A stretch of 64,000 nucleotides of DNA from Fundidesulfovibrio terrae. GTDB taxonomy: Bacteria > Desulfobacterota > Desulfovibrionia > Desulfovibrionales > Desulfovibrionaceae. Under the pieces are notes generated by a model, which made no database searches, was not told the DNA's origin, and saw only the letters and a list, made by a program, of their open reading frames with translations. Positions 1 through 64,000 of this stretch are shown here, in pieces. Each line of letters starts with the position of its first letter. Position 1 is the first letter of the stretch. The position numbers were made by a program, and so were the translations under genes. The stretch covers positions 1,472,753 through 1,536,752 of the forward strand of contig NZ_JAKZFS010000001.1 of assembly GCF_022808915.1 (NCBI RefSeq). Reading direction: 5' to 3'.

Positions 1-1
1 G

Positions 2-922
2 CATGTCGTGGAAGGGCTGGCCCTGGGCCTTGGAGCCTACAGGACGGCCCACGCGGTGGAAACGGATTTCGACGATGCGGCGGTGGCCAGGCTCTTGGGC
101 GTCGACCCTTCGCGCGAGGGCTGCCTGAGCGCGGTGCGGTTCTCGGCTCATGCCGGCGGGCAGGCTTCCGGGCCCGGCCCCCTGCCGGAGGGCGTGTCCG
201 GCGCGAGCCGCTGCGCCCTGGCCGACACCGTGCCCGAGGAGGTCCTAGCGGTGCACGAAGCCTGCGCCAGGCTGGAGCGGGCGCAGGCGGCCGCGCCCGC
301 CGTGGAGCACTCCCGCCTGGGGCGCGGGCTTATCTGGCACGGCCTGCCGGGCCTTCCCCCTCCGCCGGAGCGCAAGCACCTCTTCGAAGCCATGTCCACA
401 AGGCGTTCGAGGCGTGCCTACGCGAACACGCCCTTGGCGGGCGGAGTGGTCTCCAGGCTGCTCTTGAGCCTGTCCGGGCCGCTTGGTCACCCGGCGGGCC
501 ACGGCGCGGAGGACGCCTGTCTGGTGGGGCTCCTGGCGGGAGAGCCCGTGCAGCTGCTGACGGGCTTTTCCATGCTGGACCGGCACGGCCAGCGCTCGGG
601 GCTTCGCCGCGACGGCAACATCGTGCCCGTGATGGCGGGCATATGCCTGGATCAGTTGTGGATGCGCGACGCGGCCATGCACGTCTTGTTCTTCGTCGAT
701 TTCACCGAATTGGAGCTCTGCCTTGGCGACCGGGGATACAGGTCGTCGCTCCAGGCCGCCGGGCGACTTGGGCACAGGCTCTACCTGGCGGCTGAGTCGC
801 TGGGGCTCGGGGCCTGCGGCGTGGGCGCGTTCTTCGACGCCGAGGCCGCGGACGTGCTGGGCCTGCCGGAACAGGCGGGCATGACCTACGTGGTCTCGCT
901 GGGCGTTCCCCGCAAGGGATAG
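2..922 (+). CDS. SagB/nitroreductase-like FMN oxidoreductase, 5'-truncated by window edge
   Basis: The frame is open through the left edge (codons before the first GTG read H-V), so the gene starts outside the window. What remains looks like the end of one nitroreductase-fold domain (EGLALGLGAYR near the start) followed by a second such domain from about residue 125, opening with MSTRRSRRAY, the Arg/Ser-rich FMN-phosphate contact typical of the family, and ending in a Gly-rich stretch near LGLGACGVGAFF. Two tandem half-domains fit the SagB/McbC-type dehydrogenase architecture, whose members oxidise azoline rings in peptide natural products or have unknown substrates. No precursor peptide or cyclodehydratase is visible here, so the substrate cannot be named. 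Fold confidence is moderate to good; the SagB label is inference. Confidence 0.7.
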   Translation, partial: HVVEGLALGLGAYRTAHAVETDFDDAAVARLLGVDPSREGCLSAVRFSAHAGGQASGPGPLPEGVSGASRCALADTVPEEVLAVHEACARLERAQAAAPAVEHSRLGRGLIWHGLPGLPPPPERKHLFEAMSTRRSRRAYANTPLAGGVVSRLLLSLSGPLGHPAGHGAEDACLVGLLAGEPVQLLTGFSMLDRHGQRSGLRRDGNIVPVMAGICLDQLWMRDAAMHVLFFVDFTELELCLGDRGYRSSLQAAGRLGHRLYLAAESLGLGACGVGAFFDAEAADVLGLPEQAGMTYVVSLGVPRKG

Positions 923-1022
923 GGCCGCGTTACGGCGCGGTGCGGCGGGCGACGCTCCTGGGGAGCGAACGCCGCCGGACTTACGTCTCCAACCCTCTTC
1001 CCGTTATTCTTCTCGCGAGCCG

Positions 1023-1574
1023 CTAGTGCGTTCTCTCCCTCAAACGGCGCATCATGTCCCGGATCATGTCCATGTGATAGGAAATGAAGACGTTGTATTC
1101 GTGCTGCGTGGGAGGGACGGGCATGTTGTGCTGCCTGGCCAGTCCGTAGAGCTGGACGCGCGACATGCGCTCGCCATGTTCGAGCATCTGTTTGGCCGTG
1201 AAGGCGATGAGCGCCGCCTTGGCTTCCCGGGCGTCGTTTTCCGGGTCTGCCTGCTGCTCTTCCTCTTTCTTGCGGGCCAGCATGGCTTCGACCTGTTCGA
1301 TGCGTTGTTCCAGGTCTTCGATGCGACGCGAAGTGGAGTCGAATTCGCATGCATCCATTGAGAGAGGGGGGGCATTTCGCGTACTGAGAAACTCAGGATG
1401 TCCGGCCGCGAATTCAAGAGCCAGTGAAATGGCTTCCCGCTGCGACCACCTGCGCACGCTCTGGAGCGATTCAAGCGCCTGTGCGGCTTGGGCGGTGAGG
1501 GTCACGCCTATGGGTTTTCCACCATCGGCCACCTGTCTTTCACGCCATCTGGTCGCTCTGGCTTTCCCGTTCAT
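1023..1574 (-). CDS. Small possible ribbon-helix-helix DNA-binding protein with coiled coil
   Basis: 183 residues, read from the ATG at 1574; the open frame runs further upstream, but only as a shadow of larC. The N-terminal 50 residues are basic, with a strand-like segment (KPIGVTLTAQAAQALESL) followed by two helices, as in CopG/MetJ-type ribbon-helix-helix regulators. The middle (about residues 85-125) is a charged heptad-like helix (RRIEDLEQRIEQVEAMLARK), so the protein is probably an oligomer. The C-terminus is basic (MMRRLRERTH). It lies downstream of larC on the same strand, separated by about 135 bases that may carry its own promoter. I do not recognise a named family; a DNA-binding regulator is inference from sequence style. 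Confidence 0.6.
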   Translation of the reverse strand: MNGKARATRWRERQVADGGKPIGVTLTAQAAQALESLQSVRRWSQREAISLALEFAAGHPEFLSTRNAPPLSMDACEFDSTSRRIEDLEQRIEQVEAMLARKKEEEQQADPENDAREAKAALIAFTAKQMLEHGERMSRVQLYGLARQHNMPVPPTQHEYNVFISYHMDMIRDMMRRLRERTH

Positions 1575-1708
1575 GACAACCTCCAACACGGGATACTTCT
1601 TGTAGTAGAGCAATGCAGTAAACACCATCAAATGACAAGAGGCCAACTGACGGTACTTGCAAGAAAAATATCCCGGCAGAGGAGCGAGGGCGGCGAGAAG
1701 GCTTCTGG

Positions 1709-2452
1709 TCAGGCCAGGGAATGAGCGCTCCCCCAGACGAAAACCGCTCCGTTGGGGACCCCGGGCAGCACCCTGGATCCGTAGACCCTCTCCTGGCGCT
1801 CGACGACCACCGGCGGCCAGGGGCCGAACTGAGCGCCCAAAGCCTTGAGCAGCGTCAGGGCCGTGGGGGTGAGGGTCTCGCCGCTGGAGTCGATGCCGTA
1901 TACCGGCACGCCCTCCAGGAGCTTGAGCGAGGCCGGGGCCGGGGCTGAGAGCAGGCCGTGAGCGCAGCGCACCGTGCCGTCGCACACCGGCAGGGGGCCG
2001 CAGACGAACCTGGACGGCGAAAGCCGGTCGAAGAGCGCGCAGGACAGGCAGACGTCCATGATGGAGTCGAGCGCTCCCACCTCGTGGAAGTGCACGTGGG
2101 AGGCGTCGATGCCGTGCACGGACGCCTCTGCCTGGGCCAGCAGGGCGAACGCCGCGCGGGAGAGCTCCTTGGCCCGGGGGGTGAGGGCGCTTTCTTCGAT
2201 GATGCGCTCGATGTCCGGCAGGTGGCGGTGGGCATGGTCGTGGGGCGGCTCCGACTCCAGGCCCCATCCGGCGATGCCCGACACGGCGCGGGGCACGATC
2301 CGGGCGCGCCCGTGCAGCTGGGGCAGGCCCAGGTCTCCGCACAGGGCGTCAAGGCCCGCCTGGTCCGTACCGGAAAGGCGGGCCAGGCCCGTGAGCAGCA
2401 TGTCTCCCGAAAGCCCCGAAGGGGCGCGCACGACCAGATACGTGTCAGCCAT
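1709..2452 (-). CDS. larC: Nickel-pincer cofactor biosynthesis protein LarC, LarC1-only form
   Basis: LarC inserts Ni(II) into the pyridinium bis-thiocarboxylate pincer made by LarB and LarE, a CTP-dependent reaction, to form the cofactor of lactate racemase and related LarA-type enzymes. This copy has 247 residues, begins APSGLSGDMLLTGLA and keeps the family His-rich stretches (PPHDHAHRHLPDIE, VHGIDASHVHFHEVGALDSI) plus GPLPVCDGTVRCAHG. Full LarC is about 400 residues (LarC1 plus LarC2); here the frame stops at LPGVPNGAVFVWG, about where LarC1 normally joins LarC2. Only about 135 bases separate the stop from the next gene, so a frameshifted LarC2 is not present directly downstream. The start overlaps the larB stop by one base (TGATG), implying translational coupling. 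Confidence 0.88.
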   Translation of the reverse strand: MADTYLVVRAPSGLSGDMLLTGLARLSGTDQAGLDALCGDLGLPQLHGRARIVPRAVSGIAGWGLESEPPHDHAHRHLPDIERIIEESALTPRAKELSRAAFALLAQAEASVHGIDASHVHFHEVGALDSIMDVCLSCALFDRLSPSRFVCGPLPVCDGTVRCAHGLLSAPAPASLKLLEGVPVYGIDSSGETLTPTALTLLKALGAQFGPWPPVVVERQERVYGSRVLPGVPNGAVFVWGSAHSLA

Positions 2453-3099
2453 CACAGAAGCCTCATGATGCGGGCGGCGGCGCAGGCCGCGCCGTAACCG
2501 TTGCCGATGTTCATCACCGCCACGCCCGGGGCGCAACTGGCGAGCATGGAATGAAGCGCCGTCTCGCCGCCCTGGGCCACGCCGTATCCCACGGGCGTGG
2601 GCACCGCGATCACCGGCAGCGGCGTGAGCCCGCCCAGCACCGAGGCCAGGGCGGCGTCCATGCCGGCCACCACGATCACCGCCTGGTGGGCGTTGATTTC
2701 CTCCAGGCGGCTGGTGAGCCGCCACAGTCCGGCCACGCCGGAATCCTCGTAGAGGGTGTGTTCCACGCCCAGGTAGGCCAGGGTGCGGGCGGCCTCCCAG
2801 GCGGTGGGGCCGTCGGAGGTCCCGGCCGAGACCACGGCGACGCGGCCTCCCGAACGTCCGGGGCAGACGCGGTTGAAGGCTGTTCGGGAGAGGGGATGAT
2901 AGTCGAGCCCCTTCGCCACCTCGGGGGGGAAGCGCTCGTAGGTCTCGGGCGCGAGCCGGGTGAAGAGCACCGGGCGCGCGTCCGGTGAGGCGTACTCGCA
3001 AGCGAGCTTTTCCAGCGCCTCGTAGGGCTTGCCTTCGCTGAAAACCGATTCGGGCAGGCCGATGCGCTCTGCCCGGCAATGATCGAATACCACGGTCAT
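2452..3099 (-). CDS. larB: Nickel-pincer cofactor biosynthesis protein LarB (P2CMN synthase)
   Basis: LarB carboxylates nicotinic acid adenine dinucleotide at C5 and hydrolyses the anhydride, giving the dicarboxylate nucleotide precursor of the nickel-pincer cofactor. The 215-residue product has a PurE (AIR carboxylase)-like C-terminal domain: VAVVSAGTSDGPTAWEAA, then LYEDSGVAGLWRL, VVAGMDAALASVLGGL and PVIAVPTPVGYG, followed by the Gly/Asn-rich end MNIGNGYGAA. AGGAGA lies a little upstream of the ATG at 3099. The gene follows larE by 93 bases and overlaps larC by one base, so larE-larB-larC form one unit. No LarA is present in the window, so the client enzyme must be elsewhere. Confidence 0.93.
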   Translation of the reverse strand: MTVVFDHCRAERIGLPESVFSEGKPYEALEKLACEYASPDARPVLFTRLAPETYERFPPEVAKGLDYHPLSRTAFNRVCPGRSGGRVAVVSAGTSDGPTAWEAARTLAYLGVEHTLYEDSGVAGLWRLTSRLEEINAHQAVIVVAGMDAALASVLGGLTPLPVIAVPTPVGYGVAQGGETALHSMLASCAPGVAVMNIGNGYGAACAAARIMRLL

Positions 3100-3192
3100 G
3101 CCATGTCTCTCCTGGATGCGAAAACACGCGCCCGGGACGCGCCGGGGCGGGCATCAATCATGGGGATACTGTCCAGGCAGGGCGGGAAGGGG

Positions 3193-4068
3193 TCACGACG
3201 CGTCCTTTTTGAAGGCGCGGCCGGGCCGGTAGCCCTCCGGATCCAAGGAAACGCTTTCGATGCTCTTGAAGCGGGCCTCGAGTTCGGCGTGGAGCCTCGC
3301 AAGCTGGTCCCGTCCGGCCAGATGGCGTTCCTCGGGGAGCATTTCCACCAGCATGGCCCCGCCGAGGACGCGGCAGCGCAGCACCGCCACGCCCAGGCGC
3401 GATTTCAGGGACTCCTCGGCGAAGGACACGGCGGTCATGAGCTCAGGCGTCACCCGCGTGCCCGTATAGATGCGGCTGGCCAGGCAGGGCGAGGCCGGGA
3501 TGTCCGCGAAGGAGAGCCCGAGCTGTCCGGCCATGGCCCGGATGTCTTGCTTGGCCACGCCCGCTTCCACGAAGGGGTGGCGAACGCCGTGCTCCCGGGC
3601 GGCGGTAAGGCCGGGCCTGTGCTCACCCAGGTCGTCGGTGTTGGCCCCGCTCACCACCACGGGCCGCGTCCCGAAATCGTCGGCCAGGCCGTGCGCGGTC
3701 AGATTCAGCAGGTCGTACAGGTGGGTCTTGCAGAAATAGCAGCGGTCGAAGGGATTCTGCAGGTAACGTTCGTCGGAAAACTCCCCGGATTCCACCACGG
3801 ACAATCGCCATCCTTGAGCCTGGGCCTCGTTCTGGACGCGCGTGGTGCACGGCCCCGGCACGGCCGGGCTCAGGGCGTGGGCCATGAGCGTTCTCCCCGG
3901 CAGGACCCGATGAGCCAGCGTGGCCAGGAGCATGCTGTCGACGCCGCCGGAGACGGCCACGACCACGGCTTTCATCCCGGAGAGCGCGTCCTGCAGGGCG
4001 GGCCATTTCGGATGTTCGGGCAAAACTGTCATGAAGGCATCGTATACGGTTACGGGACGGTTTGCCAT
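3193..4068 (-). CDS. larE: ATP-dependent sacrificial sulfur transferase LarE
   Basis: LarE adenylates the two carboxylates of the LarB product and converts them to thiocarboxylates. The PP-loop signature SGGVDS is at residues 40-45. In Lactobacillus-type LarE the sulfur donor is a cysteine in a PCL(A/S)SR motif; here IPASPCLASR places that Cys at about residue 195, so this looks like a form that can use its own cysteine, though the extra pair in DRCYFC (110-113) leaves an iron-sulfur type open. I chose the ATG at 4068, preceded by GAGGG; an internal ATG at 4032 would give 279 residues, and the longer open frame to 4146 looks unlikely. First gene of larE-larB-larC. Confidence 0.92.
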   Translation of the reverse strand: MANRPVTVYDAFMTVLPEHPKWPALQDALSGMKAVVVAVSGGVDSMLLATLAHRVLPGRTLMAHALSPAVPGPCTTRVQNEAQAQGWRLSVVESGEFSDERYLQNPFDRCYFCKTHLYDLLNLTAHGLADDFGTRPVVVSGANTDDLGEHRPGLTAAREHGVRHPFVEAGVAKQDIRAMAGQLGLSFADIPASPCLASRIYTGTRVTPELMTAVSFAEESLKSRLGVAVLRCRVLGGAMLVEMLPEERHLAGRDQLARLHAELEARFKSIESVSLDPEGYRPGRAFKKDAS

Positions 4069-4169
4069 ACCCTCAACCCCGCCCGGCCGAGGCGTGACGC
4101 CTCGTTGCGTGGGGAGGGCGCTTGCCGTATGCAATGGGCTGGACACCCGGAAACGTCGCGGAGGCGACC

Positions 4170-4820
4170 GTGAATCATTCCACCCGTAGTGCGCAGCCGG
4201 CGGGGCACGCCGACGGCGCGCCCCCCTCGCGCGGACTCGAACCGCACCCCCCCGCCCCCCTGCGCGGAGCGGCGGCCAAGGCCGCCGGTCTGGTGGTGCG
4301 CTGGCGGGACGCCCTGCTCGAAGCCGCCCGCCTGGGACCCGTGCTGGACGTGGCCTGCGGCGACGGGCGCAACGGCATGTATCTGGCGGCGCATGGAGCC
4401 CGGGTCCTCCTGGTGGACGCCTCGGAGGCGGCCCAGGAGAGCCTGCGCGCGGCGGGCTGGCCCGAGCGGGTCCACTTCAGCCGCATGGACCTGGAAACCC
4501 CGGTCCCCCCCGCCTTCGACCCGGAGGGATTCGGCGCGGTGCTGGTGTTCCGCTACCTGCACCGGCCCCTGATCCCGGTCCTGCGCGGTTGCCTGGCTCC
4601 CGGCGGCCTGCTGGTCTACGAAACCTATCTCGAGGGCCAGGAGGCCCACGGCAAGCCCCGCAATCCGGAGCACCTGCTCAGGCGCGGGGAACTCGCCGCC
4701 TGGTTCGGAGACTGGGAGGTGCTGGAGCACTTCGAGGGCGACCTCGACGATCCTTCCCGCGTGATGGGCCGCATGGTCTGCCGCAAGCCGGCAGTTGTTG
4801 CCAGCGAGCCCGCCCCCTGA
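4170..4820 (+). CDS. Class I SAM-dependent methyltransferase
   Basis: 216 residues. Motif I (VLDVACGDGRNGMYLA) starts at residue 58, followed by an acidic strand end (LLVDASEAA) for the SAM ribose, then a VFRYLHRPLIPVL / APGGLLVYETY pair as in TehB-like and other small-molecule Rossmann methyltransferases. The substrate is unknown. I start at the GTG at 4170 because GGAGG sits five bases upstream; TTG/ATG codons near 4122-4134 would add 12-16 residues without a good ribosome site. The N-terminal 40 residues are Pro/His-rich and poorly structured. It diverges from larE; a link to nickel cofactor synthesis is not supported by anything beyond position. Confidence 0.82.
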   Translation: MNHSTRSAQPAGHADGAPPSRGLEPHPPAPLRGAAAKAAGLVVRWRDALLEAARLGPVLDVACGDGRNGMYLAAHGARVLLVDASEAAQESLRAAGWPERVHFSRMDLETPVPPAFDPEGFGAVLVFRYLHRPLIPVLRGCLAPGGLLVYETYLEGQEAHGKPRNPEHLLRRGELAAWFGDWEVLEHFEGDLDDPSRVMGRMVCRKPAVVASEPAP

Positions 4821-4866
4821 TACCAACCCGGCCAGATTACGAAACATCCCTTACGAGGTTTCTTAT

Positions 4867-5313
4867 ATGCGCATAATTCTTCTTGCCGTCTGTTTCCTGC
4901 TGCTCGTCACCGCAGCCGTCTCCCACGCCCAGTCCGAACGCGACGGCAAGGATTGGACCGGGCGCGACGACGTCTGGAAATACGCCTACATGACCGGCGT
5001 GCTCGACGGCGTGACCACGGGCTCGGACTTCACCCAGCCCACCCTCTCCAAGGGCAGCATCGTCCTGTACAAGGACGACAAGGCTTGCCTGGAGAAGGCC
5101 CAGACCACCTTCGACTACAACACCAGCCGGTTCTTCTTCGGGCTTTCGCTCAAGGATTTCGTGGAAGGAATGGACGCGTTCTACAAGGACCCGGCCAACC
5201 GGCCCATCCCGGTGAACAAGGCCCTGCGCGTGTGGGCCATGCAGCGCAAGAACGTGCCCGAGGCCGCCGAGATTCTCAGGCAGCTGCGCGAGGAGTGGGG
5301 CGCCGCGAAATAG
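4867..5313 (+). CDS. Small exported protein of unknown function
   Basis: 148 residues from the ATG at 4867, which puts a normal signal peptide at the N-terminus: MRIILLAVCFLLLVTAAVSHAQ, cleavage likely after SHA. The mature part is soluble, with a Tyr/Trp-rich segment (DDVWKYAYMTGVLDGVTTGSDF), one cysteine (KACLEKAQ), and a C-terminal helix (PEAAEILRQLREEW). The overall pattern (one helix-rich domain with YMTGVLDG) resembles small periplasmic proteins of the Rap1a/Tai kind, but I cannot confirm this. It lies 46 bases after the methyltransferase and may be cotranscribed. Function unknown. Confidence 0.75.
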   Translation: MRIILLAVCFLLLVTAAVSHAQSERDGKDWTGRDDVWKYAYMTGVLDGVTTGSDFTQPTLSKGSIVLYKDDKACLEKAQTTFDYNTSRFFFGLSLKDFVEGMDAFYKDPANRPIPVNKALRVWAMQRKNVPEAAEILRQLREEWGAAK

Positions 5314-5399
5314 CCGGAGAGACGCGGCCCCGCGCGGCTCGGGGAAGGCGCTCGCGCCAGGCGTCCGAACGGCCGGCCCCCGGCGTGTCGTGACGGCGC

Positions 5400-6509
5400 C
5401 TAACCGTCCTGTCCCGGGGCGCCGCCGGGGGTGCACTTAGACGCGAGCAGTTCGCTGTATTCGTCGGCGTAAATGCCGAGCATCACCATGGCCAGGGCCA
5501 GGATCATGGGACCGTAGAGGATGCCCAGCGGCCCGAAGAATTTGATGCCCCCGATGATGGACAGGAACACCCAGAAGGTGGACATCTGGGCCTGGCCCTT
5601 CATGAGCATGGGGCGGAGCACCGAATCGATGGCGGAGACGATGATCGCGCCCCACGCGGTGATGATGATCGCGCCTTTCCAGTCTCCCACGATGAGCAGG
5701 TACAGCGCCGCCGGGCCCCAGATGAGCATGGTGCCAACCACCGGGACCAGGGAGGCGAAGCCCATCATGGCCCCCCAGAACAGGGCCGGGATGCCCACGA
5801 TGGCCAGGCCCAGCCCGCCGACAACGCCCTGGCATATGGCCACCAGGAAGCTCCCCACCACCACGGAGCGGGCCACGTCGCGCATCCTGCCGAGGATGCG
5901 GTCCTCCTGCTCGTCGTGCAGGGGGGAGAGGTGCTTGAGCTGGCGGAGCATGGCCTCGCCGTCGCGGAACAGGAAGAACAGCACGAAGAGCATGATCAGA
6001 AAGTCCAGCAGCACCCCGATGAAGTTGCCCAGCATCCGGGTGCCCAGGTCGATCATGAGCTGCCCCATGTTCTTGGAGAGGTCCAGCAGGCTGTTTTTCA
6101 GGTCGAGCTTGCTTAGGTCGAATTCCAGCCAGGGGAAGTGCTCCTGCACCCAGCTGATGTAGGGGGCGATGGATTCCCCGGAGAGCCAGGTGTCCAGGTG
6201 GGCGCCCTTGAGCCAGGACTGCACGGCCGCGATGGATTTGACGGCCTGGCCCACGAGGGCCCCGGTGAACAGGAACATGGGCAGGATGATGAGCACCAGC
6301 ACCAGCATGGTGGAGCAGAGCGCCGCCAGGGTGTCGCGGCCCCCGAAGGCCGTCTTGAGCCTGCGGTGCACCGGGTGCAGCAGGCTCGCCAGGATGACCG
6401 CGATGCAGATGTTGTGCAGGAAGGGATTGAGCACCTGATAGGCGAAATAGAGCGAAATCGCCAGAATCCCCAGCAGAAAGAACGAATAGATTTGTTCCTG
6501 TTTGGCCAT
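5400..6509 (-). CDS. AI-2E family transporter (PerM/TqsA-type membrane protein)
   Basis: 369 residues, about eight hydrophobic helices: a pair at residues 7-50 (FFLLGILAISLYFAYQVL, ICIAVILASLL), one near 65 (LCSTMLVLVLIILPMFLF), a long soluble insert with amphipathic helices, then LDFLIMLFVLFFLFRDG and the C-terminal bundle with VPVVGTMLIWGPAALYLL and FGPLGILYGPMIL. This layout and the GPLGILYGP segment are family hallmarks. Members range from autoinducer-2 exporters to Na+/H+ antiporters, so the substrate is not fixed by the fold. Start at 6509 (MAKQEQ) has AAGGGA upstream; the longer frame to 6608 adds only shadow sequence. Confidence 0.88.
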   Translation of the reverse strand: MAKQEQIYSFFLLGILAISLYFAYQVLNPFLHNICIAVILASLLHPVHRRLKTAFGGRDTLAALCSTMLVLVLIILPMFLFTGALVGQAVKSIAAVQSWLKGAHLDTWLSGESIAPYISWVQEHFPWLEFDLSKLDLKNSLLDLSKNMGQLMIDLGTRMLGNFIGVLLDFLIMLFVLFFLFRDGEAMLRQLKHLSPLHDEQEDRILGRMRDVARSVVVGSFLVAICQGVVGGLGLAIVGIPALFWGAMMGFASLVPVVGTMLIWGPAALYLLIVGDWKGAIIITAWGAIIVSAIDSVLRPMLMKGQAQMSTFWVFLSIIGGIKFFGPLGILYGPMILALAMVMLGIYADEYSELLASKCTPGGAPGQDG

Positions 6510-6607
6510 GGCTTTCCCTTCGATTCGTACGTGTGACCATGGCCTCCCTAACAGAGATGCGCCCGGCCGCATAGCGGCATTTCGGCGATGCATACGGCGG
6601 ACGACCA

Positions 6608-7558
6608 ATGCTTCCCACCCAGAGACAATCCTGGCCCGACATCGCCCCGGAACTGCTTGAAGCCGTGGGCCTGCCCGAGCTGACCATGGACATGGCCCAG
6701 CAATGGGCCCTGGTGCTGCAGGCGCGGCGCGTGCCGAACCGTATCCGCCAGGGCTGGCCAGGGCTTCGCCTGCTGGTCCCGGCGTCGCGTCGCGAGGAGG
6801 CCCTGGAAGAGCTCCGGGCCTACCTGGAGGAGAACCCGCCCGAGCCGGTGAGCCTGCCGGACCTGCGGCCCAGGCCCAGTTCCTGGGGCGAACTGCCGGG
6901 TGTCCTCTGGAGCCTGTCCATCGTCACGGTGTTCCTGACCCTGACCGGGGCCGAGAACACCCTGGGGGCCTGGCTTGTGGACTGGCACCAGCTCGGCGGC
7001 GGCGACACGCGGCTCATGGCCTCGGGGGAGTGGTGGCGGGCCGTTACCGCACTGACCCTGCACGCGGATGTGGCCCATCTGGTGGGCAATGTCTGCCTGG
7101 GGGGCACGTTTCTCCTGCTGCTGGCCGGGGAGGTGGGGCTGGGCTCGGCCTGGTTCCTGTCCCTGGCCGGGGCGGTGTGGGCCAACGCGGCCAAGATGCC
7201 CATGCAGGCCCCGGGCTACCGGTTCATCGGCTCCTCCACGGCGGTCTTCGCGTCCCTGGGCGCGCTGGCCGGGGTGCGCCTGGTGCGCCTGGGCCGCCAC
7301 CTTCGCTGGAGGCGGGCGCTGCCCTTCGCGGCCGGGCTCATGATCCTGGCCTTCCTGGGCGTGGGCTCCGAGGAGGAATCCCGCAGGATCGACCTGGCGG
7401 GGCACTTCATGGGGTTCGGGGCGGGGGTCGTGCTGGGGGCGGGCTACGCTTGCGTGGAAAAGCTCGCCAAAAGAAGCGGCCGCGGGCTCTCCCCCTGGCT
7501 GGGGGTGGCCGCGGCCGCCGTGGTCGCCCTCAGTTGGGCCTTGGCCCTACTTGTCTGA
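6608..7558 (+). CDS. Rhomboid-family intramembrane serine protease
   Basis: 316 residues. About 95 soluble N-terminal residues precede six or more membrane helices. The rhomboid catalytic set is present: LHADVAHLVGN (His152, His157, Asn161) in the second core helix, the GxSx serine motif as FIGSST with Ser210 nucleophile, and His266 in LAGHFMGFGAG. These form the Ser-His dyad and oxyanion site that cut transmembrane substrates in the inner membrane. The gene diverges from the AI-2E-type permease with 98 bases between, so both may share a regulatory region. Substrate unknown. Confidence 0.9.
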   Translation: MLPTQRQSWPDIAPELLEAVGLPELTMDMAQQWALVLQARRVPNRIRQGWPGLRLLVPASRREEALEELRAYLEENPPEPVSLPDLRPRPSSWGELPGVLWSLSIVTVFLTLTGAENTLGAWLVDWHQLGGGDTRLMASGEWWRAVTALTLHADVAHLVGNVCLGGTFLLLLAGEVGLGSAWFLSLAGAVWANAAKMPMQAPGYRFIGSSTAVFASLGALAGVRLVRLGRHLRWRRALPFAAGLMILAFLGVGSEEESRRIDLAGHFMGFGAGVVLGAGYACVEKLAKRSGRGLSPWLGVAAAAVVALSWALALLV

Positions 7559-7609
7559 TTTCCTGTCACAGGAGGACTTCCGACCGAAGTCCGGACCCAC
7601 GCGGGGTAT

Positions 7610-7702
7610 TCAGCCGCCCCCGCCGTCCATCTTCGGGAACAGCTTGTTGACGATGATGGCTCCACCCACAATGATGGCCAGAAAGAGTAGTGCGTCCCAC
7701 AT
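7610..7702 (-). CDS. 30-residue single-helix membrane peptide
   Basis: Short gene on the minus strand: MWDALLFLAIIVGGAIIVNK, then LFPKMDGGGG and TGA. The reading rests on three points: an excellent ribosome site (AGGAG six bases before the ATG at 7702), a clean hydrophobic helix at residues 4-18, and a charged, Gly-rich tail. It fits many small inner-membrane peptides that tune larger complexes. It is convergent with the rhomboid gene (51 bases apart) and divergent from the PH-domain gene. There is no recognised family; expression is inferred from the ribosome site only. Confidence 0.62.
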   Translation of the reverse strand: MWDALLFLAIIVGGAIIVNKLFPKMDGGGG

Positions 7703-7851
7703 AGGTTTCTCCTATCGACTCCGATGAGGGGATCATAATTGCTGGTCGGGCGTTTGGAAAGGCCCAACCGCCTCGTTTCTTTACACGGGTCTCGAAGGTG
7801 CGTTAGGGTCTGCGGCGGGCCGCCCGAAACAGACTTTCCACGGAGTGAAGC

Positions 7852-8358
7852 ATGCAGCCGCGCCGCGTCCTGGCCGAGCAGGAAGAGATCCTCTACCAGA
7901 CCAAGAAGCATTGGGCCGTTTTCATCAAGGCGGCCGTCTATTTCGGCCTGGCCGCCGCGGTGCTGGCCTATAAGGATCCCATCCTGGCGGCGGTGCAGTT
8001 CACTCCCCCCGAGGACTTGAAGCGCATCCTGCCCCCCGTCATAAACGGCACGGTCAAGGGAGTGTGCTTCTCGGCCGCCGTGGTGTTCGGCCTGCTGGGC
8101 ATGGCGAGGCTCCTCAGTTTCTTCAGCAACAAGGTGCTCGTCACCGCCAAGCGCGTCATCCAGCACGACGTGCTTTCGGGGGGGCTCTATTCGATAGATC
8201 TGAAGCACATCGAGTCCGTGCGCGCCTGCACCGGGCTTCTGGGGTCGCTTTTGGGCTACGGCAAGGTCATCATGGTCATGGGGTCGGGGCAGAAGATCGC
8301 CGTGGCCAACCTGCGCAAACCCCACGAGTTCGAACGCGAACTCTTTGGAGCCAAATGA
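7852..8358 (+). CDS. Bacterial PH-domain membrane protein (YdbS-like, bPH2)
   Basis: 168 residues with two membrane helices (about 22-40, AVFIKAAVYFGLAAAVLAY, and 68-88, VKGVCFSAAVVFGLLGMARLL), then a cytoplasmic bacterial pleckstrin-homology domain. The PH signature is the strand pattern NKVLVTAKRVIQHDVLSGGLYSID followed by IESVRACTGLLGSLLGYGKVIM and GSGQKIAVANLRKPHEFERELF, as in YdbS/YdbT-like proteins. The biochemical role of these domains is poorly known. It is followed closely by the histidine kinase gene, but a promoter in the 65-base gap is possible. Confidence 0.82.
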   Translation: MQPRRVLAEQEEILYQTKKHWAVFIKAAVYFGLAAAVLAYKDPILAAVQFTPPEDLKRILPPVINGTVKGVCFSAAVVFGLLGMARLLSFFSNKVLVTAKRVIQHDVLSGGLYSIDLKHIESVRACTGLLGSLLGYGKVIMVMGSGQKIAVANLRKPHEFERELFGAK

Positions 8359-8423
8359 TTGCCCACTGCGGGGTTTGGGCGTATGGTCCGCCCCGCCCGA
8401 GAGGACGGACCCCGTAAACCACC

Positions 8424-9887
8424 ATGCGCTTCCCCACCAGACCCCGCATTCTGAGGATTGGCATCCTCTTCAAGCTGATACTGGTCTTCACCTCGATTCT
8501 GGTGATCATCTACTTCACCACATCCAACATATTCGACTACCAGCGCGGCATCGTGAACATCTCCCGCGAGGTGGTGAAGGTGCGCTTCGAGGTGCTCTCC
8601 ATCTCCCAGGCCATGGTGGACAGCCTGCTCTCCATGGAGGAGAACCAGAAGAAGTACGACGTCCTGCGCCAGGACAACTACAAGGAATATTTCACCTCCG
8701 CCCTGAAGGAATACAAGCGCAACCTGAGTTCCATCCAGTGGTTCACCTATCCTGGCTCCGATGTCTGGAGCAAGCTGCAGGACGATTTCCAGGCGACCAT
8801 GGGCAACCAGGTCGACCCGGCCGAGATCACCAAGGCGCACCAACCCTGGGTGCCGCAGGAGAAGCTCAACGCCTGGCTGAGCACCATCTCCAGCGCCAAG
8901 CAGGACAACGAGCGCTTCATTGAATCGAGCATGCGCGAGCTCTACGCCTGGAGCGAGCGCTCCGTGCGCGCCGGCCTGATCGGGCTTGGCGTGTCCATGG
9001 CCGTGGCCCTTTTCGGCAGCGTCTACCTGACCTATTCGCTTTTCCGTCCCCTGCGCGAGCTGCGCCGGGGCATCCGATCCTTCACCGTGGACGGCAAGCT
9101 CGAATCCGTGCGGGTGATCTCCCGCGACGAACTGGGCGAACTGGCCCAGGCATTCAACGAGATGACCGCGCGCTTAACCGAGGAAGAGAAGATGCGTACG
9201 GACTTCATCGACATGCTCAGCCACGAGATACGCACCCCTCTGACCTCCATCCGCGAGTCGGTGAACCTCATGCGCGAGCAGGTGCTGGGCGAGGTCAACG
9301 ACCGCCAAAAGCGCTTCCTGGACATCGCCTCCTCCGAGATGGAGCGCATCTCCAAGCTTCTCTCGAGGCTCATGCAGGTCTCCAGCATGTCCTCGCGCTT
9401 CATCAACCTGAGCTTCAAACCGGTCGATCCGGTGCACCTGCTCCACGAGACCGTGGACAAGGCCACCCCCGGCGCCGAGGCCAAGAAGATCGCCATCACC
9501 GCCCACAGCGTCCCCGACGTCCCCTCGGTGATGGCCGACACCGAGCACCTGCGCCAGGCCCTTTTGAACTTGATCGGCAACGCCGTGAAGTTCTCCCCGC
9601 CGGGCAGCACCGTGAAAGCGTCGCTGCAACTGGCGGACGGCGGCAACCAGCTGCTTTTCTCCGTGGTGGATTCCGGCCCCGGCATCCCCGAGGGAGAGCA
9701 GCCCCTGGTGTTCAACAAGTACTACCGGGGCGAGCAGCTGAAGAAATCCGCCGACGGCATCGGCCTGGGCCTTTCCATCGCCAAGAACATCGTGGAAGCC
9801 CACGGCGGCAAGATATGGCTTTCCAGCCGGCCCGGGCGGGGCAGCACCTTTTTCTTCACCATACCCATCGCCAGGGAGACAGAGTAA
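8424..9887 (+). CDS. HAMP-domain sensor histidine kinase (QseE/GlrK-like)
   Basis: 487 residues: membrane helix 1 at about 14-32, a helical periplasmic region of about 150 residues with no obvious ligand-binding fold, helix 2 at about 183-205, HAMP linker (to about 255), HisKA with the phosphorylated His267 in DMLSHEIRTPLTSI, and a full HATPase with N box (LNLIGNAVKFSPPG), G1 (DSGPGIP), F region (FNKYYRGE) and G2 (GIGLGLSIA). The stop at 9887 is one base before the lipoprotein ATG, and a sigma54-type regulator follows, so it very likely phosphorylates that regulator. The three-gene order equals the enterobacterial qseE-qseG-qseF (glrK-yfhG-glrR) operon. The signal sensed is unknown. Confidence 0.92.
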   Translation: MRFPTRPRILRIGILFKLILVFTSILVIIYFTTSNIFDYQRGIVNISREVVKVRFEVLSISQAMVDSLLSMEENQKKYDVLRQDNYKEYFTSALKEYKRNLSSIQWFTYPGSDVWSKLQDDFQATMGNQVDPAEITKAHQPWVPQEKLNAWLSTISSAKQDNERFIESSMRELYAWSERSVRAGLIGLGVSMAVALFGSVYLTYSLFRPLRELRRGIRSFTVDGKLESVRVISRDELGELAQAFNEMTARLTEEEKMRTDFIDMLSHEIRTPLTSIRESVNLMREQVLGEVNDRQKRFLDIASSEMERISKLLSRLMQVSSMSSRFINLSFKPVDPVHLLHETVDKATPGAEAKKIAITAHSVPDVPSVMADTEHLRQALLNLIGNAVKFSPPGSTVKASLQLADGGNQLLFSVVDSGPGIPEGEQPLVFNKYYRGEQLKKSADGIGLGLSIAKNIVEAHGGKIWLSSRPGRGSTFFFTIPIARETE

Positions 9888-9888
9888 C

Positions 9889-10506
9889 ATGCACGCGCAT
9901 TCCATCCACCCCAACCGTTTGAACAGCCTCGTGATCCTGGCGGTTTTGCTCGTCCTGGCTTCGGCTGCCTGCACGCCCAAGAAACCCTCCTCGGTTCAGG
10001 AGGAGCCCGCGCCCCAGACCATGATCAACCCGGACGCCCTGGACGTGGACACGGTCTATACCGAGGGCCTGCATTCCTTCTGGAGCGGCGACTACAAAGT
10101 GGCGGCAGCGCTCTTCGAGAGCCTGGCGCGCCGGCTGGACGACCATTCCTTCCGTACCAAGGCCCTGTTCGGCCTGGCCTGCGCCAAGCTGGCGGCAGCG
10201 TCCACACCCGAGGACATGAAGGCCGCCCAGTCCGCCTGGCGTGATTGGGAACAGGCGTCCTCCGGCTCGGAATACCAGGCCGATCCGCGCATGCTCACCC
10301 CCTTCATCCAGAACCCCAGGTTCGCCGCTCCGGCCAAGGACGGACGGGACGTGAAGCCCCAGGCCGCCCGGCAGCCCGGTGAGGCGGACATGGCCAGGCG
10401 CTTGCAGGAGAAGGAAAAAGAAGTCATGCTCCTGCAGAAGCAGATCAAAGCCCTGGAAGCCATCCATAGGGAAATCCAGGAAAAAAAGAAGATGTCCACA
10501 CAGTAG
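9889..10506 (+). CDS. Lipoprotein between kinase and regulator (QseG/YfhG position)
   Basis: 205 residues with a lipoprotein signal: basic start, hydrophobic LVILAVLLVLASAAC and lipobox ASAAC, lipidated Cys at about residue 27. The middle is TPR-like helical sequence (YTEGLHSFWSGDYKVAAALFESLARRL... KALFGLACAKLAAA), then a linker and a C-terminal coiled coil (MARRLQEKEKEVMLLQKQIKALEAI). Placement exactly between the histidine kinase and the sigma54 regulator mirrors QseG, an outer-membrane lipoprotein reported to modulate its kinase. Sequence identity to QseG cannot be judged by eye, so the functional match is inference from layout, lipidation and helical content. Four bases or fewer separate it from both neighbours. 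Confidence 0.8.
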   Translation: MHAHSIHPNRLNSLVILAVLLVLASAACTPKKPSSVQEEPAPQTMINPDALDVDTVYTEGLHSFWSGDYKVAAALFESLARRLDDHSFRTKALFGLACAKLAAASTPEDMKAAQSAWRDWEQASSGSEYQADPRMLTPFIQNPRFAAPAKDGRDVKPQAARQPGEADMARRLQEKEKEVMLLQKQIKALEAIHREIQEKKKMSTQ

Positions 10507-10508
10507 AC

Positions 10509-11882
10509 ATGGCAGCCACCCAGCTTCGCAAGACCATCCTCGTCGCAGACGACGACCCGCACATCCAGGAGGTTCTGGATGTGCGCCTTTCCTCGGCCGG
10601 ATACGAGGTGCTCCTGGCCTCGGACGGGCGCGAGGCCCTGGACATCCTGGCGCGCACGCCCGTGGACCTGGTCATCTCCGACATCCGCATGCCCGGCCTG
10701 GACGGCCTGGAGCTTCAGGCGCGCCTGGAGAAGACCGCCCCCAAGCTGCCCATCATCTTCCTGACCGCCTACGGGTCCATCCAGGACGCGGTGCAGGCCA
10801 TCAAGAGCGGTGCGGTGGACTACCTCACCAAGCCTTTCGAGGGGCGCGAGCTCCTGGAGAAGGTGAGCACGGTGCTCCAGAAGTCCGGCCCGGGATCGAG
10901 CTTCGTGGCCCCGGCTCCGCCCCGCAAGGACGGCGGCATGTGGGAGACCAAGTCCCCCCGCATGCGCGAGCTGGCCCAGATGGTGGAGAAGGTGGCCGCG
11001 CGCGACGTGAACGTGCTGCTCCTGGGAGAGTCCGGCACGGGCAAGGAGCGCATCGCGCACCTGATCCATTCGCTGTCCCCCCGTCGCGAACACCCGCTGG
11101 TGGTGGTGGACTGCGGCTCCACCCCGGCCACGCTGCTGGAGTCGGAACTCTTCGGACATGTGAAGGGCTCCTTCACCCATGCCGTGCGGGACAAGAAGGG
11201 CCTCATGGAGGAGGCCAACAAGGGCACGCTCTTTCTGGACGAGATCGGCAACATCTCCACCGAGATGCAGGTGCGCCTGCTGCGCTTCCTGGAGAACCGA
11301 AAGATCAGGCGCATCGGCGACACGCGCGAAATTTCCGTGGATTGCCGGGTCATCGCGGCCACCAACGCCGACCTGGCCCAGGACGTGGCACAGGGAGATT
11401 TCCGCGAGGACCTCTACTACCGCCTGCGCGTCGTCACCATCAACGTGCCCCCCTTGCGCGAGCGCAAGGAGGACATCCCGCTTCTGGCCACCCATTTCGC
11501 CGAGTCCTTCTGCAAGGCCCAGAACATGCCCCCGGTGACCATTCCCGGCGCGACCATGGACTTCATCGTGGGGTACGCCTGGCCCGGCAACATCCGGGAA
11601 CTGAAGAACGCCATCGAAGCGGGCATCGTCATCTGCAATGACGGGGTGCTCACCCCGGACGACCTCCAGGTGATGCCCGCCACGAAGCCGGGCCAGTCCC
11701 GTGAGGAGGCGATGTCCCTGGACGAGAGCGAGAAGCTGGCCATCATCCGCGCCCTGGAGAAGTCCAACTGGGTGCAGAAGGACGCGGCCCCGCTGCTCGG
11801 CGTCAGCCGCCGGGCGCTCAACTACAAGATCCAGAAGTACGAAATCGAGATTCCCACCCGGCGCAAGGCCCAGAAGCCGTAA
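10509..11882 (+). CDS. Sigma54-dependent response regulator, NtrC family (QseF/GlrR-like)
   Basis: 457 residues. Receiver domain 10-120 with acidic pocket DDD at 14-16, phospho-Asp58 (ISDIRMPGLDG), Thr86 and Lys108. AAA+ domain with Walker A GESGTGKE (173-180) and Walker B LFLDEIGN (241-248). C-terminal Fis-type helix-turn-helix (KDAAPLLGVSRRALNYKIQKY). The loop that contacts sigma54, normally GAFTGA, reads GSFTHA at 220-225; Gly5 to His is an uncommon change and could alter sigma54 contact. A strong intrinsic terminator follows 29 bases after the stop, closing the kinase-lipoprotein-regulator operon. Target promoters cannot be read from this window. Confidence 0.93.
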   Translation: MAATQLRKTILVADDDPHIQEVLDVRLSSAGYEVLLASDGREALDILARTPVDLVISDIRMPGLDGLELQARLEKTAPKLPIIFLTAYGSIQDAVQAIKSGAVDYLTKPFEGRELLEKVSTVLQKSGPGSSFVAPAPPRKDGGMWETKSPRMRELAQMVEKVAARDVNVLLLGESGTGKERIAHLIHSLSPRREHPLVVVDCGSTPATLLESELFGHVKGSFTHAVRDKKGLMEEANKGTLFLDEIGNISTEMQVRLLRFLENRKIRRIGDTREISVDCRVIAATNADLAQDVAQGDFREDLYYRLRVVTINVPPLRERKEDIPLLATHFAESFCKAQNMPPVTIPGATMDFIVGYAWPGNIRELKNAIEAGIVICNDGVLTPDDLQVMPATKPGQSREEAMSLDESEKLAIIRALEKSNWVQKDAAPLLGVSRRALNYKIQKYEIEIPTRRKAQKP

Positions 11883-11910
11883 GCCCCGGGATACGGTTCC
11901 CGTGACGAGA

Positions 11911-11940
11911 AAGGCCGCTCCGTGATGGAGCGGCCTTTTG
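11911..11940 (+). terminator. Intrinsic terminator of the kinase-lipoprotein-regulator operon
   Basis: An 11-12 bp stem (AAGGCCGCTCC / GGAGCGGCCTT) with loop GTGAT is followed by a T run, 29 bases after the regulator stop. Confidence 0.9.
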
Positions 11941-12107
11941 CGTTTTGGTGTGCGCCTGGTGGGCGCGGCGCGGCCGTGACGGGAGGGCCGTGCCCACGAT
12001 GGTGCTGCCGGAAGGATTCCCGCGCAACGCCTGGGAACGGCGCTCATCTCCGCCTCCGTTCGAGGCGGGAATGAAGATGATCGCGCTGTGCGCCCGCGTC
12101 TTGCGGC

Positions 12108-13184
12108 TTATGCGGCCTGGGCCGGAGGCTGGTTCTGCGTTGCGGCTCCGGGCGGCACGGACCACTTCTGGGCCAGTTGGGCCAGCCGGTTCAGGGCTTG
12201 GGTGCGGTCGTCTCCCGAGAGTCCGGCGATTTCGGCTTTGAGCGTCTCCACCAGAAAGTCCCCGGCGGTGGCGGCGTCCGGACTTGGCAGGGCCGCTTCC
12301 TGTGGAAGGTTCCATGACGACGCCAGCGCGGCCACATCGTCCAGTGCCGAGGCCAGGTCGTTTCCGGAAAGGCCCGCGAGTTCGTTTCCGAGCGCCCCGG
12401 CCATGAAATCGAGCGCCTCCAGCCCATCCGTACCGGAACTGTCGTCAAGCGCCGCCGATCCGGCGGCCCCGGCATTGCTGGCCTGGGCCGAAGCCGAGAT
12501 TGCGGCGTTGCTGGCTGTCGGCGCAGCCGTGTTGGACGTGGCGGCATTGCTCGCCGGGAGCGCGGCCGGTGAATCCGCCGCGCTGGCGTTGGAGAGGAGC
12601 TGGTCCACAAGCTCGGCCGAAGCCGAACTGGACGAGGCGGCGTTGCTGGCCGCGTCCTGTACCGCCGAGGAGGTGGAGGACGCGACGGTCTTCACCGTGG
12701 CCGTGCTCTTTGACGCCGTCTTCACCGTTGCGGCAGCCGCCGGCGTTTGGACGGTCGGCTGTTGCGTGGCGGACGGATTGGACGCAGCCGTCTGCTGCAG
12801 GATCATGGCCTGGAAGGCCATGAAGGCTGGAGCGTTTCCCTGGCTCAAGGCCACGCTGGCCTGGAAATTCAAGCTTCCCAGGAGCAGGTCGTGGTCGAAC
12901 GCCTTCTGCTCCTCAGAGGTGCGTGTCGGCTGGGAAGCGGCGGCCGTGGCCAGGTTGGTCTGTATCTGGGCGGCCAGCACGGCGTTGGGGTCCACCGCCT
13001 GCGCCTGGACGCCGGTCGTACTTTGGGAGGCTGCATCCGGGGATGCCGCGTTCCGGGCCTGGACGTTGGCCTGGAGAATCTGCGCCAGTTGGGCGGCGAA
13101 CAACGCGGAATCGGTCGTCGCGGCTGCTGACTGCGTATCGGTCTGGGCAGTGTTGGCTTGGGTCTGGTCCAGCGCGGTGATCAC
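12108..13184 (-). CDS. Ala/Ser-rich low-complexity protein of unknown function
   Basis: 358 residues from the GTG at 13184, chosen because GGAGG lies just upstream; the longer frame to 13280 adds a Cys/Arg-rich stretch out of keeping with the rest. The protein has no signal peptide, starts ITALDQTQANTAQTDTQS and is dominated by Ala, Ser, Thr, Gln and Asn. The C-terminal third repeats a motif: LGNELAGLSGNDLASALDDV about residue 270 and LKAEIAGLSGDDRTQALNRL about residue 325. A helical segment with AFDHDLLLGSLNFQASVALS sits near 115. Composition resembles proteins exported through flagellar or type III systems and hook-length proteins, but that is only a resemblance. The gene is transcribed toward the terminator at 11.9 kb. 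Confidence 0.65.
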   Translation of the reverse strand: MITALDQTQANTAQTDTQSAAATTDSALFAAQLAQILQANVQARNAASPDAASQSTTGVQAQAVDPNAVLAAQIQTNLATAAASQPTRTSEEQKAFDHDLLLGSLNFQASVALSQGNAPAFMAFQAMILQQTAASNPSATQQPTVQTPAAAATVKTASKSTATVKTVASSTSSAVQDAASNAASSSSASAELVDQLLSNASAADSPAALPASNAATSNTAAPTASNAAISASAQASNAGAAGSAALDDSSGTDGLEALDFMAGALGNELAGLSGNDLASALDDVAALASSWNLPQEAALPSPDAATAGDFLVETLKAEIAGLSGDDRTQALNRLAQLAQKWSVPPGAATQNQPPAQAA

Positions 13185-13395
13185 GGTGGTCCCTCCGTAC
13201 GGGCGTCCGGACAGGGCAAAATGTTCCGGGCGCGGTTTACGAGGGTGGGAACAAGCAAGGCACATGCCTTGACGTTGCATGGATTTTCACCAATACAGTA
13301 ACCGGTTACCCACGCGAAGCGTCTTTGCCATGGGACCGGCCAAACCGGCGCATCCGGCCCCACGCGAAACATTCGCCGCCGTATAATGCGACACC

Positions 13396-14526
13396 ATGGG
13401 AATTCTTCGTTTTTACCTCGCTTTTTCGGTCTGCCTGAACCACCTCATGAACGTCTCGGGCTCCACCTCCGCCCTGGCGTTCGTCCCTGATTCCTTCCTG
13501 GCGGTGGAAATCTTTTTCGCCATCTCGGGATTCTACATGGCCTTCATCCTGGGCGGAAAATACGCCGGACCCGGCGGGCTCGGGAAATTCTACGGCAACA
13601 GGGCGCTGCGCATATTTCCCGTCTACCTGGCCATCCTGCTCATCTTCGCGGCGCTCAGCCTCGCCGTGTACGCCGCCAAGGGACACTGGGTCTTTCTTTC
13701 CGAGGCAGTGGACATGTTCTCGAAGAGCGGCCCCGGCATGCGGGCCTACGCCGTGGTGTCCAACCTGACCATGATCGGACAGGACCTCATGTTCCTTCTA
13801 CGATACGATCCGTCCTCCGGAGGGCTTTGCCTGGGCTGCCCGCCCGGCGACGGCCTGGCGGCGCCGTGGCAGATGCTGGTCATCCCCCAAGCCTGGTCCG
13901 TGGAGGTGGAGCTCATGTTCTACGCCCTGGCACCCTGGCTTACTCGGCTTCGGACCAGGACGATCCTTGCGGCCATCCCCGCCATCCTGGCGGTGAAATT
14001 GGCCGTGGCGTCCACGGTCACGAGCACGGACTACTGGATTTTCCGCTTCCCGGGATTTGAACTGGCGATGTTCCTGACAGGCGTCCTAGCCTGCAGGTAT
14101 TACAGGCGGATCGAACACATGGCGCTTTCGCGCTCTGCCATGGCCTGCGCCACCGGGGCCATGTTCGTGCTGCTCATGGGCATCAACCTGGTCGAGTCGG
14201 AAGCCGTGAAGACGGTGCTGGTCTACCTGAGCGTGCCGGTCTGCCTGCCCCTGATGTTCAAGGCGTTTCGCAATTCCCCCCTGGACCGGGCCGTGGGCGA
14301 GCTTTCCTATCCCGTCTACCTCGTCCACTACCTGGTGATGCAGATGGTCATCTACTGGTACAAGGGGCCGCATCCCGTGGCTTTCGCGGTGTGCATGGTG
14401 GTGGTCGCGTCGATCCTGCTGTGCCGCTTCGTGTCCGCGCCCCTGGACGCCTACCGGCAGGCGAGGGTGCGAAACGTCGCCACCCCGCAATCCGACGCTT
14501 CTTCCGTGGAGGGCCTCACCGCGTAG
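13396..14526 (+). CDS. Acyltransferase 3 family membrane protein (OafA/YrhL type)
   Basis: 376 residues with about ten membrane helices. Family marks are the N-terminal RFYLAFSVCLNHLM helix, in which Asn-His replaces the more common Val..xxH context, VEIFFAISGFYMAFI (the FFxxSGF motif), and FYGNRALRIFPVYL (the R-hR-hhP motif). Such enzymes move acyl groups, often O-acetyl, across the inner membrane onto cell-surface sugars. The substrate here is unknown: no polysaccharide cluster is adjacent. GC content and codon use match the chromosome. Confidence 0.87.
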   Translation: MGILRFYLAFSVCLNHLMNVSGSTSALAFVPDSFLAVEIFFAISGFYMAFILGGKYAGPGGLGKFYGNRALRIFPVYLAILLIFAALSLAVYAAKGHWVFLSEAVDMFSKSGPGMRAYAVVSNLTMIGQDLMFLLRYDPSSGGLCLGCPPGDGLAAPWQMLVIPQAWSVEVELMFYALAPWLTRLRTRTILAAIPAILAVKLAVASTVTSTDYWIFRFPGFELAMFLTGVLACRYYRRIEHMALSRSAMACATGAMFVLLMGINLVESEAVKTVLVYLSVPVCLPLMFKAFRNSPLDRAVGELSYPVYLVHYLVMQMVIYWYKGPHPVAFAVCMVVVASILLCRFVSAPLDAYRQARVRNVATPQSDASSVEGLTA

Positions 14527-14598
14527 GCGCGGCCGGTCGTTTCTTCCCCTGGAATGCATCTTGCTGCTTCCCGGCAGCACGTCAGACAGGGGAAAAAC

Positions 14599-15132
14599 AT
14601 GAGCGTCACCGGCATCACCACCCAGAGCCTCATCGCATCGCTGGGCTACCTGGACATCGATCAGAGCCAGGATACGTCCGATTCGTCGTCACTGACCTCC
14701 ATCGGTTCGACTTCGGCCACATCGGCGTACACCGGAATCAGCTCCGGGGCCTCGCCCACCAGCATCTCCCAGGTGGGCACGCTGCTCAGTTCGCTTTCCA
14801 AGCTGGAGAAGTCCGATCCTGAGGAGTTCAAGACCCGAGCCAAGCAGATAGCCTCGGATTTCAACGATGCGGCCGGCCAGTGCACCGACACGCTGCAAAG
14901 CTACGGGCTGAAAAGCATGGCCGCGCAGTTTTCCAACGCCGGACTCTCCGGGTCCATGTCCAGCATCAACCTGGGCGGGGCGGCCAGCACCCTGGCCAAG
15001 GCCTACGCCGGTCAGGCCAGCATGAGCCTGCTCGACTACATGAACGGCTCCCAAGGGACCGACTTCACCGGGCAGCTGACCTCCATCATGCAGACCAATC
15101 TTGCCGGGAAGCTCAACGGCGCGTCGTTCTAG
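14599..15132 (+). CDS. Ser/Gly-rich small protein of unknown function
   Basis: 177 residues from the ATG at 14599 with AGGGGA upstream. No signal peptide. The first 70 residues are Ser/Thr-rich and probably disordered (SQDTSDSSSLTSIGSTSATS); the rest is helical (LLSSLSKLEKSDPEEFKTRA, KQIASDFNDAAGQCTDTLQS, SLLDYMNGSQGTDFTGQLTS) with a single Cys. The SPEEFK..ASDFNDAAGQ segment reads like a folded four-helix core. It resembles in style the Ala/Ser-rich protein at 12.1-13.2 kb. I do not recognise a family. Confidence 0.65.
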   Translation: MSVTGITTQSLIASLGYLDIDQSQDTSDSSSLTSIGSTSATSAYTGISSGASPTSISQVGTLLSSLSKLEKSDPEEFKTRAKQIASDFNDAAGQCTDTLQSYGLKSMAAQFSNAGLSGSMSSINLGGAASTLAKAYAGQASMSLLDYMNGSQGTDFTGQLTSIMQTNLAGKLNGASF

Positions 15133-15148
15133 AAGAGAGACGAAGAGG

Positions 15149-15250
15149 GAAGAAGCCTCCGGCGGGCAAAGAGGGCGCTGCCCTCTCCGCACTCTCCCGC
15201 CAGGGGGATGATCCCGCCTTCCCCCTCAATGGGCTTCGCGGGTTTCGTGA
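15149..15250 (+). repeat. Dispersed 3'-end repeat, copy 1
   Basis: Lies 16 bases after the stop at 15132. It opens GCCTCCGGCGGGCAAAGAGG, forms the hairpin AGAGGGC/GCCCTCT and continues with CCAGGGGGATGATCC and GGCTTCGCGGG. The first half matches copies near 15.44 and 31.89 kb; the second half matches the copy at 63.91 kb. Confidence 0.7.
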
Positions 15251-15367
15251 GTGGACACGGGCCTGGCGCGCACAGAGCCGCTGATGCCGCACCCAAGGCG
15301 GCGCTCGCACCGGCGGATCATCGTCGGTGCAAGCGCTGATAACTAAAGAATATTATTGAATAATAAA

Positions 15368-15406
15368 GGCAGGAAGCGCGGCTTTGCGCGCTCCCTGCCT
15401 TCTTTT
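15368..15406 (+). terminator. Bidirectional intrinsic terminator
   Basis: A 13-bp near-perfect stem (GGCAGGAAGCGCG / CGCGCTCCCTGCC) has a T-rich tail on the plus strand and an A-rich flank that becomes a T-rich tail on the minus strand. It sits between the convergent gene at 14.6 kb and ubiD-like gene. Confidence 0.85.
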
Positions 15407-15436
15407 GCGTCCAGATAGCTTCGCATCATTCGACGC

Positions 15437-15493
15437 GAAGCGAAAAGGGAGTCCAGAGGGCGCTAGCCCTTTGGCCGCCGGAGGCTTCCTCCC
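15437..15493 (-). repeat. Dispersed 3'-end repeat, copy 2
   Basis: Immediately downstream of the UbiD-family stop, in that gene's orientation. It reads GCCTCCGGCGGCCAAAGGGC followed by GCCCTCTGGACTCCC, closely matching the copy after alr and the first half of copy 1. Confidence 0.7.
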
Positions 15494-17335
15494 CTAAATA
15501 ATCCCGTGCAGCGGCCCCCCGGGCGCGCCGAGGCTGTCAGTGAACTTCTCCGCCTCCGGATCGGGATCGAGGGGAGGGGCGTGGTACGTCTTGAGCCGCG
15601 CGTCGATGATGACCGGTCCCCGGCATCCCCAATGCTTGCAGTGGATGAACTCGCCCACGCCGTAGGTGTCCGTGGCCGGGTCGGAGCGGGTGAAGGTCAC
15701 CCAGAGGAAGTTCGCCCAGGATTCGGCCGTGAACGGCGCATCGTCCGCCACCACGACCAGGGGGAAGCCCTCGAGCCCCGCTTCCGCGGTCATGGCCCGG
15801 GCCAGTCCTTCCATGAGCGGGTCATGCTCGTCCCGGCCCCTGCCGTGGGGCGGCCCCTGGAGGACCAGGACGCCCGGCGCGAAGAGGCGGGCCTGGCTGA
15901 AGCCCTCCGCGAGACGCAGTCCCGTGGGCATCTCCCTCCCGAGCTCCCTGCGCTTCTCCCCCGTGACGGCGATGACCACCTTGGACCCCTGGTTGAGGCT
16001 TATGCCCGAGTAGTCGAGGGTATCCATGGTCGTCCGGGTGATGAAGTGGAGGTCCCTGGCCGGGTCGATCCGTTCCAGCATGTGCCGGAAGAAGGTCGGG
16101 ACGTCGTGGCAGTGCAGCGAGGGGTTGTCCTCCTTGGCCGCGATGAGCACGTATTTGGAGAGGGAGGTCTGGGTGGTGCCAAGCAGGGAGAGGGCGTTGG
16201 TGATGAGCTCCTGGGGAGTCCTCTCGGCGGCGTAAGGCACGTAGCGCTCGCTGCCGATGGCCAGCAGGAGGGGATGGACCCCTGCCTCGTCCACGGCGTG
16301 GACCTCGTGGACCCCGCTGAAGACGGTGGAGACCAGCGGCGCGGTCAGCTCGTGGATGAATTTGCCGAAGACCGTGTCTTCCTGGGGCGGCCTGCCCACC
16401 GTGGTGAAGGGCCAGACCGCGTCCGGCCTGTGGTAGACCTTGTCCACCGTCAGGACCGGGAAATCATGGGCGAGGCTGTAATAGCCGAGATGGTCGCCGA
16501 AGGGACCTTCCGGGAGTTCGCGGCCTTGAGCGATCCGGCCGGTGATGCAGAAATCCGCTTCGGCCAGGATGGGCAGCCCGCCAGGCCTGTCGATCATGTC
16601 CATCCTGCGCCCGCCCAGCGCTCCCGCGAAGAAGAGCTCCGGCATTCCCTCGGGAAGCGGCATGACCGCTGCCACGGTCATGGAAGGCGGGCCGCCCACG
16701 AAGATGTTCACCTTGAGCGATTCGCCCCGGGCCAAAGCCTCGCCATGATGGTGCCCGATGCCCCGGTGGATCTGGTAATGCAGGCCGATTTCCCGGTCCG
16801 GCTCGAAGGATTGCCCGGAGAGCTGGACCCGGTACATGCCGATGTTGGAGCGGGCGAAGCCCGGATGGGCCAGGCTCTCGGTGTAGACCTGGGGCAGCGT
16901 CACGTAGCCGCCGCCGTCGTTCGGCCAGGATTTGAGCTGGGGGAGCTGGGATATCCGGGTTTGGTTCGCCAGGACCGGGCCGTCCTTGACCCGCCTGGGC
17001 AGGGCGTGGACCAGGGCCGCCGGGACGCCGAGATGGCGCCAGGGGCGCTTGAAGGCCTCCGTGGGGTCGAGCTTCAGTTTGAAGAGGCTCTCGATGGCGC
17101 GAAGCGTCTTGCGAAAGATGAATTTCGTCCGTTCCATGGTGCCGAAGACGTTGCCGACCATGGGGAAAGGGGTGCCCTTGACGCGGGTGAACAGGATGGC
17201 GGGGCCATTGGCCCGGAAGACGCGCCTCTGGATGGCCGCCACCTGCTGGTCGGCGTCGACCTCCACGTCGATGCGCCTGAGTTGCCCGGTCGCTTCCAGG
17301 TCACGCAGACACTCGGAAAGATTTCTGTAGCTCAT
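15494..17335 (-). CDS. UbiD-family prenyl-FMN-dependent decarboxylase
   Basis: 613 residues, the long form of the family. It opens with YRNLSECLRDLEATGQLRRI, typical of UbiD proteins, and has the conserved middle part (SNIGMYRVQLSGQSFEPDREIGLH... HHGEALARGESLKVNIFVGG) with the ARGE/LKVNI segment around the prenyl-FMN and metal site, then GPFGDHLGYYSL with the catalytic Glu/Asp region. These enzymes remove or add CO2 on aromatic or unsaturated acids using prenylated FMN made by UbiX. It follows an acyl-CoA ligase and a cyclic-nucleotide-binding protein on the same strand; a role in menaquinone synthesis or aromatic acid use are both possible, and context does not decide. Confidence 0.9.
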   Translation of the reverse strand: MSYRNLSECLRDLEATGQLRRIDVEVDADQQVAAIQRRVFRANGPAILFTRVKGTPFPMVGNVFGTMERTKFIFRKTLRAIESLFKLKLDPTEAFKRPWRHLGVPAALVHALPRRVKDGPVLANQTRISQLPQLKSWPNDGGGYVTLPQVYTESLAHPGFARSNIGMYRVQLSGQSFEPDREIGLHYQIHRGIGHHHGEALARGESLKVNIFVGGPPSMTVAAVMPLPEGMPELFFAGALGGRRMDMIDRPGGLPILAEADFCITGRIAQGRELPEGPFGDHLGYYSLAHDFPVLTVDKVYHRPDAVWPFTTVGRPPQEDTVFGKFIHELTAPLVSTVFSGVHEVHAVDEAGVHPLLLAIGSERYVPYAAERTPQELITNALSLLGTTQTSLSKYVLIAAKEDNPSLHCHDVPTFFRHMLERIDPARDLHFITRTTMDTLDYSGISLNQGSKVVIAVTGEKRRELGREMPTGLRLAEGFSQARLFAPGVLVLQGPPHGRGRDEHDPLMEGLARAMTAEAGLEGFPLVVVADDAPFTAESWANFLWVTFTRSDPATDTYGVGEFIHCKHWGCRGPVIIDARLKTYHAPPLDPDPEAEKFTDSLGAPGGPLHGII

Positions 17336-17343
17336 GGGTCCTC

Positions 17344-17372
17344 AAAAGAAGCTGGCGGCCGACGGCCGCCAG
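17344..17372 (-). terminator. Terminator-like hairpin after the cyclic-nucleotide-binding gene
   Basis: On the minus strand a perfect 9-bp stem (CTGGCGGCC / GGCCGCCAG, three-base loop) is followed by CTTCTTTT. It lies between the cNMP-binding gene and the UbiD-family gene, so it could attenuate readthrough. Confidence 0.65.
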
Positions 17373-17400
17373 GTTGTCACGCCGGGGGCTGTCCCCGTGG

Positions 17401-17901
17401 CTACAAGTATTCCACCAGCTTCACACTGGTGTTGCGCAGCCTGAAGCTCATGAGCCGGGCGATGTTGGTGGTCACCTTGAGGGCCAGTTCTGTGTCCTTG
17501 GCGCACAGCGACTCGTACATCTTCCTGGTCAGGATCAAGAGCGACACGTCGTTCAAGGCCTTGGCCGTGGCCGAGCGGGGCGGGCCTTCGATCAGGGCGA
17601 GCTCGCCGAAGGCGCGGCCAGGGCCGATGCGCACCAGGCATTTGGGCTTGTGGTCGGGCGAGGTGTCGCGCTTGGTGATTTCGATGGAGCCCTCCAGGAT
17701 GATGGCCATGGAGTCGTCCGGATCGCCTTCATGGAAGATGATGGACCCCTTGGGGAAACGGGCCAGTCGCACGTATTTGCAGAGCCCCTTGACGTCGTTC
17801 TCGGTGAAGTCCTTGGCCCAGGTGGAGTCGTCAAGCATCTCCAGGAGCTTCGGGCCGACGTCGGGGTTGTGGAAAAGGTCTTCGCAACCGTCGTAGTCCA
17901 T
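17401..17901 (-). CDS. Cyclic-nucleotide-binding domain protein
   Basis: 166 residues, essentially one cNMP-binding beta-roll plus flanking helices. The core reads IIFHEGDPDDSMAIILEGSI (residues about 55-74) and then GRAFGELALIEGPPRSATAKA, where GELALI..PRSA is the phosphate-binding cassette with the conserved Glu and Arg seen in CRP and PKA regulatory subunits. No helix-turn-helix follows (the C-terminus is MSFRLRNTSVKLVEYL), so it is not a CRP-type transcription factor and more likely acts by binding a partner. The GGAGG ribosome site is six bases before the ATG. Flanked by acyl-CoA ligase and UbiD-family genes on the same strand. Confidence 0.88.
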   Translation of the reverse strand: MDYDGCEDLFHNPDVGPKLLEMLDDSTWAKDFTENDVKGLCKYVRLARFPKGSIIFHEGDPDDSMAIILEGSIEITKRDTSPDHKPKCLVRIGPGRAFGELALIEGPPRSATAKALNDVSLLILTRKMYESLCAKDTELALKVTTNIARLMSFRLRNTSVKLVEYL

Positions 17902-17946
17902 GGTTGTCCTCCGCCCGGCGGGTATGCCACAGGGCTCAAAAAACCG

Positions 17947-19629
17947 CTAGGCCGGGCGCACCTCGTGGTTTTCGGCCCGCAAGGTCCGCTTGAGCACCTT
18001 GCCCACGAAAGTCTTGGGGAGTTCATCCCGAAATTCCACGAACTTGGGCGTCTTGTAGGAGGCCAGCTTCTCCCGGCAGAAGGCCCAAACCTCCTCCCGG
18101 GCCAGCGTCTGGCCGGGCTTGGGGACGATGTACACCTTGATGACCTCGCCCCTGGTGCGGTGCGGCACGCCCACCGCAGCCACTTCCGCCACCTTGGGGT
18201 GCTCGTGCAGCACCTCCTCGATCTCGCGCGGGTAGACGTTGTAGCCGCCGGTGATGATGAGGTCCTTCTTGCGGTCCACGATGAAGAAGTAGCCGTCCTC
18301 GTCCATGACGGCCACGTCGCCGGTGTGCAGCCAGCCGTCCTTGATGGTCTGGGAGGTGTCCTCGGGGCGGTTCCAGTAGCCGAGCATCACCTGGGGCCCC
18401 TTGAGGATGAGTTCCCCGGGTTCGCCCGGAGGCAGCGGGGCGGTTGAGCCGTCCAGGGCCACCACGCGGGCGATGGTGTCCGGGAAGGGCACGCCGATGG
18501 AGCCCGGCTTGCGGCTCCCCACGATGGGGTTGAAGTGGGTGATGGGCGAGGCCTCGGTGAGCCCGTAGCCCTCGATGATTTCGGCCTCCGTCACCTCGGA
18601 GAAGCGGCGCATGACCTCGATGGGCAGCGGGGCAGAGCCGCAGACGCAGTAGCGCACGCTTTTCAGGTCGTAGTGGGGCAGGGCCTTCTGCTGCAAAAGC
18701 GCCATGTACACCGAGGGCGTGCCCGGGAAGATGGTGGGCCTGTGGCGCTGTATGGCCTTGAGGGTGTCCAGCGGGTCGAAGCGCGGCAGGGGGACGATGG
18801 TGGCCCCGCAGGCAGTGGCGAAGTTGATGTTCACCGTGAGGCCGTAGATGTGGAAGAAGGGCAAAAGCCCCAGGAACACCTCAGGCCTGCCGCCGATGGC
18901 GTGGAGGATGGCCCGGGACTGCTGCACATTCACCGACAGATTGCGGTGGGTGAGCATCACGCCCTTGGACACGCCGGTGGTGCCGCCGGTGTATTGCAGT
19001 GCGGCCAACTGCTCGGCGGGATCGAAATCCCGGTCGTAATATTCGTCGGGGGCGAAGGCCGCCTGCCAGTCCAGCACGCGCCTGCCGTCCGCGCCGAGTT
19101 TCGGGAGCTTCCCTTCGCGCCAGGCCTTGAGCCGGTAGAGCCAGTTGAGCGGAAATCCCAGCCCGCCGCTGACCCGTGTGACGATGATGCGCTCAAGCGG
19201 CATGCGGGTGAGCAGCTCGCGGTGCCTGGCCCAGAGGAGATCCAGCACCACAAGCACCTTGGCCCCGGAGTCCTCCAGGATGTGCTTAAGCTCCGTCTCC
19301 ATGTAGAGCGGGTTGACGAACACCACCGTGGCCCCGGCGTAGAGCGTCCCCCAGTAGCTGACCACCGTCTGGGGCAGGTTGGGCAGCATGATGGCCACGC
19401 GGTCGCCGCGCTTGACACCCATGCGGCGCAGGCCCTCGGCGAAGCGCCCGGCGCGCCTGCGAAGGTGGGCGTAATTGACGCGCCAGTTCTGGAAAGCCAC
19501 GGCCGTGCGGCCGGGAGTGTTCTCCACGGCCCGGTCCAGGAGGGCGGTGACGGGCTCGTCGCGGTAGGTGATGCTGGCCGGGACGTTGGGGTCGTAATGG
19601 GCCAGCCAGGGAGCGTCTTGTTGGATCAT
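17947..19629 (-). CDS. Long-chain fatty-acid--CoA ligase (FadD-type AMP-binding enzyme)
   Basis: 560 residues, normal for FadD. AMP-binding signature YTGGTTGVSKGVMLTHRNL about residue 205, then EGYGLTEASPITHFNP, the TGDVAVMDEDGYFFIVDRKK hinge (Asp, Arg and Lys of the C-terminal lid) and GGYNVYPREIEEVLHEHPKV, with the catalytic Lys near the end (PKTFVGKVLKRTLR). It activates a carboxylic acid, usually a long-chain fatty acid, to its CoA thioester. The next two genes downstream (cNMP-binding protein, UbiD-family decarboxylase) are in the same direction with short gaps. An aromatic or other acid as substrate cannot be excluded. Confidence 0.92.
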   Translation of the reverse strand: MIQQDAPWLAHYDPNVPASITYRDEPVTALLDRAVENTPGRTAVAFQNWRVNYAHLRRRAGRFAEGLRRMGVKRGDRVAIMLPNLPQTVVSYWGTLYAGATVVFVNPLYMETELKHILEDSGAKVLVVLDLLWARHRELLTRMPLERIIVTRVSGGLGFPLNWLYRLKAWREGKLPKLGADGRRVLDWQAAFAPDEYYDRDFDPAEQLAALQYTGGTTGVSKGVMLTHRNLSVNVQQSRAILHAIGGRPEVFLGLLPFFHIYGLTVNINFATACGATIVPLPRFDPLDTLKAIQRHRPTIFPGTPSVYMALLQQKALPHYDLKSVRYCVCGSAPLPIEVMRRFSEVTEAEIIEGYGLTEASPITHFNPIVGSRKPGSIGVPFPDTIARVVALDGSTAPLPPGEPGELILKGPQVMLGYWNRPEDTSQTIKDGWLHTGDVAVMDEDGYFFIVDRKKDLIITGGYNVYPREIEEVLHEHPKVAEVAAVGVPHRTRGEVIKVYIVPKPGQTLAREEVWAFCREKLASYKTPKFVEFRDELPKTFVGKVLKRTLRAENHEVRPA

Positions 19630-19933
19630 GGCGGTGGTCTTCGCTTGGTGAATGTTTCGTGCTCCTAACCTGCCGCATGTTACATGGCAATGACGTCAGG
19701 CCAGGCGCCTCGCCCGGCGGGAAAGTGCCGGGACGGGCGAGGATTGCCCCTGTAGAGACTTTACGCCCCCGGAGCTTTTCTGTTATGTACGACACCCTTT
19801 GGCAGAGGCAAGGGCATGTTCGGCATGTTCCCGTATCGTCGAACCCGTGCGCGAGCACAGCATTTCAAAGCACCAAATCCACATATCGAGAGAGAGCGCC
19901 GACGCGCGCCCGATAAGCGGCAAAGGAGCGGCA
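19630..19933. other. Divergent intergenic region of 304 bases
   Basis: Lies between the acyl-CoA ligase (minus) and the deoxyhypusine synthase-like gene (plus). It should hold promoters for both. I see no clear -35/-10 pair, no gene and no strong hairpin. Confidence 0.5.
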
Positions 19934-20905
19934 ATGACCACCATTTCCAAATTCATGGACCATCACTTCAGGCATTTCAACGCCCGTGAGACGTTGGATG
20001 CCGCAAGGGCCTGGAACAAGCTTCTGGACGACGGCGGCCAGATGTTCCTCACCATGGCCGGGGCCATGAGCACCGCCGAGATCGGCATCATCCTCTCGCG
20101 CATGATCCGCGCGGGCAAGGTCCACACCATCTGCTGCACGGCGGCGAACCTGGAAGAGGACCTCTTCAACCTCTTCAACCACAACGAATACAAGATGGTC
20201 CCCCACTACCGGGACCTCTCCCCCGAGGCCGAAAAAGAGCTCTATGACGACGGCTTCAACCGCGTCACCGACACCTGCATCCCCGAAGGCATCATGCGCC
20301 AGGTGCAGCGCGAGATCACCCGGCTCTGGAAGAAGGCCGCCGAGGAAAACACCCCCAAGTTCCCCTACGAGTTCATGTACGAGCTGCTGGACCAGCCCGG
20401 CATCGAGAAGCACTTCCAGGTGCCCGCCGAGGATTCCTGGGTGCTGGCCGCCAAGGAAATGGGCGTGGTGATCTACACCCCCGGCTGGGAAGACTGCACG
20501 CTCGGCAACATCTTCTGCTCCGAGATCATCCGGGGCAACGTGAAGAGCCACGCCGCCATCCGCCACGGCACCGAGCAGATGGAGCACCTGGCCAAGTGGT
20601 ACATCGAGATGGGCAAGAAGAAGACCCCCATCGGGTTCTTCCAGATCGGCGGCGGCATCGCCGGCGACTTCCCCATCTGCGTGGTGCCCATGCTGATCCA
20701 GGACCTGGAGCTGGAAGACACCCCGTTCTGGGCGTACTTTTGCCAGATCAGCGACTCCACCACCAGCTACGGGTCGTACTCCGGCGCGGTGCCCAACGAG
20801 AAGATCACCTGGGGCAAGCTTGATATCGATACGCCCAAGTACATGATCAACTCTGACGCTTCGATCGTCGCGCCGCTGATCTTCAGCTACGTGCTGGGGG
20901 ATTAG
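19934..20905 (+). CDS. Deoxyhypusine synthase-like protein
   Basis: 323 residues, with AAAGGAG before the ATG at 19934. The deoxyhypusine synthase fold is clear: GAMSTAEIGIILSRMIRAGKV, TAANLEEDLFN near the NAD site, SSS-like and HGTEQ segments, and the active-site lysine Lys295 in NEKITWGKL (the enzyme-imine lysine in the eukaryotic enzyme). Eukaryotes and archaea use it on eIF5A; bacteria lack eIF5A, and bacterial homologues are thought to act on free polyamines, for example making homospermidine. I therefore favour a polyamine aminobutyl transferase, unproven. It stands alone, closed by a strong terminator. Confidence 0.88.
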   Translation: MTTISKFMDHHFRHFNARETLDAARAWNKLLDDGGQMFLTMAGAMSTAEIGIILSRMIRAGKVHTICCTAANLEEDLFNLFNHNEYKMVPHYRDLSPEAEKELYDDGFNRVTDTCIPEGIMRQVQREITRLWKKAAEENTPKFPYEFMYELLDQPGIEKHFQVPAEDSWVLAAKEMGVVIYTPGWEDCTLGNIFCSEIIRGNVKSHAAIRHGTEQMEHLAKWYIEMGKKKTPIGFFQIGGGIAGDFPICVVPMLIQDLELEDTPFWAYFCQISDSTTSYGSYSGAVPNEKITWGKLDIDTPKYMINSDASIVAPLIFSYVLGD

Positions 20906-20947
20906 TTGCTGCGCAAGTAAGCGACCGGAAAGATTGACGAGATGAAG

Positions 20948-20979
20948 AAGGCCGCGCCCGAAAGGGTGCGGCCTTTTTT
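20948..20979 (+). terminator. Intrinsic terminator
   Basis: Stem AAGGCCGCGCCC / GGGTGCGGCCTT with loop GAAA and six T, 42 bases after the deoxyhypusine synthase-like gene. Confidence 0.9.
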
Positions 20980-21043
20980 GTGTTTGAGCGGCTTTAGCAC
21001 GCGCGGCGCAGTAAAAGTGGACGCTGGCGCGGGCGGCGCAATG

Positions 21044-21280
21044 TCATGCGCTGCAACTTTTTGCCTCGAATGAAAGGCAGGTGATGCATGATTCTCGAGT
21101 GACGGGATGCATCATGTTGTTGATGAATTTTGAAGAGTCGTCGTAGAGTCGTATCCAGGGTTTTATGCTGGCCGGAAGGGGGATGCCGGAGAACTGTTCG
21201 GCCCAGCGGCAAAGTCCCTTGGCGTCCGGATCGTCGGAATCCCATCTCGGCTCATACTTACACCATTCGCACGTGCCCAT
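21044..21280 (-). CDS. Small Cys-rich protein divergent from luxI
   Basis: 78 residues from the ATG at 21280, chosen for the GGGGAGG site five to six bases upstream; the open frame to 21316 adds 12 residues without one. Cysteines are paired: CEWC near the N-terminus, one in GLCRWAEQF, then CITC and a last CSA, so a metal (zinc or iron) site is plausible. No family is recognised. Its start codon is about 58 bases from the edge of the lux-box palindrome shared with the divergent luxI, so it may belong to the quorum-sensing regulon. Confidence 0.65.
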   Translation of the reverse strand: MGTCEWCKYEPRWDSDDPDAKGLCRWAEQFSGIPLPASIKPWIRLYDDSSKFINNMMHPVTRESCITCLSFEAKSCSA

Positions 21281-21338
21281 GTCGTCCTCCCCGATCAGTT
21301 GAATAAAGGCATTCAATATCGAAAAGGGTTACGCTGAC

Positions 21339-21358
21339 ACCTGTCATTTCTAACAGGT
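21339..21358. promoter_or_regulatory. lux box (LuxR-type operator)
   Basis: 20-bp palindrome ACCTGTcatttctaACAGGT. Both six-base half-sites and the 8-bp spacing equal the Vibrio fischeri lux box pattern (ACCTGT-N8-ACAGGT); the arms extend by one base pair each side (CACCTGT/ACAGGTG). It ends 55 bases before the luxI ATG and is followed by an AT-rich TATAAATATT segment (21373-21382) suited to a -10 element. Confidence 0.85.
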
Positions 21359-21413
21359 GACGAGCTACTGATTATAAATATTCATCCTCTCAAAACGGCC
21401 AGGAGGGGATGAT

Positions 21414-22133
21414 ATGTCCAGCGCGCTCGTGTTCGAACGTCGGGAGTATGAAGGTGTTTGGATTAGTGAGGATCAGTTTTCGGCCAGAAGCATCGATGAT
21501 GATGAAGAAATGCTGAAGGGGTACAGATTAAGGCACGAGGTGTTTGCGGAGTCCTTGCGGTGGGTTCCCGTTCGAAACGATGGTTTGGAATGCGATGCTT
21601 ACGATGACGATGCGGTTCATTTTGGAGTGTTTGAAGGGCCAAGGCTTCTGGCTTACCTGAGAGTCATCAAGCCGGGGCGGAGATTCATGGTCGAGAGTGA
21701 TTTCCGCAGCATGGTTGGGCCGCACTACACCATTCGCAAGGACAGCCGCACCGGGGAGATGTCAAGGTTGTGCCTGTCGCCGTACGCAAAGCAATTGATG
21801 CGTGCCGAAAATTTCGGCTACAACAGCATCCAGATGATGCTTCATAAGTGCGTTTATCACTGGTGCAACGCGAATGATATACGTTATCTATATCTGGCTG
21901 TCGAGAAGAAGGTGTACCGGATGATGCGGATTTGCGGCTTTGTGTGCAGGCCTATTGGGGATCCTGTCGTGATGCCGGACGGTGTTGAGGCCGTTGCTGC
22001 AATTCTGGACCTGCGCGAATTCGATGAGCTGAACTCTCGGAAGAACCCAAAAATGTATCAGTGGTTCAGTCAATTTCAATCAATCCACAATGTATTGCCT
22101 GTGCAACAGCCTGGGATCGGTTTACGGCATTGA
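21414..22133 (+). CDS. LuxI-family acyl-homoserine-lactone synthase
   Basis: 239 residues with AGGAGG upstream of the ATG. All seven residues invariant in LuxI-type synthases are present with near-canonical spacing: Arg40, Phe44, Trp50 (RHEVFAESLRW), Asp61, Asp64 (ECDAYD), Arg83 (YLRVI) and Glu115 (GEMSR). These bind S-adenosylmethionine and the acyl-carrier protein-borne chain, giving an acyl-homoserine lactone. The protein is longer than typical LuxI (about 200) at both ends, like the LuxI-like acyltransferases linked to PEP-CTERM/exosortase systems, and a PEP-CTERM protein lies 1.5 kb away. The lux box upstream and the LuxR gene downstream favour a true autoinducer synthase. The signal molecule cannot be predicted. 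Confidence 0.88.
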   Translation: MSSALVFERREYEGVWISEDQFSARSIDDDEEMLKGYRLRHEVFAESLRWVPVRNDGLECDAYDDDAVHFGVFEGPRLLAYLRVIKPGRRFMVESDFRSMVGPHYTIRKDSRTGEMSRLCLSPYAKQLMRAENFGYNSIQMMLHKCVYHWCNANDIRYLYLAVEKKVYRMMRICGFVCRPIGDPVVMPDGVEAVAAILDLREFDELNSRKNPKMYQWFSQFQSIHNVLPVQQPGIGLRH

Positions 22134-22836
22134 GTTTTCTCAGTATGTTGTATATGTGAAAATTCACTGTCCGTTCGCTGATGTTGAGAATGACGGACAT
22201 GTCCCAAGAGCTTTTTCCGTCTTTGAGCCAGCGCAGGATCTCGCGTTCCCGTTTCGAGATTTTGCAGGCCAGGGCTGAAGTGTCCCTGCTGTGCATGAAG
22301 GTGGAAATGGCTTGATGCAAATGGGGGATTATTGTTTCGAGGATTTTGACCGTCCGGAGTTCAAGCTTTTTCATGATGGGGCTGGAAAACGAAAACAGGC
22401 TCGCATGTTTCCATTGGCCGAACGGACGTGAACCATGCGTATATCCATCTGTCAGTCCAAAATCCGTTGAGATGGATACATATTCCGATGGTGGAGGGGT
22501 GCGACGGTACGTCTGCCGCCAGTATTGTACAGAGAAGGATTTGAAGTTTTCGTTGATGATGACGTCGGATTCGAGAAAATTCTTTTCGTAGTATACTCGT
22601 AGCCAATCAGCGGGGTAGCTGATGTTCTCGATGTTGTAGGAGATGATCGAGTCGGTTCCGAGTTTGGCTATTCCTGAAAATGCATGGTCGAACTGGAAAA
22701 GCTTCTTCAATTTTACGAATATCTCGTGATATTCGTCGCTTGTTGTGCAAAACAGGCATTGCTGAATAATTTCAAGCAATACGATTGCGTCGTCCCCAGA
22801 CATTTCCTGTTCTGGAATGGATCTGAGGGGGAACAT
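22066..22836 (-). CDS. LuxR-family autoinducer-binding transcription regulator
   Basis: 256 residues from the ATG at 22836, which has GGAGG upstream. The N-terminal autoinducer-binding domain keeps most ligand residues by TraR spacing: Trp78 (W57), Tyr82 (Y61), Asp91 (D70), Trp106 (W85) and Gly127/Gly131 (G109/G113). Pro71 is replaced by Val92, and the usual Pro after the Gly loop is absent. The C-terminal GerE/LuxR helix-turn-helix runs from about 192 (SKREREILRWLKDGKSSWDM, then NISERTVNFHIYNILRKLNA). The gene is convergent with luxI and the last 68 bases of the two overlap. It most likely binds the lux box at 21339-21358. Its GC content is lower than that of neighbours. Confidence 0.9.
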   Translation of the reverse strand: MFPLRSIPEQEMSGDDAIVLLEIIQQCLFCTTSDEYHEIFVKLKKLFQFDHAFSGIAKLGTDSIISYNIENISYPADWLRVYYEKNFLESDVIINENFKSFSVQYWRQTYRRTPPPSEYVSISTDFGLTDGYTHGSRPFGQWKHASLFSFSSPIMKKLELRTVKILETIIPHLHQAISTFMHSRDTSALACKISKREREILRWLKDGKSSWDMSVILNISERTVNFHIYNILRKLNAVNRSQAVAQAIHCGLIEID

Positions 22837-23016
22837 GATTACCCTCCGCTGGATAATTCGACTCCTCTGGTGAAGATGGGGGCGCAAGGCAAGGATTATT
22901 CGTCGGGTGGATAAATTGCAAGTGCTGATATTTTGAGCGCCCAGACAAGGGGAAGAGGCGCGTGGCCACTTGCCGGTGAGGCGTTCCTGCGCGTTCAGGG
23001 CGCTCCATCACCGTCA

Positions 23017-23052
23017 AAAATGCCCGTCCAGCATTCGCTGGACGGGCATTTT
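23017..23052. terminator. Bidirectional hairpin terminator
   Basis: Perfect 16-bp stem AAAATGCCCGTCCAGC / GCTGGACGGGCATTTT, loop ATTC. A-rich and T-rich ends allow use on either strand. No intact gene ends just before it on the plus strand; on the minus strand it lies downstream of the decayed Cys/His-rich gene. Confidence 0.75.
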
Positions 23053-23175
23053 CACGTCCGCCTCAAGGGCGGAGCCCTGTCATCGGACCTGTCGCGGGGC
23101 GTCCCCACCCCTTAGCGCAGCCTGAGCGCGTCCCGGACAGTCATCCGACGAAGGAGCGACAGGAATGATCCAAGT

Positions 23176-23368
23176 CTATGCCTCTTCAGGCTTCGCCTTG
23201 TTGCGGCAGCAGTCGTGCCCATGCCCGTGGTCCTTGACGCCGCAGTCGCATCCCGCGCCTTGGGCCGCGCCCTCGCGATTTTTCCTGTCTCTGCAGCTTC
23301 ATCTAGTGCTTCATGCCCTCGATTTCATATTTGCATTCTTCGATGGCCAGTGCCGCGGTCACCTCCAT
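23176..23368 (-). pseudogene. Decayed small Cys/His-rich gene
   Basis: On the minus strand one frame reads MEVTAALAIEECKYEIEGMK and H then TAG (ATG at 23368), with open sequence upstream containing YGTCSSAC. Right after the TAG, an ATG opens a frame that, with one base fewer in a run of five A, becomes a 41-residue peptide ending GAGCDCGVKDHGHGHDCC and RNKAKPEEA (stop 23176-23178). The tail is a convincing metal-binding sequence in a frame with no start codon. I read it as a small metal-binding protein gene broken by a stop and a frameshift; a sequencing error is the alternative. A Fur-like site lies about 110 bases upstream. Confidence 0.4.
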
Positions 23369-23477
23369 ACACGCTGATGAGCATGTGCCGTACGAGTGGG
23401 CGATAAGGTTGTCCTGTAATAATCCAGCGTCAATTGTTCTTTTTGTGTGTTGGAAGATATTAATTCCAATTTCGAAT

Positions 23478-23492
23478 GATAATGATTATTGA
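23478..23492. promoter_or_regulatory. Fur-box-like site
   Basis: TGATAATGATTATTG matches the 7-1-7 Fur consensus (TGATAATnATTATCA) at 12 of 14 specified positions. It lies upstream of the decayed Cys/His-rich gene (minus) and about 185 bases upstream of the PEP-CTERM gene (plus). Part of the match may be chance in AT-rich DNA. Confidence 0.45.
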
Positions 23493-23677
23493 TGTTGGCT
23501 GTAGGAATTGTAAAGAATCATTCATGGCATGTCGGTTGATTTGACAACCTCAACTGCTGACACAGTTATCGTTGGCCTTTATGTTGTAGTTCTTTCTCGC
23601 AGTTCTGATGTGGAATAGTTGTTGCTGCCTTTGTGGGTGAGCAAACGGTGGGAGGTAAACATGAGGAGGGTGTAATA

Positions 23678-24616
23678 ATGAGAACGTCTCTGGTGGCATA
23701 TATCGTGTTTGTGTTCTTTGTGTCGGCTGCTGCATCTGCGTGGGCCATCCCTGTGCTGGAGGGCCCAGGAAACACCCCGAGCGGATGGACCCTCATGGGA
23801 GGGAGCCTGGGCGGCGGGGTCAAGGCGAGCGCGCCTCCGTTCCTGTCGCCCAGTGGCGATCCCGTGGATCTTTATATCGTCACGGACAGCGGCGGAGGCT
23901 TTCCGGCGCTCAATCCAACCAGTCTGGCGGCCTCGGCCATACCCGGAGCTCCCGGCATTCCCGGTTCCACCAACGGCAGTGCGATGATTTCACCGGTGTT
24001 CACGGCCGTCGCAGGCGAAAAGATCAACTTCGACTTTTCGTTCATCACCAACGACGGCACGGACACCTTCTCCGACTGGGGGGCGGCCTATCTGCTGCCC
24101 GTTGACGCCAGCGGCGCGCCCACCGGAGCGTCTCCGCTCAATTTCTTCACCGCGCGCACCGGGGGCAGCGGTTCGGCCGTGCCCGGATTCGGATTCAGTG
24201 GCTTCCCGTCCGGCCTGGTCCTCACGCCGTCCTCGGCAGGCCTTCAGGGAGACGTCTTCTTCCTGAATCCGTTGACGGCGGGCACCTCCGGGGCTGATCC
24301 CGACGCCACGCAATACGGCCCCAACGGCTACCCGCAGGATCCAAGCAGTTCGCCAGGGAACGGACTGGGCGGTTCGACAAACTGGGTCAACGCGGTTTTC
24401 ACCTTCGACACGACGACCGCCGGGACCTACGCGCTTGTTTTCGCCGTGGCCAACGTCGGTGATGAGATTTACTCCAGCGGGCTGCTCATCGCCGGAGGTT
24501 CGGTGCAAGGCGACGATCCGAGCCTTCCCTCGGCTGTGCCGGAACCGTGCGGCCTGGTTCTTCTTGGCTCCGGCTTGGCCTGCTCCGCCTTGATGCGGCG
24601 GCGTGCAGGGAAATAA
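23678..24616 (+). CDS. PEP-CTERM sorted exported protein
   Basis: 312 residues from the ATG at 23678 (GAGGAGGG seven bases upstream). Signal peptide MRTSLVAYIVFVFFVSAAAS with cleavage likely after AWA (about residue 24). The mature region is rich in Gly, Ser, Pro and Asp, with beta-type blocks (GEKINFDFSFITNDGTDTFS, WVNAVFTFDTTTAGTYALVF) like other secreted PEP-CTERM proteins. The C-terminus is a complete sorting signal: VPEP, a hydrophobic stretch (LVLLGSGLACSALM) and the RRRAGK basic end. Exosortase cuts at such signals and attaches or releases the protein at the cell surface, often with exopolysaccharide. No exosortase gene is in the window. Confidence 0.87.
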   Translation: MRTSLVAYIVFVFFVSAAASAWAIPVLEGPGNTPSGWTLMGGSLGGGVKASAPPFLSPSGDPVDLYIVTDSGGGFPALNPTSLAASAIPGAPGIPGSTNGSAMISPVFTAVAGEKINFDFSFITNDGTDTFSDWGAAYLLPVDASGAPTGASPLNFFTARTGGSGSAVPGFGFSGFPSGLVLTPSSAGLQGDVFFLNPLTAGTSGADPDATQYGPNGYPQDPSSSPGNGLGGSTNWVNAVFTFDTTTAGTYALVFAVANVGDEIYSSGLLIAGGSVQGDDPSLPSAVPEPCGLVLLGSGLACSALMRRRAGK

Positions 24617-24640
24617 TTCCGGCTCGAGCGGCACAATACA

Positions 24641-24672
24641 AAAGGCAGAGCCGTGACGGCCCTGCCTTTTTT
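24641..24672 (+). terminator. Intrinsic terminator of the PEP-CTERM gene
   Basis: Stem GGCAGAGCCG / CGGCCCTGCC (nine of ten pairs) with loop TGA and six T, 24 bases after the stop. The A-rich flank lets it act for pckA on the other strand as well. Confidence 0.85.
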
Positions 24673-24711
24673 CGTTTCAACCATATGCCGCCGAGCGGCC
24701 GAGTTCCGGGG

Positions 24712-26301
24712 CTATTTCTTGATGGATTCCACGATGGCCCGGTCGAGCCCCCCGAAGGATTCCAGGATGCCCAGGCGTGTCTCGTGGAGCGCGGCCTGGC
24801 GCTTGCCGAACTCGCCCTTGGGGAAAAGCTTTTCCGGATGCATGAGGATGGACTCCACGCCGCTCACAGCCTTGGGCACGGCCAGGCCCACGGCCTCGTT
24901 GACCTCCCAGTCCTCCAGGTCGCCGCGTAGGATGGATTCCAGGATGTTCACCGTGTCGCCAAGGGTGATCTTGCGGAAGTGCTCGCCTTCTCCCACGCCG
25001 CCGGTGTTCAGCAGGTAGCAGTTGATGTGCGGGTTTGCGGCGAGGATCTCGTGGAAGAGATGGGCGTGGTCCACCCGGTCGCCAGCCAGGAAGGGGTCGT
25101 AGAAGAAGACGTTCTTGATCTTGCCCGCCTGGGTAGGGTCGCCGGCCGAGGACTCCATGGATTGTCCCAGCACCATGAAGGCCGAGGCCTGCTCGGGCGT
25201 GAGCTTGGACACGGCGGGCACTGTGGGGCCGCGCGTGATGATGAACAGGTTGTTGACGTCGCTGGCCGTGATGTGCCGGTGGGCGTGCATGAAGTCGCGG
25301 CGCTCCACCACCACGCGGCCGTTGGAGGTCAGCTCGATGTTGAAGAAGTCCATGTCGCCGTTCTGGTCGACGTGAACGTTCTCCAGGTAGGCGTCGGGCT
25401 TGAGCGCGCCGTAGTAGGTCTCGATCTGCTCGCTGGGGGTCAGGCCGTCGGTCTTGGCGTAGATGCCGCCCTGTTCGAAGCCGTGGAAGGAGCCGTCGCG
25501 CTTCAGGATGCCGCCGTCGTCCTGGATGAGCCAGGATTCCTCGCCGTTCTTGCGGGCCATGACCCGGCAGGTGAGCGAGGTCTTGCCATTGGCCGAGAGG
25601 GCCACGAAGAGCGAGGTCTGGGTCTGCATGCCGCCGTGGGCCATCTCCAGGCAGTCGCGGCGGCATCCGGCGTGCAGAAAGATGCCCTGGCGCTCGAGCT
25701 TGGCGCGCCAGTCCTCGCCGGCGAACACGCCTTTCTTCCATTCGCCCAGGTAGCTGGAGTTGCGCACCAGCTTGATCATGCGTCCGTCCTGAGAGTGCAC
25801 CAGGCGGATGGTGATGTCCTTTTCCGGCAGGGGTTTGGAACCGTTCTGCTCCCATGCGTCGTCGTAGAAGAAGATCACCTGGTAGGTGGGGTCGGTGACG
25901 TTGTTCACCCGGGGGCCAAAGAGCTTGTGGCCGCCGTAGGCGATGTGGGCGAAGCGGCGCGGCACCAGGAGCCTAGCCGTGACCGGCTGCCCCTCGTCGC
26001 GCACCAGCACGTCCATGCATATGAGCTGCTGCTTGTTCAGCGCCTGCTTGGCCTGGGCGAGCAGAGCGAACTCGGCCTGGCCGTAGGTGGCGTCGATGTT
26101 GTTCTTGGTGAAGGGCTTGGCCCGGGACATGGGCTCGGTGTTGGCCACGATGCTGCCGTAGCTGGTCTCGCGGACCTCGGGCTCCTCCAGGCAGATCCGC
26201 CTGAGCCTTTCCGGGCCGGGATTCTGGATGAGGCGTTCCTCATCCACGGCGTTGGCGTAGAGCTGCTTGATTGCGATATCGAACTCGTCGAAAAAAGCCA
26301 T
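24712..26301 (-). CDS. pckA: Phosphoenolpyruvate carboxykinase (ATP)
   Basis: 529 residues, full length. Converts oxaloacetate and ATP to phosphoenolpyruvate, CO2 and ADP, a gluconeogenic step. The kinase-1a P-loop is ALSANGKTSLT (GxSxxGKT, in the canonical enzyme GLSGTGKTTLS), followed by metal site region LIQDDGGIL and the adenine region (RNFYDDA-like IFFYDDAWEQ). The ATP-type family is recognised by MSRAKPFTKNN near residue 60 and FFNIELTSNGRVVVERRDF. The unusual Ala-Asn in place of Gly-Thr in the P-loop keeps the Gly, Lys and Thr. It is monocistronic between the PEP-CTERM gene and hldD. Confidence 0.92.
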   Translation of the reverse strand: MAFFDEFDIAIKQLYANAVDEERLIQNPGPERLRRICLEEPEVRETSYGSIVANTEPMSRAKPFTKNNIDATYGQAEFALLAQAKQALNKQQLICMDVLVRDEGQPVTARLLVPRRFAHIAYGGHKLFGPRVNNVTDPTYQVIFFYDDAWEQNGSKPLPEKDITIRLVHSQDGRMIKLVRNSSYLGEWKKGVFAGEDWRAKLERQGIFLHAGCRRDCLEMAHGGMQTQTSLFVALSANGKTSLTCRVMARKNGEESWLIQDDGGILKRDGSFHGFEQGGIYAKTDGLTPSEQIETYYGALKPDAYLENVHVDQNGDMDFFNIELTSNGRVVVERRDFMHAHRHITASDVNNLFIITRGPTVPAVSKLTPEQASAFMVLGQSMESSAGDPTQAGKIKNVFFYDPFLAGDRVDHAHLFHEILAANPHINCYLLNTGGVGEGEHFRKITLGDTVNILESILRGDLEDWEVNEAVGLAVPKAVSGVESILMHPEKLFPKGEFGKRQAALHETRLGILESFGGLDRAIVESIKK

Positions 26302-26451
26302 AGACTCGCCTCTCTGGGTTGGTTGCGGGCACTGCGGCGCTTGTACATCATTTCACGAAGTCAGCCAAGGACAAAGCAGTGTTGCATTCGCAGCCCGGCT
26401 GGCATAGTTGCGGGAAAACAGGCACTTCGCACGCGCGCACAGGGGGGCCGT

Positions 26452-27423
26452 ATGCTGATCGTCACCGGTGGAGCCGGGTTTCTGGGCAGCGCCGTCATCT
26501 GGAAGCTGAACGAGGCGGGCCGCCAGGACATCCTGGTGGTGGACAACCTGGGGCGAAGCTCCAAGTGGCGCAACCTGGTGAACCGGCGCTACGCCGACTA
26601 CATCCACAAATCGGATTTCTTGCGGCGCATCGAAGGCGGCAAGGACCCCTTCGGGATCACGGGCGTTGTGCACATGGGGGCCTGTTCGTCCACCACCGAG
26701 CCAGACGCGGACTACCTCTACGAGAACAACACCCGCTTCACCACGGAGCTGTGCCGCTGCTGCCTGGAGCGCGGCGTGCGCTTCGTGAACGCCTCCAGCG
26801 CGGCCACCTACGGCGACGGCTCGCGGGGCTTCGGGGACGCGCATTCCGGCCTGGAAGCGCTCAGGCCCATGAACATGTACGGCTACTCCAAGCACCTCTT
26901 TGACCTCACGGCCCTGAGGAACGGCTGGCTGGACGAGATCGCCAGCCTCAAATTCTTCAACGTCTACGGCCCCAACGAATACCACAAGAACGATATGATG
27001 AGCGTGGCCTGCAAGGCGTTCTCCCAGATCGGCGAGCGGGGCAGGGTGCGTCTTTTCCGGTCGCACCGCGAGGGCGTGGAGGACGGAGGGCAGCTTCGGG
27101 ACTTCGTTTACGTGAAAGATTGCGCAAACGTGGTCTGCTGGCTGCTGGAGAACTCGGAAGCCAGTGGGGTGTTCAACGTGGGAACGGGAAAGGCGCGCAG
27201 CTTCAATGATTTGGTGGGGGCGGTGTTTAAAGCCCTGGGGCGCGAGCCGGACATTGAATACGTGGACATGCCCGAGACCATCCGGGATACCTACCAGTAT
27301 TTTACCGAAGCTCCCATGGGGAAGCTGCGGGCCGCCGGGTACGACAGGGAGTTCACGTCGCTGGAAGAGGGCGTGAAGGACTACGTGCAGGGGTATCTGG
27401 CGGGTAAGGATAGCTTTCTATAA
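26452..27423 (+). CDS. hldD: ADP-L-glycero-D-manno-heptose-6-epimerase
   Basis: 323 residues; the open frame extends far upstream only as a shadow of pckA. Starts MLIVTGGAGFLGSAVIWKLN, the NADP-binding GxxGxxG, and carries HldD-specific segments: VVDNLGRSSKWRNL, the Thr/Ser site ACSSTTEPDADY, NASSAATYGDG, the catalytic Tyr and Lys in MYGYSKHLFD, and FNVYGPNEYHKNDMMSVA. It epimerises C6 of ADP-heptose for the inner core of lipopolysaccharide, so the organism makes a heptose-containing core. A run of G precedes the ATG. No other heptose gene adjoins. Confidence 0.93.
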   Translation: MLIVTGGAGFLGSAVIWKLNEAGRQDILVVDNLGRSSKWRNLVNRRYADYIHKSDFLRRIEGGKDPFGITGVVHMGACSSTTEPDADYLYENNTRFTTELCRCCLERGVRFVNASSAATYGDGSRGFGDAHSGLEALRPMNMYGYSKHLFDLTALRNGWLDEIASLKFFNVYGPNEYHKNDMMSVACKAFSQIGERGRVRLFRSHREGVEDGGQLRDFVYVKDCANVVCWLLENSEASGVFNVGTGKARSFNDLVGAVFKALGREPDIEYVDMPETIRDTYQYFTEAPMGKLRAAGYDREFTSLEEGVKDYVQGYLAGKDSFL

Positions 27424-27478
27424 GGGGCAGATTTTCTTTGCCTGGTGAATTGCGGAAACAGTGTGCAGGGGAGGGGTG

Positions 27479-28504
27479 ATGTTTATTGAGAAGGATCGTC
27501 TTGCAAAGTTTGTTCATAATAATTTCTTGTTTGTTTATAATGCGGCGTTGCTAGTTGTGGCGATTGTCATCTACTTGTTTCTTTTAAATATTCCCGAGAC
27601 TGGTGGTATGGTAAAGAGGCAATTTTGGGTTTCATTGTTTGTTTCTGTCTTTGTTGCGGCAATGCTTGGGTTGATTCCGAAGATTTATGAGTATTGTGCG
27701 AAGTATCTTGAAGCGGGTAGGATCACGAGTTTTTTTGGAACCTCAATACGGATTAACCCTGTTAGGTATGTGTTTCCATATAGAGTTTTGTTGAGAGAGT
27801 ACAGAGAGCAAAAAACACATGTGTGGGAGACGTATTTTACGCCAGATGTGGAGCCCTCAAAGATTCCTGTTCCGGAGGGAGTGAGGGCTTGGATCCCCTT
27901 TCAGGACATTAGGGCCGCCGTCTACGTCTCACGATTACTCGGGCGATATGTTGATATCACCCCGAAGTATATCGTTGATAGTGATATTTCTGAATATAAT
28001 CTTGATGAAATTGACTATACTATGGTTGCAATCGGGCTAGGATTTAATTGGGCAACCAATTTAATTGAAAGGTTCACTAGGCAGAAGCTGTTTAAAATAG
28101 TTTGGGATGAATCTTGTAAGTTTGGTGTTCGGTGCACAGATCACTTTATTGTTCCGGGGTTTGATGTTGATATATCAGATAAAGATAGGGATTATTCGAT
28201 TATTGCTCGTGTTGCTTGTCCGCAGCAAGAGTGTAAAAATTCGAGATATTTTTTTGTGTGTGCAGGAAGAACAGCAGATGGAACGGCTGCGGCTGGATAT
28301 TTTTTACAAAAAAAATGGAAAGAAATATTGAAAATGTATGGTTCTGGGGCAGGAGATAAGAAGGACTTAGAGAAGGATAGCATGGTTGTTGTTGTTGAGC
28401 ATCAGTGTTCAAGTGAACAGGGGAAAGAGATGGAGATGAATGTTCAATTTGCCAGAAAAGAAGGAGAGCCTGTAGTCCGATTCTTTCGGAATGAAGAATC
28501 ATAA
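27479..28504 (+). CDS. AT-rich membrane protein with two N-terminal helices and unknown soluble domain
   Basis: 341 residues from the ATG at 27479 (GAGGGGTG upstream). Two membrane helices (about 18-36 and 50-69) form a hairpin, followed by a cytoplasmic domain of about 260 residues. Notable segments are DIRAAVYVSRLLGRYVDI, VDSDISEYNLDEIDYTMVAI followed by GLGFNWATNLI, DYSIIARVACPQQECKNSRY and FFVCAGRTADGTAAAGYFLQ. The pairing of a buried acidic patch with a Gly/Asn strand end and a GT-Ala helix suggests a Rossmann-like sensor domain; I cannot name it. Codon use is strongly AT-rich, unlike hldD and mutL on either side, so it is a recent insertion. A defence or stress accessory is a guess. Confidence 0.72.
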   Translation: MFIEKDRLAKFVHNNFLFVYNAALLVVAIVIYLFLLNIPETGGMVKRQFWVSLFVSVFVAAMLGLIPKIYEYCAKYLEAGRITSFFGTSIRINPVRYVFPYRVLLREYREQKTHVWETYFTPDVEPSKIPVPEGVRAWIPFQDIRAAVYVSRLLGRYVDITPKYIVDSDISEYNLDEIDYTMVAIGLGFNWATNLIERFTRQKLFKIVWDESCKFGVRCTDHFIVPGFDVDISDKDRDYSIIARVACPQQECKNSRYFFVCAGRTADGTAAAGYFLQKKWKEILKMYGSGAGDKKDLEKDSMVVVVEHQCSSEQGKEMEMNVQFARKEGEPVVRFFRNEES

Positions 28505-28608
28505 TTCATGACATATGGTCCTTGGATCCACTCCAAAGCTAGGCCGCGTTTATCTGGATAATATAGTTGTGCAGGGGCAATGCCTAGCCGCACCTACAAG
28601 CGTAGGAG

Positions 28609-30714
28609 TTATTTCCTGCGCTTAAACAACTTCTCCAGCGCCTTGGTGTCCCATGTGACCACCACCGGCCTGCCGTGGGGGCAGTAGTCGCGGTCCTTGG
28701 CTCCGCTCCAGGCGTCAACCAGGGCCAGGGCCTCGTCGTCGGCCAGCCTGTCCCCGGCCTTGATGGCCGCCTTGCAACTCATTACCGCCCACAGGTCCTC
28801 CATCTTCTTGGCCTGCCCGGTCAGGGCCTCGCGCAGAAATTCCTTGGCCTGCCCCGTGGTGAGAAGCGGGGGCACGCCCTTCACCGCCACCACTCCGGGG
28901 CGCGGCTCGCTCATCTGGAACCCCAGGGCCGTCAGGTCCCGCCAGAGCCCGGCCAGCTTCTTCTGTTCGGAAGCGTGCAGCACCAGCTCGAAGGGGATGG
29001 CCAGGGCCTGGCTCTGGCCCTTGCTGTGGGCCGAACGCATCTTGTCGTAGAGGACGCGCTCGTGGGCGGCGTGCTGGTCCAAGAGGGCCAGGCCTTCCCC
29101 GGCCAGGCGCAGCACCAGGTACGTGCCGGACACCTGCCCCAGGTACTCCACGCCGCGCGTGCCGCGCCCCTTGCGCTGGGGGGCAGGGGTGGGCCGGGCC
29201 TCTCGCTCGACGCCGTAGCCGGGCTGGGCCTCGTGCAACGCCGCCGGTTGCCGGAAGCGCTCCATGTGGCGCGCGGCAGGACCGTCCGCCATGCCGTGCT
29301 CGCCGGTCCCTTCGTATAATCCTCCCGGGCGCGGGCCGGATTCGCCCCGCCGCAGGTAGGCTGGAACGTCCTCCCCGACGTCGCCGGGCTCGAACCCGGA
29401 GGCCGAACCGGCACGCTCTTGCGCTGCGCCCCTGGAGCGGAAGGACGGCAGGAAGCCTGACCGCGCGTCGTCCTCTCCCGGTTGCTCAAGCCTGCCGGAG
29501 GCGAAATCCTCCCAGGCGGCAGGTTCGCCCAGGGCGCGTCCGGCCGCGTCCCGTCCATGTCCCCCAGGCGTGCGCGGAGCATCCCGCTCCCCTGCGTTCT
29601 CCCGGGCCACCTCCACCAGATACTCCTGGTAGGTGGCATATTTGGGGCCGTCCTGGGCGTCTTTGGCGATGGACGGACCGTTGTGGTCCATGACGCTCTG
29701 CATCCTGGCCGACGGAGCGCCCAGGTCCAGCGCCCGGGCCACGGCGGTGCGCACCAGCGAAAACATGAGCCCCTCGTCGCGGAAGCGCACCTCGGTCTTG
29801 GCCGGGTGGACGTTGACGTCCACCTCGCCCGGCCCGGTGGTGATGAAGAGGGCGGCCACGGGGTATTCCCGCGAGAGCATGCGGCCCTTGTAGGCCTCGC
29901 GCACCGCCCGCAGGAGCACCCGGTCCTGCACAGGGCGGCCGTTGACGTAGAAGAGCATGCGATCGGGCCGGGCCTGGCCCGCGTGGGGCAGGCCCGCGTA
30001 GCCGGTGACGCGGCAACCGTGCATTTCGGCCTCTACGGGGGTGAGGGCCTGGGTCACGGCCGGGGGCCAGACGGCGGCGAGGCGGGCCAGCAGATCCTGT
30101 CCGGCCACGAAGCGCAGCACCGTCCGCTCCCCGATGGAAAGCTTGAAGGCCACATCGAGCCGGGCCAAGGCCATGCGCTCCAGCACCTCCTGGCAGCGGC
30201 GCACCTCGGTGGCCTGGGTCTTCATGAACTTGAGCCGGGCGGGCACGTTGGCGAACAGGTCGCGAACCTCGATGCGCGTGCCCTGGGGCATGGCCGTGGG
30301 GCCTTCTTCGCGGAAATCCCCGAAATGCACATCGAGCGAGTGGGCGTCAGGACTGTCCTGGCTCTTTGAAGCCAGGCGCATGCGCGACACCGAAGCGATG
30401 GAGGGCAGGGCCTCGCCGCGGAAGCCGAAGGTGGCGATGGCTTCCAAATCCTCCACGGCCGTGAGCTTGCTGGTGGCATGGCGGGTGAGCGCGAGCTTGA
30501 TCTCGCCCGGATCCATGCCCCGGCCGTTGTCCTGGATGAGGATGAGCCCGAGGCCTCCGCCGTCCAGGGTCACCTGGACCCGGTCGGCGCCCGCATCCAG
30601 GCTGTTTTCCACGAGTTCCTTGACGACGCTCGACGGCCGCTCTACCACCTCGCCTGCGGCGATCTGGTTCTGGAGGTTGGGCGGCAGTACCCGAATTGTG
30701 CGGTAGGAATTCAT
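28609..30714 (-). CDS. mutL: DNA mismatch repair protein MutL
   Basis: 701 residues. The GHKL ATPase has all motifs: NQIAAGEVVERPSSVVKELV, ENSLDAGAD, DNGRGMD, RHATSKL and FGFRGEALPSIASV. A variable linker of about 180 residues is Gly/Arg/Pro-rich. The C-terminal dimerisation/endonuclease part starts LGQVSGTYLVL; the metal motif DQHA(X)2E(X)4E appears as DQHAAHERVLYD, with Asp for the last Glu, together with SCKAAIKAG and CPHGRPVV. So it is an endonuclease-type MutL as in organisms lacking MutH. Start at 30714 (MNSYRTIRVLPPN) is the conserved position. It diverges from alr with overlapping 5' regions (46 bases between start codons). Confidence 0.95.
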   Translation of the reverse strand: MNSYRTIRVLPPNLQNQIAAGEVVERPSSVVKELVENSLDAGADRVQVTLDGGGLGLILIQDNGRGMDPGEIKLALTRHATSKLTAVEDLEAIATFGFRGEALPSIASVSRMRLASKSQDSPDAHSLDVHFGDFREEGPTAMPQGTRIEVRDLFANVPARLKFMKTQATEVRRCQEVLERMALARLDVAFKLSIGERTVLRFVAGQDLLARLAAVWPPAVTQALTPVEAEMHGCRVTGYAGLPHAGQARPDRMLFYVNGRPVQDRVLLRAVREAYKGRMLSREYPVAALFITTGPGEVDVNVHPAKTEVRFRDEGLMFSLVRTAVARALDLGAPSARMQSVMDHNGPSIAKDAQDGPKYATYQEYLVEVARENAGERDAPRTPGGHGRDAAGRALGEPAAWEDFASGRLEQPGEDDARSGFLPSFRSRGAAQERAGSASGFEPGDVGEDVPAYLRRGESGPRPGGLYEGTGEHGMADGPAARHMERFRQPAALHEAQPGYGVEREARPTPAPQRKGRGTRGVEYLGQVSGTYLVLRLAGEGLALLDQHAAHERVLYDKMRSAHSKGQSQALAIPFELVLHASEQKKLAGLWRDLTALGFQMSEPRPGVVAVKGVPPLLTTGQAKEFLREALTGQAKKMEDLWAVMSCKAAIKAGDRLADDEALALVDAWSGAKDRDYCPHGRPVVVTWDTKALEKLFKRRK

Positions 30715-30760
30715 CGCCGCGAGAATACCCGAACACGCAACTCCCGGCAACGGAGCGGAT

Positions 30761-31882
30761 ATGAGCATTCCCTACAACAAAATCACGGCTGTCATCGAAC
30801 TGGCCAATATCGTTCACAATTATCATGTGCTCCAGGCTGCGTCCGGGGCCATCCTGCCGGTCATCAAGGCCGACGCCTACGGCCACGGGCTCTCCCAGGT
30901 GGCCCAGGCCCTGTCCGCCGAGGGCGCGGACACCTTTGCCGTGGGCACCGTGGAGGAGGCCGTGGCCTTGCGCGCCTCGGGCCACGCCCGCCGGGTGATC
31001 GCCCTGCTGGGACCCGTGGAGGACCACGAGTACGCGGCCCTGTGGAACGCGGGCGTGGTGGCCTTCTTCCACAGCTTCGACCAGCTGGACAGGCTGGACG
31101 CTTTCCAGAAAGACCGGGACGAGGTGCTGCCCATCGCCCTCAAGTTCGACACTGGCATGCGCCGCCTGGGCTTCACCCTGGCCGACGTGCCCGCCGTGGC
31201 CGCGAAACTCAAGGCCATGAAGAACGTGCGCCTGGAGTACGTCAGCTCCCACCTGGCCACGGCCGATGAGCCCGGGGCCCTGGCCTACGTCAGGGAGCAG
31301 GGCGAGGAATTCGCGGCCATCCGGCGCGAGCTCCTGGCCCACGGCCTGCCCCACAAAGCCAACATCGCCAACTCGGCGGCGATCCTGGGGCATCCGGACC
31401 TGCACCTGGACAACCAGCGCGCGGGCATCGCCCTGTACGGGGCGAGCCCCTTTTACGGCACCTCGCGCGAGGAGCTGGGGCGCGACTTGAAGCCAGCCAT
31501 GAGCGTGAAGACGAAGATACTTTCCGTGCACCCCCTCAAGGCCGGGCAGACCATCAGCTACGGATGCACCTTCAAGGCTGGGCAGGACATGCAGGTGGCC
31601 ATCGTGGCCGCCGGGTACGCCGACGCCTACAGCCGGGGGCTCTCGGGCAAGGCGCAGATGTGCTTGAAAGGCAGGCGGGTGCCGGTGCTGGGGAGGGTGT
31701 GCATGCAGATGTGCGCGGTGGACGTGACCGGCATGGACGGCGTGCGCCCGGGCGACGAAATCTGGCTGCTGGGCGGCGAGGGCGAGGGGCGCATCACCCC
31801 CGAGGACCTGGCCGGATGGTGGGGCACCATCACCTACGAGGTGTTCTGCCTGCTGGGGCTGAACAAGCGCGAGTACGTCTAG
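30761..31882 (+). CDS. alr: Alanine racemase
   Basis: 373 residues with GGAG upstream of the ATG. PLP-binding Lys36 is in PVIKADAYGHG and the second catalytic base, Tyr267, is in QTISYGCTFKAG; other marks are KFDTGMRRLGF, NIANSAAILGHPD, RAGIALYGASP and GRVCMQMCAVDV. It interconverts L- and D-alanine for peptidoglycan. One base of note: the family MDQ...MVD segment near residue 310 reads MQMCAVDVTG. It is followed by a 3'-end repeat and a terminator. Confidence 0.94.
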   Translation: MSIPYNKITAVIELANIVHNYHVLQAASGAILPVIKADAYGHGLSQVAQALSAEGADTFAVGTVEEAVALRASGHARRVIALLGPVEDHEYAALWNAGVVAFFHSFDQLDRLDAFQKDRDEVLPIALKFDTGMRRLGFTLADVPAVAAKLKAMKNVRLEYVSSHLATADEPGALAYVREQGEEFAAIRRELLAHGLPHKANIANSAAILGHPDLHLDNQRAGIALYGASPFYGTSREELGRDLKPAMSVKTKILSVHPLKAGQTISYGCTFKAGQDMQVAIVAAGYADAYSRGLSGKAQMCLKGRRVPVLGRVCMQMCAVDVTGMDGVRPGDEIWLLGGEGEGRITPEDLAGWWGTITYEVFCLLGLNKREYV

Positions 31883-31885
31883 CAC

Positions 31886-31950
31886 CGCCGGAGGCGAAAG
31901 GGGATTCCAAAGGGACGAAGTCCCTTTGGCCGCCGGAGGCATCTTCCCTC
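31886..31950 (+). repeat. Dispersed 3'-end repeat, copy 3
   Basis: Starts a few bases after the alr stop: CGCCGGAGGC, then the hairpin AAAGGGAC/GTCCCTTT, then CGCCGGAGGC again. It aligns with the copy at 15.44-15.49 kb over about 55 bases, in the opposite orientation relative to the neighbouring gene. Confidence 0.7.
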
Positions 31951-31968
31951 CCAATCTCACAAAATAGA

Positions 31969-32001
31969 CCGGGGCCGTCCACGCGGGCAGCCCCGGCCTT
32001 T
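31969..32001 (+). terminator. Terminator after alr
   Basis: Stem CCGGGGC / GCCCCGG with a 14-base loop, followed by CCTTTTCTT. It lies between convergent alr and the oxidoreductase gene. Confidence 0.6.
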
Positions 32002-32003
32002 TC

Positions 32004-33116
32004 TTACTTCTTCTCTTTGGCCCGCTTCTTCTCGAAGGTCACGCAGCGGATGCCCTCACCCGCGAATCCCGGTGCGTAGCAGGCGTTGTCCGACACGCAC
32101 AGGGCCGGGCGGCGGTCGCCCTCGTGCCAGCGCTTCACCAGCCCCGGCTCGCAGATGAGCGGGCGGCACAGGGAGATATAGTCGGCCAGCCCCGACTTCA
32201 GGACTTCCTCGCACACCTCGATGGAGCGCAGCCCCCCCACCAGCATGAGCGGAATCTTCAGGCGACTTTTGCACAGGGCCGCCGCTTGCCGGTAGTAGCC
32301 TTCCTGCTCCTTCGTTTTGATCCGACCCTTGCGCGCGGGCATGAAGGCCTCGCCCGCGGGCCTGCACCCGCCCGAAAGCTCGATGGCGTCCACGGAGGCC
32401 GCCTCCAGCATGGCGGCCACGGCGGCCGAGTCCTCGCGGGTTTGGCCGCCCGCCACGAAATCTTCTGAATTGATCTTGGCCAGCACCGGGAAGCCTGCGC
32501 CCACGGCGCCCCGCACGGCGTGCGTCACTTCCATGAGCAAGCGCGCCCGGTTCTCCAGGGGGCCGCCGTATTCGTCCGTCCGCTTGTTCCAGGCCGGTGA
32601 GAGGAATTGGTTCAGGAGGTAGCCGTGGGCGGAGTGGATCTGCACGGCGTCGAAGCCGGTCTCCTTGGCGCGCCCGGCGGCGCGGGCGAAGGCCGCTACG
32701 GTGGCGGCGATGCCCTCGGCGTCCAGCTCGCGGCAGTCGGCGTCCGGCAGGGCGCTCGGCCCCACGGGGCGCTTGCCGGAGAGCTTGGCGTTGGCCTGGG
32801 TGCCCGCATGGGCCAGCTGCAGGGCGATCTTGCCCCCTGCGTCATGGACGGCCTTGGTCATGGAGGCCAGTCCGTCCTCGAGCTTGTCGCTGTACGCGCC
32901 AAGCTGCTTGAGACCGGCCTGGCCCTCGGGGGAGACGAAAGCGTGGCTTGAGATGATGAGGCCCACCTCGCCCCGGGCCAGCTCGGCCATCATGTCGCTT
33001 AGGCGCGGGGTGACGGAGCCGTCGTCCCCGGCCAGGCCCTCCCAGGTCGCGGAGCGCACGAAGCGGTTCTTGAGGGTGAGGGATTTTATGACGGTGGTAT
33101 CGAAGAGGTCGGGCAT
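32004..33116 (-). CDS. NADH:flavin oxidoreductase, Old Yellow Enzyme family
   Basis: 370 residues from the ATG at 33116, with AAAGGAGG upstream; the frame continues to 33230 without a ribosome site. FMN TIM-barrel marks: LKNRFVRSATWEG at the N-terminus, GKIALQLAHAGTQAN, FDAVQIHSAHGYLLNQFLSP (the HxAHGYL substrate site), NKRTDEYGGPLENRARL, and LMLVGGLRSIEVCEEVL plus SLCRPLI near the phosphate site. A Cys-rich end (CVSDNACYAPGF) recalls, but does not complete, the iron-sulfur motif of longer 2,4-dienoyl-CoA reductase-like members. Reduces activated double bonds; substrate unknown. Confidence 0.92.
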   Translation of the reverse strand: MPDLFDTTVIKSLTLKNRFVRSATWEGLAGDDGSVTPRLSDMMAELARGEVGLIISSHAFVSPEGQAGLKQLGAYSDKLEDGLASMTKAVHDAGGKIALQLAHAGTQANAKLSGKRPVGPSALPDADCRELDAEGIAATVAAFARAAGRAKETGFDAVQIHSAHGYLLNQFLSPAWNKRTDEYGGPLENRARLLMEVTHAVRGAVGAGFPVLAKINSEDFVAGGQTREDSAAVAAMLEAASVDAIELSGGCRPAGEAFMPARKGRIKTKEQEGYYRQAAALCKSRLKIPLMLVGGLRSIEVCEEVLKSGLADYISLCRPLICEPGLVKRWHEGDRRPALCVSDNACYAPGFAGEGIRCVTFEKKRAKEKK

Positions 33117-33270
33117 GGCTGCCTCCTTTGGCTGCGCGGTATCGTAGGTTAGGCCGCCAGTAGCACGGCCGCGCGCGGGGAGTACAGCCTCGAAGCGGAC
33201 GGGGGATGTCCGGGAACGGACAGGAGACACGGTTGGCTGGAGGGAAATGCTTGCTCGTATAGCAAAGCGT

Positions 33271-34980
33271 CTAAATGGTGTTCCAACGTTTTATAAGATT
33301 GCAGATGGTATCAAGTTGTTTTGGTAGGTCATGACACTGAGTGATATCGTCTTTTGTTGAAATTTCAGATACCATTTCGGATAATTTCGGTTTGTTTGCT
33401 TTAAAAAACGTTCCTGATCTTGGTTTGATCTCATCAAGGTACGAAAAGAAATCTTCAAACCGGCCAACAACTCGCACTGTTTTTCTTTGCTCAAGTATAG
33501 ATGTGACAAGGCGGGAGGTGATGTAGTTTTCAATTTCCTTTCCAAATGTTATCCAACAGTGGCCACCGAGGTTGATTATTTCGTCACGAATTCTTTTCTT
33601 GGTGTGATTGATGGGCGAATGTTTGTTTCTTTTGTCGCTGTCTATTAATATGGCATTGTTTCTGTTTACATTAAGCATGCTTATTAATTTGTGGTCGTAT
33701 GGGTTTGAGTGCAAATGTGACAACAGCCGACCACCGTAAAACACGATTTGGTAGTGCATGCCTTCCTGGAGCATGCCATCGCTCCATATGTTGATCCAAT
33801 TTTTTAAATAGTTTCTGTCCGATGGACCTTCGACCCATATTATTCCGTTGGATTGAAGGAGGTCACTTGCTCTAATTTCTAGGTCGTCAAGAATTTTTTT
33901 ATGATGTTCGTAGGATAATGACTGTTTGATTGTCGTTTGTCCGTTGTCATGATTACTGTGGTATATGGCAGATCTTGGTGTTTTACTGAAAAAATCAATA
34001 ACTGTTGCCGAGTGTGTTGTGATGAAGAAGCAAGATTTGTTGTGCTCTGTGTGCTTTGTGATGAACTTCAGCAGTCTCCTGAGCATTGAAGGATGTAAGT
34101 TGTTTTCTGGTTCTTCAATGCAGTATATAAAATTCTCGTGAGCTTTTTTGTATACAAGTCTAGATAGTGACGTCGCGACGAGGACGTGGATAATTGTTTT
34201 TATCCCGCTCCCCATGTTTGAAAGTCGAATAGATCCTTTGTTGAGTTCTGTGAGGAATATTTCCCATGTGCCATTCTGGTGTCTTTTGCATTCAATCTTT
34301 TCGAAGTATATTTCTGGATTACATATTGAATTCAAATCGTTGAGTAGTTTTCCGTGTATTATGTCATTGTTTAGTTCAGCATTGACAATGTAATTCTGGA
34401 CTATGTTGGTGATTCCATGTCCTGAGCTTTGTATGTCAAGTCTGTCTGTGTTTTGTTCTGCAACAATATCTCTTTCGGCATCGATTTTTATGATAAGTTT
34501 GTTTGCATATTTATTTGTTATGTTTTGTGCCAAGTTTTCTTTGTAGCCTGCTCTGAAGTCGTCCATAGCAGGTGTAATTAAATCGCAATCATCAATTGAA
34601 AGAGTTCCTCGCTTTCCTGTGATGCATTCAATTTCAAGTGTTATTTTTTTTCCTATGTATTGTTTACCGTAATTCCAATGATTTATGTATCCACGGATTT
34701 CTCCTCCGGAAGTTGACTCACGAAATACTTGACGTAATTCATGTTCCTCAAGCTGTTTATTGTAGATAATTGTCGGGTTTTGATCGCCGCGAAGTTTGTC
34801 TGGGGCTATTCCGTGAGTAATGTTTGTTATTAATCCAATTGTATCAAGAAGGCTTGATTTTCCAGAGTTGTTCTTTCCAATGATGATATTTATTGCTTGT
34901 ATTGAACTGAATCCTGTCGGATTGTTTCCGATGCATTTGTAATTTTTTATTTGGTAGGATGTTCCTATGATGTCGTGCAT
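33271..34980 (-). CDS. OLD-family ATPase with TOPRIM nuclease domain
   Basis: 569 residues. ABC/SMC-type ATPase: Walker A GKNNSGKSS (35-43), a signature-like MGSGIKTII, Walker B FIYCIEEPENNLHPSM, and H-loop FFITTHSATVI. A C-terminal TOPRIM domain follows, with the catalytic Glu in IIWVEGPSDRNYL and the DxD-type site AILIDSDKR. This is the OLD (overcoming lysogenisation defect) nuclease layout; class 1 members stand alone, class 2 (Gabija GajA) sit beside a UvrD-like helicase, which is absent here. The gene is AT-rich between GC-rich neighbours, which points to transfer, and anti-phage or anti-plasmid action is the likely role by family. Confidence 0.88.
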   Translation of the reverse strand: MHDIIGTSYQIKNYKCIGNNPTGFSSIQAINIIIGKNNSGKSSLLDTIGLITNITHGIAPDKLRGDQNPTIIYNKQLEEHELRQVFRESTSGGEIRGYINHWNYGKQYIGKKITLEIECITGKRGTLSIDDCDLITPAMDDFRAGYKENLAQNITNKYANKLIIKIDAERDIVAEQNTDRLDIQSSGHGITNIVQNYIVNAELNNDIIHGKLLNDLNSICNPEIYFEKIECKRHQNGTWEIFLTELNKGSIRLSNMGSGIKTIIHVLVATSLSRLVYKKAHENFIYCIEEPENNLHPSMLRRLLKFITKHTEHNKSCFFITTHSATVIDFFSKTPRSAIYHSNHDNGQTTIKQSLSYEHHKKILDDLEIRASDLLQSNGIIWVEGPSDRNYLKNWINIWSDGMLQEGMHYQIVFYGGRLLSHLHSNPYDHKLISMLNVNRNNAILIDSDKRNKHSPINHTKKRIRDEIINLGGHCWITFGKEIENYITSRLVTSILEQRKTVRVVGRFEDFFSYLDEIKPRSGTFFKANKPKLSEMVSEISTKDDITQCHDLPKQLDTICNLIKRWNTI

Positions 34981-35100
34981 ATGTTCTTACTCGCAAAGGG
35001 ATAAGTTGGCGTCTATGCCAGGCCCCAGGTGTTTTAGGTGTTAAAATGTAAAGTATAAATATAAATATAAGCCTTAGGGAGTTGGTGTGCAAGGCTTGTG

Positions 35101-35137
35101 AAACGAAAAACGGGGGCTTGGCCCCCGTTTTTCGTTT
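35101..35137. terminator. Strong bidirectional terminator
   Basis: Perfect 17-bp stem AAACGAAAAACGGGGGC with its complement and a TTG loop. On the minus strand it ends transcription from hypB; on the plus strand nothing obvious reads into it. It marks the right edge of the AT-rich OLD segment. Confidence 0.85.
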
Positions 35138-35190
35138 TCATCGAGATATTTTGTTAGTAGCGCGACAAGCTGCAGGCCTCCACGTTATCA

Positions 35191-35847
35191 CTATCTCTTC
35201 TTGGCGGCCCGCTTCTTGCGAAGCCACTCGTACCACCCTTCCAGCCCCTCGCGGGTCTTGCAGGATACCCCGAAGATGGTGATGTCCTTGTTCAAGGCCC
35301 GCATGAAGCCCTTGGCGCGCTCCATGTCGAAATCCACATAGGGTAGCAAATCCACCTTGTTCAGAAGCGACGCCTCGCTCAGATTGAACATCAGCGGGTA
35401 CTTCTCGGGCTTGTCGTCGCCCTCGGCCACGGAGAGAAGCGTCACCTTGCTGTCCTCGCCCACGTCGAACTCGGCCGGGCACACCAGGTTGCCCACGTTC
35501 TCGATGAACAGGATGTCCAGGCCTTCCAGGTCCAGCGCCTTGAGCGCCTCCAGCACCATGGAGCTGTTCAGGTGGCAGCCGCCCTCGGTGTTGATCTGCA
35601 CGGCCTGGGCGCCGGTGGCGGCCACGCGGCGGGCGTCGTTGTCGGTCTGGAGGTCTCCCTCGATGACCGCCATCTTGAACTCGCCGGCCAGGTCGGCCAG
35701 GGTGCGCTCAAGCAGGCTGGTCTTGCCCGCGCCGGGCGAGCTCATGAGGTTGAGCGCCAGGATGCCGCGCTCGGCGAAAAGCTGCTTGAGTTCCTGGGCG
35801 AGGCGGTCGTTGGCCTCCAGGACATTGCGGACCACGGATACTTTCAT
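35191..35847 (-). CDS. hypB: Hydrogenase nickel incorporation GTPase HypB
   Basis: 218 residues. SIMIBI-class GTPase with Walker A SSPGAGKTSLLE, GDLQTDND, the nickel-site Cys/His in NTEGGCHLNS, FIENVGNLVCPAEFD and LNKVDLLPYVDFD. It hydrolyses GTP to drive nickel delivery to [NiFe]-hydrogenase large subunits with HypA. The N-terminus begins directly at MKVSVVRNVLEAND, so it lacks both the His-rich stretch and the CxxCGC site of enterobacterial HypB; nickel storage is not expected. Two bases separate it from hypA upstream. Confidence 0.95.
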   Translation of the reverse strand: MKVSVVRNVLEANDRLAQELKQLFAERGILALNLMSSPGAGKTSLLERTLADLAGEFKMAVIEGDLQTDNDARRVAATGAQAVQINTEGGCHLNSSMVLEALKALDLEGLDILFIENVGNLVCPAEFDVGEDSKVTLLSVAEGDDKPEKYPLMFNLSEASLLNKVDLLPYVDFDMERAKGFMRALNKDITIFGVSCKTREGLEGWYEWLRKKRAAKKR

Positions 35848-35849
35848 GC

Positions 35850-36203
35850 TTACTCCGCTTCGATGTAGTCGATGAACAGTTCCTTGCCGGCCAGGACGGA
35901 ATGTCCCAGCTCCTCGCCGCAGTGGGGGCAGGGCACGAGCAGCCGGTTGGTGTGCTCGGGCGAGAATTCCTTGCCGCATTTGAAGCACCGGTAGCGGGCC
36001 GGAATTTCCTCCAGCTCGAACACGGCGGACTCCAGGGGAGTCTTGATGGTCAGCGCCATGAAGCCCGTTTCGAGCGCCTCGGGCACGGTGTTGGTGAGCC
36101 TGCCGAACTTGATCTTCACCCGGATCAGCCGGGTGAGGCCGTTCTTCTCCATTTCCTGCTGGATGATGTCCAGGATGGACTGGGCGATGGACATTTCGTG
36201 CAT
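35850..36203 (-). CDS. hypA: Hydrogenase/urease nickel metallochaperone HypA
   Basis: 117 residues, normal length. The nickel site needs the N-terminal Met-His, present as MHEMSIAQSILDII. The zinc site is two CxxC pairs, CFKCGKEFSP and CPHCGEE. It hands nickel to HypB and hydrogenase precursors. hypA-hypB are transcribed together with two bases between them; the DUF554 gene lies immediately upstream in the same direction (18 bases). Hydrogenase structural genes are not in the window. Confidence 0.95.
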   Translation of the reverse strand: MHEMSIAQSILDIIQQEMEKNGLTRLIRVKIKFGRLTNTVPEALETGFMALTIKTPLESAVFELEEIPARYRCFKCGKEFSPEHTNRLLVPCPHCGEELGHSVLAGKELFIDYIEAE

Positions 36204-36221
36204 GGCGGTCCCGGTTGTGGC

Positions 36222-36908
36222 CTAAATGGGGGTGAAACTCAAGAGCGCCGCGAAGGCGAGCGCGGGCAGGAAGTTGCCCACGCGGATCTGCGCGAACCCG
36301 AGCAAATTGACGCCGATGGAAAGGATGAGCAAGCCGCCCGTGGCGGTGATCTGAGTGAGCAGCATGGGGGTGACGAATTCGCGCACGGACCCGGCTCCCA
36401 GGGTGATGGCCCCCTGGTAGAGAAGTACAGGAACGGCCGAGAACATCACTCCCACCCCGTAGGTGGAGGCGAGGGGGATGGAGGCGAAGCCGTCCAGGGT
36501 GGCCTTGGTGAAGAGGATGGTGGGGTCGTGCCGCAGCCCGTCGTCCAGCGAGCCCAGGACGGCCATGGAGCCCACGCAGTAGATGAGCGATGCCGAGACC
36601 AGCCCGTCGGTGAACAGGGCGTTGCGCGAGCGCGCCAGGGTCTTCACCCGCTCGCCCAGGGACTCCAGGTGGTCCTCGATGCGCAGGAGTTCCCCGGCGA
36701 TGCCGCCGAGCACCATGCTGAAGACCACCAGCAGGGGCCGGTCCATCTTGAGGGCCATCTGCAGGCCGATGAGCAGCACCGACAGTCCCAGGCCCTGGAA
36801 CACGATGCGCTTCACGTTCTCCGGGAAACGGCCGTGCATGAGGATGCCCACGAGGCTCCCGGCCACGATGGCCCCGGCGTTGGCGATGGTTCCGACTGGC
36901 ATGTCCAT
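36222..36908 (-). CDS. DUF554 family membrane protein
   Basis: 228 residues with about seven membrane helices. It opens MPVGTIANAGAIVAGSLVGI, the typical DUF554 start, and contains GLGLSVLLIGLQMAL, LLVVFSMVLGGIAGELLRIE, LIYCVGSMAVLGSLDDGLRH (the family CVG(S/P)MAI.G...DGL motif), a conserved KATLDGFASIPLASTYGVGV and the C-terminal GGLLILSIGVNLL. Function is unknown. I start at 36908; 36902 (MPVGT) is equally possible, and no clear ribosome site helps. It may lead the hypA-hypB operon. Confidence 0.85.
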   Translation of the reverse strand: MDMPVGTIANAGAIVAGSLVGILMHGRFPENVKRIVFQGLGLSVLLIGLQMALKMDRPLLVVFSMVLGGIAGELLRIEDHLESLGERVKTLARSRNALFTDGLVSASLIYCVGSMAVLGSLDDGLRHDPTILFTKATLDGFASIPLASTYGVGVMFSAVPVLLYQGAITLGAGSVREFVTPMLLTQITATGGLLILSIGVNLLGFAQIRVGNFLPALAFAALLSFTPI

Positions 36909-36994
36909 GGGGGGTTGGAGATACGCCCATGCGGGCGCAAGCACAAGCCAATCTTGACACATTCCAGGGCTTGGCCTAGGTAAAGAACCCCTTT

Positions 36995-37081
36995 GCCGGG
37001 ATGGCGGAATTGGTAGACGCAGCGGACTCAAAATCCGCCGAGGGCAACCTCTTGGGGGTTCGAGTCCCCCTCCCGGTACCA
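36995..37081 (+). tRNA. tRNA-Leu (CAA)
   Basis: 87 bases including an encoded CCA. Acceptor arm GCCGGGA pairs with TCCCGGT (one G-U); D-arm TGGCGGAATTGGTAGACGC; anticodon loop CTCAAAA with anticodon CAA in the stem GCGGA/TCCGC; a long variable arm as in class II tRNAs; T-arm GGGGGTTCGAGTCCCCC. It is the attachment site of the integrated element, whose right end carries a partial copy. Confidence 0.97.
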
Positions 37082-37082
37082 A
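37052..37082 (+). repeat. Left attachment repeat (tRNA 3' end)
   Basis: 31 bases, from TTGGGGGTTCGAG through CGGTACCAA, identical to 46426-46456. A second 16-base match (GACTCAAAATCCGCCG, 37025-37040) precedes it after an 11-base variable-arm stretch that differs from the right copy. Confidence 0.92.
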
Positions 37083-37140
37083 GTAATGACGCGGGTTGCG
37101 GGCGGTCTGGCTGTAGAAGCTAGGCCGCCCGCTTGCTTTT

Positions 37141-37168
37141 TTGCTCCAATTTTGCTCCACTTTGCTCA
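37141..37168 (+). repeat. TTGCTCCA triplet, left end
   Basis: TTGCTCCA at 37141 and 37152 and TTGCTCA at 37162, spaced 11 and 10 bases (one helical turn), between the tRNA and the integrase start. They match a triplet near the right end and are probable integrase arm-binding sites, and may also regulate int because they lie just upstream of its ribosome site. Confidence 0.65.
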
Positions 37169-37180
37169 CGGAGGTGGAGC

Positions 37181-38185
37181 ATGGCGAGCTTTAGAAAGCG
37201 TGGAAATCTCCAGTGGGAGGCCCGGATCAGGAAGCGCGGCTATCCCACCACCTGCAAGACATTCGACACCAAAGCCGAGGCCGAACAGTGGGCCAAAGAA
37301 ACAGAGGCGACCATGGGCAAGGGGCAATTCGTGTCCGCCAAGGAAGCCGAGGCGTACACGCTTGCCGAGTGCCTTGAACGCTTCAAGGAAGAATATCTGC
37401 CCCGCCTGAAAGACCCCAGGCGCGAAATTTCCAGGGTTGACCGGCTCAAGCGGAGAACCATTGCCCACCGGATCATGGCCACGATCCGATCCAAGGATAT
37501 AGCCGATTTCCGGCGGGAACGCGAAGCCGAGGGCGCTTCTCCGAACACGGTCCGCCTTGATCTGGCCTTGCTGTCCAGGCTGTTCAACTACGCCCGCTCG
37601 GATTGGGGGATGGAAAGCCTGACGAATCCCGTGGCCCTGGCCGCCAAGCCGAAACTGCCGCCGGGGCGCACTCGGAGACTGGAGCCGGGGGAAGAGAAAC
37701 GGCTGCTGGCCGCTTGCGCCCCTGAGTTTGCGCTCGTCGTGCGGTTCGCGCTGGCAACCGCCATGAGGCGCGGCGAGATTGTCGGTCTGCGCTGGCAGGA
37801 TGTTGATATCAGGGCCAGCCGGGCGCGGCTGAACGACACCAAGAACAAGGAGTCCCGGACGGTCCCCCTCTCCCGAACGGCAAAGGAAGTACTCCAAGAC
37901 CTCCCCCGTCACATCTCCGGGAGGGTATTCCCCTTCTGCCCCGATCACCTCTCAGCCAAGATGGCCGATGCCTGCCGTGCCGCCGGACTGGATGATCTGC
38001 ACTTTCACGACCTGCGCCACGAGGCCACCAGCCGGTTCTTTGAGCATACGGACCTGGACGTCATGGAGATTAAGGCCATCACCGGGCACAAGACGCTTCA
38101 AATGCTGGCGCGGTACACGCATTTGAGGACGGCCAATCTGGCGGCAAGGCTGGATGGTGCACGGCGCGGTGAGGTCGGACAATAA
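37181..38185 (+). CDS. int: Tyrosine-type site-specific integrase
   Basis: 334 residues from the ATG at 37181 (GGAGGTGG upstream). N-terminal arm-binding domain (ASFRKRGNLQWEARIRKRG), core-binding domain about 60-150, then the catalytic domain with Arg196 (TAMRRGEI), Lys221/223, His276-x-x-Arg279 (HFHDLRHEA), His303 (ITGHK) and nucleophile Tyr312 (LARYTH). It integrates and, with an accessory factor, excises the element at the tRNA-Leu 3' end. It sits about 100 bases from the attachment site and reads into the element, typical for tRNA-targeting islands. Confidence 0.95.
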   Translation: MASFRKRGNLQWEARIRKRGYPTTCKTFDTKAEAEQWAKETEATMGKGQFVSAKEAEAYTLAECLERFKEEYLPRLKDPRREISRVDRLKRRTIAHRIMATIRSKDIADFRREREAEGASPNTVRLDLALLSRLFNYARSDWGMESLTNPVALAAKPKLPPGRTRRLEPGEEKRLLAACAPEFALVVRFALATAMRRGEIVGLRWQDVDIRASRARLNDTKNKESRTVPLSRTAKEVLQDLPRHISGRVFPFCPDHLSAKMADACRAAGLDDLHFHDLRHEATSRFFEHTDLDVMEIKAITGHKTLQMLARYTHLRTANLAARLDGARRGEVGQ

Positions 38186-38566
38186 TGTGCAACATAAGCA
38201 TGGCGTATGGGTTGATCCTGTACCATTGGTCAGGTGGGAGTGGTTGATTTGGAGTATGGCCCTGATGCCAAGAATGCAGCACGCCTTCAATTCGAGATGA
38301 TTTGAGGGGGGGGCTGCCGACTGATCCCGAATGGTTTTTGACCTACACACCTGCATCCCAACGTCTGGCCAAGAGGATAGCCTTGAGGCTGATATGCTGG
38401 ACTTGCTCGGCTACGCCCCGAATTTCAATGCCGATTGGCAGGGGGATAGAAACAGCCCTTCACATATCTGTGCTTGCGGATATCAAGGTTAACTCTGCGT
38501 GGCGCAGGATAATGCCCATGGTGCAGGGCTTCACCAAGACGGAACTTTTCTTCATGTTGTTGTAGT
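38186..38566. other. 381-base region without a clear gene inside the element
   Basis: Between the convergent integrase and the AT-rich cargo. One short open frame, 38331-38492 (53 codons, plus), reads MVFDLHTCIPTSGQEDSLEA and then DMLDLLGYAPNFNADW, which has protein-like composition but a poor ribosome site; it may be a remnant. A second frame further right (ending 38565) gives a hydrophobic tail of unclear meaning. Confidence 0.4.
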
Positions 38567-39652
38567 CTAGTCCAAAGATACTTTGAGCGATTCAGCAAGC
38601 TGTCCAAAGCACACCTTGAGTTCAGCTTTAATTTCTCTAAAAGACAATTGCGATGTTTCTAAGTGCTTCAATAACAACGCGCTAAAGCGTGAATCAATGT
38701 CAAAATCCCTAGCTGCCTTGCAATACTCTTCAAACCCAATGCGCTCAAATCCTTCAGGGAATGTTTTGTAAAGAATATATGCGCATGTCATGTGAAAATG
38801 CATATTTCGAATTTCTGAGATCTTTAGAAAGTTTCCGGCTGCAGACGCAGCATAGTAAAAACAAGTTCTACTTCTAATGTAAGGGACAATTCCAAATCTT
38901 AAGCAACACAAAATAATATCTAAAGATTGTGTCAACATGCCATGTACATAGGTATAAAACAAAAACGAATCACTACTGCTTGCCAAGCCACTAATAAGAG
39001 AATTTGTCTTTAACTCATTAAATTCTTCAATCAATCCACAGCCTGTTGATGTAGCGTCCGAGATTGGAATGTTTTTGCATTCGTCTTTTAATGCGTCAAA
39101 GATATCTTCTATTTTTACAAGTTTTGTTGCGTATTCCTTTATGCTTGAAAATTCTTCTTTAAATAAATATAGAAAATTTTTGGTGCTCACTTCATTGATT
39201 TCATGGTTTTCTTCATGGAATCCAAATGTAACTGGCAGAACTAAAATATACTGATTGTATCTTTGTATTATGTCAATAATGTCATTAGTTGCATTAACAA
39301 TGTAATCAAAGTGTAAATTTTGTTGTTGCTTGGTGACTATTCTGGGGAAAATTTTTGCAAACTTACACAATGGGTCATCGACTATATGGATGTCTCCCAA
39401 CAACACAAACGGGTAGTGGTTGTTGTCTTTTGTATTTAAATATGAAGCCCCTGTAAATAAGTATGCTCGGGAGCTTTGGTCCAAACAATTCAAAAACAAC
39501 GAGGTCACTCTTCTGTGAGAATGCCAAAAAACCAAAACATTATCAATCGCAGAGGCTATCTTAGACCTGTGAACATTGACTATTAAGCCTTGCAATAGCT
39601 GAAGATATTCACGTTGTATCTTGAGAATCTCTGAGTTTATTAGCTTATGCAT
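38567..39652 (-). CDS. Cargo protein B, unknown function, AT-rich
   Basis: 361 residues, mostly helical and soluble, no signal or membrane segment of note except a hydrophobic patch around MLTQSLDIILCCLRFG. Recognisable blocks: RSKIASAIDNVLVFWHSHRR, FVLLGDIHIVDDPLCKFAKI, FDYIVNATNDIIDIIQRYNQ, FYYAASAAGNFLKISEIRNM, and a charged helical C-terminus. I do not recognise a family. It overlaps the upstream gene by eight bases, so the two are translated together. Codon use is far more AT-rich than the integrase or mob genes of the same element. A toxin/effector, sensor or repair role is possible; position as cargo suggests a benefit such as defence. Confidence 0.75.
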   Translation of the reverse strand: MHKLINSEILKIQREYLQLLQGLIVNVHRSKIASAIDNVLVFWHSHRRVTSLFLNCLDQSSRAYLFTGASYLNTKDNNHYPFVLLGDIHIVDDPLCKFAKIFPRIVTKQQQNLHFDYIVNATNDIIDIIQRYNQYILVLPVTFGFHEENHEINEVSTKNFLYLFKEEFSSIKEYATKLVKIEDIFDALKDECKNIPISDATSTGCGLIEEFNELKTNSLISGLASSSDSFLFYTYVHGMLTQSLDIILCCLRFGIVPYIRSRTCFYYAASAAGNFLKISEIRNMHFHMTCAYILYKTFPEGFERIGFEEYCKAARDFDIDSRFSALLLKHLETSQLSFREIKAELKVCFGQLAESLKVSLD

Positions 39653-41126
39653 TTTGTACCTTTGATAATAATTTGTTGGGAATGAAGTATTGTTCGTCTA
39701 AGAAGGCGAGAATTTTTCCCATTACAAACTTGCAGTCGTGCCAAACACTGGGCAGGGATTGCGCAGCTAGGGCATCAGGGACGCAATGGAATTGATGTGC
39801 AGGAGATTTGCACGACACAAGAGCGCTTTCACGAATAGCTCCCCACAATCCATGCTCAAAATGGGAGTCGTAGTCGTAATATAGGCCAAACAATTCTTTT
39901 TCATCGACAGCTATTGCTTTTTCGCGAATATTTTTTTTATCAAAATACGAAGTGTCCATATTGATAAATTCTTCATCCATATAATGATTAACCAATAACT
40001 CAAGATATCTATAGTCTACATGGCTATTCGATAGGTCGGATGAAGAATCTCTTGAGCGTGACACTACGAGCTTTGTCAATCCAATTCCATAATACTGATA
40101 TTCTTCCCATATGTTTTTGTGATCATTCTCGATTAGAAGTAAGTATTTTAGCATTATATAACACTCAATTATACTGCGAACGGCCCCTCTGCCGCAAACT
40201 GAATTATATAAATCATGTGCGTATACCTCATGCATTCTTTTGTATGCGTACGTTGCAATCCCAAGTAGTACTAACATTTTAGCATCAAGCGGTTTTGTTG
40301 CAGTAAATAGTTCGGATAAATACCTAAAAATTTCTTGCAGGTGCGCGACATACATATCTGTATTTGATTTTTCAACCTCTCTTTTAATAATAAACAATTC
40401 ACATTCGACACATCTGCTGAGGACATCCCAAAATGAGCACATAATCTCATCCGGGGTGTCATCTGTATCACCTTGGAGATTCATTGATTCCATCATTTTT
40501 AGTGACATCTCTGATGACCTGATCATGGGCCTAATTGTGTGCATTTCCTCGGCCGTATGCTCAAGTTCAGGGTATTTTATCAACTCCTCGACGACCTCTT
40601 TCGGTAGCTTTAAGGAGCCAGAAAATACTTGGTGCATTAAAGCAATGTACCGAATATCTGTTGCGAAATCCGACTGATGATGTGCTGCCTTCAGCATGGT
40701 GTTAGTAATAATGTCGGTTCGCTCTTTCGGCGTCTGGCTGTTGTTGCAAAAAAAATCAACAAATACCGGAAATTCATGGTGTTGATGAACGATAGTAAGT
40801 GGCGAAAGTATGTGTTTGTCAATTGTAGTCTCTAACTTGCCGTAAAATTTTAATTGTTCGTCTTCTGGAAGTTTTAGAATGGAAAACCATGATGGCCTTC
40901 TTACTGCTGGATTAAGCTCGACTAGTGTTTTTAGTATTTGAAACATTTTATTAAATCCATCTTTACGTCCATATGTCTCCAGAATAATAGCTATCCACAT
41001 ATACTCAGGTAATCTTTCATGAAACCATGATTGAAGTTTCCCTTTTTCGCCAAGGGCCTTGTTGAAAGGACTGAAAAACTTACCTTTCTTGAACTCATGA
41101 TCTCGAAGCTGACTGTGAGTGTTCAT
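39645..41126 (-). CDS. Cargo protein A, DUF5677-like helical protein, AT-rich
   Basis: 493 residues, all-helical by appearance. The start (GAGGG before the ATG) leads into KLQSWFHERLPEYMWIAIIL then ETYGRKDGFNKMFQI. The C-terminal half has GRGAVRSIIECYIMLKYLLL, EEYQYYGIGLTKLVVSRS and HFEHGLWGAIRESALVSCKS, a pattern like DUF5677-type proteins (an Arg-Ser..Glu helix pair with a later His), though I cannot confirm it. These are uncharacterised helical proteins found in mobile DNA. First gene of a two-gene unit with cargo B, with an eight-base overlap. Strongly AT-rich. Function unknown; a two-component defence module is the best guess. Confidence 0.78.
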   Translation of the reverse strand: MNTHSQLRDHEFKKGKFFSPFNKALGEKGKLQSWFHERLPEYMWIAIILETYGRKDGFNKMFQILKTLVELNPAVRRPSWFSILKLPEDEQLKFYGKLETTIDKHILSPLTIVHQHHEFPVFVDFFCNNSQTPKERTDIITNTMLKAAHHQSDFATDIRYIALMHQVFSGSLKLPKEVVEELIKYPELEHTAEEMHTIRPMIRSSEMSLKMMESMNLQGDTDDTPDEIMCSFWDVLSRCVECELFIIKREVEKSNTDMYVAHLQEIFRYLSELFTATKPLDAKMLVLLGIATYAYKRMHEVYAHDLYNSVCGRGAVRSIIECYIMLKYLLLIENDHKNIWEEYQYYGIGLTKLVVSRSRDSSSDLSNSHVDYRYLELLVNHYMDEEFINMDTSYFDKKNIREKAIAVDEKELFGLYYDYDSHFEHGLWGAIRESALVSCKSPAHQFHCVPDALAAQSLPSVWHDCKFVMGKILAFLDEQYFIPNKLLSKVQNA

Positions 41127-41544
41127 TGTTGCCCTCGTAAAAATGTAGGAAAAATATCCGAGTATTTCTGGCTTTGATTAATTTGGCTTAAAAATTTATC
41201 CGGAATTGTATAGCATAACCTGCTCAACGGAAAGAAATTTTGTTTGTCCCAAATAAGTCAGCGTCCTCCTCTCGGGGCGATGAAACAGCGCCACAGGGCC
41301 AGGGCTTGTAGTCATTTCCTGCGAAGGTCCAGCCCAGCGGCTTCGGTTGTGCTGAGCGCGAAGGTTGATGATTGCCTCCCATTTTCCCAGAACTCGCAAA
41401 CTTTAACGTCAAATCAACAAGCCCTCGGTGATCATAGGAAACATGCTACCTCAGCCATTCCGCCTGTCATTGGTATCCTACCCCATGCTTCGCCTATTGA
41501 AAGTGAGGCTGAAGAGATACCGTATGATCTCCTTAGGGGCCAAA
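41127..41544. other. 418-base region between cargo and mob block
   Basis: Holds the cargo promoter region in its first 100 bases and a degenerate fragment of mobA/mobB (41302-41376). No intact gene is seen. Confidence 0.55.
41302..41376 (-). pseudogene. Truncated duplicate of the mobA/mobB region
   Basis: Bases 41336-41376 match 42213-42253 at 36 of 41 positions, and 41302-41335 resemble 42121-42155. In the minus-strand mobA frame this gives AIINLRAQHNRSRWAG, against AIIDRRAQYNRSRYPG in mobA. About 60 bases present in mobA are missing between the two blocks. It is a remnant of a second mob gene or of a recombination event. Confidence 0.6.
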
Positions 41545-43116
41545 TCATATTGTGAGTGAATGATTTACCCTTTCTGCCTGACGCTCAAGATGTCGTTCAA
41601 CCGCCCCAACAAGGGCTCTAAACTCTCGTGTATATCGCTCAAGCGCTGTAAGTGCTGCGCTGATTCCTGTTGCTGAGCGCTCAGTCTGGCGACTTGCTGC
41701 TGGAGCTGGTGCAAGATGTTCGCGTGGTTTGCCAGTATACGCTGTTGATCGGTCAGGAGCGTTCCCTGCCTTTCCTGCGCTTGGCGTAATTCCTTTTCCA
41801 GCTTGGCCAGGGGGTCCGTGAGGAGGCGTTCGATTTCGGTCATGACTTACTCCAACTTCACCGCTTGCTGTTTGCCCACGGTCCAGCCTGTTTTGGGCGT
41901 CGTATTTGGCGGCAGGACGATGAATCGCCCTTCCTGATTCTCCAGGAGCTTCAAGCCCCAGGTTCGGTCGCTCAACTTCGCAACGGTCGCCTCCAAGGCT
42001 GCTTTGTCTGCCCGCAGGTCTTGAATCTCGCCCTGCAAGGCTGCGGCCTTGCTCTGGAGCATGGCCAGCAAGCCCCAACCGCCCAGGGCGATTCCCATCA
42101 GAAGTGCCAAGCCCAGGAGCAGGGCTTGCAACCATCTCCTGCTGAAGGCCCAACTCAGGGTTTGGCAGCGCGAGGCTATGCTCGCCTCCAATCGTCCAAG
42201 CGCGTCCTGGATAGCGGCTTCGGTTATACTGAGCGCGGCGGTCGATGATTGCCGCAAGCTCTCGCTCAAGGCATCGAACCGTTGCCGGGTCAGGACTTCG
42301 AGTTCCTGCCGATCTTGTTCGGCCTTGGACCTCATGCGCTCCGCCAGGGAGGCCAGCGAGTTGCCAGTGTTCGGCATATATCCCTCCCTTGAGGCGGAGC
42401 TTCTCGCCGCTCGCGGGGTCTTTGACGGTGATGTAATCCTTGCCTACCCTGCTGATTCCCAGGTCCGCCTCTTTCAAGGCCGCGAGAACGTCAGCCCGAT
42501 TCACGACCAAGCCCTCCTCGATCTTCATGGCCAGGTAGGCGTGGACCTCGTCCTTGGCTTCCGCGCGTTCGTCCTTGCTGGGCGTTCTGCCCCAGCGGAT
42601 CAGGCGAGCCCTGCTCAAGTCCGCGTGTTCTGGCGTGCGAAGGCGGGCTCGAGCTGGATCGTCCGGCCTGGCCCAGCCTTCGCGATGGTTGTGCAGGTCG
42701 CGGAAATCGTCGAAGTGTTTTTGCCAGCCAGGCGGGCAGGGGTTGAACGCCTTGCCGCTCGACAGCTCCACGCGCGGGATGACGAAGTGCAACTCATGGT
42801 GCCGTGCATGGCGATGCCGCACCCAGAGCACGTTCCGCTGGTCCGGCTCCAGTCCAGCGAAGGCCACGGCCTCGAAGTCGTCCATGACGCGCTTTTCCTG
42901 CTCAGGCGTCACGCGTTCGTCCGGGTGCCAGGACAACACCCCCGCCGTGAACTTCCATTTGGTGTCCAGGGAATCGATCAGATCGCGCGTCAGCTCCGGA
43001 TCACCGCGCAGCACCTCGGGCGGATGTTTGTCCCGGTCCGGGTAGTCCGGGCGCACAAGGTAGTGTGTCGGCCCATCGCCACTACCCTGGCCGTGCGGGA
43101 AGACTTTCATGTACAT
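41545..43116 (-). CDS. mobA: ColE1 MbeA-like relaxase (MOB-P5 type)
   Basis: 523 residues. The N-terminal 160 residues match the MbeA relaxase plan: candidate nucleophile Tyr19 (GDGPTHYLV), VMDDFEAVAFAGLEPDQRNV and the metal motif LWVRHRHARHHELHFVIP. The ColE1 HEN triad (His-x6-Glu-x-Asn) appears as His101-Glu108-His110, so Asn is replaced by His. The rest is Arg/Gly/Pro-rich with a coiled-coil end. It nicks oriT and leads the strand in transfer. The start at 43116 aligns Tyr19 with ColE1; an ATG at 43110 overlaps the mobC stop (ATGA). mobB and mobD lie wholly inside its 3' half in another frame. Confidence 0.9.
   Translation of the reverse strand: MYMKVFPHGQGSGDGPTHYLVRPDYPDRDKHPPEVLRGDPELTRDLIDSLDTKWKFTAGVLSWHPDERVTPEQEKRVMDDFEAVAFAGLEPDQRNVLWVRHRHARHHELHFVIPRVELSSGKAFNPCPPGWQKHFDDFRDLHNHREGWARPDDPARARLRTPEHADLSRARLIRWGRTPSKDERAEAKDEVHAYLAMKIEEGLVVNRADVLAALKEADLGISRVGKDYITVKDPASGEKLRLKGGIYAEHWQLAGLPGGAHEVQGRTRSAGTRSPDPATVRCLERELAAIIDRRAQYNRSRYPGRAWTIGGEHSLALPNPELGLQQEMVASPAPGLGTSDGNRPGRLGLAGHAPEQGRSLAGRDSRPAGRQSSLGGDRCEVERPNLGLEAPGESGRAIHRPAAKYDAQNRLDRGQTASGEVGVSHDRNRTPPHGPPGQAGKGITPSAGKAGNAPDRSTAYTGKPREHLAPAPAASRQTERSATGISAALTALERYTREFRALVGAVERHLERQAERVNHSLTI
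41565..41843 (-). CDS. mobD: MobD/MbeD-like protein nested in mobA
   Basis: 92 residues, almost all one long coiled coil (LLTDPLAKLEKELRQAQERQ, then ILHQLQQQVARLSAQQQESA). It lies wholly inside mobA in a different frame, three bases after the mobB stop, with GGAG seven bases before its ATG. This is where mbeD sits in ColE1-type plasmids. The coiled coil and its own ribosome site support real expression; its precise role in mobilization is not clear. Confidence 0.72.
   Translation of the reverse strand: MTEIERLLTDPLAKLEKELRQAQERQGTLLTDQQRILANHANILHQLQQQVARLSAQQQESAQHLQRLSDIHESLEPLLGRLNDILSVRQKG
41847..42377 (-). CDS. mobB: MobB/MbeB-like membrane protein nested in mobA
   Basis: 176 residues, entirely within mobA in another frame, with a strong ribosome site (GGGAGGG) before the ATG at 42377. 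N-terminal half is a helical, possibly oligomeric region (SLASLAERMRSKAEQDRQEL), then one membrane helix (ALLLGLALLMGIALGGWGLL), a coiled coil, and the MobB-family C-terminus TWGLKLLENQEGRFIVLPP followed by GWTVGKQQAVKLE. In ColE1-type plasmids MbeB supports relaxosome function and membrane contact. The match of family ending and nested layout makes it convincing. Confidence 0.85.
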   Translation of the reverse strand: MPNTGNSLASLAERMRSKAEQDRQELEVLTRQRFDALSESLRQSSTAALSITEAAIQDALGRLEASIASRCQTLSWAFSRRWLQALLLGLALLMGIALGGWGLLAMLQSKAAALQGEIQDLRADKAALEATVAKLSDRTWGLKLLENQEGRFIVLPPNTTPKTGWTVGKQQAVKLE

Positions 43117-43490
43117 GGCGTCTCCGAGGAGGGTTTTGACTCCAAGAGGAGAGAAGAGGCTTGTCGGTCATTGCCTCCCGCGCCTGCGCAGCACTTAAGC
43201 GCCCTTTCGATGCTGAGGAGGGCGGCCAGCACCCGGATTGCCTCTGCTCGGCTTTTGTACGTATTGGCCCATCGGGCCAGCTGATTCAAGTTGGCCCCGA
43301 TTCGGGCAAGCTGTCGAATGTGCTCTTTCTCCAGCGGCGTCTGGCGAAGGCGGTAGTCCATGGCTCGTTGGCGGATGAAGTCCGTAACGGTCTGCCCTTG
43401 GGCTCGCGCCTTGGCCGTGATCGCTTCCTTCTCTGTCGGGGCGACGCGCAGCTTGATCCAGGCTGTGCGGCTCTCTGATCTCTCTTTCAT
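43107..43490 (-). CDS. mobC: MobC/MbeC relaxosome accessory protein
   Basis: 127 residues. N-terminal ribbon-helix-helix region (IKLRVAPTEKEAITAKARAQ, GQTVTDFIRQRAMDYRL) and the MobC family block HIRQLARIGANLNQLARWAN. It binds oriT and helps the relaxase load. The last four bases overlap the alternate mobA start (ATGA), so the two are coupled. The C-terminal 35 residues (Cys/Ser-rich) look unstructured. The oriT is expected in the 200 bases upstream. Confidence 0.88.
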   Translation of the reverse strand: MKERSESRTAWIKLRVAPTEKEAITAKARAQGQTVTDFIRQRAMDYRLRQTPLEKEHIRQLARIGANLNQLARWANTYKSRAEAIRVLAALLSIERALKCCAGAGGNDRQASSLLLESKPSSETPCT

Positions 43491-43685
43491 GGCGTCAACT
43501 GCATCCCGGCCTTTCGCCTCTGGCAGGGTTCGAAGGGCGGCACGCCCTCGCCAGCCCCGGCAGGGGGCACCGCGTCAGCGTGTGCCCACAACGGGTAGGC
43601 TGGCTCTCCGCGATAACGCCAATGAGCACGGGCACGCCTGGGCAACACCAACCGGGCGAAAAAAGCGAAAAAAGCGAAAAAAGCC
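43491..43685. other. Candidate oriT region upstream of mobC
   Basis: In ColE1-like mob blocks oriT lies upstream of mobC. Here are three 9-base GCGAAAAAA repeats (43656-43682) and, within the end of the DUF3987 gene, inverse copies (CGCTTTTTTCGC, 43710-43720), which could form a hairpin. The nick site is not recognisable by eye. Confidence 0.4.
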
Positions 43686-45068
43686 TCATGCGTCGCTCCC
43701 CCTTATTTCGCTTTTTTCGCTTAATTCGCGCAGTGTGAGGATGATCCGTGGGCGGCCTCCGTTCTTCAGCTTTGTGATGCTGATGCGCTGTTGCACTTCC
43801 AGTTGTTGCAGAAGCGGTTTGAGACGCTCACGGGACACATGCCTGCTCAAGAGGGCGCTGAGTTCTGTCGCCGAGAGGGGACCGCCCCTCAGGGCGTCCA
43901 GGATCTTCTCCTCCAGCGGGTCGATTGCTCGTTCGCCGAAGATGTACAGGGCGGATTCCTGGGCGTAGCGCCACATGGCGAGGGCTGCACGCAGGTGAGC
44001 GTCTGCCACCTGACCCTGGCCGTCCAACAGGGCGTAGACGAGTGCCAGACGGAGCGTTTGAGCCTCAGCGCGGTTGATGATGCTCCCAGCCAGGCCCATG
44101 TGTTCCTGGGAGAGTTCCGGGTAAATCAGTTCCCAAAGCTCAAGGGCCTTGCCGGTCATGGTCATGGTGCCGCATTTCTGAGCCAGGCCCACGAGCCGCC
44201 AGAGTTCGCGCTGCAAGGGTGCAAGCTCCTGGTCCGGCATCCGGGAAGGCAAAGCCACCAACTTGGAGCGCCGGGCGCATATCCAAAGGAACCGGTTGCC
44301 GAAGCCATTTACGGCCTGCACCTCACCCAGGCACACGGCTAGTTCCTGCATGGTGATGTGGGTGATGATGCTGATGTGCGCTCCCCGCACCACCACGGGA
44401 TTGTTCTTGGTAAGCGGCGCATAGTCGCCGGAATCCCAGAAACAACGAATGCCCATGGACAGCGTGTTGCCCTCGCGCTTGGTGCAGGCCAGGCCGCTGG
44501 CAAACTCCTCATCCATGATGACGAGCCGTTTATCGTCCGCCTCCCGGATGGGCTCGGTTGGGTTCTGCCGCTGCCGCCGATCGCGTTCATCATCGCTTTC
44601 GTCGCGCACGTGGTTGGCCAACCCTTCGCCTGTGGAAAGCGGGCCGCCGCTCTCCCGGGCGGGCGAGGGCACTCCCCATGTCTTCAGATCGGCAGGCTGG
44701 CAGTGCTCCCGACCAAACAGCTTGGTGACCGGATGGCGCGAGGTTCCCTTGCGGGCTTTGCTGGAATTCCCGCAGATCACGGCGAAGAGTCGTGGGGGGT
44801 GGATGGTCTCGCCCACATAAATGTGAGGACCCTGGTTGGTCTTGTGGCCGAACACCTCCGCGCCGAAGCGCACCAACGCGGTGATGCACACCGCCGCCGG
44901 ATCGGCTTCGCTGTCCCGAGTCGCCAGCCGCACGAATTCGCCCAGAATGCCCGGGCAAGCGTCAAACGAAAACTGGGGCCATTCCTTGAGGTTGAGGTTG
45001 ACCAGGTCATCCGGAGCTGCCTCATGATGCGAACAAGGGAGCGAGCGCACAGCGGACCTGCCGCTCAT
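43686..45068 (-). CDS. DUF3987 domain protein (primase/helicase-like, mobile-element type)
   Basis: 460 residues. DUF3987 proteins are common on plasmids and integrative elements and have a RecA-like core. Here: PQFSFDACPGILGEFVRLAT at the N-terminus, VICGNSSKARKGTS as a degenerate Walker A, RLVIMDEEFASGLACTKREG as Walker B, GAHISIITHITMQELAVCL as a sensor segment, GNRFLWICARRSKLVALP, and a C-terminal winged-helix-like part (LSATELSALLSRHVSRERLK). A role in element replication or its control is probable. Its start overlaps the stop of the AlpA-like gene (ATGA). Confidence 0.82.
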   Translation of the reverse strand: MSGRSAVRSLPCSHHEAAPDDLVNLNLKEWPQFSFDACPGILGEFVRLATRDSEADPAAVCITALVRFGAEVFGHKTNQGPHIYVGETIHPPRLFAVICGNSSKARKGTSRHPVTKLFGREHCQPADLKTWGVPSPARESGGPLSTGEGLANHVRDESDDERDRRQRQNPTEPIREADDKRLVIMDEEFASGLACTKREGNTLSMGIRCFWDSGDYAPLTKNNPVVVRGAHISIITHITMQELAVCLGEVQAVNGFGNRFLWICARRSKLVALPSRMPDQELAPLQRELWRLVGLAQKCGTMTMTGKALELWELIYPELSQEHMGLAGSIINRAEAQTLRLALVYALLDGQGQVADAHLRAALAMWRYAQESALYIFGERAIDPLEEKILDALRGGPLSATELSALLSRHVSRERLKPLLQQLEVQQRISITKLKNGGRPRIILTLRELSEKSEIRGSDA

Positions 45069-45352
45069 TTCTCACCCCTGGCCCTCTGCTCCAATTTTGT
45101 CGGCCTACCGCGCCGCCTGACAGGGGGCACAGAGTGACCTCTTTCGACGTTCGCCTTGATGTCGGCCTGTTCGGCCTTGGCATCGATCCACGCATCAACG
45201 GCTTCCACCAGCCAAGCCAAGCGGCGGCCCAACTTCATAGGGGGTGGAACCGCGTCATATTGCTTTCGGGCGAGATGCCCATGGACCGCCGCGATGCTTT
45301 TGCCCAGGATGGTGGACAGCTCTTCGATGTTGTAAAAACGTTGGGTGACCAT
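45065..45352 (-). CDS. AlpA/MerR-like helix-turn-helix regulator or excisionase
   Basis: 95 residues. Winged helix-turn-helix start FYNIEELSTILGKSIAAVHG, then MKLGRRLAWLVEAVDAWIDA, the AlpA/excisionase pattern, and a basic, Arg-rich tail. GAGGAG precedes the ATG at 45352. Such proteins act as recombination directionality factors or activate integrase. Upstream lie four CCAACATG-type repeats that may be its binding sites. Translationally coupled to DUF3987. Confidence 0.8.
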   Translation of the reverse strand: MVTQRFYNIEELSTILGKSIAAVHGHLARKQYDAVPPPMKLGRRLAWLVEAVDAWIDAKAEQADIKANVERGHSVPPVRRRGRPTKLEQRARGEK

Positions 45353-45839
45353 GGATACTCCTCATTTGTTGTGAAGCGAATGAATGAGGAGGCATAAACG
45401 CACGTTGTTGAATATTGTCAAGATGCGGAAATAATTGCCGCTCCAACATGTACTAGTACAATTGAACATGGACCAACATGATCCAACATGATTCAGCTCG
45501 TAGCACCATGTTCCAATACAAATTCCTGTAGACTCGTTGCATCGTATGTAATTGCCTGGGTGTCACACAACACGGCACTGGACTCGAAAAAATGTGAGAA
45601 ATATTGGTCGGCGATGGGGGGGCATGGAGTCCAGCAGTTTTGTATGCCAAGCTCATCTGCCCGCCTCTCCGAGGAGGGGGCAATTTCATGTTGCGCGCCG
45701 GATAAGCATTAAATTTGGTGTACTTAGAAAATATTTCCGTTAAATCGAGCAATTGCTTATACAGGATGTTGACGGCACTCTTTCCTGAAGTTAATATAGA
45801 ATGATTAGTGTAAATAACAGTAATAGATAGGAGTTGCGA
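45353..45839. other. 487-base intergenic control region of the element
   Basis: Holds the CCAACATG repeats (45443-45490), the promoters for the AlpA-like operon (minus) and the Cys-rich small gene (plus), and an AT-rich stretch. No gene is seen: the 164-codon frame on the minus strand has no ribosome site and crosses the start of the small gene. Confidence 0.55.
45443..45490 (+). repeat. CCAACATG direct repeats
   Basis: CCAACATG at 45443, TGAACATG at 45463, CCAACATG at 45473 and 45483: three in 10-base phase plus one two turns away. Placed 90-140 bases upstream of the AlpA-like gene; candidate operator or iteron set. Confidence 0.6.
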
Positions 45840-46034
45840 ATGAAAGCTGCCAAGATATTTGGGGATTTGTCTTCCGACAAAACCGATGAGCAGTACCCAG
45901 AGGTTGCCTTCTGCGGGAAGTGCTTTAATAAGCTTATGGAAGATCAAGAAAATTCAGGAATCGTCCATGAAGTGCCTTATGACCCCGAACTCCACGGGGA
46001 CTGTTGTAGTATATGCGACTGCGAGGACTGCTAG
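45840..46034 (+). CDS. Small Cys-rich metal-binding-type protein in the element
   Basis: 64 residues from the ATG at 45840 (AGGAG seven to eight bases upstream). Acidic, with a CGKC pair near residue 28 and a dense C-terminal set CCSICDCEDC, suggesting a zinc- or iron-binding knuckle. No family is recognised. It lies just inside the right end of the element, reads toward attR, and may have its own promoter in the AT-rich region upstream. Confidence 0.65.
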   Translation: MKAAKIFGDLSSDKTDEQYPEVAFCGKCFNKLMEDQENSGIVHEVPYDPELHGDCCSICDCEDC

Positions 46035-46262
46035 CAATCCAAGAACTGTATTTAAGGGCCTTTCTCAGCCGCATCCGGCATGGGGGAGGTCTGCGTGGTT
46101 AGCTGATTCATCTCACGGCATGCCGTCAGTAATAACCTCTCCCTGCCTGCTCAGCCCTGGGGAGGACTTGACGTTCGGACGCGAGTTCTCCCCATTTCAA
46201 GATAATCTTTCTCTCCGACGACGGGATCAATTCTAACGTTGCGCTTCGAAGATCCAACAAAG

Positions 46263-46291
46263 TTGCTCCAATTTGCTCCAATTTTGCTCCA
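46263..46291 (+). repeat. TTGCTCCA triplet, right end
   Basis: TTGCTCCA at 46263, 46273 and 46284, spaced 10 and 11 bases and in the same orientation as the left triplet, about 110 bases inside the right attachment repeat. Probable integrase arm-binding sites. Confidence 0.65.
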
Positions 46292-46425
46292 CTCGGACTG
46301 AAAAACCGCGATTTCTCGTGAATACTCATGAACAATCAACCACGTGGTATTATTCGATTATTCATGATAACCCGTGGATAAAATTGTACACTTTTCGAGA
46401 CTCAAAATCCGCCGGTCGCAAGGCC

Positions 46426-46456
46426 TTGGGGGTTCGAGTCCCCCTCCCGGTACCAA
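46426..46456 (+). repeat. Right attachment repeat (tRNA-Leu fragment)
   Basis: Identical over 31 bases to the left repeat; preceded by GACTCAAAATCCGCCG (46399-46414) and an 11-base stretch (GTCGCAAGGCC) that differs from the intact tRNA (AGGGCAACCTC). No 5' half is present, so it is not a functional tRNA. Confidence 0.92.
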
Positions 46457-46465
46457 AGAAAATCA

Positions 46466-46499
46466 AGGGCTTATGCAGGATCTGCATAGGCCCTTTTTC
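46466..46499 (+). terminator. Original tRNA-Leu terminator
   Basis: Stem AGGGCTTATGCAG / CTGCATAGGCCCT (one G-T mismatch pair), loop GAT, then TTTTTCTTTT. It directly follows attR, so before integration it probably ended the tRNA-Leu transcript. Confidence 0.75.
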
Positions 46500-46559
46500 T
46501 TTTCCGGGTGATTGTGTCCCGCTCCTGTCCCGCCAGGCCAGCCCGCTTCCGGCGGTCGT

Positions 46560-49500
46560 TCAGTAGTCCATCTTCCAGTTGAGCCCCACCCCGGTCTTGG
46601 AATCCGCGCCCGTGGTGCTTTCCACGGTCACGTTGGGAAACACGTCCACCTGCACGGACACCCTCGGTCCCTGGTCACCCAGGCCCTGGCTGGTCTCCAC
46701 GTAGACCTTGTCCGAGATGTATTTCCCGGCTGTAATCGACATCTGGCCGGCATCCGAGCCCTTGGCGGACCCTAGACCCAGGTAGTCCAGGCCGACCAGC
46801 TTGCGGGTTTTGCCCATCAGGTCCAGGGCGTCGCCTTTCCCGGTGAGGGCCAGGGCAGCCTGGGCCAGTTGCAGGGCCTGGGGCGCGCTCAGGCCCGAAA
46901 CGTTCTTGCCGAAGAGCACCTGGGCCAGGATTTCATCCTGGGGGAGGGCGGGAACCGAGCTGAAGGACACCTTGGGATGGGCCGCATCGCCGCCCACCAG
47001 GATGTCCGCCGTGATATCCGAGCCCTGGTACTGGGCGTCGATGTCCAGCCTGGGCGTAGCAGGAGGGCCGCCGGTGAATGTGACCGTTCCCCGGACCAGG
47101 GTGAACTGCTTGCCGAAAAATTCGATCAGTCCCCGGACCACGTTAAGGTCACCGGCAACCGTGGGGGAGGAGGCCAGTCCGCCCACGTGCAGCTTTCCGT
47201 CCCAGACCGAATCCAGGCCGTAGCCCCGGACGAATATCCGTCCGGGAAAATCGATGTCCAGGTCCAGCCTGACCGGCAGGGGAGGCGTCGCACCGGATGC
47301 CTCCGCCGGAGGCGCGTAAGCCATTCCCTTGGGGGCGTGGACCTCCTCCACCGGAACCGGGGTGGCGTCCGGTGGAATCCTGTGCGGAATGTTCACCTGC
47401 ACCTGCCCGGTGGACAGGGTCCCTTTCACCAGCACTCCGGAGGAGTCCCCGGTCACGGCCAGGCGGCCCGACAGCGCGGCGGTGGCCACGTCCGTGTTCA
47501 CCAGGGTGGCCTTGTCCAGGGATGCGTCCATGGACAGGGAGAAACCGCCGTCCGGCGCCAGGGACGCCTGGCCCTGGGCCGAGATGCGCCCGCCAGTTGC
47601 GTCCTGGGCGGAAAACTCCCGGATTGTGATTGCCGAGCCTACGGCCTCCGCCCTGAGGGTGATGCCCCGCAACACCGTCCCGCTGGCCGCATACTCCACG
47701 GCCCCTCCCTCGATGCCCGCGCTGCCGGACACGTCCGGGGCCTTGAGCCGTCCCCGCGCCGTCAGGTCGACCTTCATGGTTCCGCGCATGTCCAGCCCGT
47801 CCTGGCCGGAAAAGGTCGCCAGCGTGGCAAGGTCGGCCGAGCCCTTGAGTCCGGCCTCCAGGGAGGGGTCCGCTGGCAGGCTGAACGCGAACGGTTTCAG
47901 ATCCAGGCGGACCGGAACGGCCGCGTTCGCCTCCAAGGACGCCCCCTGCCCGGCCGACATGCGGCCGCGCAGGGTCGCCCGGCCCTGGGAATACACGGCC
48001 TCGGCCGACATCTCCACGGGCGGGAGCGGCTTGTTCTGATCGGGCGCGTAGCGCACCCGGGAAAGCTCGATCGACGCTTCGACCCTGGGGTTTCGCGGCG
48101 AACCCGTCACGCGCAGCCTGGCCAAGGCTCTGCCAGACAAGTCTTCCGCCAGCCGGGCCCTGCCCAGGAGCTCCAGGGGGAATTCCCGCACATCAGCCGC
48201 CAGGGCCACCGAATCGGCCTTCATCTCGCCCGAGGCCGAGATCGTGGCGGAATCAAGGGTCATCGACAGGTTTGCGAGCGAAAATCCGGACGGGCCGAAG
48301 GCCAGTGTGGCCGGGCGCGCCAGGGCCAGCTTCGCGCCGTACGCGCCGGCTCGAAGGTCGTCCAGGCGGATCCGGCCGCCTCCCGGGGACGGGGTGAAGG
48401 CCCCGGAGGTCCGGGCATCGAAGGGTTCGGGCAGGGTTCCCCTGGCCGCAAGCGAGAATGACGCCTCCTTGCCTTTCCCCGCAACCTGAAGATTCAGGGT
48501 TTCCAGCCCGACGGCCCCGATTTTCGCCCCGGCCAGGGTGGCGGTGACCTTGCCCTGGGGCGCGCGGGCCACATCCGTGACCGAGCCTGACACCTCAGCC
48601 CTGGCAACGGACAGGCCCGCCCCCTTCACGCCCGAGGCCGTGAGCGACAGGGTGGCGTCCTGGCGGGGGCCCGATTCGGCCAGCACGCTTTCCAGGCGGA
48701 CCGTGCCAGCCAGGGCCATGTTCAAAAAAGCGCCCAGCCGGGCGAGGTCCGCCTGGGCCTTGAGGCAACCCGACGCGGTGGAGGTCGCCAGCTCCACGTC
48801 CAGGTTCCCGGAGGCGTCCACGCCGGGTCCGGCCAGGGTCAGGCCGGAAAGCCCCAGCCTGCCGCCCGAAACGGCGAACCGGGTGTTCAGGCTGAGGTCG
48901 GCCCGGTCCCGCGAGACCGTGGCCGACACCCGGCCGCGCGTGGAGCCGTCCGTCCCAAGCGCGAGCTCCGCCTCGGCCCCGGCCTTGTCGAAGCGCGTGG
49001 TGTCGTAGGCCAGGCGGCTGCCCTCGAGCCTGACCGTGACCTCCGGCTCCGAGGCGGTCCCCCGTATCCGCGACGTGGCCGCCAGTTCTCCGGCCATGGG
49101 TTTTCCGGCCAGGCCGGAGAGCAGCGACAGGTCGCCCAGGCCCAGGGAGCAGTCCAGGGCAAGGGAGCCGGACTCCAGGCCGTAGGTTCCGGATGCGCCG
49201 GCCGTAAAGGACCGGGCCGCGACCCGCGTGCGGGAAAGGGTCAGCGTCCGGCCGGAATCGAGCCTGGCCTGGGCCTCCAGGGCCACTTCCAGGCCCAGCA
49301 CCTGGGCCAGCTTCGTCCCGGTATCGCCCCGCACCGGACTCACTTCGGAGAGTCCGCCCTCGAGCCCGAGCGAAAAGTCCATCCTGGCCACGTCCCCGGT
49401 GAGCGAGGCCCGGAGCCGGAATACGCCGCCTATGCCGACGTCCAGGGGCGTAAGCGCCGCTCCCACATCCGGAATCACCATCTCGGCCTCGGCCGAAAGG

Positions 49501-50711
49501 GGGCCGGCGGGATTGATGCCGGCCTTGGCCACCCCACGCAGGGCAAACGGCCCCACGTCCAGGCCCAGGGCGCCGGGCCTTGACAGCGTGGCCTCGAAGG
49601 ACAGGGACGGGGTGAGCATATCCTCGCCCGTGTCTCCGGAGAGACGCGCCGAGCCAGCCTCGGCGGACACGGAGAGCTCCTCCACCAGGAATTTCCACTT
49701 GGGTGCGGCAAGCCCCGCCGAGGTGAGCACGCCCGTGAAGGCCACGTCCGCCTTCCGGCCCAAGGCCGCGCGGAGCTGGCCGGATAAGGGCAGGAGGTCT
49801 GGCCGCAGGACCAGTTTCAGGCCGAACCTGGCGTCCTCGGCAGAGGAGCGTCCCAGGGCGGCGGTCAAGGCCGCGTCCACGATGTCCACGTCCGCCTGCG
49901 CGGCTACCAGACGCCCCGACCAGGCCGCCAGCGGCCCGTTCCCTGTGAGCTTCACGGACAGGGGCGAGTCGCCCCCCAGTCCGGCAAGCCCGGAAACCAG
50001 GCCTCCGGGTGCTTCTTCCAGCCCGGCGTCGAGCCTGGCCGAACGGGCCAGAGCATCGAGTTCGGCCTGGAACTCCAGCCGGGTGGCCGCACCCTCGAGG
50101 CGCTCGGCCTGGGCCTTGATCGACAGGACGTTCCCGGCGTTGCGTGCGAAAAGGGACAGGCGCGCGGCCAGGGCGCGTCCGGCCACGGGGTCGTCCAGGT
50201 CCATGCGGTCCACTACCACCCGGGCCGAGAAGGCCAGGGGAATTGGCGCCAGGCCGTCCAGGAAGACCAGCGGGCGCTCCGGTGGCGGCGGCTTGGCCGG
50301 GGGCGGAGCAGCCTCGGGGGCGCGCCGTATCCGGACCTGTCCGAGTACGGCCTCCAGATTGGGCTCATCCCCGGGGCGCGGCCAGGGCAGCAGCGTGATG
50401 CGGAGGTCGGAGACCGACAGCCACTCGCCCGCCGCGTCGGACAGGCGGACATCGCCCAACCGCATTCGGAAAGGCCACAGGCCCTCCGTGGAGCCGACCT
50501 GCAAACGCCACCCGGCCTGGGCGGCCACCAGGTCCGTAAGCGCCCCCACGGCCGCGCGCCGCACCGGCTCCAGCTGGAGCGCGGCAAGCGGCAGCGCCAA
50601 GGCCAGCACAAAACCCAGGGCCAGCCAGCGGGCGAACCTCGCTACCCGGCCTTTGGCCCTGGTCTTGCCCGGAGGTTTCGCGCCCGGATGTTCCGGATGT
50701 CGGTCGTTCAC
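46560..50711 (-). CDS. tamB: Translocation and assembly module subunit TamB
   Basis: 1383 residues, an AsmA-like bridge protein. One N-terminal membrane helix (FARWLALGFVLALALPLAAL, about 26-46) anchors it in the inner membrane; then about 1200 residues of repeated beta-taco strands span the periplasm. The TamB C-terminal domain (DUF490) is complete: LDIDFPGRIFVRGYGLDSVW, GDLNVVRGLIEFFGKQFTLV, FTGGPPATPRLDIDAQYQGS, and the final beta-strand GVGLNWKMDY. It works with TamA in outer-membrane protein insertion and probably phospholipid transport. 36 bases downstream of tamA, same strand. Confidence 0.93.
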   Translation of the reverse strand: MNDRHPEHPGAKPPGKTRAKGRVARFARWLALGFVLALALPLAALQLEPVRRAAVGALTDLVAAQAGWRLQVGSTEGLWPFRMRLGDVRLSDAAGEWLSVSDLRITLLPWPRPGDEPNLEAVLGQVRIRRAPEAAPPPAKPPPPERPLVFLDGLAPIPLAFSARVVVDRMDLDDPVAGRALAARLSLFARNAGNVLSIKAQAERLEGAATRLEFQAELDALARSARLDAGLEEAPGGLVSGLAGLGGDSPLSVKLTGNGPLAAWSGRLVAAQADVDIVDAALTAALGRSSAEDARFGLKLVLRPDLLPLSGQLRAALGRKADVAFTGVLTSAGLAAPKWKFLVEELSVSAEAGSARLSGDTGEDMLTPSLSFEATLSRPGALGLDVGPFALRGVAKAGINPAGPLSAEAEMVIPDVGAALTPLDVGIGGVFRLRASLTGDVARMDFSLGLEGGLSEVSPVRGDTGTKLAQVLGLEVALEAQARLDSGRTLTLSRTRVAARSFTAGASGTYGLESGSLALDCSLGLGDLSLLSGLAGKPMAGELAATSRIRGTASEPEVTVRLEGSRLAYDTTRFDKAGAEAELALGTDGSTRGRVSATVSRDRADLSLNTRFAVSGGRLGLSGLTLAGPGVDASGNLDVELATSTASGCLKAQADLARLGAFLNMALAGTVRLESVLAESGPRQDATLSLTASGVKGAGLSVARAEVSGSVTDVARAPQGKVTATLAGAKIGAVGLETLNLQVAGKGKEASFSLAARGTLPEPFDARTSGAFTPSPGGGRIRLDDLRAGAYGAKLALARPATLAFGPSGFSLANLSMTLDSATISASGEMKADSVALAADVREFPLELLGRARLAEDLSGRALARLRVTGSPRNPRVEASIELSRVRYAPDQNKPLPPVEMSAEAVYSQGRATLRGRMSAGQGASLEANAAVPVRLDLKPFAFSLPADPSLEAGLKGSADLATLATFSGQDGLDMRGTMKVDLTARGRLKAPDVSGSAGIEGGAVEYAASGTVLRGITLRAEAVGSAITIREFSAQDATGGRISAQGQASLAPDGGFSLSMDASLDKATLVNTDVATAALSGRLAVTGDSSGVLVKGTLSTGQVQVNIPHRIPPDATPVPVEEVHAPKGMAYAPPAEASGATPPLPVRLDLDIDFPGRIFVRGYGLDSVWDGKLHVGGLASSPTVAGDLNVVRGLIEFFGKQFTLVRGTVTFTGGPPATPRLDIDAQYQGSDITADILVGGDAAHPKVSFSSVPALPQDEILAQVLFGKNVSGLSAPQALQLAQAALALTGKGDALDLMGKTRKLVGLDYLGLGSAKGSDAGQMSITAGKYISDKVYVETSQGLGDQGPRVSVQVDVFPNVTVESTTGADSKTGVGLNWKMDY

Positions 50712-50747
50712 TGTCCGTCCTCTTCTCCAGGCCGTTTCATCCGGCGT

Positions 50748-52574
50748 TCAAAAGGCCTGCCCCAGCCCGATGTAGAACTGGAAAGGGCCGTCCACATTGG
50801 GGCGCGGATTGAGCGGCGTGGCCGCGTCCAGGCGCAGGGGGCCCACCGGGGTCTTGACCCTGACGCCCAGGCCCGCGCCGTAGCGCATGCCCTCGTTCAA
50901 TGCCGGGTACTGCTTGTCGTAGACGTTGCCCCCGTCGAGAAAACCCACGATCCCGATCCGTTCGGTCACCTGGACGCGCAGTTCGCTGCCGAAATCGAAG
51001 ATCGAGTTGCCACCGAGGGGCTTGCTGTTGCCGCGCAGAGGGCCCACGAGCTGGTAGGCATACCCCCGCACCGTGGCGCTGCCGCCGGCGTAGAAGCGCA
51101 CGTCGGGAGGGATGTCCCTGGCTTGGGCGCCGTTGATGGAACCCAGCCCGGCCCTGGCCGCGAGGATGACCGGGGGCTTGGACAGCAGGCTCAGGTAGGC
51201 CGCAGCGGACAGCTCGGCCTTCAGGAAGTCGAGCTTGTTCCCCAGCGTGTCCAGGTATGGCGCGACCTTGACCCCCACCAGATACCCCTTTTTCGGGTCC
51301 ATGGGGTCGTCGCGGGTGTTCAGGGCCAGCTCCAGGGGGATGAACGCCAGCCCCCAGCGCTTGCTGTTCTCTTGGGGATTGGCCGCGTCCTCCTCGATCC
51401 TGCTGGCCCGGTACCCCACCCCGGCGGTGGCGGTCAGGTGTTCGGTCAGCTCCCGGCTGAGGCCCGCCTGCAGGGTCGCATTCTGGCCCTTGTACGCCTG
51501 GGTGTTCTCCGCGACGCTCTTGAAGTCGGAGAGAAACTTCTGTTTCGGGCTGAAAAAGGATGGCTTCTCGAATGCGGCCTCGAAGGTCTGGTTGATCTGC
51601 GACACGGCGAGGCTCAGGCGCAGCTTCTCGGCCTGGCCGAAAAGGTTGCGGTGCTCCCAGAAGGCGTTGGCTCCCGGCCCTTCGTCCGTCTTGTAGTTGA
51701 TTCCGGCCTTGATGGTGCGCATCTTGCGCTCCGTTACCGTGGCCTCCACCACGACGCGGCCGTTCTCGTCCAGGGACTTTCGCGGGGCCACGGCCGCGGT
51801 GGCGAACAGGCCCAGACTCAGGAGGCGGTCCTGGAAACGCGCCACGAGCTCCTGCCGATACTCGTCGCCCTCCTTCCAGGGGACCAGAGGCCGCAGGAAG
51901 GACTCCTCCACGCCCTTGAGACCGCTGAAACGGACCGGGCCGAAATCCGCTCGCGGGCCTGGGTCCACGGTGTAGGTCACCCGGACGAGGTGGGTCTCGA
52001 AATCGGCCACGACCCGCTGCCCGGCCAGGACCGGGAAGGGATGCCCCTTGCCTTGCAGAATGGACAGCAGGGTGTTCGCCCCGGACACGATCTCCTTGGA
52101 GATCGCTGGGGCGCGCTCGACCAGGCCCAGCTCGCGCCCGCCAGGAAGGGGGAACGCGGGCGCGCCCGCGCCCCCGGCCAGTACCACGTCCACCTTTTCC
52201 AAGAGGAAGGGCTCGGCCGAGCTCACCGCGAACAACACCCTGACCGGCGTCGCGGCTTCGTCCACGCTGAAGGACACCTGGGCGGCGAACCTCCCCCGGG
52301 ACTTGAGCGCGTCCCGGAGCGCGGGCACGTCGGCCTTGGCCCGGGCGCGCAGGCGGAAGGCCGAGGCCACGGGCTTGTCCTGCTGCTCCGCGCAGGAGGA
52401 GACCGAGAACAGCAGGGCGGACAGCTCCGGGTCGTCCATCCCCGTGATGGACACCTGGTAGCGCAGCCCCGCGGCGTGCCCCCCGGCCTTGCCGTTCAGT
52501 GCCCAGGCCGCCTCGGCGCGGCACAGGAACAGGACAAGTCCCAGGGCGATCATCTGCCTCATGACGGCCGCCAT
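50748..52574 (-). CDS. tamA: Outer-membrane assembly protein TamA (BamA/Omp85 family)
   Basis: 608 residues with signal peptide (MIALGLVLFLCRAEAAWAL, cleavage about residue 26 after AWA), about three POTRA domains (to residue 300; the third includes VRFSGLKGVEESFL) and a 16-strand barrel. The Omp85 motif VRGY is in FYAGGSATVRGYAYQ, and the barrel ends in an aromatic-type signal (FQFYIGLGQAF). With TamB it spans the envelope. It begins seven bases after treY, on the same strand, so envelope assembly and trehalose genes may be cotranscribed. Confidence 0.92.
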   Translation of the reverse strand: MAAVMRQMIALGLVLFLCRAEAAWALNGKAGGHAAGLRYQVSITGMDDPELSALLFSVSSCAEQQDKPVASAFRLRARAKADVPALRDALKSRGRFAAQVSFSVDEAATPVRVLFAVSSAEPFLLEKVDVVLAGGAGAPAFPLPGGRELGLVERAPAISKEIVSGANTLLSILQGKGHPFPVLAGQRVVADFETHLVRVTYTVDPGPRADFGPVRFSGLKGVEESFLRPLVPWKEGDEYRQELVARFQDRLLSLGLFATAAVAPRKSLDENGRVVVEATVTERKMRTIKAGINYKTDEGPGANAFWEHRNLFGQAEKLRLSLAVSQINQTFEAAFEKPSFFSPKQKFLSDFKSVAENTQAYKGQNATLQAGLSRELTEHLTATAGVGYRASRIEEDAANPQENSKRWGLAFIPLELALNTRDDPMDPKKGYLVGVKVAPYLDTLGNKLDFLKAELSAAAYLSLLSKPPVILAARAGLGSINGAQARDIPPDVRFYAGGSATVRGYAYQLVGPLRGNSKPLGGNSIFDFGSELRVQVTERIGIVGFLDGGNVYDKQYPALNEGMRYGAGLGVRVKTPVGPLRLDAATPLNPRPNVDGPFQFYIGLGQAF

Positions 52575-52581
52575 TTCGCGG

Positions 52582-55401
52582 TCACTCCGGAGCCGCCGGC
52601 CGGTCTGCCCTGGCTGTGAGCAGCGCGAAGGGCAGGTCCCGGAAGATCTCCTTGAGGTACACCACGTCCTCGGCCGGGAATTCCCTTCCGGTGAAGGCGT
52701 CGGTGAACGGCCTGGGTTCGGGCAGGTGCAGCACCGTGTCCTCCCAGAACGGCCCCACCGGGAAACTGCCCTCCTCCCCCGCAGCCTTGGCGAACAGCCT
52801 GGGAATCACGGTCAGCGTCGACTCGCCGTCCAGGCTTCTGGCGAAGCCGAAGGCCATGTCCCGCCGGACGCCATCGAAGTTCAGGGGGTGGTAGTCCCCT
52901 TTGCGGAAAAGCTCCGCGAAGTCCTTGCGCACGTGCAGGCTCCGCCAGATCAGGAAGAGCTTGATCCGGCCGTCCTCGGGGTGTTCCACGAGCTGGTGAA
53001 GAAGCTTTTTCCGGTCCGACTCGAACCCTCCGGCCATGTCCTTCAGGATTTTCTGGCGCAGGGTGTAGTTCACCGGCCTGCGGTTGTCGGGGTCCACCAT
53101 GGAGAAGTTCCACAGTTCGCATCCCTGGTAGAAATCCGGCACGCCCGGCGCGGTGATCTTGAGAAGGGCCTGGGAAAGGGAATTGACCATGCCCACGCGG
53201 GCGATCCTATTCCACAGAGGCTGGAAAATCGCCGGAAACCTGTTGCGCGCCCCGGGGTCGAGCAGGGTGTCGGCAAAGGCGCAGTATGCCTGCTCGGCCG
53301 CCTCGTCGGGGCTCAGCCAGTTGGAGCGCTCCTTGGCCTCTCGCAAGGCCTTGACCAAATAGAGCCGCAGACGCTCCGGAAATGTCGCCAGCTCCTCCTC
53401 GTCAAAGGGCATGTTGGCCAGAAGGGTCTGGAACAGGAAATACTGCTCGTTGCGGTCCGGGGACTGCTGCTCTTCGGAGCGCCGGTGTTTCCCGCAGCAT
53501 AGCTTTCGGAACGCAGTAAGGGCCCCTGCCCACTCCTCGGGCAGTTCCGAGAGCGCGGCCAGGCGCATGCGGGCGTCCTCGCCGCGCTTGGAGTCGTGGG
53601 TGGCCGTGGCGTTCATGGTCGCCGGCCAATGTTCGACTCGCTTGCGGATGGCGTCGTGCCAATCCTCGGCGGCCATGCCGAAGCGGTTCGGGTCGGCCCC
53701 CACCTCGTTGAGGCAAAGCAGTCGGTTCATGACGTAGAAGGTGGAGTCCTCCATGGCCTTGGCCAAAAGCGGACCCGTCACCTGCTGGAAACGCATCACG
53801 AAGTGGGTCCATTCCCGCCTGGCCGTGGCCTCCATGCCCTCGCCGAATTCCAGGAGGAGGAAACGCTCCAGGAAGCTCAGTTCGAAGTTCAGGTCAGGGT
53901 TGGCCCGCCGCGTCCAGCGGATCGCGGCCCGCACATAGGACAGGTCGGCCGGGCGGAATTCCTCGTGGCTGATGTAGGTCCTGTAGACGGGGAACTGGAC
54001 GAGAAGCTCCGTTATGGCCTGCTTGAGGGCCACCATGGTGATGTCTATGCCCCGCCGGTCCATGATGGACACGGTCTTGAACAGCCGGGCCAGGTTGTCC
54101 ACGTCCCCGGCCATGTGCCGCCGGATGATCTCCCTTTTTTTCTGCGTGAGGATGTCGCCCAGGCTTTTCTTCACGCCGGTGAAGCCGGAGTAAATCTTCT
54201 GGAATGCCGCTCCCTGCCCGCCATGGACGAACAGATTGCAGGCCAGGGCCATGAAATCGTAGCCCGTGGTGCCCTGCACCGGCCAGAAGGCGGGCAGGGA
54301 TTCGTGCGCCATGAGAATTTTCTCCACGACGATGTAGGCGCCCGGGGCCTGTCCGCGCAGGCGCTGCAGGTAGAACGACGGGTCGTAGAGCCCGTCGATG
54401 TGATCCACCCGCACGCCGAAAAAGCTCTGGTCATGGATTCGTTCCAGGATGAGCCTGTGGGTGTGGTTGAAGACGGCTTCGTCCTCGATGCGCAAGGATA
54501 TCAGGTCGTTGATGCTGAAAAAGCGTCTGTAGTTGATCTCCTCCCCCGCGACCTTCCAGAAGGAGAGCCGGAAGAACTGCTCGGACAAAAGGTCGTCCAG
54601 CAGGGCGAAACGGTCGCCCTCTCCCGGCGCGGCCTGGCCGTTGAATACCCTGATGTTGGTGTCGATGAAGTCCCTGAGCGGAGGGCTCGACTGGTACATC
54701 TCGAAAAGCAGGCGCTTGATGAAATAAATCTGCGTATAGTGTTCCGATTCACGTTTTTCCCCAGTCACGCTTTTTATGTTGTACAGCACACCGAGCATCT
54801 TCACGTAATCCGGGTTGTCCCTGCCAACCCGGTCGCGAAATGCGACTAAATTGTGTGTTAGGATCTTCCCATAGGAATCTATGCGCAGTGGAAACCTGAT
54901 GTCATAGTATTTTACGTTGAATCCCTCTTGGTCGAATCGTATCTGTATCTCACCGTTCTCCAGGGCTTGGCTGTAGTACACGCCAAGGAAGGGGGCCAGC
55001 ATCCGACCAGCCATGCTCTTGTAGGGATGGCTCCATTCTATATCGAAAAAATTGAAATATCGGGATGTCTCACCATTTTCCAGGACGTCCACCAGCATGC
55101 CGTTGTCGCCGGACACGGCCATATGGTTGGGTACGATGTCCTGCACCCAGCCGATGTCCAGCTGCCTGCACTCGGCCATGAGCCGGTCGAACTCTTCGGG
55201 CGTGCCCAGTTCCGGATTCAGGGCCTGGTGGTCGCAAACATCGTAGCCGTGGGCTGATCCGGGCCTGGCCTTGAAGATCGGGGAGGCATAGATGTGCGAG
55301 ACTCCCAGGCCCGCCAGATAGGGCAGCGCCTGCCTGCACTGCTCGAAGCCGAACCCCGGGCACAACTGCAGCCGGTACAAGGACAGCGGCGCCGCAATCA
55401 T
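52582..55401 (-). CDS. treY: Malto-oligosyltrehalose synthase
   Basis: 939 residues. TreY turns the reducing end of maltodextrins into an alpha,alpha-1,1 trehalosyl end. GH13 marks: LYRLQLCPGFGFEQCRQALP, VSHIYASPIFKARPGSAHGY, DIVPNHMAVS, catalytic Asp in FFGVRVDHIDGLYDP, Glu in YIVVEKILMAHESLP, and the TreY-specific TATHDSKRGEDARMRL near residue 600, with VPDFYQGCELWNFSMVDPDN at the end. Start at 55401 overlaps the treZ stop as ATGA, so treZ-treY are coupled. The middle part is unusually His/Arg-rich but full length. Confidence 0.94.
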   Translation of the reverse strand: MIAAPLSLYRLQLCPGFGFEQCRQALPYLAGLGVSHIYASPIFKARPGSAHGYDVCDHQALNPELGTPEEFDRLMAECRQLDIGWVQDIVPNHMAVSGDNGMLVDVLENGETSRYFNFFDIEWSHPYKSMAGRMLAPFLGVYYSQALENGEIQIRFDQEGFNVKYYDIRFPLRIDSYGKILTHNLVAFRDRVGRDNPDYVKMLGVLYNIKSVTGEKRESEHYTQIYFIKRLLFEMYQSSPPLRDFIDTNIRVFNGQAAPGEGDRFALLDDLLSEQFFRLSFWKVAGEEINYRRFFSINDLISLRIEDEAVFNHTHRLILERIHDQSFFGVRVDHIDGLYDPSFYLQRLRGQAPGAYIVVEKILMAHESLPAFWPVQGTTGYDFMALACNLFVHGGQGAAFQKIYSGFTGVKKSLGDILTQKKREIIRRHMAGDVDNLARLFKTVSIMDRRGIDITMVALKQAITELLVQFPVYRTYISHEEFRPADLSYVRAAIRWTRRANPDLNFELSFLERFLLLEFGEGMEATARREWTHFVMRFQQVTGPLLAKAMEDSTFYVMNRLLCLNEVGADPNRFGMAAEDWHDAIRKRVEHWPATMNATATHDSKRGEDARMRLAALSELPEEWAGALTAFRKLCCGKHRRSEEQQSPDRNEQYFLFQTLLANMPFDEEELATFPERLRLYLVKALREAKERSNWLSPDEAAEQAYCAFADTLLDPGARNRFPAIFQPLWNRIARVGMVNSLSQALLKITAPGVPDFYQGCELWNFSMVDPDNRRPVNYTLRQKILKDMAGGFESDRKKLLHQLVEHPEDGRIKLFLIWRSLHVRKDFAELFRKGDYHPLNFDGVRRDMAFGFARSLDGESTLTVIPRLFAKAAGEEGSFPVGPFWEDTVLHLPEPRPFTDAFTGREFPAEDVVYLKEIFRDLPFALLTARADRPAAPE

Positions 55402-57317
55402 GAACGCACCTCCTCCCGGGCATAGGCGGCCATGGACCAGGGGGAGAACACCGCCTTCCCCCGCAGCACAGTGGGCATGGCCGACCCCGGCCCCCCCCAG
55501 TGCGTTTCGGCGGAGTCCAGGATCTTGCCCCAGGCCACGCCCCGGGCCAGTCCGCCTGCCTCCACGGTCCGGCTGGCCTGGGACAGGTTGAACATGCACA
55601 GCAGGCGCGCAGGGCCGCACATGCCTTCGACGGCCAGAAACCCCTGCTCGTCGTGGGCGAGCGCCATGGGCCACGGAGTCCCTTCTCTGCCGGGCTTCAG
55701 GCGCTTTCTCAGCGCGATCAGCTTCTGGTGCCAGTCGAGCAAGAACCTGTGGCGGCCAGTGCTCCGCTTTCCCCACGCGAGCTTGGAGTTACGGAAGGTC
55801 TCCTCGTCCTGGGGGTCCGGCGGTGGAGTTTGCCCGTCGTGGAACCGGGCGAACTCTTCCAGCCTTCCGGCCCGCACGGCCCGGACCAACTCGGGATCAT
55901 TGTGGCTGATGAAATACAGGAAAGGATTTTCCTCGCCGTACTCCTCGCCCATGAACAGCATGGGCACGAAGGGGGCGAGCAGCAGGAGCCCGGCCGCGGC
56001 CTTCAGTGCTTCGAAGTCCACCAGGGAGGCCAGCCGCTCCCCTTGCGCCCGGTTGCCGGTCTGGTCATGGTTCTGCAGGAACGCCACCAGCGCGGACACC
56101 GGCAGACGGGACGGATCCCCCCCGTGGCCTCGCCTGCGGTAGGCCGAATATTGGCCCGTGTACGCGAAGCCCCGGGTCGCGGCCTTGGCCACGTGCTCCA
56201 TGCGCCCGTAGTCCTGGTAGTATGCCTTCCTCTCGCCCGTGAGCCAGGCGTGCACCCCGTGATGGAGATCCTCGTCGTAGATCGCCGACAGGCCCAGCCC
56301 CCCCATCTCCGGGGGCAGGGCCAGCCTTGGTTCGTTGAGGTCGCTCTCGGCCAGGAAAAACGGCTCACGGCCGCGTGCGGTCCTGTAACGCCCGGCCAGT
56401 TCCGCCAGCTGTCCGAGAAAGGGCCTGGGACTTACGTCATGGACGGCGTGGGTTGCATCCAGCCTGAACCCATCCACGCGGAAGCGCTCCAGCCAGTGCA
56501 GGATGTTCCAGAAGAAAAAGTTGCGGACGTGGTCGCTTTCCGGTCCGTCGTAGTTGAGGGCGTCTCCCCAGGGGGTCCTGTAGCGGTCGGTGAAGTAGAG
56601 GCCGAAGTCGCGCAGATAGTTTCCCTCCGGCCCCAGATGGTTGAAGACCACATCCAGGACCACTGCTAGGCCCCGGGCGTGGCACGCCTCCACGAACCCC
56701 TTGAGCCCTTGGGAGCCGCCGTAGTCGTGGTGCACGGAAAACGGATACGCCCCGTCGTATCCCCAGTTGCGGCTGCCCGGGAACTGGGCCACGGGCATGA
56801 CCTGCACGGCTGTGATCCCAAGGCTCACCAGATCGTCCAGGCGCGCTTCGGCCGCCTGAAAGGTCCCCTCGGGGGTGAACGCGCCGATGTGGGTCTCGTA
56901 CAGGATCAGGTCGGACAAGGCCGGGGACGCGAATTCCAGCTGCGCCCACGGGAAGGCCGCGTGGTCCACCAGGGCCGAGGGGCCATGGACCCCGTGGGGC
57001 TGGTGGTGGGAGGCCGGGTCAGGGCGGCCTGTCCGGCCATCCAGGCGGAAGCGGTACAGATCGCCGTGGCTCAGGCCCGTGGCTTCGGCCGCCCAGTAAC
57101 CGTCCGCCAGGGGCTCCATGGGCAGGAGTTGCGCCAGCGGCCACGCGGTGTCCCACCCGGCTTCTCCGGCAGGTGCCCCGCCCGGGGCGATGAGTTCGAG
57201 CTCCACCTGGCGGGCCAGTGGCGCCCACAGGCGGAACCCGTATGTGTCCGGTCCGGCCTTCCAGTGCCCGACCTCGGGAAGGGGGCGCGGTCCGGGAAGC
57301 AACGTCTCGTTTCCCAT
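55398..57317 (-). CDS. treZ: Malto-oligosyltrehalose trehalohydrolase
   Basis: 639 residues. TreZ cuts trehalose from the end made by TreY. Marks: N-terminal CBM48-like domain (TYGFRLWAPLARQVELEL), YETHIGAFTPEGTFQAAEARL, PVAQFPGSRNWGYDGAYPFS, the GH13 regions VVLDVVFNHLGPEGN, FRVDGFRLDATHAVHD (nucleophile Asp), FFLAESDLN (acid Glu) and ALVAFLQNHDQTGNRAQGER, then LFMGEEYGEENPF. I start at 57317 (MGNETLL); an ATG at 57362 would add 15 residues, and no ribosome site decides. First gene of treZ-treY, divergent from treS. Confidence 0.93.
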   Translation of the reverse strand: MGNETLLPGPRPLPEVGHWKAGPDTYGFRLWAPLARQVELELIAPGGAPAGEAGWDTAWPLAQLLPMEPLADGYWAAEATGLSHGDLYRFRLDGRTGRPDPASHHQPHGVHGPSALVDHAAFPWAQLEFASPALSDLILYETHIGAFTPEGTFQAAEARLDDLVSLGITAVQVMPVAQFPGSRNWGYDGAYPFSVHHDYGGSQGLKGFVEACHARGLAVVLDVVFNHLGPEGNYLRDFGLYFTDRYRTPWGDALNYDGPESDHVRNFFFWNILHWLERFRVDGFRLDATHAVHDVSPRPFLGQLAELAGRYRTARGREPFFLAESDLNEPRLALPPEMGGLGLSAIYDEDLHHGVHAWLTGERKAYYQDYGRMEHVAKAATRGFAYTGQYSAYRRRGHGGDPSRLPVSALVAFLQNHDQTGNRAQGERLASLVDFEALKAAAGLLLLAPFVPMLFMGEEYGEENPFLYFISHNDPELVRAVRAGRLEEFARFHDGQTPPPDPQDEETFRNSKLAWGKRSTGRHRFLLDWHQKLIALRKRLKPGREGTPWPMALAHDEQGFLAVEGMCGPARLLCMFNLSQASRTVEAGGLARGVAWGKILDSAETHWGGPGSAMPTVLRGKAVFSPWSMAAYAREEVRS

Positions 57318-57478
57318 GATGTCCACCAGTTGCGGCTCACGGGCCTGCTCCCCGGACCGGACCATCCCGGAACGCGAGCAGACGATTTGAATGCACCATA
57401 GACATTTTTTTCCAAATGCGGTCAAGTTCCCATGGGAAAGGTTTCGGCCGCCCGGACCAGACGTACGAGGAGGCGCGG

Positions 57479-60400
57479 ATGCTGACGTTCGATCCCCTGT
57501 GGTACAAGAAAACCATCTTCTACGAACTCCACGTACGTTCTTTCGCGGACGGCAACGCGGATGGCATCGGCGACTTCACGGGGCTCATCGACAAGCTGGG
57601 GTATCTGGAGCGCCTGGGAGTCGGGGCTTTGTGGCTTTTGCCCTTCTATCCCTCCCCTCTGCGCGACGACGGGTACGACATCGCCAACTACATGGACGTC
57701 CATCCTGATTACGGCACCCTGGCCGATTTCAAGCGGTTCCTGCGCGAGGCCCACCACCGCGGCATCCGGGTGGTGACCGAACTGGTGCTCAACCACACCT
57801 CGGACCAGCATCCGTGGTTCCAGAGGGCCCGCAAGGCCAAACCCGGCTCGGCCCACCGCGACTTCTACGTCTGGAGCGAAACTCCGGACAAGTACGGCAA
57901 GGCCCGGATCATCTTCAAGGACTTCGAGCACTCCAACTGGGCCTGGGACCCGGTGGCCAAGTCCAACTACTGGCACCGCTTCTATTCCCACCAGCCGGAC
58001 CTGAACTTCGCCAATCCCCTGGTGCACCGGGAACTGTTCAAGGTGGTGGACCACTGGCTGGGCATGGGAGTGGACGGCCTGCGCCTGGACGCCGTGCCCT
58101 ACCTCTACGAGCGCGAAGGCACCAACTGCGAGAACCTTCCGGAAACACACGCTTTTCTCAAACGACTGCGCTCCCATGTGGAGGCCAGGTTTCCGGGCAG
58201 GATGCTCCTGGCCGAGGCCAACCAGTGGCCCGAGGATGCCGTGGACTACTTCGGCCAGGGCGACGAATGCCACATGGCCTACGATTTCCCGGTGATGCCC
58301 CGCATCTTCATGGCTTTGTGGATGGAGGACCGCTACCCCATCATCGACATCGTGGGCCAGACCCCGGCCATCCCCGAGACGTGCCAGTGGGCGGTGTTTT
58401 TGCGCAACCACGACGAGCTGACCCTGGAAATGGTCAGCGACGAGGAGCGCGACTACATGTACCGGGCCTACGCCCTGGACTTCAAGGCCCGCATCAACCT
58501 GGGCATCCGGCGCAGGCTCGCACCCCTGATGCAGAACAACCGCAGGAGGATGGAACTCATCAACTTCCTGCTCTTCTCGTTCCCGGGAACGCCGATCATC
58601 TATTACGGGGACGAGCTGGCCATGGGCGACAACTACCACCTGGGCGACCGCAACGGAGTACGCACTCCCATGCAGTGGAGCCCGGACCGCAACGCAGGAT
58701 TTTCCCAGGCCAACCCCCAATCGTTGTATCTCCCGGTGATCATCGATCCCGAGTACCATTATGAAGTGGTCAACGCGGAGACCCAGGAGCGCAACCAATC
58801 CTCGTTCCTCTGGTGGATGCGCCGGATCATTTCCCTCTACAAGACCTTTCCGGCCTTGGGCACGGGGGAGCTTACGTTCGTGCGCGGGGACAACACCAAG
58901 GTCCTGAGCTTTCTGCGCACCGAGGGCGAGCAGACGCTGCTGGTCGTGGCCAACCTGTCCCGCTATGCCCAGGTGGAGGAGCTCGACCTGGAAAGCCTGG
59001 CCGGGTGCACCCCGGTGGAGGTCTTCGGCCAGACCCGTTTCCCGGCCATCCGCAAGGAGCCCTACTGCCTCACCTTGGGCCCCCACGACCATTTCTGGTT
59101 CGTGCTGGAAAAGGGAGCGGCCCAGCCCGTCCAGGCCATCCCCCGGGCCCCCTTGTCCCTGACGGTGGATTCCGAACACGGCGTGGCTCACAGGGAGAAC
59201 CTGGGCAAGCTGAAATCCGTGCTGCTGCCGACGGCCCTGGCCAGGAGCCTGCGCGGGACGGCCTCCCCCGGTCCGCTTTTCGACCTGAAGATACTCGACC
59301 ACCTGCCCATCAGGAACCAGGAGCCGGGAGCCACCCTGTTCGTCATCGATACCGTCCACGGTCAGGCGTTCCAGGACCACCATCTGCTGTTCGTGTCCGT
59401 GGCCGGGGGCAAGCGCGCCGAAATGTTCGCCCTGGATTCACAGGACGCGGTGCTGGCCCATCTGGCCGACGACAAGGCCGGCAAAATCCTGCTGGACGGC
59501 TTCGACGATCCCGAGGCAGTGGCCGGACTGGCCGCCTTTCTTGCCTCCAACAGGAAATACCATGGCCGGTCGTCCCGCTTCATTGTTGATCTCCGAGCCC
59601 CCCTGAGTCTGCGCAAGGCGCTGATGCATTCGTCCGGGCCCGTCCGCCGCGTCCACTCCACCCGCCAAACGGTTTCCTATTCCGTGGGCAACAGGGCCTT
59701 CCTCAAGATTTTCCGCCACCCGGAGGAGGGCGGCCACCCAGAGGCGGAAATCCTGAGCATTCTGAACAAGGCCGGGTTCGAGGGGGTGCCGCGCCTGCTG
59801 GCCAGGCTCGCCTACCTGGGGCCGCGCGGCCAGGCCATGACCCTGGCCCTGGCCATGGAATTCGTGCAGGGAGCCACGGAAGGCACGGCCTTCGTGCTCG
59901 ACACCGTGGAGCGTTTCCTGGACCAGGTCCTGGCCTCGGGCCTCGCGCCACCCTGGCCGCTGCCAGCCGATCCCTTCGTCGCCCCGGTGCTCACCAAGGA
60001 GCAGCAAGGCATGGTGGACGAGTACTCCCTGGAGTTCTTCCGCCGCCTGGCCCAGCGCATAGCGCATTTCCACACCATCCTGGCCGGCCTGGACAACCCG
60101 GCCTTCTCCCCCGAGCCGGTCACGAAACTCTACCTGCGCTCCCTGTACCAGACCATGCGCAATCTGGCCCACAACACGGCCCGGGGCATCGAGCGCATGT
60201 GGCGCGCCAAGGCCGGGGACACGGACGCCGTCCCCCGGCTGCTGCCGGAAACGGCGATCCTGAAGCGATTCGCGAAGCTTCTGAACATGGAGCCCACGGG
60301 CGTGCGCATCAGGGCCCACGGCGACCTGCAGCTCGACAACGTGCTCCATATGGGCAGGGATTTCATGCTGGTGGACTTCGACGGCGACGTGCGGCTGCCC

Positions 60401-60766
60401 CTTGGTGAAAGGACCATCAAGCGACCGGCCATCCGGGACGTGGCCTGCATGATCGCCTCCATGGCCGTGACCACCGAGAAGGCCTTACGCCGGCACCTGG
60501 AGAGAACTCCCCACGCCGCTCACGAACTCACGGCTTGGTGCTTCCTGTGGCGCAGAACGGCCGGACTGGCCTTCTTCGACGCCTACCTTGAGGCCGTGAA
60601 GGGGGCGATCCTGGTGCCGCCGCAGGAGGATTCCGTCCGGCAGCTTCTGCTGGTTTTCCTGTTGGAGCAGCTCTTGCGCACCCTGAACAGGAGCCTGGAG
60701 GAAGCACCCGAAGACGTGCCCGCGCTCATCGAGCTGACGGAGCTCCTCATGGAGATATTCCCGTGA
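57479..60766 (+). CDS. treS: Trehalose synthase fused to maltokinase (TreS-Mak)
   Basis: 1095 residues, a two-enzyme fusion. Residues 1-550 are TreS (GH13): IFYELHVRSFADGNADGIGD, TELVLNHTSDQHPWF, GMGVDGLRLDAVPYLYE (nucleophile Asp), RMLLAEANQWPEDAVDYFG, FLRNHDELTLEMV, interconverting maltose and trehalose. Residues about 600-1095 are a maltokinase (Pep2-like aminoglycoside phosphotransferase fold) with HGDLQLDNVLHMGRDFMLVD as the HGDxHxxN-type catalytic loop (Asp, Asn) and DFDGD metal site. Together they move trehalose to maltose 1-phosphate for the GlgE glucan route. GAGGAGG precedes the ATG. No glgE is in the window. Confidence 0.95.
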   Translation: MLTFDPLWYKKTIFYELHVRSFADGNADGIGDFTGLIDKLGYLERLGVGALWLLPFYPSPLRDDGYDIANYMDVHPDYGTLADFKRFLREAHHRGIRVVTELVLNHTSDQHPWFQRARKAKPGSAHRDFYVWSETPDKYGKARIIFKDFEHSNWAWDPVAKSNYWHRFYSHQPDLNFANPLVHRELFKVVDHWLGMGVDGLRLDAVPYLYEREGTNCENLPETHAFLKRLRSHVEARFPGRMLLAEANQWPEDAVDYFGQGDECHMAYDFPVMPRIFMALWMEDRYPIIDIVGQTPAIPETCQWAVFLRNHDELTLEMVSDEERDYMYRAYALDFKARINLGIRRRLAPLMQNNRRRMELINFLLFSFPGTPIIYYGDELAMGDNYHLGDRNGVRTPMQWSPDRNAGFSQANPQSLYLPVIIDPEYHYEVVNAETQERNQSSFLWWMRRIISLYKTFPALGTGELTFVRGDNTKVLSFLRTEGEQTLLVVANLSRYAQVEELDLESLAGCTPVEVFGQTRFPAIRKEPYCLTLGPHDHFWFVLEKGAAQPVQAIPRAPLSLTVDSEHGVAHRENLGKLKSVLLPTALARSLRGTASPGPLFDLKILDHLPIRNQEPGATLFVIDTVHGQAFQDHHLLFVSVAGGKRAEMFALDSQDAVLAHLADDKAGKILLDGFDDPEAVAGLAAFLASNRKYHGRSSRFIVDLRAPLSLRKALMHSSGPVRRVHSTRQTVSYSVGNRAFLKIFRHPEEGGHPEAEILSILNKAGFEGVPRLLARLAYLGPRGQAMTLALAMEFVQGATEGTAFVLDTVERFLDQVLASGLAPPWPLPADPFVAPVLTKEQQGMVDEYSLEFFRRLAQRIAHFHTILAGLDNPAFSPEPVTKLYLRSLYQTMRNLAHNTARGIERMWRAKAGDTDAVPRLLPETAILKRFAKLLNMEPTGVRIRAHGDLQLDNVLHMGRDFMLVDFDGDVRLPLGERTIKRPAIRDVACMIASMAVTTEKALRRHLERTPHAAHELTAWCFLWRRTAGLAFFDAYLEAVKGAILVPPQEDSVRQLLLVFLLEQLLRTLNRSLEEAPEDVPALIELTELLMEIFP

Positions 60767-60874
60767 GCCGCGCGGCCGGTTTCGTTTGCGGCGGATGAGC
60801 CGGGCCGGGCGGGCTGGGACGGCGTTGACCCGGAAGGGTTCTTTCGCTATCCATCCTTTCCCAAACGGAGCCGC

Positions 60875-63301
60875 ATGCCGCGGCTTCCATCCACCTATCC
60901 AATCCGGCTGGACGCGACGAACCCAATGGCCTTGTCTTCCTCCTCCTGCGACGCCCCTTCCGTCCGGGCCCGGATTTCGCTGGCCGTCATCCTTCTGGCC
61001 GGGGCGGCGCTGCGGTTCTACCATCTCGAGACGCCGTCCCTGTGGTGGGACGAGATCCTGGTGCCGCTCACCGCCAGCCACGGACTCGACTACATCCTGG
61101 ATTTCTGCCGTTCGGCCGAGATGCACCCGCCGCTGTTCTACCTGGTCTCCAAGGCGGCCATGGGGATCGGGCTGAGCGATTTCTCCCTGCGGCTTTTGCC
61201 CTCCCTCCTGGGTACCGGGTCGATCTACCTGCTGTACCGCATCGCGCGCGCCTTCACGGACGAAAACACGGCCCTTTTCTCCGCCGCCATCCTGTCCGTG
61301 AATGGGCTGCACCTGCTGCTCTCGCGCGAGATACGGCCCTACGCGCTGCAACTGGTCCTCCTGCTCGTGGCCCTGCGCCTGTTGGTGCGGCTGGCGGAGG
61401 AGGGGCGCTGGCGGGACCTGGCCGGTCTCTGTCTGGTCAACATGGCCCTGTTCTGGCTGCACTATTTCACCTTCCACATGGCGGCCGCCCAGGGCGCTGC
61501 CCTGGCCCTGTGCCTGTGGATGCACCGGCCGCGCTTCGACCTGAAGCACTTCGCGGTCTTCTGCGTTGCCACCGCCGCCACGGCCCTGCCCGTGTTCGCC
61601 TGGTTCTTCCTGCCAAGCTCGGGCTCGCGAAGCATCTTCTCCGACGCCCAGTATTCTCGCTGGAACGTCTTTGACCTCATCGCCGACTATCTGGGACAGG
61701 CGCTCTTCTTCTTCGACGGCCAGCGCGTCAGGCTCGGGGCGGCCGCCCTGGCCCTGGGCGGGTTCGCCATGCTGGCCCTGCGCAGGCCGCGGCTGGCGGC
61801 CATCTGCCTGATCCTCGTGGCTGTTCCCCTGGCCAACGTGCTGGTCATGGGCAAGGCGGCCTACTTTTCGCCCTGGCATGTGGCCTACGCCACGCCCCTG
61901 CTGGCCTTTTTCATGGCCCAGCCCCTGTCCCAGCTCCCCTTTGCCAAGGCCCTGGCCGCCGTCCTCGCGGTGGCCGGGTGCGCGTCCATCCTGTCCACGC
62001 AGCAGGCGCGCTATTACGAGGTCGACAGCTACCGTCATCCCGTGTTCGTGACCCTGTTCAAGCCCATGGCCAAGCACCTGGCCGGGGTGCTGCCGCCGGA
62101 CGGCCTCGTCGTCGGGTCCAATCCCGGGTTCGTCAGCGGCGTGGACTGGTACATGGATCAGTACAGCACGCCCAACCCCTTGCGCTCCCAACGCCTCGTT
62201 CCGGGCTGGGAAACGGCCCAGCTCCGCTTCGTCTCCGCCTACGGCGATTTCGGCGTCCTGGGCCGCGACGAGACGGATTTTCTCGCACGTCAGGGCAGGC
62301 CCCTGTCGGTCGAAAAGGCCCTGAACGCCACGGTCTACACTTTCCGGCTGACCCACGACCCCGCGCCGGTCCTCGATTCCCTGCCGATGCACGCCTCGCT
62401 TGCGGCCACGTCCCTCGATTTCTTCCGCCGCGTGGCCAGCTTCTCCGACGCGACGTTCTGCCCCATCCCGGGGATCGGCATCACCGCCACGGCCAACGAC
62501 CATCCCGGATCGATCGAATACGTCCTGGATAACGGTCCCGATCAGGGCCCCGTGACCTTTTTCCTCAACCTCCAGTATCTGAACATCGGGCTCGGCAACC
62601 TGCTCGGCCTGTACGCCCGCTTCGACGACGAGCCGCGCATCCCCCTGGCCGGGACGGCCGGGCCGGACCCCAAGCGCCAGTCCCAGACCGTGCTCACTCG
62701 CGACAAGCCCTTCAAGCGGGTGACGTTCACGGTGGAGCTCCTGTGCCGGGGGCTGACGGCCCAGTACCACGGCGGCAATCTGGAAACCCTGGCCTTCCGG
62801 GGGCTCGACGTGTTCGCGTGCAGGCCCGGGGAGACCGCCCAGAGCCAGGCCGCATGGGAACGGGCCAACATGGAGAGCATGCGGCTCAACTACGGCGCCG
62901 AGGCGTTCGTCTCCAACAGCGCCACCCCGCACGATCCCAAATGGAGCGAGGCCGTCAACCTGGACGACACCCCCTCCTCGGAAGTCCCCGGCTGGCGCGT
63001 GCTCGCCCCCAAGGACCCAGACGCCCCGGCCGTGCTGACGGTCGAGGCCGCCGTTGGGCCGGGCACCATCTTTTATCCGCGCCTTGCGGGCTCCGACGCC
63101 TCGGTGCAGGTGCTCGAGGTGTCGCCCGACGGCACGAGCCGCCCTGTGCTGCTCATGGCCGGCGTGCCTGTCGAGTGGACCCCCATCAGCGCCCAATATC
63201 CCTTGATCCTCCCGCCCGGGCCCAAGGAGCGCACGCTGCGCATCGAACTGCGCGGCCGCTACTGCCAGCTCTGGCACAAGGACGGGGCAATACTCTTCTA
63301 G
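60875..63301 (+). CDS. GT-C-like membrane glycosyltransferase (PMT/ArnT type)
   Basis: 808 residues. The first 420 hold about ten membrane helices, with the GT-C acidic site LRFYHLETPSLWWDEILVPL (the Asp-Glu pair in the first periplasmic loop) and MHPPLFYLVSKAAM (the HPPL(Y/F) motif), then RLLPSLLGTGSIYLLYRIA, all hallmarks of the PMT/ArnT superfamily that transfer sugars from lipid-linked donors on the periplasmic side. The last 390 residues are a soluble periplasmic domain of beta type, unusual in length. The acceptor is unknown. The open frame starts at ATG 60875; a second ATG 51 bases later (MALSSSS) could be the true start. Confidence 0.85.
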   Translation: MPRLPSTYPIRLDATNPMALSSSSCDAPSVRARISLAVILLAGAALRFYHLETPSLWWDEILVPLTASHGLDYILDFCRSAEMHPPLFYLVSKAAMGIGLSDFSLRLLPSLLGTGSIYLLYRIARAFTDENTALFSAAILSVNGLHLLLSREIRPYALQLVLLLVALRLLVRLAEEGRWRDLAGLCLVNMALFWLHYFTFHMAAAQGAALALCLWMHRPRFDLKHFAVFCVATAATALPVFAWFFLPSSGSRSIFSDAQYSRWNVFDLIADYLGQALFFFDGQRVRLGAAALALGGFAMLALRRPRLAAICLILVAVPLANVLVMGKAAYFSPWHVAYATPLLAFFMAQPLSQLPFAKALAAVLAVAGCASILSTQQARYYEVDSYRHPVFVTLFKPMAKHLAGVLPPDGLVVGSNPGFVSGVDWYMDQYSTPNPLRSQRLVPGWETAQLRFVSAYGDFGVLGRDETDFLARQGRPLSVEKALNATVYTFRLTHDPAPVLDSLPMHASLAATSLDFFRRVASFSDATFCPIPGIGITATANDHPGSIEYVLDNGPDQGPVTFFLNLQYLNIGLGNLLGLYARFDDEPRIPLAGTAGPDPKRQSQTVLTRDKPFKRVTFTVELLCRGLTAQYHGGNLETLAFRGLDVFACRPGETAQSQAAWERANMESMRLNYGAEAFVSNSATPHDPKWSEAVNLDDTPSSEVPGWRVLAPKDPDAPAVLTVEAAVGPGTIFYPRLAGSDASVQVLEVSPDGTSRPVLLMAGVPVEWTPISAQYPLILPPGPKERTLRIELRGRYCQLWHKDGAILF

Positions 63302-63310
63302 GATGATCCC

Positions 63311-63898
63311 ATGAGAGAACGAACCGACAACCGCAAGCAGCGGATCCTCGACGTCCTGGCCCGCAGGCAGAAAGACCTGACCATCGTGCTCAACAACATC
63401 CACGACCCCCACAACGTTTCGGCCGTGCTCAGGAGCTGCGACGCCTTCGGCGTGGGCGAGGCGCACCTGCTCTACACCGACACCCCCTTCCCGCAGCTCG
63501 GCCACAAGAGCTCGGCCTCGGCCAAGAAATGGGTGGAGATGAAGCGCCACAAGTCCGCCCGAGAGATGGTGGAAGGATTTCGCGCCACCGGCCATCAGGT
63601 GCTCTCCACCGGCTTCGGCCCCGGGGCCAAGTCCCTCACCGACTGGGACATGACCAAGCCCACGGCCGTCATCCTGGGCAACGAGCACGACGGCGTGGCC
63701 GACGAGCTGCAGACCCTGGTGACGGACCACATCTACATCCCCATGCAGGGCATGGTGCAGAGCCTGAACGTGTCCGTGGCCGCGGCGGTGATTCTGTACG
63801 AGGCCTTCCGGCAGCGCATGGCCAAGGGCATGTACGAAACGCCGGGCCTGACGCCGGAAGAGATCCAGGACAAGTTCGACGGCTGGATAAAGAAATAA
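63311..63898 (+). CDS. trmH: TrmH/SpoU-family RNA 2'-O-methyltransferase
   Basis: 195 residues of SPOUT (alpha/beta knot) type. Marks: motif 1 VLNNIHDPHNVSAVLRSCDA with the catalytic Arg, motif 2 PTAVILGNEHDGV, and motif 3 YIPMQGMVQSLNVSVAAAVI. The YIPMxGMVQSLNVSVA form is that of TrmH, which methylates the 2'-OH of Gm18 in tRNA; TrmL/TrmJ-like alternatives are less likely. It starts nine bases after the glycosyltransferase, so it is cotranscribed with it. A 3'-end repeat follows. Confidence 0.92.
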   Translation: MRERTDNRKQRILDVLARRQKDLTIVLNNIHDPHNVSAVLRSCDAFGVGEAHLLYTDTPFPQLGHKSSASAKKWVEMKRHKSAREMVEGFRATGHQVLSTGFGPGAKSLTDWDMTKPTAVILGNEHDGVADELQTLVTDHIYIPMQGMVQSLNVSVAAAVILYEAFRQRMAKGMYETPGLTPEEIQDKFDGWIKK

Positions 63899-63906
63899 GA
63901 AAAGAG

Positions 63907-63970
63907 CAGGGCGCTGCCTTGCACCCGCCAGGGGGATGATCCCCCTGGACCCTCAATAGGCTTCGCGGGC
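63907..63970 (+). repeat. Dispersed 3'-end repeat, copy 4
   Basis: Begins nine bases after the trmH stop and contains CCAGGGGGATGATCC/CCCTGG as a hairpin and GGCTTCGCGGG; matches the second half of the copy at 15.15-15.25 kb. Confidence 0.7.
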
Positions 63971-64000
63971 CTGATTCCACCGGCATGCCGGTGGAATCAG
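63971..64000. repeat. Perfect 30-bp palindrome at window end
   Basis: CTGATTCCACCGGCA followed by its exact reverse complement, with no spacer. It ends with the window, so the full arms may be longer. Could be a terminator-like hairpin or part of a repeat family. Confidence 0.7.

Follow-up and report, generated by a model that had tools for sequence, protein, structure and literature searches.

LuxI/LuxR systems in related bacteria

In V. fischeri, the lux box of luxI consists of the half-sites ACCTGT and ACAGGT around an 8-bp centre and is located before luxI, from which luxR diverges. In Nitrospira, one common lux box serves nspI and a divergent gene, and NspR1 with C8-HSL activates both from it, according to the available part of the description (PMC8553950), with RNA polymerase being required there. 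Desulfuromonas soudanensis possesses a LuxI/LuxR pair, and an AHL indicator strain responds to extract of its culture (available text of PMC4914508). An AHL biosensor screen yielded a LuxI of metagenomic origin that shows 42% similarity to the LuxI of Geotalea (Geobacter) uraniireducens (available text of PMC4485178).

AHLs and LuxR homologues have been reported for Desulfovibrio cultures (PMC5187520, PMC8586430) and a review mining sulfate-reducer genomes noted a lack of synthases (PMC5187520), in the portions of these papers at hand; this agrees with the remark of the initial annotation that few descriptions exist of AHL systems in Desulfovibrio-like bacteria. LuxI homologues of sulfate reducers are mentioned in general terms in a paper whose table, as far as seen, contains no LuxI gene (PMC9659907), and work published in 2024 on Syntrophobacterium fumaroxidans and the organisms partnered with it found, according to the accessible text, no homologue of known AHL synthases in them (PMC10787695). 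Clusters linked to luxR are mentioned for three Deltaproteobacteria in the available part of PMC5872303, and the main texts of two surveys, in the form available, had no match for Desulfo- or Geobacter (PMC11069264, PMC13136126). Among the matches listed from the open-licence literature, no title concerned LuxI/LuxR pairs in Fundidesulfovibrio or Solidesulfovibrio, and neither the presence of the pair in these sulfate reducers nor the arrangement of its genes or its lux box was described there, which is no proof of absence. Because GenBank already labels some relatives of the LuxI studied here as AHL synthases, including one protein of Solidesulfovibrio magneticus (AHL synthetase), and in view of the earlier LuxI/LuxR work, this kind of system is already known.

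The luxI-luxR locus of Fundidesulfovibrio terrae

The window, by which we mean the whole stretch of 64,000 nucleotides analysed here, comes from the draft genome of F. terrae (3.9 Mb, seven contigs). The organism had been presumed to be a sulfate reducer, and it carries dsrA (596.7 bits, above the cut-off). The window contains a luxI-type gene (21414..22133, + strand), predicted to encode an AHL synthase of 239 amino acids, and a luxR-type gene (22066..22836, - strand) that converges on it, whose predicted product, of 256 amino acids from the ATG at 22836, would be an AHL receptor and regulator; the 3' ends of both genes overlap by 68 bp. The lux box (21339..21358; full site ACCTGTCATTTCTAACAGGT, composed as ACCTGT-CATTTCTA-ACAGGT) is a perfect dyad ACCTGT-N8-ACAGGT, lengthened to 22 bp by CACCTGT/ACAGGTG, and is separated from the luxI ATG by 55 bases. 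Both reading frames and the 20-bp palindrome, with its half-sites, centre and distance to luxI, were found as initially described. The half-sites, the 8-bp centre and the location before luxI are shared with V. fischeri, whereas luxR, divergent from luxI in that species, is convergent and overlapping in the window.

The LuxI protein passed the gathering cut-off of PF00765 (40.5 bits against 24), and the structure test gave an AHL synthase fold. The seven invariant residues, a list that includes the substrate-pocket Trp and Phe and follows the initial annotation, were all present near canonical spacing (R40, F44, W50, D61, D64, R83 and E115), as had been proposed; they were constant in family alignments of 15 and 60 members and likewise present in ten of ten plasmid AHL synthases. 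The two LuxR domains also exceeded their gathering scores (PF03472, 61.8 against 23; PF00196, 73 against 23.5), and a profile search of the seven contigs gave one autoinducer-binding LuxR in the host genome. The nine classical residues of LuxR proteins are W57, Y61, D70, P71, W85, G113, E178, L182 and G188, and eight had their counterparts here (W78, Y82, D91, W106, G131, E197, L201 and G207). The ninth position has Val92 instead of the usual Pro71, as do all seven LuxR rows from the order, and this departure weighs against the circuit proposed below.

The exact 12-base dyad occurred once in the 3,904,129 bases of the genome. When up to two mismatches were allowed, 38 sites were found, against 71 for a reversed-pattern control. 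The genome as a whole thus shows no surplus of sites, and the motif does not allow a regulon to be derived; a regulon defined in this way was rejected, no other strong box marking one. Two genome sites had a single mismatch, which is within chance genome-wide; one of them, an 11/12 match (G000:C1:785724-785743, L029), is upstream of a C4-dicarboxylate-symporter-like gene, named by eye. Downstream of the lux box, a TATAAA recognised by eye (21373..21378, + strand) may be the -10 hexamer of luxI, and the box would overlie the -35 position. A sigma-70 scan of the luxI upstream region revealed no full promoter, as expected if an activator is needed.

Divergently from luxI, a small ORF (21044..21280, - strand), preceded by GGGGAGGA, encodes 78 amino acids with an N-terminal CxxC and starts 58 bp from the lux box. 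Given the position of the box halfway from luxI to this gene, both would probably be under its control. A homologue, 45% identical, occupies the same place in G005, the other genome of the genus with a luxI, where the box is 82 bp from the small-ORF start and 78 bp from luxI. No Pfam match was found for the small protein, and a search of 345 genomes of the order gave three matches, two of them strong and both in luxI-bearing genomes, the third weak (8.6e-4). The five loci of genus g25, which belongs to the same family as the host and, judged by shared contigs, includes S. magneticus (Desulfovibrionales, Thermodesulfobacteriota), have a different small divergent ORF of 67-98 aa upstream of luxI (L018:8060-8356 and its equivalents in L019-L022), with at most weak similarity to that of G005 (26-28% over 47-49 aa, E 0.01-0.04). 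Compared by the available part of its published description (PMC8553950), the Nitrospira NspI/NspR1 system, like the window, has a cognate pair and a lux box before luxI that is common to a divergent gene, but that gene encodes a GGDEF/EAL protein whereas the one in the window encodes the 78-aa CxxC protein.

Relatives, recurrence of the lux box and genomic setting

Ten of the 348 genomes of the order matched the LuxI family, seven of them strongly. A convergent luxR was found at each of the seven strong loci, overlapping luxI by 68 bp in the window and by 80 bp in the six others, and no luxR match was found within the stretches read at the three weak ones. The layout of the five Solidesulfovibrio-type g25 genomes is convergent as in the window, but the position aligned with the lux box is degenerate in them and their small divergent ORF is a different one. 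At ten further loci of the phylum luxR was convergent without exception (nine overlaps of 53-80 bp and one 41-bp gap); past the converging luxR, L077, L078, L080, L082, L083 and L084 have another match to LuxR, which is the weaker of the two (22-30% identity). Contigs of named genomes gave no match when searched with a single LuxI protein, and 23 loci when searched with A2 (Nitrospirota, Geobacter, Desulfobulbaceae, Desulfocapsa, Acidiferrobacter and others), 20 of which were used after leaving out L127 and L131, which are on the same contigs as L019 and L022, and the partial L146. Here luxR was convergent at 18 of the 20 loci, with 14 overlaps of 17-119 bp and four gaps of 29-37 bp, and at the other two the contigs stop 105 and 114 bp past luxI. 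The closest named relative among the matches listed was F. butyratiphilus, whose LuxI and LuxR relatives have neighbouring locus tags (JCM15519_01360/_01370; 53% identity for LuxI and 61% for LuxR).

The members of this LuxI family among protein database relatives included Nitrospirota proteins and the LuxI of the metal reducer G. uraniireducens (P0081), 44% identical to that of the window; the metagenomic LuxI/LuxR pair is reportedly that of Nasuno et al. 2012. D. soudanensis resembles the window in having its pair within the former Deltaproteobacteria and differs in being a metal reducer, with a LuxI 24% identical to that of G. uraniireducens (available text of PMC4914508). In the tree, which was built without L044, L054, L055, EXO_L060, PHY_L085, P0010 (a copy of L019) and P0020 (a copy of L018), the family split from the canonical synthases with moderate support (87/82), its long branches being flagged as possibly misplaced.

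Each luxI was given a box score, the best match to ACCTGT-N8-ACAGGT in the 250 bp before the gene, the start codons of the other loci being set by rule. At least 10/12 was reached before nine of 17 luxI genes (the short L085 excluded), including three perfect boxes (window, L079 and L081), and before 11 of 19 named-genome luxI genes, including two perfect ones (L147 leaving no room for a box); the sets overlap somewhat and relatives are not independent, and since L128 and L079, with identical box sequences, could come from a single organism, the sets are partly dependent on each other. Roughly every second related luxI examined is thus preceded by such a box, eight of the 17 and eight of the 19 scoring below 10/12. 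None of 228 control regions upstream of ORFs of at least 200 aa reached 10/12 (best 9/12, in 16), these ORFs lying on either strand of mostly high-GC genomes, spurious ones included and GC not matched; the same was true of 14 exosortase-type acyltransferase genes, with a best score of 8/12. Against Markov-chain shuffles, eight of the 17 upstream boxes had p <=0.01. At five of the seven loci of the order, those of g25, the sequence that aligns with the window's box is no more than a degenerate version scoring 8-9/12 (AACTAG-N8-ACAGGT or ACAGTT); the shuffle p was 0.05-0.41 for the four near-identical ones, and L018 had an additional 10/12 match further upstream.

The cassette is located in a region of GC 0.50 (21000-22999), compared with 0.64 at 17000-20999 and at 24000-26999. 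It is flanked by genes for UbiD, cNMP-binding, AMP-ligase and DHS-like proteins on one side and by those for a PEPCK-like protein and an epimerase on the other. These flanking genes are conserved (73-97% identity) in G005, G003 and G006, but different genes fill the slot there; in G001, G002 and G004 the right-hand pair alone was found in the stretch read. The luxI cassette of G005 itself is on another contig and belongs to another tree branch. The insert looks mobile, and we infer lateral acquisition. A tRNA as insertion site was rejected, the single tRNA of the window being at 36995-37081. Apart from luxI, luxR, the small ORF and overlapping ORFs, the window shared nothing with the six other loci among the matches listed, and, among the same matches, L017 weakly resembled (28-32%) ORFs from the four near-identical g25 loci; a conserved effector neighbour was accordingly rejected.

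Some neighbouring features were also recorded. The deoxyhypusine/homospermidine-synthase-like protein of 19934-20905 (PF01916, 142.5 bits, under each NCBIfam equivalog cut-off listed) is conserved at 95-97% identity in three genus members, and the PEPCK-like protein of 24712-26301 (PF01293, 529 aa) shows 76-87% identity in all six other genus genomes searched. Where the window has the luxI cassette, another genome of the genus has a low-GC protein of 608 aa, NACHT-type NTPase-like by eye (L117:4891-6717). Between the epimerase gene and a mutL-like gene, GC is low a second time (0.39-0.42), and this patch contains an ORF of 347 aa (27461-28504) that matched nothing in Pfam or NCBIfam (E up to 1). 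A gene for a PEP-CTERM-like surface protein (23633..24616, + strand; NF038132, 80.8 bits against a cut-off of 90; TIGR02595, 14.4 against 16) adjoins luxR; we regard it as a neighbour and do not claim it for the circuit.

Proposed circuit and alternative readings

A working LuxI/LuxR circuit with lux-box autoinduction is the likely reading of this locus, in support of the autoinducing AHL circuit suggested by the initial annotation, and we give it a probability of about 0.83. The predicted LuxI would synthesize a diffusible AHL, which the predicted LuxR would sense while binding the perfect dyad before luxI; AHL-bound LuxR would then activate luxI, closing an autoinduction loop, and the same lux box would probably drive the divergent CxxC gene too. 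The AHL as product and as ligand, the binding of LuxR to the dyad and activation rather than repression are what we infer from the sequences.

A rival reading takes LuxI as a TIGR03694-type N-acyltransferase of the exosortase/PEP-CTERM system, whose N-acyl amino acid product would serve the envelope or EPS system, with LuxR as an EpsA-like EPS regulator. The best NCBIfam match of LuxI is indeed TIGR03694, at 65.2 bits, a raw score above the 40.5 of PF00765, and that of LuxR is EpsA (TIGR03020, 82.7 bits); however, the former is below the curated cut-off of 111.95 (56.7 bits in the genome search, where the LuxI of the window was the one match), and the latter is below 170, its best stretch covering residues 160-265 of a 273-aa reading. 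Four proteins among the 120 relatives listed of 234 are named N-acyl amino acid synthase of PEP-CTERM/exosortase system, but the diagnostic Trp and Phe of LuxI are of the AHL-synthase type. The F44 and W50 columns held Phe and Trp in 35 of 35 LuxI-family rows (chosen by hand, 29 among the 120 proteins listed of 234 plus six loci, two being copies), in 11 of 11 other LuxIs of the phylum (the top 11 of 22 PF00765 places once that of the window is set aside, with the remaining ten left out) and in all ten plasmid AHL synthases, whereas the 15 properly extracted rows out of 18 for TIGR03694 (fragments L044, L054 and L055 excluded) had Phe at W50 in every case and Tyr at F44 in 13. The exosortase-type sequences formed a separate clade (100/99, 14 rows) with the LuxI of the window outside it, and 14 exosortase-type genes had no 10/12 box upstream. 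A PEP-CTERM-like gene adjoins the cassette and the genome has one exosortase, but this exosortase lies on a different contig of the seven-contig draft, five of the seven luxI-bearing genomes gave no exosortase match, and among luxI-lacking genomes G002, G003 and G006 had an exosortase over the cut-off, G001 a weak match and G004 none. After these profile, residue, tree and co-occurrence tests the exosortase-accessory reading of LuxI was rejected as very improbable; a LuxI grouping only with exosortase-type acyltransferases, named beforehand in the initial annotation as the outcome that would speak against its proposal, was tested for and did not occur.

Two other readings keep the pair as a signalling system. 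The signal may be unusual in an otherwise identical circuit, the pair using a non-fatty acyl group (an aryl- or branched-HSL made from acyl-CoA, as by BjaI and RpaI) instead of a fatty acyl-ACP, which we consider a minority possibility; the structure comparison for the acyl donor of LuxI ended in a tie and no call was made. It is more doubtful that LuxR is an AHL-released, EsaR-like repressor at the box rather than an activator. The layout of esaI/esaR is convergent and that of the window resembles it, as does that of a convergent Pantoea plasmid pair with a 13-bp gap, but the box before luxI lies over the predicted -35 where no full sigma-70 promoter was found, no box of at least 10/12 was found before luxR, and Nitrospira NspR1 activates from the box before nspI (available part of PMC8553950).

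The activating circuit could also extend to a third gene, one symmetric lux box firing luxI on one side and, on the opposite one, the gene of a dedicated small CxxC protein, which would act back on the circuit, for instance by sensing metals or redox state and braking LuxR. The box spacings, and the small gene being strong in only two genomes of 345, both luxI-bearing, led us to this reading, and we counted in its favour that the luxI cassettes of the window and of G005 are at different loci and on different tree branches, yet both have the small gene; even so we hold it to be improbable, and a role of the CxxC protein as circuit modulator is a guess.

Because ten of the 348 genomes of the order match the family, seven strongly, the cassette by itself is unlikely to explain the AHLs of D. 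vulgaris, which these 348 genomes may not include. The loci do provide concrete synthase-receptor-site triplets for expression and testing, where a review, in its available part, noted the lack of synthases (PMC5187520), and they belong to a large, little-studied LuxI branch in which a convergent luxR is common and a lux box often precedes luxI. Should the three-gene circuit be true, density sensing in the anaerobes of this group would be gated by redox state.
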